From IMG/VR virus record IMGVR_UViG_3300007541_005621, positions 1 through 20,594 of that record: a stretch of DNA of 20,594 nt; one strand, 5' to 3'. Source of the DNA: a virus. Of the stretch, positions 1 through 20,594 are shown in pieces. The notes beneath the pieces were generated by a model. It was not told the origin of the DNA. It worked only from the letters and a program-made list of their open reading frames with translations, and made no database searches. Each line of letters opens with the position of its first letter. Position 1 is the stretch's first letter. The position numbers and the translations under genes are program-made.

Positions 1-316
1 TAGGAAGAGTTAGAGGAACAAAACTAGTGTTTAGAGCGTCTAGTGCCTTTTTACGTTCCCCTCCAGCCCGCTGACCTACAGATATTGAAGCTGCTGCGCC
101 TGCTTGATCCCCTCTAGCCATTTGTTTACTTGCCATTTTCCCGAGACGACGAGAAACGAGTTTTGCATTGCCTGCATCCTCCATATTTCGCCCTTTAGCT
201 AATACCTCTGGGGATTTACGCTTTGGGAAGGATGTCATCCTTGCTCCAGTGTCCCGCATTGTTGTTGCTGCACTGGTTTTATTTTCATTAACTTTAACTA
301 GCCTTAGGTATTTCAT
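1..316 (-). CDS. Basic hypothetical protein, 3' end outside window (partial)
   Basis: Not recognised. An open frame runs from an ATG at 316 to the window edge without a stop, giving at least 105 residues beginning MKYLRLVKVNENKTSAAT. The visible part is clearly basic: about 21 Lys/Arg against about 8 Asp/Glu, with basic patches such as PKRKS and GERKK, and it is rich in Ala and Gly. I see no membrane segment or known motif. The ATG overlaps the stop of the preceding gene as ATGA, and an AGAGGA Shine-Dalgarno lies about 9 nt upstream inside that gene, so the start is well supported. It is the third gene of a small cassette starting at 1207. Position and charge suggest a virion or prohead-core component, but that is inference. 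The missing 3' end could change the picture. Confidence 0.7.
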   Translation of the reverse strand, partial: MKYLRLVKVNENKTSAATTMRDTGARMTSFPKRKSPEVLAKGRNMEDAGNAKLVSRRLGKMASKQMARGDQAGAAASISVGQRAGGERKKALDALNTSFVPLTLP

Positions 317-744
317 TTTTGTTTCCTCTTGAGCATTTTCACCGGCTTCTTGTAACCGTTCTTAGTTTCTTCTTTCTTGAAGCACTCTTTAGACTTCTTA
401 GCTGGCCCAGCTAAGTTCACACCAAGCATTCCTGCCGTGGTCGTTCCTGTTGTCATTTCAGTAAAAAGTTTATTAGCTTTCTGAACAACTTGCTTAAACT
501 CAACCATTAGATCAAGCATTTCTTGCTTCAGATCTTTGGTTGGTTCCTTTGCTTCCACCACGACTTTCTGAGGAGCTTTTTTAGCACCAAAAAGATCGTT
601 GATATCAACATCAGGAATTTCTCTTAAATCGGGCATGGATGGATCAGAGGCAGTCATTGGGACTGCCTCTGGCCTAACGTTACCCTCGTTTACCATGTCC
701 TCAAAAAATTGAGAGACACTTATGCTTGGGTAATCATGCTTCAT
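313..744 (-). CDS. Small hypothetical protein with central helix and basic tail
   Basis: Not recognised. The 143 residues fall into three parts. An acidic N-terminal third begins MKHDYPSISVSQFFEDMVNE and includes IPDVDINDLFG. A likely amphipathic helix follows at about residues 68-98 (KDLKQEMLDLMVEFKQVV and onward). A Thr/Gly-rich turn (TGTTTAGMLGVNLAGPAKK) then leads into a strongly basic C-terminus ending KKPVKMLKRKQK. I see no signal peptide, membrane segment or catalytic motif. The start lies 1 nt after the stop of the acidic gene (TGA-A-ATG) and lacks a strong Shine-Dalgarno, which suggests translational coupling. Its own stop overlaps the next start as ATGA. The acid-to-base polarity resembles small head or scaffold-core proteins of tailed phages, but nothing specific supports that role. 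Confidence 0.75.
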   Translation of the reverse strand: MKHDYPSISVSQFFEDMVNEGNVRPEAVPMTASDPSMPDLREIPDVDINDLFGAKKAPQKVVVEAKEPTKDLKQEMLDLMVEFKQVVQKANKLFTEMTTGTTTAGMLGVNLAGPAKKSKECFKKEETKNGYKKPVKMLKRKQK

Positions 745-745
745 T

Positions 746-1207
746 TCACTTACCCATCTTCTTTAGGAAAGCTGGCTTACCGTCTTTGGCGTCTTTTTCA
801 CCATCTGACTCATCGCCACCCTTCTTCTTTTTCATCATGGCTTTGAGGCCAGGAGGAAGCTCACCTTCGTCAACGACTTCTTCCTCAAGAACTTCGAAGC
901 CTTCTGAATCGACTTCTTCGAACATGAGTGAATCTTCGTCTTCGAAGACTTGGTGAAGGCCGTAGTTTTCGTGGAAAACGTAAACTTGGTCTTGTTCGTC
1001 GGTGTAGACATCGAAAACTTCTTGGTTTTCGTTTACAAAGAACATTTGACCATCGACATCATAGAAACCAGCTTCTAGCTCGTCACTCTCATTAACCTCC
1101 TGGGTTTCTTCGACTGACTCAGAAACACGGTTTGCTTTAGGAGCAAGGCCAAGGCTATTCCAATCGCAGCCTTCCAGGAACATTTTAACATCATCATGCT
1201 TTGACAT
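746..1207 (-). CDS. Highly acidic repeat protein, probably abundant
   Basis: No family recognised. Of 153 residues about 42 are Asp/Glu, while Lys/Arg sit mainly at the two ends, including a C-terminal KAMMKKKK patch and a KKMGK end. Residues 48-110 look like degenerate beta-hairpin repeats in which aromatic/Val pairs alternate with Asp/Glu (FYDVDGQMFFVNEN, VFDVYTDEQDQVYVFHEN, VFEDEDSLMFEEVD). Codon choice differs from the baseplate genes: Phe is TTC nine times and TTT once, Tyr TAC three to one, and Leu mostly CTT/CTC. A strong GAGGA Shine-Dalgarno lies 7 nt before the ATG, and a T4-type late promoter motif lies just upstream. Together these suggest a highly expressed late protein such as a scaffold/prohead-core or decoration protein. 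The T4 gp67-type core proteins are also small and highly charged, but I see no sequence match to them. Confidence 0.85.
   Translation of the reverse strand: MSKHDDVKMFLEGCDWNSLGLAPKANRVSESVEETQEVNESDELEAGFYDVDGQMFFVNENQEVFDVYTDEQDQVYVFHENYGLHQVFEDEDSLMFEEVDSEGFEVLEEEVVDEGELPPGLKAMMKKKKGGDESDGEKDAKDGKPAFLKKMGK
878..1066 (-). repeat. Degenerate acidic beta-hairpin repeats in the 153-residue protein
   Basis: Three to four imperfect units of about 15-20 residues (protein residues 48-110) share the plan hydrophobic/aromatic pair, Asp-x-Asp/Glu, short spacer, aromatic/Val pair, Asn/Glu. The motifs are FYDVDGQMFFVNEN, FDVYTDEQDQVYVFHEN and VFEDEDSLMFEEVD. The DNA repeats only loosely (recurrent TTCGAAGA-type words), so this is a protein-level repeat rather than recent duplication. 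Confidence 0.5.
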
Positions 1208-1226
1208 AATACTATCCTCGTAAAAG

Positions 1227-1234
1227 TATTTATC
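1227..1234 (-). promoter_or_regulatory. Candidate T4-type late promoter GATAAATA
   Basis: On the minus strand this reads GATAAATA followed by C, one base from the T4 late promoter element TATAAATA. It sits in the only sizeable intergenic gap of the window (1208-1271, 64 nt, very AT-rich). It lies about 20 nt before the ATG at 1207, with the GAGGA ribosome site (1215-1219) between. Transcription would start near 1221 and give a very short leader. The surrounding sequence is AT-rich, so chance occurrence is possible, but the placement ahead of a codon-optimised gene supports it. Confidence 0.45.
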
Positions 1235-1271
1235 TATCTAAGATACAAATAAGTTTATTTTTTATTATTTA

Positions 1272-2237
1272 TTAAGCTTGCGGACAGTTCACTGTAGTAG
1301 ATCTGACCGGTATCTTAATTTCTTGTTGTTCAACATAAACACCATTAATTTTTTCTTCGATAGGAAATCTGTATGACCCTTCGTAGTAAAAACCAGGTTG
1401 AAATTTTATTACTATCATATCACATACTCTTCTAATGTTACCTGCAACAATTCTAAAAAAATTGGTTGCAGGGTATTGATCAATACCTCTAATTATGCCC
1501 TCTTCAGGATCATAACTTAATCTATTCTCATCTAACTTAGCTACTTCAGTATACTCTGAGGAGTTATTCTGACCGTTAGCTGTAATAACTTCTCTAATCT
1601 TAATTGCTACCCGAAGAGGAGATTCTAAGTATTTCGCCCAGTTAGGTAATCCTATGCAGCCAGAGTTAGGGGAGAACGGTGGTCCTGGATAATTTTTAAT
1701 GGTTTGAATTCCTGGTGGGCCGCTTACTGAAATCTCCGTGTAACCATCAACTGGTGTTATAGGTCCCCTTTGGCAGACCCAACGAATAATATCCGAAGCG
1801 CCTCTTTGAGCATCGCCCGCTTGGTATCTGACAGACAAGCCTGAATCTCTGTATGTTATTACCGGCCAATTAGAGATGTATACATTGTAGTTAGATCTAG
1901 GGCCTGCTTGTGGTCCTCTTAAAGAGGTTCCTACAGGTTCTCCTATATTAGTTTTAGAGGGGCTTATGCACAGAACTAAATCACCACAAATTAAGTTACT
2001 TAGTTCTGTAGCAATTACCTTTCCCCCTACGGTGACATTAACTGGATTAGCTAATATACTTGTAGGGTGTGGCGCTACATCAGCCGATGTAAATCGGTGA
2101 GGAATAAACGGATCGTTATTTACGACAACAGGCGCACCATTCATAGTTACATTAGGCATTTGTGGAGTTTGGCATAAGGTAGGCTCTGCCGTGTGACCTA
2201 ATGATAAATGATTTACTAGATTAAGAGGTCGGACCAT
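1272..2237 (-). CDS. PAAR-like tail spike tip protein with long C-terminal extension
   Basis: Residues about 10-100 follow the PAAR repeat plan, in which pairs of N-V-x-x-x-G hairpins build a small cone held by a zinc ion. Visible elements are MPNVTMNGAPVVVNND, then NPVNVTVGGKVIATE, then a cysteine in LICGD. Candidate zinc ligands are H15, H47, H57 and C84, matching the three-His/one-Cys set of PAAR tips. PAAR proteins (T4 gp5.4, VgrG tips) sharpen the central spike that pierces the cell envelope. This one is 321 residues, whereas most PAAR proteins are about 100; the remaining roughly 220 residues look beta-rich and I do not recognise them. I chose the ATG at 2237, which has an AAGG 8 nt upstream, over the GTG at 2252. 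The gene overlaps the preceding stop by 17 nt. The usual G-D signatures are degenerate, so this is a fold-level call. Confidence 0.68.
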   Translation of the reverse strand: MVRPLNLVNHLSLGHTAEPTLCQTPQMPNVTMNGAPVVVNNDPFIPHRFTSADVAPHPTSILANPVNVTVGGKVIATELSNLICGDLVLCISPSKTNIGEPVGTSLRGPQAGPRSNYNVYISNWPVITYRDSGLSVRYQAGDAQRGASDIIRWVCQRGPITPVDGYTEISVSGPPGIQTIKNYPGPPFSPNSGCIGLPNWAKYLESPLRVAIKIREVITANGQNNSSEYTEVAKLDENRLSYDPEEGIIRGIDQYPATNFFRIVAGNIRRVCDMIVIKFQPGFYYEGSYRFPIEEKINGVYVEQQEIKIPVRSTTVNCPQA

Positions 2238-5055
2238 CACGATCACCTTCACTTAAAATGATTGTATCTTCTACCTGCCCAGGGCGAAGGACTAAATTAG
2301 ATCCTACCGCATCCTCCCTCTGTAGAACTGATCGAATTCTATGTCCTTTGAATCCAGTCTCTAATGCTGCAATAAAGCTAGCAGGAACGTTATACTTAAA
2401 TCTAGTTAATTCAGTAAGTCGCAATCTTCTAAAGACATCCCACCAAGTAATATAATTATATCTATATTTAGTTTTTATACCTTCAATAACATTATAATAA
2501 ACGTGTCCTACTGGAGATCTTTCAGTTACAGTGAGTTGGTTTGGGAATTGATCAGGATCGAAAGGATAATAAATGTTTTGTGTATCATTGATTCCCACTA
2601 ATCCAATTCTGAAGGTATTTTCTTGTGTGTAAGTTAGTTTAGATCCTAATGCTGGTCTGGAGAAATCTTCTTGTGTCAGACCTAACTTAGCGCCGATCCT
2701 TAATCTTCTTAGTAGTGAAGTTTCAGACACAATGTTTATATCTGAGTAACCATTGTAAGGATTATCTTCAGTAGCAGACACAGGATTAATGATCAGGATA
2801 TCTGGTAAGTTTCTTGTTAGGATAGAGTAATTACCTGATGATCGAGATGGCGTAAAGTTTTTAAATGTGAGATCTTTTTGAGAGAAATTAATAAGCTCGC
2901 TTACGTCCATGTATTGAACAATAGGATCATCATACTGAATATTTACTTGTGATGATCTACCACCATAAGTTTTCGAGTGGTCTGCGATTTCGTCTGCATC
3001 CGTTAGTTTAATATAAGATGCTGTAGTAGTGCTTATTAACGGGTCACTTGTTGGGTTATCTTTCAGGCTAGTTAAGTCTAATTTAAAATACATTGGCCTT
3101 GCTGTATACGGTAATTGATAATTAGCTCCTAACTCAGACTTAGCAAAAGTAGAACCAGCCGTCAGATAAGCCGCTGCGTCCTCACCCATCATCTCTAAAA
3201 CAATTTTTCTGATATCTGGCGTAGGGAAGTATGCGGCGGACACTGCTGTGTCTAACTCTAGAGGAACTTCTTGCCCATCAATAGTTTCAATAACGAAGTA
3301 ATAGCCGTCTCCAGGACCTGTAGGAACATGCTCTTCTAACGCAGAAGGTCCTAGCATTGACATACCAGCGTCTTCTAAAAACAGTGGGAATACTTCTTCA
3401 GTCTCAGTTTCTAAAATAACACTAGCTTCAATATCTGTTAGCAGGAATCTTTTTCTAGAAGCTTCGATCCTTTGTTGTAACTGATCATACTTTTGTGGGT
3501 CTGCGGAATTAGCATATGCTGCTAATAAGCCTAGTGCTGCTCTTCTATTTAAATCACTGCTTTCAGATAAAGTTACACTTAAAGGGTCTGTCCCTCTTTG
3601 TTTTTCTGCTAACCTATAGAAATAGTTTATATCAAAATCATCTATAGTCCCGTTTACTAAATGTCTTTTTACAGCTCCTAAAAAGTAATCAGAATCTACT
3701 AATTTTCCATCAATGTCTAATATAGATTTAAATAAAGTATAAACTCTAGGTTTTAGGGATTTTACTAATTTTGCTTTACTAATACCTAAAGCATATCTCT
3801 CAGACCACTCAATGCTTAAGTTTTTGTTCTTAAGCATATACGCAACCTCTTCAGGGATGTAGGTATCAAAAATATCTAAATTTAAATCATTATCCGTGTA
3901 ATTGTTTGATAAACTTTCTTCATAATTAAATATATTGTATATTTTATGATATACAGAACCACTAGAACTTACCGTATTTTCTAGAAAGTTATTTTCAAAT
4001 AAGTTGTTAACGTCAATAGAATTATTTCGAGGGAATTCTGAAAATGATTGATCTCCTGGTGGGTCCCCAACTAGTAAAGAAGTAAATTCTCTTAAATCAC
4101 GGTCAACGACTCCTGTTTCAATATTATCAGGAACATCGAATACATCTGGTCTACGTATTTGGTCAGGTGGTAATCTAGTGAATGTAGTATCGACAGAGGG
4201 ATCATTTATAGTTGATGTTGGTGTTAACGTAGGAGGAGGGTCATCAGGAGGCTCAAACCCGGTAGTGGGGCCAGATACCGCAGAGCATTCAGCGATTTGC
4301 TCTATAAAACCACACTCTCGCTCACAGTCAGTTATAAATCTATGGATATAAGGAAACTGAGGTATTCCTGTTGTCGCAATAGAGCGACAGCCATAAACTA
4401 AAGCTGATACTTGATCGGTATCGGAGCAGAAAAGTTCTTCCACAGGAACACAGCCCCACCAAACTGTTGGTGTAGTAGGCCCTTCTACTCTAACACCCGG
4501 CACGTCTTCTATCGTAGGAGGGACAGCAGTTAAAGTTATGTCGCACTGCTCGTCCTGACAAACATCTCTACACGCATCATCAGAAGGAAAGGGACAATAA
4601 GCAGTTAAATTTCTTAATCTGCCGCAAAAAATACAATCCCTTAACGCACGAGTTGTTTCATTATCTGGGCATAATTCGAAGACTTCCTCGCACCTGTATG
4701 CTGCGATGGAGCAAGGTTCTTCAGCATACCCGAAAGTTTCGCAGGCTGCTTTAGTAGCATATATACGAGTCCTTCGAAGTCTCGGATCTGCATTTTGCAC
4801 TTTCACGCATTGACGAGTAGTATCATCACACCCTAAAGAACCATAACGTGTAGATTCTGCACACTGGCAAACCCATTCGTCTTCTGGCCTTCTAGGATCA
4901 CGAGGTTCAGGTCCGGGTATCCTTATTGGAGGAATGGGCTCATATATTGGCGGTCCTCCTCCACCACCACCGCCGCCGCCACCGCCTCCCCCACCAGGAG
5001 GGATTATCCTGGTTCCTGGTAGGTATTCTCCGCAACCAAATCTAACTTCGGTCAT
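2221..5055 (-). CDS. Large virion protein with polyglycine linker and Cys-rich domain
   Basis: No family recognised over the full 944 residues. A short N-terminus leads to PP, fourteen consecutive Gly (21-34) and a Pro-rich stretch (35-57). A Cys-rich domain follows at 61-257 with 20 cysteines. The remaining roughly 680 residues contain none, so the protein is sharply bipartite. Residues about 265-320 are Pro/Thr/Asp-rich and look like a second linker. The rest appears mixed and then beta-rich, with no enzyme motif that I can see. The ATG overlaps the previous stop (TAATG), with AAGG about 9 nt upstream, so the gene is co-expressed with the fibre genes. It lies between fibre-like genes and the PAAR tip gene, so a virion surface or tail-tip role is likely. 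The Cys-rich module could be disulphide-bonded outside the cell or could bind metal. Confidence 0.85.
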   Translation of the reverse strand: MTEVRFGCGEYLPGTRIIPPGGGGGGGGGGGGGGPPIYEPIPPIRIPGPEPRDPRRPEDEWVCQCAESTRYGSLGCDDTTRQCVKVQNADPRLRRTRIYATKAACETFGYAEEPCSIAAYRCEEVFELCPDNETTRALRDCIFCGRLRNLTAYCPFPSDDACRDVCQDEQCDITLTAVPPTIEDVPGVRVEGPTTPTVWWGCVPVEELFCSDTDQVSALVYGCRSIATTGIPQFPYIHRFITDCERECGFIEQIAECSAVSGPTTGFEPPDDPPPTLTPTSTINDPSVDTTFTRLPPDQIRRPDVFDVPDNIETGVVDRDLREFTSLLVGDPPGDQSFSEFPRNNSIDVNNLFENNFLENTVSSSGSVYHKIYNIFNYEESLSNNYTDNDLNLDIFDTYIPEEVAYMLKNKNLSIEWSERYALGISKAKLVKSLKPRVYTLFKSILDIDGKLVDSDYFLGAVKRHLVNGTIDDFDINYFYRLAEKQRGTDPLSVTLSESSDLNRRAALGLLAAYANSADPQKYDQLQQRIEASRKRFLLTDIEASVILETETEEVFPLFLEDAGMSMLGPSALEEHVPTGPGDGYYFVIETIDGQEVPLELDTAVSAAYFPTPDIRKIVLEMMGEDAAAYLTAGSTFAKSELGANYQLPYTARPMYFKLDLTSLKDNPTSDPLISTTTASYIKLTDADEIADHSKTYGGRSSQVNIQYDDPIVQYMDVSELINFSQKDLTFKNFTPSRSSGNYSILTRNLPDILIINPVSATEDNPYNGYSDINIVSETSLLRRLRIGAKLGLTQEDFSRPALGSKLTYTQENTFRIGLVGINDTQNIYYPFDPDQFPNQLTVTERSPVGHVYYNVIEGIKTKYRYNYITWWDVFRRLRLTELTRFKYNVPASFIAALETGFKGHRIRSVLQREDAVGSNLVLRPGQVEDTIILSEGDRDGPTS
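4285..4875 (-). repeat. Three Cys-rich units in the 944-residue protein
   Basis: Protein residues 61-257 divide into three units that each begin with an aromatic residue before Cys (WVC, YRC, WWGC) and end in a Cys cluster. Cysteines fall at 63, 65, 76, 83, 105, 115; at 122, 129, 141, 144, 154, 162, 166, 171; and at 202, 210, 223, 244, 248, 257. Units two and three share C-x6/7-C near the start and C-x3-C near the end (DACRDVC and TDCEREC). Unit one is the most diverged. Confidence 0.6.
4954..4995 (-). repeat. Fourteen-codon polyglycine tract
   Basis: Codons 21-34 of the 944-residue protein are all Gly, flanked on both sides by Pro-Pro. Several GGN codons are mixed (GGA, GGT, GGC, GGG), so the tract is not a simple DNA microsatellite and has probably been kept for its protein property. 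A flexible or polyglycine-helix linker is the simplest reading. Confidence 0.95.
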
Positions 5056-7376
5056 TACGTCAGCCTTATAGTGGGCGAAGCTCCAGCAAGACTCGTAGGC
5101 ATTCCAGCAAATCCTGTTGGGATACCTACAACCTCAAAAGTTACAGTGGGATAACTAGCTACACCTATTGATGCTTCAGATGGGTATCTAGTGTTAGAGG
5201 CGCTTCTTCTTGAATATAGTTCATCAGTAAGGACTGCGAATCCACCCATATTTCTTGTTCTATTGTTTATGGGGGAGTCTGAGTCTCTAGCTGATTGTGC
5301 TGTTGCCCAAGCAACATAGATAGTAAATCTATTTCTTTCTTTATGAATCCAAATATCTGAAGCTCCGCCAAACACGCGCTGGTTATCTGCATTGTATCTG
5401 GTGCTAAGAGGAACGCAATTTAAGAATTGTGCATTTACTATGTAATCGTCCATCCATGCGGCAACAGAATCACGATTTAAATTAATACTTTTCTTGACGA
5501 AGTTAATATCCACGTTTCCTTGAAAAGCGTCAGTCGCAAATAACTTAATTCTATTTAGTCTTGCATTCGTGTCCCAGAAACCAAACTCACTCTCCTCCTC
5601 TGACGGGCCATTTCTATGGCCTCTGTGATAGCTATTAATTCTATCATTTCGTAGTTGGCCTGGGTTAGTGATGTTTGATCTAGTTGCTCCTGGCTGAGTA
5701 ATGAATCTAGCCAAATCCCAATCAGGGTATTCTGGGATTACGAGATCGCTTCGATACCCATGTCTGGCTAGGAAGGTAGAGTTTAGTTGTGCTTGGGTTG
5801 GACTACCCCCAAGCTCTGTCTCGTATAGGTGTTGGATAGTAGCTTCTGGGCCGAATAAAGTTCCGCCCATTACATACCCAGCCCCCACTATTCTAGGGAA
5901 GGTCTCAGTCCTAGAAGAGCCCCCAGAGTTTCCACCAAGAGCGTTAAACCTAGCTTGATAATCATCGAAAAGTCGTTTAGTCTCATATCGAAGCTCTAGT
6001 TTAGAAACTACAGGGTTGGAAATAGAGATCTGAGGAACTGCGGCGGCAATACCTGCTCTCTCCGAGTAAGTTAGTTCTGCTGTTCTAAAGAACGGTCTAA
6101 TATCAATAACTGAACTCGTTGATAGGATCTGAACGCCTGCTTCGTTGATATCAGGGTCCTTTCTAACAGCGATGTAAGCAATAGGAAGAACAGATTGTCC
6201 GAGTAAGTATGGATCGTTGTATTCTAATTTTTCAGAAATCAATGGAGCAACGTTCATCAAATCATCGGGAGAAGGGAATGATCCTCGAACATTTTCTCTA
6301 TCAAAGCCTCCTACTACTGTTTTAGAATCGCCAACATCAGCGACAATTTGAGCCACTCCATTCTCGTCTGCGCCACCCCCATCTGTTATTGGAGCAGCGC
6401 CTCTGGTTCCTACAGGTCCCGTAACTCCTCTAGCTGATATATTAAGGATTCCACCAGCACCCTTCACAATCCCTAACTCAGCTTTATTAATTATTCTATA
6501 ACCTGTGGTGCTGTTTGGGTGCGTATCAATTACTCTTGTTTCTAAAGCGTCTACAGGTCTAGAGTAGGCAAATAGTAAGTCGATTCTTATCTCTGCTGAA
6601 GGTCTAGATTGCCTGTTCCCGTCAGCGTCGATGTAATCAAAATCAGCAATGTTAAAAGGAGGAATTTCAATCTCTAGCTCTGTTGGCACATCAACAACAG
6701 AAGTTCTAACTACGCCTCTCCAATATTTCATGAATAAAGATTGTAGAGTCGTGTCTGCTGCCATACCTACATCTGGCTGATACTCTAACCAGTTACTTGT
6801 CCATAGTTCTGTATCAACTCGATTGGCCCAGAAAGCAATATCTTTAATAGGGAATACAGAGTTAAAAGTAGTTGTTTGGGATCTATAGTCAATGTAAGCA
6901 TTGAATGGATCTTTAGCTGCATAAGTAAATGCTCTCTCCATTAACCCATTAAGGAACGTAGGAGAGAATTCTGATTCTGAAGTTATAGCATCTATATTAC
7001 TTTGGATACTAGTAGTATTATACGTTCCTACTTCCCAAGCTGTTGCCTCATTGAATAGCTCACCAGCTATCCGTCTCAGAGTCATGAAGCGAGCAGAAGA
7101 TGCAATATCATTGATACGAGCAGTGAAACGCCCTGGCATGACGTAAACTTTATTGTCAGTGCCGTTCACGTAAGGCTTAAGTTCGTTAAAGTCTTCTCTA
7201 CTAAAGCCTGTAGCGTTTGTAGCCCTATTCATTTGATCCCGCAGCCACAGGTCATTCTCCATTAACTGCTGTAGTGGGATGTTATCAACTTCCCAGTAGT
7301 AAGGATCATTAGCTGTGAAGTATCGAATAGGAGACCTAAATCTGTAATCGCTTTCTGCGTAATTATATTGAACCAT
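5055..7376 (-). CDS. Baseplate-associated fibre/structural protein with shared N-terminal motif
   Basis: 773 residues, function not assigned. Residues 26-49 contain YYWEVDNIPLQQL followed by a helix-like stretch ending in LRDQM. The same pattern is at the N-terminus of the beta-helix protein encoded next door, so this segment is probably a common docking element for the baseplate. The middle appears beta-rich. A short Gly-rich run near residue 320 (GVTGPVGTRGAAP) has only about four collagen-like triplets and probably acts as a hinge. The C-terminus is Ser/Gly/Pro-rich. The ATG lies 1 nt after the upstream stop (TAA-G-ATG) with a GA-rich ribosome site inside the previous gene, and its own stop overlaps the next start. 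It is likely a fibre, a fibre connector or a baseplate rim protein. I see no enzyme motif. Confidence 0.83.
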   Translation of the reverse strand: MVQYNYAESDYRFRSPIRYFTANDPYYWEVDNIPLQQLMENDLWLRDQMNRATNATGFSREDFNELKPYVNGTDNKVYVMPGRFTARINDIASSARFMTLRRIAGELFNEATAWEVGTYNTTSIQSNIDAITSESEFSPTFLNGLMERAFTYAAKDPFNAYIDYRSQTTTFNSVFPIKDIAFWANRVDTELWTSNWLEYQPDVGMAADTTLQSLFMKYWRGVVRTSVVDVPTELEIEIPPFNIADFDYIDADGNRQSRPSAEIRIDLLFAYSRPVDALETRVIDTHPNSTTGYRIINKAELGIVKGAGGILNISARGVTGPVGTRGAAPITDGGGADENGVAQIVADVGDSKTVVGGFDRENVRGSFPSPDDLMNVAPLISEKLEYNDPYLLGQSVLPIAYIAVRKDPDINEAGVQILSTSSVIDIRPFFRTAELTYSERAGIAAAVPQISISNPVVSKLELRYETKRLFDDYQARFNALGGNSGGSSRTETFPRIVGAGYVMGGTLFGPEATIQHLYETELGGSPTQAQLNSTFLARHGYRSDLVIPEYPDWDLARFITQPGATRSNITNPGQLRNDRINSYHRGHRNGPSEEESEFGFWDTNARLNRIKLFATDAFQGNVDINFVKKSINLNRDSVAAWMDDYIVNAQFLNCVPLSTRYNADNQRVFGGASDIWIHKERNRFTIYVAWATAQSARDSDSPINNRTRNMGGFAVLTDELYSRRSASNTRYPSEASIGVASYPTVTFEVVGIPTGFAGMPTSLAGASPTIRLT

Positions 7377-7377
7377 C

Positions 7378-10300
7378 TTAGCTCTCTTCTAATAAATCAA
7401 ATAAGTTACAGCTCTTGAAACCCTTTCCTCGTATACCAGAACTGGCGTTTCTACTTTCGCCAAAGCGGGCTGTTTTAGCTGAATATATCGTGCAAATTTG
7501 AGGTCTGTTAGAACTCCCCATCGCACCATTCTTTGCATTAGCAAATAAGTTTGAAGCAGATTCGTCCAGAAGTATTGAATTTGGATCACAGAAAACAAAC
7601 TCATTACCATAATAGAACCCAGATACATTTACAGTTCCATCAACTTCATTAATTTTAAGAAGTTTCCCATAGAATCCACTAGTATCTGCGATGCCATAGG
7701 CTGGTCCTGAAGGGTTATATCCTTGAGCATAGATTTGCTGGATAATTCCATTTCCTCCTCCATGGATTAGGGAGTTAGCCATTGAATCAACACCAACATA
7801 TAATCTGAACGGTCCTTGATTCTCGAATGTATTTTGTCCATACTGAGTAAAGGTGCCATTTGGTAAATACCAGGCATTAACACCTGATCCGCACCCATAA
7901 TAATCTAGAACAGATAATGTCGAAGTATCGGGAGTGCTAGACAAAGCTCCACGAGCGACTAAACCAGCCCCACTAAACCATAGTGCTGATGGTCCATGAT
8001 AGCCGACATCTAACGGGTAAGCTCCACTGACTGAGACGTGATCGACGTGCATGGTTGAGTTGTTAGCGACATTCCATATAAATAATCTACTACAGAACTC
8101 ATCTGAGGCACTAGTGTCATAGTAGACTGAGCTAGCGTTCCACCACCCGCAAGGGAAGTGGACATTCCTAACCCTAACATTTGATCCGTTTAATGCTCGG
8201 AGGCACATACCTCCTTGGGTAACAGAAGTTAAAGCATAAGGATCATTAGTCCATAATTCCTGACCAAAGTAGAATCTTTCAGATCCTGCATCAGTCATCC
8301 TACAAGTCCCACCTCTCGTTTGGAGGACCTCTGGGAACTCGCTATAGTCTCCTGCCTCATTAGGGTTTGGATAGAACTGGAAGAAGCCTGCTGAGGTGTA
8401 TGGGGCGAAGGTTAATAGCGTTGATGTGTTATAGTTTGTAGCACTAGCATCTTCTGTAGTCCAGTTGACATGATAGTCACCGAGATCTTCCATGGTTACA
8501 GTAGAGTTATTATCTGCTACTATACAAGAGTTATAACCCTTTAGCTCTACCATCGTATGGTTTCTTGCGTTAGTTAGGCTGAACCCTTCAATGTCAAACT
8601 CACCATCATGTTTTTTGTGAGGCTCAAAGATAATATTAGAATTCCTATTAGCGTAAACGTTTACTGCTCCATCATACACTATGGTAGGACCTCGGAATCT
8701 TAGGGTAGAGTTATTTTCAGCGCACAAAGCTGCGTAATACTTCATCTGAGAATAACTTGGTGATGCGGTGCCTCCTAAGTAAGCAGAGATAGAGCTAGCA
8801 CTCCCCAAAGAGACATACTCAGATCCGTTCTTAGCTAAAACGTGAGCGCCCTTTGCTGGCTTATCTGTTTCTCCTCCCCGGAAGTGGCTTGAGTGAATTA
8901 ATTCTACGTGAGAGCGATCAAGATCAATAGCAGGAAGTAAAGAACCTACAGAGTCATTTGTAATACCATGAGCGTCAGCAAATATCATTCTTCCGTAATA
9001 CTTAGCCATATCTTCTGCGAATCGAGTTGGCTTGAAAGTAGAGTTAAGTAATACAAGATGCTGGCCGTTATCATCGAATTTGTAAGAATACTGCTTACGG
9101 TTAGTGTATTGTGGATTTAGAGTTAGACTAGCTGAGTAATCAATTCTATCAACTGCGGAAAGCCCAACGTTGTTGTAGCTAAAGTTACTATCTTTGCAGT
9201 TTATTCCATAAAGATGGTTCTTTTCAATTGTGAACTCTTCAAGCTCTATAGTGCTTTCAGTAGATTTAATTCCTCTAGTGTTGTGGTAAACCTCTAGACG
9301 CCCATCAAATCTAAATCTACTATTTTGAAGTTCTATGCCATAATTGGCATTTCCTTCAATTGATAGAATATCCGCATACATAGAACCAGAAACATTGTTT
9401 ACTGTAGCTGCTTCTTTTGATTTACCTCCGCGAATAGTAGAGTTGATCAGTCTTAATCCAGTGGAGTTTCTTGAGATCATTCTTAGATATAGACCTGCCA
9501 AGAAAGTTCCATGACCTAAGTTAGAGGTATGCTCTTCAGTAGTATCAAAGAATATTTCGGAGTTTGTTGCCTCTATACCAGCCGAGTCATCTTTTGGTGC
9601 ATCAAACCCTTTAATATTAGTTAGCCATGGTTTCGATAGTCGATTGTTGCTGCTATCCAATCCATAACATCTATTGACGAATAGGTCGCGCATGAATGAC
9701 ACAGTGGAGTTTTTGATTCTAATACCTTTATCCACAAAGTGATCAACGGCAACACTCTCTAGGTAAACTGTTGAATCTTTTATATCAATTCCTACGTCAG
9801 TAGTGGACCCATTCCCCTTGCAGAAAAAACCTCTAATGTAAATGGGACCTGAGCATTTAGAAATTACAATCTTGTCTAAGTAGTTCCCGTAAGCAACTAA
9901 CCTCAATGTGGTATCAGCACCAGGAGCTAGCCCTATATTAGCTACATAATCTCTGTAAAGTTCATTTGAGAAGGAATAGCCATCTACTTGGTTGAAAGAG
10001 CTAGGATCGTATAAAGTAACTTCATCACCAGCACCCTCCTCATAAACTACAGAAGTTACTGTAGTCCCAGTAGTTGCTAAGACAGCATCAAAACTTAAAT
10101 CAGCTACAGAGAGTCTACCTAGCTCCATATTAGAGTAGGTGCCTGTTGGGCGGCTTCCATAGAAACCCTTGTATTCAGATATTGCCCTAGCATCTGTATT
10201 TGGTGAAATATTGGAGAATATTGATTTACCTGTAAGGATAGAAGATGGGGCTGCATTAGCTGTGTTCGTAAAGAACTTCCACAAAGAATCAGTGTTACTT

Positions 10301-10818
10301 GTAATTATATCGTTCCAGAGAGTTTGGTAGTTCCCATGAGGCCCTCCAGTAACAGAATCTAAGCCACTACATTCTATACTTGATAATACAGGAGGCGCAA
10401 AAGTTGTTCTATTAATAATCTCAAGACTTCCAGACGGTCCCATAGTAATGTCTGTAAGTTCTAAAGAACCTAGCTCACCAAAATTAGCTACCTCAATGAT
10501 CATTGGGTAGTTTATATACTTTGGTAGAACTTTGGTTAAAGAGGAGACATCAGGGAATACGTTTCTGTTACATCCTATATCACCTGCTGGTGCGTCGGCG
10601 GAAACCAGTAAGACTATCCCAGGAATAGATGATGTTGGATACCCAAACTGTTCCCAAAGAAGCTCTGTCCTGTCATCTAAATCATATAATGGTAGGTTAT
10701 CCTGTTCCCAATTGTAGAAAGATCCTGAATGGAATTTAGTGACATGATCTGTCCAGCACCCAAAAAGCTTTGCTGATCCAGAAGTAGAATAAAGATCGTT
10801 TATTAGATATGTTGCCAT
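7378..10818 (-). CDS. Right-handed beta-helix tail fibre/spike protein
   Basis: 1146 residues. Residues 35-58 hold YNWEQDNLPLYDL plus a short helix, the same putative baseplate-docking motif as in the 773-residue neighbour. From about residue 340 to 930 the sequence is built from short strands joined by recurrent Asn/Asp-Ser-Thr turns (KDSTVYL, KNSTVSF, TESTIEL, NNSTLRF, NNSTVTM, NNSTMHV and more), typical of parallel beta-helix proteins of the pectate-lyase-like fold. Phage spikes with this fold bind and often cut surface polysaccharide. I cannot identify a catalytic pair, so enzyme activity is unproven. The start ATG shares one base with the previous stop (TGATG) and lacks a Shine-Dalgarno, which implies coupled translation. 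The best role is a receptor-binding or depolymerase-type fibre. Confidence 0.87.
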   Translation of the reverse strand: MATYLINDLYSTSGSAKLFGCWTDHVTKFHSGSFYNWEQDNLPLYDLDDRTELLWEQFGYPTSSIPGIVLLVSADAPAGDIGCNRNVFPDVSSLTKVLPKYINYPMIIEVANFGELGSLELTDITMGPSGSLEIINRTTFAPPVLSSIECSGLDSVTGGPHGNYQTLWNDIITSNTDSLWKFFTNTANAAPSSILTGKSIFSNISPNTDARAISEYKGFYGSRPTGTYSNMELGRLSVADLSFDAVLATTGTTVTSVVYEEGAGDEVTLYDPSSFNQVDGYSFSNELYRDYVANIGLAPGADTTLRLVAYGNYLDKIVISKCSGPIYIRGFFCKGNGSTTDVGIDIKDSTVYLESVAVDHFVDKGIRIKNSTVSFMRDLFVNRCYGLDSSNNRLSKPWLTNIKGFDAPKDDSAGIEATNSEIFFDTTEEHTSNLGHGTFLAGLYLRMISRNSTGLRLINSTIRGGKSKEAATVNNVSGSMYADILSIEGNANYGIELQNSRFRFDGRLEVYHNTRGIKSTESTIELEEFTIEKNHLYGINCKDSNFSYNNVGLSAVDRIDYSASLTLNPQYTNRKQYSYKFDDNGQHLVLLNSTFKPTRFAEDMAKYYGRMIFADAHGITNDSVGSLLPAIDLDRSHVELIHSSHFRGGETDKPAKGAHVLAKNGSEYVSLGSASSISAYLGGTASPSYSQMKYYAALCAENNSTLRFRGPTIVYDGAVNVYANRNSNIIFEPHKKHDGEFDIEGFSLTNARNHTMVELKGYNSCIVADNNSTVTMEDLGDYHVNWTTEDASATNYNTSTLLTFAPYTSAGFFQFYPNPNEAGDYSEFPEVLQTRGGTCRMTDAGSERFYFGQELWTNDPYALTSVTQGGMCLRALNGSNVRVRNVHFPCGWWNASSVYYDTSASDEFCSRLFIWNVANNSTMHVDHVSVSGAYPLDVGYHGPSALWFSGAGLVARGALSSTPDTSTLSVLDYYGCGSGVNAWYLPNGTFTQYGQNTFENQGPFRLYVGVDSMANSLIHGGGNGIIQQIYAQGYNPSGPAYGIADTSGFYGKLLKINEVDGTVNVSGFYYGNEFVFCDPNSILLDESASNLFANAKNGAMGSSNRPQICTIYSAKTARFGESRNASSGIRGKGFKSCNLFDLLEES
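8041..9780 (-). repeat. Asn/Asp-Ser-Thr turn repeats of a beta-helix
   Basis: About 14 copies of the turn motif [N/D]-S-[T/N/E/R/H]-[V/I/L/F/M]-x-[F/L/M/V] occur at irregular spacing in the 1146-residue protein, each starting a short strand. Examples are KDSTVYL, KNSTVSF, TNSEIFF, INSTIRG, QNSRFRF, TESTIEL, KDSNFSY, LNSTFKP, DRSHVEL, NNSTLRF, RNSNIIF, NNSTVTM, NGSNVRV and NNSTMHV. The repeat is seen only at the protein level. Boundaries are approximate. Confidence 0.6.
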
Positions 10819-11432
10819 CAGAAGTTAAGGGTCCACCTAAAAACAAGACTAAAGTCTGAGGTCTTAGCTATTGGGCTAAAGTATCTGTAGGCCACTAAAA
10901 TAGAAGTATTATCACCTAGACCAAATCTATCACCTAGAGGATTTTTCATGAATAATCCTATCTCATTTAGAGGCACAACTGCTGAATCTCGATTAGTTTC
11001 ATTTCCTGCATCTTGATCAAGTGTAATTGTGTATCGCACACTAGCAGGTCCAACTCTTGATATTTTATGGCTTGGAATATAACCAAACCACTGATCAGCT
11101 TTATAAGTATTTATAGTCGTTGCGTGATGCCCACTTACTACGGCAATTCGTGCCTGAAGGCCATACTCTTCGACAGAGCTTAGAGGACCAGCTAAAGAGT
11201 TGGTTGAAGGAGTTTCTAGTTGAGCAGATCCACTGACACCAACCTGAAACCTATCAATCTGATACGCAATGATGTTCCCAGGGCCAGACAAGCTGAATAA
11301 TTGGGCCAAGCCTAATCCCATCCCTGAGACAATAATATTATGGTCATCAAAGACAATTTCTTCGAGACCATCAGGATAACTCTTCGCTATCTGCAAATGC
11401 CCAGTAATCTTTAGATCTTCTATGAAATTCAT
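10818..11432 (-). CDS. Small virion protein, likely paralogue of the upstream 333-residue protein
   Basis: 204 residues from the ATG at 11432. The frame also allows a TTG at 11450 (210 residues), but the ATG makes a 4-nt ATGA overlap with the upstream stop and neither start has a clear Shine-Dalgarno, so coupling to the ATG is preferred. An N-terminal strand region leads to HNIIVSGMGLGLAQLFS. An LNEIGLF motif occurs at about residue 160, and the protein ends LVFRWTLNF. These three landmarks recur in order in the 333-residue neighbour (NMILDNMGELIADVLS, YNIGLWGIDL, IVWRWVFK). The plan resembles small beta-sandwich tail or fibre proteins of phages that carry an N-E-I-G-L-F motif. The exact role is unknown; a baseplate peripheral or fibre-attachment part is plausible from its place between wedge and fibre genes. 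Confidence 0.75.
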   Translation of the reverse strand: MNFIEDLKITGHLQIAKSYPDGLEEIVFDDHNIIVSGMGLGLAQLFSLSGPGNIIAYQIDRFQVGVSGSAQLETPSTNSLAGPLSSVEEYGLQARIAVVSGHHATTINTYKADQWFGYIPSHKISRVGPASVRYTITLDQDAGNETNRDSAVVPLNEIGLFMKNPLGDRFGLGDNTSILVAYRYFSPIAKTSDFSLVFRWTLNF

Positions 11433-12430
11433 TTGAATACCCAACGCCAAACAATCTTTAATGGTTCCGTCACACTCGTTAATCCTGCATCGGCTCCATC
11501 GTCATTATAGTAAGTAAGGTCACTAGTAAAAGTTTTTCTTGCTAGTAATCTATACTCCATTTCATCTGAAGCCCCAACATCGTAAGGAGGTAACTGTCCT
11601 TTTTGGAGCATCTTTCTTAGATCAATGCCCCAAAGTCCTATATTATATATGCCACCATAAGCATTTAATACAATTAGATCTTGTGGATAAATACCTAGAA
11701 CCCATCTTACCTGAAGATCACCAGAACTCCACCCAGGGTTATTTGATAACAATAGTCCCTTGAAAGCCTTGGCAGCTTCAAGTGCTGCTCCCTCTACCAT
11801 ACTAGTAACCGTAAGAGCAATGAAACCTCTCTTATCTATGGCTGAAGGTGTGTCGTAGCAGTTATGACCGCTAACATTTGTTAGGGTTGCTGAAGCATAA
11901 GTTTGGCCTGCTGGTCCTAACAGGTAGATATCGAAGGACCCTGAAGGAGCGTAGCAGCCATATCTGACGCCGCTACCATTAAATTCTGAGACTAAGTTTA
12001 CATTGTGCCCGTAATCATACTCAGGTTTATCCTCCACAGTAAATCCTGTATAACCAGACTCCAATCTTGTCATCTCTGGATCTGATGCTTCTGGTAGAAT
12101 CTGTATTCCTGTGCCTAGTGCGAAGGCGCTAGTTATGTAGCTGGACATAGAGAAATCGGAATAAGAGATAACCCTAATATCTCCATCTAGTGGAAGAGAG
12201 CTAAGATGTGCGTGATAAGAATAACCTAAAGCATCTTTACCTAATGACGCAGCTCTAACAGTGTAATTTGATGTATCCAATATAGCCGAGGCTGGATTAG
12301 CTACTTGGTAAAGTTCTCTTGGCATAGATAAAACATCAGCGATAAGCTCTCCCATATTATCTAATATCATATTAGACTCTTCAAAGAGCTTTGTATCACC
12401 TTTAAAAATTTCTACTATACCATCAATCAT
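11429..12430 (-). CDS. Virion structural protein, larger member of a paralogous pair
   Basis: 333 residues, not assigned to a named family. It opens with a short strand (GIVEIFKGDTKLFEE), then NMILDNMGELIADVLS, and closes with a strand containing IVWRWVFK. A YNIGLWGIDLRKML stretch lies near residue 265. The following gene has the same three landmarks in the same order, so the two look like diverged copies, this one carrying about 120 more residues in the middle (a Gly/Ser/Tyr-rich, probably beta-sandwich region at about 90-200). An AAGGA ribosome site sits 7 nt before the ATG, and the gene starts 9 nt after the giant wedge gene. Position suggests a baseplate or fibre-connector protein. No catalytic motif is seen. 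Confidence 0.8.
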   Translation of the reverse strand: MIDGIVEIFKGDTKLFEESNMILDNMGELIADVLSMPRELYQVANPASAILDTSNYTVRAASLGKDALGYSYHAHLSSLPLDGDIRVISYSDFSMSSYITSAFALGTGIQILPEASDPEMTRLESGYTGFTVEDKPEYDYGHNVNLVSEFNGSGVRYGCYAPSGSFDIYLLGPAGQTYASATLTNVSGHNCYDTPSAIDKRGFIALTVTSMVEGAALEAAKAFKGLLLSNNPGWSSGDLQVRWVLGIYPQDLIVLNAYGGIYNIGLWGIDLRKMLQKGQLPPYDVGASDEMEYRLLARKTFTSDLTYYNDDGADAGLTSVTEPLKIVWRWVFK

Positions 12431-12439
12431 TTTAATTCC

Positions 12440-15400
12440 TTACGGTAAAACTTGGGGAGATAAATCTACTAAATTAAAGTTATTTGCGCCAGTTGCTGTA
12501 GAATAAGTTGTATTTCTTGGATTTATTCTATAGTTGGCTCGGCTTCCGCCGTTATCAAAGTTAATTCCAGTGCTTTCAGCGGGATCTCTAGATAATCCTC
12601 CAACGTTATGAGATACTCCTCCCAAAGAGTTATAATAGTTAAAGATAGCTCTGATATCCTCTTTAGATAGGTCTACATGGTAAATATCACATAATGGATA
12701 TTTTTTATGTCCTGTAGGGGTTCCAGTAACATCAATTCGTGTTAAATCATGTATGGTATTATCTATTAAACTGATATTATCTAGCAAGATAAATCTTTCT
12801 GTATTTGAAGCTTCTGGTATCATGAATAGTTCTACGACATACGTTTGGTCTAACCGATGAGGTTGATTTTTTATTTTAAAATATTCTTCAGGAACTTTGA
12901 TTCTACAGTAATTTCTTGTATCAAACTTAAATTCAAACTCTTCAAACTCATCTTCTGAGAAAGTCCCTATCCCACTTAGGAAGTCTACGATTGGAAATAA
13001 CTGTTCGCTATCTAGGCACTGGAAGGTTGGACGGTTGTTTTGTGTCCTATCTACAGTCGTAAACTCGTGAGTGTGGGTTAAATCCGTTAGGATTTTTGTT
13101 ATGGTTAGATCACTAGTTTTAAGTAACTGCCAACGTCCATTCTTACCGAAGTGCCATGTGAGGTCGCTACCTTCCGTGTCTGTATGAATCCAAACGCCCA
13201 ATCTTGCATTAATTAATTTGCTCCCGTTTTCGAGAGCAGCTAAAGCTCTAACTTTAAGCGTAAAGTTATTTTCTGGGACAAGGAAGTTAGAAGATCTCTT
13301 CGTATCATACGATTCAGTTAGGTCGATCCCAGGAATTTTAAATCTAATTCTAGGTAATCCATTTACAGATTTCATTCTTAAGAATGCGTTATCATAAACG
13401 AAAGAATCAGCTTTTTGTTGTTGTAAGTCGTAGAAGACGAAGTGATTGACTGGAGAGCTTCCTGAAGTGAAGATTACATCTGTATTAGCAATAATACCTG
13501 AGTTAACTAATTCTGTGGTTGTTGGTAATACCAAAGACGAAGCTATGATTGCTGACGGATTTGTGACAACTGTAGTGCCGTAAACACTCATTGAGTTAGC
13601 CGTCCCAGAGAAGTAAGGTGTTGTTGAGTTAATGACCTTAACATCTCTGATATCTGTTGTATATGTGCTGTAAGTTCGAGCTTCAGGACCTTTTGATTCT
13701 AGATCACTGTTTTCAATTATACTACCAAAAGCATGAGCGTAAATACTAGCGCCAAACTCTCTCTCTAGTTGGTAGGCTGTTGGATGTCTATTAAATGCAG
13801 ACGTATACAGATGGTATAGCTCGTGAACTTTTCTTCCTAAGCCAAAGTTCTCATACGCATCCAGTGAACTTAAAAATAAACCACTGCAAGTGATCTCTTT
13901 GTTAACTAACTCAGAAACTACGTCTCTCCACTTTAAGTCTGAGGCATATTGACTGATATTATCTTTAACATGTTTTTCGTATTTTTTATAGAGTTTTTGT
14001 TCTGCGATCTTATGAACAACAGCCATAAAAGGATCTAGTTTATCCCTGTCAACGTAACTATCTGACTGGAAGAAGAATATGTCTGCGGATTTATTTTGGA
14101 ATCCTCTATACCCTCTGCTCTTCATCGTTGTTGAAACATCATATCCATAATAATTTGCTGATGAATATAGGGCACAACGATCATATACTTCTGGTATTTC
14201 CGATATGACTCCGCTACAGTCCGCGCTCACAGAAGCGAAAGTAAGTGACGACGGTATAAAGCCTAAAGGTATAAATCCAGAAGGAGCAAAAGTATCACTA
14301 AAGTATTCTGTATTTCTTAATATGGTAGTGCCTAGAGTCATATACTGACTTAGTGACTCATGCTCGGCATTCATAAACACTAAATTATTAACAAAAGAGG
14401 CAGGCTTCTGAACGCTAAGACGAACTGTTAGTTCAGTATCTGCTGCGAATACACTAGTTAATTCAGAAGCAGCAAACTTATACTGTAGAGGATGGATGCC
14501 TGGGATTAAGGTCCTGAGGTCCCAATCAGTTTGTATATTTACTACGTCTGTGCCGTTTATGAACGAAATAATCACAGGCCAGTTGTAATAGAAAGGTGCT
14601 GCTCCAAGGTTAAGCCAAGTTAGACTAATCTCTACATCTTTATCATTATAAACTATGTCAGGTATAAAAGAAGAGTCGATATAGAAACTATATCCAATCG
14701 TGTAAATACTGTCAATTATATTTTTGTATTTTACGGGATAGTCATTATTAGCTCCGTTGTTGTAGGCATCTCTTAGAGCTTGGGTTTGGAGAGTTACTTT
14801 AGTGCCGGAGATTAAGCTTGGTCGAATTGCTCTAATACAGTCGGCTACTTTTTGAGGGACAGGTGAGCGAATAGGTCCACTGTAAGTTTTTGCAAAAATA
14901 TCTAAATTGTCTAGTAGAGGTGGGTAGATCTCGGCTGCATTCATTACCCGCTTATATTTTTCTTGAACGTTATAAAATATAGCTTGGGTCATTGTGAAGT
15001 TAATCGTGGTATTATCTATAATATCTCTAGGTGGAATTGTTTGATAACAAAGATTGTTATCAGTGATACCCACATCAACATCTATATCAGAAAGTTCTGT
15101 AGGGTTATCCGGTAATCCTCTAAAAGTATTAGAAAGCACATCGTAAAATCTACCAGTTATCTGGGTTTGAGAGAAGGCATTATCAAAAGAATTAATGACT
15201 GCGTTTATAGTCCCGATCGGTATTTCCGTTAGTGTGACAGGTAATATGCTTCTCCTTGCTTCCCGATTCTTCCATCCACCCCAATGACCAAGTAAACCTA
15301 TCTCTATCATCGCTAGTCTTGGGTCTCCATCATACCTAGCACCTATTGCGGAGATTGTAGTTTGTAGAGAAGATACTAATAGAGGATCAGCATAGTTTGG

Positions 15401-18022
15401 TAAATAGCCTGAAACACCTCTAGTAGCTTGTGTTATGACTGAATCGCCTTCTAGGGCTTGATCAAAACGCCCTGATGGGACTTCATACTGCTCTCGGGCT
15501 ACAGCACTAAGAAACAGAGGCAATGCAAAAGGTCTGAGTAGTCCTGTCGGACCATTCTCATCAAAAGTTTGTGGATGGTCAATATAGAATTTAATTACAG
15601 CCTGACAATTCACCGAAGAGATTGCATCTAATTCAGCATCTAAAGTTGTCCAATCGTAAGTATTAGTCTCTCCTCCATTATAAAAAAGTCCTGATAATGG
15701 CATCCAAATTCTTTCTACAGATCTTGGCACAGAGTTTTTTGCAGCAAGATTTAGGTCTCTGTTTGGGTAATAACCTTTGATTGGGTTATAGAGAGCTTCA
15801 GGGTTTTCAGCAAATGTATACTGAGTAAATTTAAACTCTTGTAAAGGATCGCCAACTAACATCTCAGTAAATAAAGGAGCGTTTACTCCAGTCCTACTGT
15901 AGTAGCCTGCTACACTTAATTTGTTATGATAATCTTTTCTTCTGTAAGTATTACGTTTTGCAATTATCTTCTCTACGCTAGACAGGTTTGTTATAACCAA
16001 GGAAGAGAATGTGTATCTGCTATTCCTAACCCCACTAAATTCAAGTAAAGTTCCTAATAGATCAATAGCTGAAATATCAACATTTCCAAAAGTAATAGAG
16101 GATAACTGCCCAACTAACTCGTCAGACTTATCAAGCCAAAACTGAGGTCTGACATCATCCGCAGGGGAATATTCATCCTCAGTCCTTAGAATAACTGAAG
16201 AATCCTTGATCGCGTGGGCTGGTGCGAATCTGTCTGCTAGTCTGTTAGCTACTTGAATTACCTGCTGAGAATCAGTCTCGTAAGTAGCCTTAGAGAAGTT
16301 AAAATCGTTAGCATCAAAGTTAAGCTTATAATGAGAAGACTTACCATTCCAAAGAGGTAAGTAAAGCTCTTTCTTAGCTACAGGATCTAGAATGATTTCT
16401 TCCCAGTTTGGGGGTTGCTGATAATCTAGGGTAAAGAATAGCCAACCATTATTCTCAGAATAATCTAAGAATCTTTCATCTATAGTTGATATTGTGTTTT
16501 GATCAATGTAGTTTTTAACTTTAATTGCAAAATCTTGAGGAACTCCAAAACAAACTAAAAGATCAGCTAACCGTGTCAATAGTGCATCACTTATTACACA
16601 ATGAACATAATAAGGAATTTCTTCAAAAGGAGGGATAGGATATACTCTACCTCTGTAATCAAATTTAAAATCTTCGGAGTCTACAGGGAATAAAGATTTT
16701 GCTAATTGAAAATGATCAGGAAACTCTTCAAATAAGGTTAAAATAATCTTGTCAACAGCTAGTTTAATATTATTATCAAAGTTTCCATAGTCATAATCAT
16801 TGATCCCTAGTTGAATAGCTTTATCCGGTGTATATGTTCTAAAATCTTGAAAATGTATTGATTTTGTTGCTAAAGAATAAAGTATCAAGAATGGGACGTA
16901 TGACTCCCAGAGCTCTCTAAGATTACTGCTAATATTAACTATGTCTGGGGTGAAGACGCTGTTTACTGCCGCAATAATGGATTGTTTCGTGCCCGCTCTC
17001 TTATATATTTGGACAGCGTTAACAAGTTGTAGTCTCCATTTCTTTGGGTCATATCCTACCAACTCCCAACCAATCAGCTTTGCTATTTCCTCTAGAAGAT
17101 GGTCAGGGCATTGCTCTAGATCGTAAAGGATCTCAAGGTCATTGACCTCAGATCTTTGGTCCGAGAATAGAAATGAAAAAGCTTTTAGTAATCTAAAGAA
17201 TGGTCCTTTAGATTTAGTGTCCAAGTTTAATTCAGAAGTCTGACTAAATAGTTCAAAGCTATCTCTGACTAAAGTATCAGCTATATCTGAAGTTTCTGTT
17301 GAATATATTACAGAGTTATATGTCTTTAGTGCCTCTAGCAATTGAGTTCCACTTGTATAAGTGGTTGATCCTGATAAGAAATTAGCTGGTATATAACTGG
17401 AGTAGGATGATTGATTCCTCCATAAATATTCGGTTAGTGCATTTATTCCGTCAGCGATCGTTAGAGGCTTCCCTCTGTAAAGTTTATCTACAAAGTAATT
17501 TACTACCGTTGAAGATGGTTGATATGAGTCAGTGGAGCTACCAGCTAAGAAATAAAACCAACCAAGACTCTGAATCAGTTTGTCTGTGCCAGATGCTCCC
17601 ACTAAGGGACCAGATCTTGTATTAGTTTGTATTTGTGGAATTAGTGATGTAGTCACAAAATCTTTAAATACAGAGCTTGATTCGAATAAGCGGAAAGAAG
17701 TGCCTAACTCATTTAAAACAGTTCTTTCGAAAGACTCTGGGGTTATGTTAGTGTAGTTATTCTGCTTAAAGAAGAATGACTGTATACCTTGGTAGGTGTT
17801 TATTGATGAAAAAAAGATGCCTGCGGACAGCGGAAGTATTGTATTGAGATCTCTTGCTAATAAAATATGATTATTTAAAATCACATTAGTAGGATCAACC
17901 TCTATCCCAGATAAGTCTAAATCAGCTTGTAAGTATTGCCCAGGAATTAATACTTCAATGGCATCAGAGAGGTTTCTCTTATAAAATTCTTTTTTTTGTA
18001 AGTTAAATCTCTGAGATGTCAT
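12440..18022 (-). CDS. Giant gpI/gp7-like baseplate wedge protein with embedded sugar-enzyme-like barrel
   Basis: 1860 residues from the ATG at 18022, which overlaps the gp6 stop as TGATG and has GAGGG 5 nt upstream; a GTG one codon earlier is less likely. Residues about 300-360 carry the P2 gpI-type signature (CPDHLLEEIAKLIGWEL, then KKWRLQLV and KRAGTKQSI). P2 gpI and T4 gp7 occupy the same place with gp6/J in the wedge, and the gene follows gp25 and gp6 as W-J-I do in P2. P2 gpI is under 200 residues and T4 gp7 about 1030, so this is very large. Residues about 765-1205 resemble a DUF4874/DUF4832 barrel plus beta domain. An HELYH sequence occurs at 1400-1404. The C-terminal 350 residues look like beta-sandwich modules, perhaps carbohydrate-binding. 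A combined wedge and receptor-contact protein is the best inference. Confidence 0.78.
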   Translation of the reverse strand: MTSQRFNLQKKEFYKRNLSDAIEVLIPGQYLQADLDLSGIEVDPTNVILNNHILLARDLNTILPLSAGIFFSSINTYQGIQSFFFKQNNYTNITPESFERTVLNELGTSFRLFESSSVFKDFVTTSLIPQIQTNTRSGPLVGASGTDKLIQSLGWFYFLAGSSTDSYQPSSTVVNYFVDKLYRGKPLTIADGINALTEYLWRNQSSYSSYIPANFLSGSTTYTSGTQLLEALKTYNSVIYSTETSDIADTLVRDSFELFSQTSELNLDTKSKGPFFRLLKAFSFLFSDQRSEVNDLEILYDLEQCPDHLLEEIAKLIGWELVGYDPKKWRLQLVNAVQIYKRAGTKQSIIAAVNSVFTPDIVNISSNLRELWESYVPFLILYSLATKSIHFQDFRTYTPDKAIQLGINDYDYGNFDNNIKLAVDKIILTLFEEFPDHFQLAKSLFPVDSEDFKFDYRGRVYPIPPFEEIPYYVHCVISDALLTRLADLLVCFGVPQDFAIKVKNYIDQNTISTIDERFLDYSENNGWLFFTLDYQQPPNWEEIILDPVAKKELYLPLWNGKSSHYKLNFDANDFNFSKATYETDSQQVIQVANRLADRFAPAHAIKDSSVILRTEDEYSPADDVRPQFWLDKSDELVGQLSSITFGNVDISAIDLLGTLLEFSGVRNSRYTFSSLVITNLSSVEKIIAKRNTYRRKDYHNKLSVAGYYSRTGVNAPLFTEMLVGDPLQEFKFTQYTFAENPEALYNPIKGYYPNRDLNLAAKNSVPRSVERIWMPLSGLFYNGGETNTYDWTTLDAELDAISSVNCQAVIKFYIDHPQTFDENGPTGLLRPFALPLFLSAVAREQYEVPSGRFDQALEGDSVITQATRGVSGYLPNYADPLLVSSLQTTISAIGARYDGDPRLAMIEIGLLGHWGGWKNREARRSILPVTLTEIPIGTINAVINSFDNAFSQTQITGRFYDVLSNTFRGLPDNPTELSDIDVDVGITDNNLCYQTIPPRDIIDNTTINFTMTQAIFYNVQEKYKRVMNAAEIYPPLLDNLDIFAKTYSGPIRSPVPQKVADCIRAIRPSLISGTKVTLQTQALRDAYNNGANNDYPVKYKNIIDSIYTIGYSFYIDSSFIPDIVYNDKDVEISLTWLNLGAAPFYYNWPVIISFINGTDVVNIQTDWDLRTLIPGIHPLQYKFAASELTSVFAADTELTVRLSVQKPASFVNNLVFMNAEHESLSQYMTLGTTILRNTEYFSDTFAPSGFIPLGFIPSSLTFASVSADCSGVISEIPEVYDRCALYSSANYYGYDVSTTMKSRGYRGFQNKSADIFFFQSDSYVDRDKLDPFMAVVHKIAEQKLYKKYEKHVKDNISQYASDLKWRDVVSELVNKEITCSGLFLSSLDAYENFGLGRKVHELYHLYTSAFNRHPTAYQLEREFGASIYAHAFGSIIENSDLESKGPEARTYSTYTTDIRDVKVINSTTPYFSGTANSMSVYGTTVVTNPSAIIASSLVLPTTTELVNSGIIANTDVIFTSGSSPVNHFVFYDLQQQKADSFVYDNAFLRMKSVNGLPRIRFKIPGIDLTESYDTKRSSNFLVPENNFTLKVRALAALENGSKLINARLGVWIHTDTEGSDLTWHFGKNGRWQLLKTSDLTITKILTDLTHTHEFTTVDRTQNNRPTFQCLDSEQLFPIVDFLSGIGTFSEDEFEEFEFKFDTRNYCRIKVPEEYFKIKNQPHRLDQTYVVELFMIPEASNTERFILLDNISLIDNTIHDLTRIDVTGTPTGHKKYPLCDIYHVDLSKEDIRAIFNYYNSLGGVSHNVGGLSRDPAESTGINFDNGGSRANYRINPRNTTYSTATGANNFNLVDLSPQVLP
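14408..15730 (-). other. DUF4874/DUF4832-like glycoside-hydrolase-type domain within the giant wedge protein
   Basis: Three landmarks of this bacterial family appear in order. First comes an opening strand MPLSGLFYNGG followed by a helix and AVIKFYIDHP (about 770-825). Next is a strand and turn MIEIGLLGHWGGWKN (about 906-919). Last is a beta-sandwich with IGYSFYIDSSF and LNLGAAPFYYNWPV (about 1108-1155). In the family the central motif is usually G-x-W-G-E-W; here the Glu is Gly, which suggests a binding role rather than catalysis. Assigned from memory of the family pattern; boundaries are approximate. Confidence 0.5.
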
Positions 18023-19638
18023 CACACCCTCACTATATTAATTGTTAAGTTATTAAGCTGAATAATTTCATTAAAATCAGCTTTAATTGTCGTTGGGAAG
18101 TTATCTACAGTTGCAAATCTCACCTCGGGTATTTGGAAAGTTGAACGAGCTACTTCTTGAGGATTGAACTCTTGACCAAAATATCTGTTGTCAACATTGA
18201 AGTAATCTAGTATAACGTCTCTAATATTTAATTTAATTAACTCCTCAGTCTCCTTAATTTCTCTATCAATTCTTGCAGTAATTACAAGATCAATTGTTCT
18301 AATAAGTCCGTCTACAACCACAACCTCATCAGTTAACATTTTTTTAGGTTCTATGGCGTCTAGAAGCTCTTTTTTAAACGTTGGGGTTGCTTTTCTGAGT
18401 TGTGTATCGCTTGCTTTCTCTAGGATATACAAATCAATAATATTTGCTGATGAGTAAGCTCTCCTAACTGCTGCTGTCGCTTTCCCTATAGATCCGTAAG
18501 AAGAAATAAATGTATTTGCGAAAGTATCAAAATCATCCAAAGTAACAACTCGATCCTGTCTCCTAAATGTTAAGGGGCCATACTTTTTAGCATGATCGAC
18601 AGTCTCAGCATCTGATCCTCCAGTAGCTTTACTAGAATTCTCTAAAACACCATTAGCTGTAGTGCCTTGAGTTATGTTATTCACAACGACTGGGAAGTTG
18701 ATGACTTCAGCGTTTATATTACCTCTCTCTCCACCACCAACCCTGTAGGTTATCAAAAATGAGTCGCCTGGGGCTGGTGATTGTCCCGTTAGGTTATCTC
18801 CAAAAATCACGCTAGCTTTAAAGTCATCATCAGAAACTAGTTGGAATATCTTGGCTGTAGATCCTGATGCAAAATAGACGTTATCTACCTGAGTGTAGAC
18901 ACCGCTAGTTTGGGAATTACCTGTTATAAATACTTCTACAGACCCTTCAATAACGGGGCTAGAATCCAACGTTACCGTCTTAATCCCAGTCTCTGCTCCG
19001 AAGTTTCCAGTCTTTCTCACCAAAGAACCCTCCAGTAAAACTAGATTATCGTGTAGCACTACAGTCCCTGGGTTAGCGGCATCTCCGCCTACGCCCTCGA
19101 TCTCCGTTAAGATTATTGATGCGTTTTGGTTTACTAAATCTACTAAACCATTTGTATACTTATACAAAGTATAAACTAATGGTGCGCCATCATCTGGTGA
19201 TGTTATTTGGATAGTCCTATTTGAGAACGGGATCTCTAGCTGGTCATAAGTTGTTACGTAAGGACTGCTATCGAAAGTTATCGTTGCATTTGCTGCCGCT
19301 CCGATAGGTCCTTTCATCCTAACGCCTATAAGCTCTAATAATTTTTTAATGTTATTTCTATTTTTTGCAGTTCTAAGATAATTTTCGTTAGCTAAGAAGT
19401 CTGCTTTCATTGAAGTTGTTGCTCCTACATAAGCAACTAAATCAACTAACATCATTCCTAAATCAGATTCGACAAAGTTATTATAGTCTAAGGGGTAGAC
19501 CGCTCTGATGTAATCAATTAGGTTTAGCCTATAAGAATTAAAATCAGTCCCTGCAAAATCAATTAAAGATTCCTTTTTTGATTCAGGATATCTTACTAAT
19601 TTTAAGAAGTCTGAACTGACTGAACCATCAAATGTCAT
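18022..19638 (-). CDS. Baseplate wedge protein gp6 / baseplate J family
   Basis: 538 residues. The N-terminal third has the family hallmark of a helical region where the wedge fork forms: YPLDYNNFVESDLGMMLVDL, then DFLANENYLRTAKNRNN and LLELIGVR (residues about 48-105). A second hallmark lies near 345-370, where KKYGPLTFRRQDRVVTLDDF matches the R-x-V-T-x-x-D-[FY] signature of P2 J / T4 gp6. gp6 dimers with a gp7/gpI subunit form the wedge that joins into the inner baseplate ring around the tube. The ATG overlaps the gp25 stop as ATGA with AAGG 8 nt upstream. The 3' end overlaps the giant wedge gene. Length lies between P2 J (about 300) and T4 gp6 (660), as in many marine T4-like phages. Confidence 0.92.
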   Translation of the reverse strand: MTFDGSVSSDFLKLVRYPESKKESLIDFAGTDFNSYRLNLIDYIRAVYPLDYNNFVESDLGMMLVDLVAYVGATTSMKADFLANENYLRTAKNRNNIKKLLELIGVRMKGPIGAAANATITFDSSPYVTTYDQLEIPFSNRTIQITSPDDGAPLVYTLYKYTNGLVDLVNQNASIILTEIEGVGGDAANPGTVVLHDNLVLLEGSLVRKTGNFGAETGIKTVTLDSSPVIEGSVEVFITGNSQTSGVYTQVDNVYFASGSTAKIFQLVSDDDFKASVIFGDNLTGQSPAPGDSFLITYRVGGGERGNINAEVINFPVVVNNITQGTTANGVLENSSKATGGSDAETVDHAKKYGPLTFRRQDRVVTLDDFDTFANTFISSYGSIGKATAAVRRAYSSANIIDLYILEKASDTQLRKATPTFKKELLDAIEPKKMLTDEVVVVDGLIRTIDLVITARIDREIKETEELIKLNIRDVILDYFNVDNRYFGQEFNPQEVARSTFQIPEVRFATVDNFPTTIKADFNEIIQLNNLTINIVRV

Positions 19639-20099
19639 AGCGTAACCTTAACTGTAAATGCTGAATCAGCGATATCTAAGATCTTGCAATTTAATACAAT
19701 TTTTAATGTAGATATGCCATTTGAGGCATAGTCATCCAACGGTATAACGTCTAAACCAAGAATTCTAACAGTTGGTAAATAGGTTAGAATCGCTCGCTCA
19801 ATTCTTTCCCTCATTTCAGAAACCAACTCTCTATCAAATGGTGCGAATAAAAGAGAGCGCAAAGGGCAGCCAAAATCAGGTAACATTACCCGTTCTCCTG
19901 GTTCGGTCATGATTAGTTGTCTTAAGTTAGACTTAACAACGTCCACATCGGACATTTTAGAAAAATAACCATCTGTGGTTCTGTCAAATGGGAATCGCAA
20001 ACCATTTAATTTTTTAGAATTTTTTTGCTTAACGCTATTCAATATCCTCTGCTGAGGGATAGCGCCTAACACTGTTTCAGATTCACCTAAGTTTGCCAT
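19635..20099 (-). CDS. Baseplate wedge protein gp25 (GPW/gp25 family)
   Basis: 154 residues with the GPW/gp25 core: a helix VVKSNLRQLIMTEPGERVML, then PDFGCPLRSLLFAPFD and a helix leading into a strand near residue 113. gp25 (P2 W) clamps the gp6/gp7 wedge core and nucleates the sheath at the baseplate. The usual Glu-Pro-Arg motif at the helix end is altered to L-P-T-V-R (108-112). About 40 extra residues precede the core. A clear AGAGGA ribosome site lies 9 nt before the ATG in the 29-nt gap after the esterase gene. The stop overlaps the gp6 ATG, so the two subunits are probably made in step. Confidence 0.93.
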   Translation of the reverse strand: MANLGESETVLGAIPQQRILNSVKQKNSKKLNGLRFPFDRTTDGYFSKMSDVDVVKSNLRQLIMTEPGERVMLPDFGCPLRSLLFAPFDRELVSEMRERIERAILTYLPTVRILGLDVIPLDDYASNGISTLKIVLNCKILDIADSAFTVKVTL

Positions 20100-20128
20100 T
20101 CCTATATCCTCTAGTGTTTATATATCAT

Positions 20129-20594
20129 CTAAGACAAACCTTTAATCTCTTTATACTTGGTCCAGAACCTATCTGCTACTATGGTTAGACCAGAAGCATT
20201 AAAGTGAATCTTAGATTCGTCTGAAGGAGTTGTTCTAACAAAGTTATCCACCCCATCAAGATCCACTAAGTGGACATTAAGAGATTCGTTATTAGCTACA
20301 GCTTGCTGCCCAGTTCTAATGATGCCAACATAATATGGCAGACGCTCAAGAGGCTCTACCAGATCCTGTGCCATTTCGATATGAGTTCTTCCCATTATCC
20401 AAGGATAATCATCCGCAGTCGGATCATTTAAAGCATTCTTCAAGTCTTGTTGTAATTTTGGATACAAGACTGATGAGAAGTATAGAGGCCAAGATGTGGG
20501 GATATCGACAGGATCAGGATAATTAGTTTGATCATCAAAATGATAAGAATCAAACTCACCTTGAATCATTAATATTGTTGGATCTATGTAAGCA
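20129..20594 (-). CDS. SGNH / sialate-O-acetylesterase-like hydrolase, C-terminal part (5' end outside window)
   Basis: The frame is open to the window edge. The ATG at 20569 is internal, because the eight codons before it (AYIDPTIL) continue a strand that runs into MIQGEFDS. This matches the Q-G-E-x-D block of sialate-O-acetylesterase-type SGNH hydrolases. It is followed by a helix with RTGQQAVANN (family R-x-x-Q-x-x-V-A) and by KIHFNASGLTIVADRFW, whose His (codon 20204-20206) would be the catalytic base. The usual D-x-x-H Asp three residues before the His is Ser here, with an Asp five before. The nucleophile Ser block must lie outside the window. Such phage enzymes remove acetyl groups from host surface sugars and are usually tailspike or fibre domains. 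Its position directly before gp25 fits a virion-borne enzyme. At least 155 codons are visible. Confidence 0.75.
   Translation of the reverse strand, partial: AYIDPTILMIQGEFDSYHFDDQTNYPDPVDIPTSWPLYFSSVLYPKLQQDLKNALNDPTADDYPWIMGRTHIEMAQDLVEPLERLPYYVGIIRTGQQAVANNESLNVHLVDLDGVDNFVRTTPSDESKIHFNASGLTIVADRFWTKYKEIKGLS

Follow-up and report, generated by a model that had tools for sequence, protein, structure and literature searches.

Introduction

SIR_1591 of Streptococcus intermedius, in which a TIM barrel is combined with DUF4832, has been reported as an active glycoside hydrolase by which Pel aggregates were dispersed, and structural kinship to the beta-amylases has been reported for the bacterial DUF4874/DUF4832 proteins (PMC12345266). 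These proteins are cellular, and in the described cases they are secreted, membrane-anchored or cellulosomal. As for phage baseplates, the wedge protein Gp119 of the Bacillus myophage Vp4 decorates host cells in its CBM-bearing form, whereas the CBM-less homologue does not (PMC11406892). The gp7-like part of the wedge has been recognized as a hotspot of re-engineering, and AlgoCIS Alg11 carries CBM-like domains (PMC8894135). Sugar-binding folds on baseplates, depolymerases on tail spikes and carbohydrate-active folds built into phage baseplates are already known. DUF4832 itself has been noted in phages before, since the metagenomic protein A0A8S5R645 from Ackermannviridae sp. ctaCq7 already bears that name. 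Within the open-licence literature, the search on DUF4832/DUF4874 yielded nothing on phage baseplates, the terms pseudoenzyme and bacteriophage baseplate were not found combined, and no glycosidase-type TIM barrel inserted in a conserved gpI/gp7 wedge protein was found.

The locus described here was found on the 20.6-kb viral fragment IMGVR_UViG_3300007541_005621 (20,594 nucleotides, the whole stretch that was analysed, termed the window). A module of its 1861-aa wedge protein resembles the bacterial DUF4874/DUF4832 proteins such as SIR_1591 (PMC12345266) in a predicted TIM barrel followed by a DUF4832 beta-sandwich (including an N-terminal strand), in the NP(L/I)KG, GxWG(E)W, E1032, GY and APFYYxW elements, and in the structural kinship to beta-amylases. 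The module differs from them in that it sits in a phage wedge and in that Glu917, H919, H988, D990 and H1068 are replaced, whereas the Glu is kept in the bacterial relatives. Like Vp4 Gp119, the protein is a baseplate wedge with predicted built-in carbohydrate-binding folds, which in the case of Gp119 the homologue in a close relative is without. Vp4 Gp119, however, is a wedge of the BW3/A511 gp105 type with CBM jelly-rolls only and no glycosidase barrel, and no enzyme-type barrel has been reported for the wedges of the AlgoCIS Alg11/Alg12 and T4 gp7 type either (PMC8894135). A0A8S5R645 shares the two-part fold (Foldseek E 1.5e-23), but with 731 aa it is far too short for the same wedge fusion.

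Results

Gene order and identity of the wedge protein

All large genes of the window lie on the minus strand, where a gp25-like gene, a gp6-like gene and the gene of the 1861-aa protein follow each other, with no gap before the last one (Table 1). The place right after the gp6-like gene is conserved for the wedge protein in related loci, and its orthologues, from 1350 to 1950 aa in length, were found in more than 60 viral contigs. The gpI/gp7 wedge signature that an earlier note on this DNA had read at about residues 300-360 was recovered as Tail_P2_I (PF09684), weakly in the window protein (E 0.007-0.023, below the curated cut-off), above the curated cut-off in three orthologues (L006, L007 and L085; L numbers denote the compared loci), and in 22/22 diverse relatives of which the N-terminal regions were scanned (best E 1.9e-9). 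PHROG 48, a tail protein family, was matched in 17 of the same 22, and the search of PDB sequences with the wedge N-terminus returned only designed repeats and a marginal match to 'wedge protein gp32' (E 0.36). Tail_P2_I in the relatives and the gene order together give good support to the assignment of the protein as a gpI/gp7-type baseplate wedge.

No relatives of the wedge protein or of the module were found in named phages, and those of the gp6-like neighbour in named phages were remote (at most 27% identity). When the modules of the window, L006, L172, L091 and L107 were compared by tblastn with 50,697 deposited phage genomes, no match was obtained. Among deposited sequences, the closest relative of the gp6-like neighbour was located at LR756511.1 562427-563899 (L005; 26.8% identity, E 1e-39), in the 595-kb genome of an uncultured phage where a gp25-like gene adjoins it too.

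Table 1. Coordinates of the features of the wedge locus in the window
Feature	Residues	Position	Strand	Basis or remark
gp25-like baseplate wedge gene		19635..20099	(-)	GPW_gp25 E 6.2e-15
gp6/gpJ-like baseplate wedge gene, directly upstream		18022..19638	(-)	phrog_219 E 6.4e-39; TIGR02243 E 5.8e-34
Whole wedge protein, 1861 aa		12440..18025	(-)	ORF and translation; GTG start; 4-base overlap with gp6-like gene
Conserved N-terminal wedge region (gpI/gp7 type)	1-718	15872..18025	(-)	Tail_P2_I and PHROG 48 in relatives
Tail_P2_I (gpI-like) match	296-359	16949..17140	(-)	Weak in window; above curated cut-off in L006, L007, L085
Inserted DUF4874/DUF4832 module	~720-1248	14282..15868	(-)	Absent from insert-less relatives; full-length cellular homologues
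Predicted TIM-barrel part	~770-1109	14699..15718	(-)	AlphaFold2 model; GH14 beta-amylases Z 14.6-16.8
Codon GGA, Gly917 (Glu in 74/75 cellular relatives)	917	15275..15277	(-)	Same codon in overlapping contig L004
Codon GAG, Glu1032, kept here; second conserved Glu, of the GGE motif in barrel strand 7	1032	14930..14932	(-)	Glu in 76/77 relatives
Predicted C-terminal DUF4832 beta-sandwich	~1114-1237	14315..14686	(-)	Pfam DUF4832; strands mostly pLDDT >=90
Conserved C-terminal wedge region	1250-1861	12443..14278	(-)	Also in insert-less relatives; AlphaFold2 pLDDT 71
Predicted CBM4/CBM16-like jelly-roll	~1433-1756	12758..13729	(-)	VIA-align and Foldseek E 4e-5

Family membership of the module

Pfam DUF4832 (PF16116) matched residues 1099-1204 of the window protein with 25.6-28.2 bits in the protein search and 29.4 bits in the six-frame search, the curated cut-off of 29.2 bits being missed just below by the former and passed by the latter. 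Two orthologues gave 32.5 and 37.9 bits, and the domain was found in 6/6 module rows (best E 5e-10). Because Tail_P2_I and DUF4832 both exceed their curated cut-offs within single proteins in the orthologues L006 and L007, the fusion of wedge and module is more than chance. DUF4874 (PF16173, cut-off 30.1 bits) had no match in the window protein; it was found weakly in one of the six module rows (E 0.0028), and in L006 it reached 14.2 bits, below the cut-off. By a profile scan of bacterial genomes, 78 cellular loci from Planctomycetota, Chloroflexota, Bacillota, Actinomycetota, Verrucomicrobiota and others were aligned over nearly the full module (query residues ~28-520, best E 5e-38). As judged from these alignments, homology to the bacterial two-part DUF4874/DUF4832 proteins extends over the entire module, and the proposed family link was thereby confirmed through DUF4832 as well as through full-length members.

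The three landmarks on which the family link had been proposed are all present in the window, as LFYNGG at residues 780-785, GHWGGW at 913-918 and LNLGAAPFYYNWPV at ~1138-1151. The GxWGEW reading expected of relatives was confirmed, 74 of the 75 cellular members having Glu, but FYNGG is not conserved, YGGGG or YANDG standing in its place in the relatives. Towards the N-terminus of the module, the element that is diagnostic is NP(L/I)KG(F/Y) at residues 747-752.

The same DUF4874/DUF4832 module, with the Glu kept, was also found in a 2797-aa protein of an uncultured phage (L172:1027-9420), which ends in a T4 gp15-like tail sheath stabiliser (PF16724, E 1.8e-13) and represents a separate tail-protein fusion. 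Stand-alone viral DUF4874/DUF4832 proteins in which the Glu is kept were located at L091:7575-9008 and L090:7857-9386, one of them downstream of a minor-tail-protein gene. In Paenibacillus/Cohnella proteins of ~2100-2200 aa (L100, L112, L119, L121 and L125), the family matches were distributed over two widely separated stretches, which suggests tandem copies of the module.

Predicted fold of the module and of the C-terminal region

The module was modelled by AlphaFold2 with a 79-row alignment (pLDDT 86, pTM 0.87) as an alpha/beta barrel followed by a beta-sandwich, in agreement with the fold that had been proposed from the sequence, and its best solved matches were glycoside hydrolases. The top solved structures by Foldseek were GH35 and GH5 enzymes, and after realignment the ranks 1-26 were all occupied by GH14 beta-amylases, ahead of GH42 and GH10. 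Among the GH14 matches was the plant (maize) BZR1-type beta-amylase 7UPV, which is described as non-catalytic, so that a barrel of the beta-amylase type that does not catalyse has a precedent. Kinship to GH14 at the sequence level was rejected, both the search of PDB sequences with a profile of 79 family members (nothing found) and hhalign against one Paenibacillus GH14 sequence (probability below 1%) being negative; Pfam GH14 had no match in the module. As modelled, the relation to GH14, a family without phage wedge context, appears to be one of fold only. Since no GH14 sequence link was found, the equivalence of position 917 to the acid Glu of beta-amylases may be argued only from the fold and from the similar G-x-x-G-E spacing.

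In the C-terminal wedge region, the jelly-roll was aligned by VIA-align with the xylan-binding CBM4-2 (Z 12.9, rmsd 2.5 A, 160/167 residues, 17% identity), CBM16 being matched as well, and no CBM family profile matched the region. A CBM4-like fold is thus predicted there, with putative carbohydrate binding, and this fold of the wedge arm probably predates the barrel, since the C-terminal region is common to the insert-less relatives.

Extent and distribution of the insert

For the comparison, 80 viral loci were obtained with the gp6-like neighbour as the query. The module has ~530 residues, is wider than the stretch first read (14408-15730) and takes in an N-terminal strand. The same wedge protein without the module was found in about 15 (more than 12) related lineages, and in these insert-less proteins the part aligned to window residues 1-719 is separated from the part aligned to 1249-1855 by usually ~3-18 residues. 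The module is present in L004, L006, L007/L008/L010/L011, L085 and L173, and runs off the contig end in L004 and L173. Its identity to the window was 34-37% in the independent, diverged contigs L006, L007, L010, L011 and L085, and the overlapping contig L004 was identical to the window protein through residue 918.

A single clade (support 100/99) united all insert-bearers in the maximum-likelihood tree built from the gp6-like protein; its other members are truncated contigs with the insert state not visible, and the neighbouring lineages are without the insert. One gain is the simplest reading, by which the ancestor of these phages would have acquired the module in a single event. The gene fusion pointed out in the earlier note is kept through the whole clade of related phages.

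At L006:7242-13103, ~100 extra residues directly follow the DUF4832 sandwich, and the insertion point therefore accepts further domains. A wedge relative at L030:9573-10955 has a different insert, a sialic-acid (sialate) O-acetylesterase-like one (SASA, E 3.4e-5, just under the cut-off), which sits elsewhere in the chain.

Active site

In the AlphaFold2 model, residue 917 is located after barrel strand 4 and Glu1032 in strand 7; a Glu pair at strands 4 and 7 is the usual arrangement of many barrel glycosidases. The Glu-to-Gly change that had been assigned to residue 916 does exist, but at residue 917, and 916 is the preceding Gly, which is conserved in all relatives. Position 917 is occupied by Gly in the window, by Asn in L007 and L085, by Asp in L173, and by Glu in L006, L172, L090 and L091; within the clade, the Glu is lost in most members and kept in one (L006).

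Six conserved polar positions of the barrel are replaced in the window (R812K, E917G, H919K, H988T, D990N and H1068R). The same six are replaced in L007/L085/L173 and none in L006, and the substitutes mostly differ between the lineages (G/N/D at 917, K/S at 919 and T/N at 988). Among the columns conserved in at least 90% of the cellular members (72), 47, 49 and 56 are kept by the window, L007 and L006, respectively. Some residual chemistry may persist in the window module, since Glu1032 and the conserved D816, D901, R903, R959 and D989 are kept. By this residue comparison, the catalytic apparatus appears to have decayed in the window phage and its L007/L085/L173 sisters, and we infer a loss of catalysis, for which the strongest argument is that a whole set of conserved residues, and not one, is replaced. 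The earlier note had suggested lost catalysis from the single Glu, and the suggestion is strengthened by the five further active-site-like replacements.

Selection, trees and recombination

The dN/dS ratios in the Glu-less modules of the sisters (0.17, 0.07 and 0.10 in three comparisons, made on branches other than that of the window and with synonymous distances partly affected by recombination) represent purifying selection, and the fold is therefore kept for something. In the gp6 tree, L006 was grouped with the L007 group and the window was placed outside (93/94), which would need two losses of the Glu. In the module tree, of which the long branches were flagged unsafe, the window was grouped with L007/L085/L173 and L006 was placed outside (93/87), which would need one loss and a module swap.

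At module codons ~860-1010 of L007, L085 and L173, the third-position identity was 0.83-0.86, against mostly 0.4-0.7 in the flanks, and could be due either to recent recombination or to an overlapping constraint. A 77-codon antisense open frame is present at the same place in the three (codons ~943-1020).

Discussion

Proposed function

It is considered probable that the module is a pseudo-glycosidase, inserted once, which works as a non-catalytic, multivalent sugar-binding arm of the wedge; of this reading, we infer the sugar binding, the loss of catalysis, the role in adsorption and the copy number. A glycoside-hydrolase unit of the bacterial DUF4874/DUF4832 type would have been inserted in a peripheral part of a gpI/gp7-type wedge subunit in the clade ancestor, after which the barrel would have lost the acid/base-type Glu917 and five polar residues with the fold and Glu1032 kept. 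Several copies of the arm would be displayed around each baseplate, with the CBM4-like fold on the same chain, and the non-cutting cleft of the barrel would bind surface polysaccharide reversibly and with avidity. Such a sugar contact could help the tail to dock on the host polysaccharide before the engagement of tail fibres or spikes and contraction, and the arm of L006 may still cut. Held more tentatively, as a possible course of events, is the conversion of an enzyme to an adhesin within one phage clade, from a depolymerase insert (the state kept in L006) to a lectin in the sisters, with a similar module separately fused to gp15 in L172.

One alternative is that the module is still an active glycosidase with an altered mechanism, in which Glu1032 is assisted by water, by a different residue or by a carboxylate of the substrate in the place of Glu917, and the wedge would then be a depolymerase that removes polysaccharide from the surface. 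Some glycosidase families have members in which one carboxylate is missing, and the window keeps Glu1032 along with several conserved residues. Glu917 is still present in the sister L006 and in the unrelated fusion L172, so that phages of the group may have had a depolymerase function. However, six conserved polar positions of the barrel have changed jointly, and their lineage-differing substitutes fit a relaxed rather than a re-engineered chemistry, so that activity in the window module is judged improbable. Slightly less so, and yet unlikely, is a module that makes no sugar contact and serves only as a structural spacer or decoration by which fibres are held or the baseplate rim is reshaped. 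For such a spacer speak the absence of a known sugar ligand and the gp7-like wedge arms, which as re-engineering hotspots bind different fibres (PMC8894135). Against it, several ancestral residues persist in the barrel, assembly can do without the module, as is seen from the insert-less majority, a CBM4-like fold is present on the same chain and a carbohydrate-esterase-like insert in the relative L030.

Two further readings concern the protein as a whole. An assembly artefact might be suspected for a metagenomic fragment with no isolate of this arrangement, but a chimaera was rejected as hardly credible, the same architecture being present in the independent, diverged contigs and the identity with L004 extending into the module. 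The protein could also be a tail fibre or spike that adjoins the wedge genes, given its size, far larger than P2 gpI, and a Tail_P2_I score below the curated cut-off in the window itself. This is very improbable in view of the signature in all the scanned relatives (above the cut-off in three orthologues) and of the conserved place behind the gp6-like gene, and a large C-terminal arm is nothing unusual in a wedge of the gp7 type.

The sugar-binding arm remains the preferred reading, and the decayed site together with the maintained fold suggests that the old enzyme now holds host sugars rather than cuts them. In an otherwise similar protein, some sisters have the insert with its site intact, others have it with the site decayed, and others lack it altogether, so that these phages amount to a natural experiment in the passage from cutting enzymes to binding surfaces. 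The module gives a protein of which the binding or cutting is directly testable, and attention is drawn to DUF4832, a family that deserves annotation in phage tails.

Other proteins of the window

The two large downstream proteins encoded at window 5055-10818, for which no Pfam match was found, have a common motif near the N-terminus (YNWEQDNLPLYDL and YYWEVDNIPLQQL, respectively), which suggests an attachment domain shared by two tail appendages. The 326-aa protein at window 1272-2252 has a marginal match to the PAAR motif (E 0.036) and is a possible spike tip. The 944-aa protein at window 2221-5055 has a run of ~14 glycines near its start.
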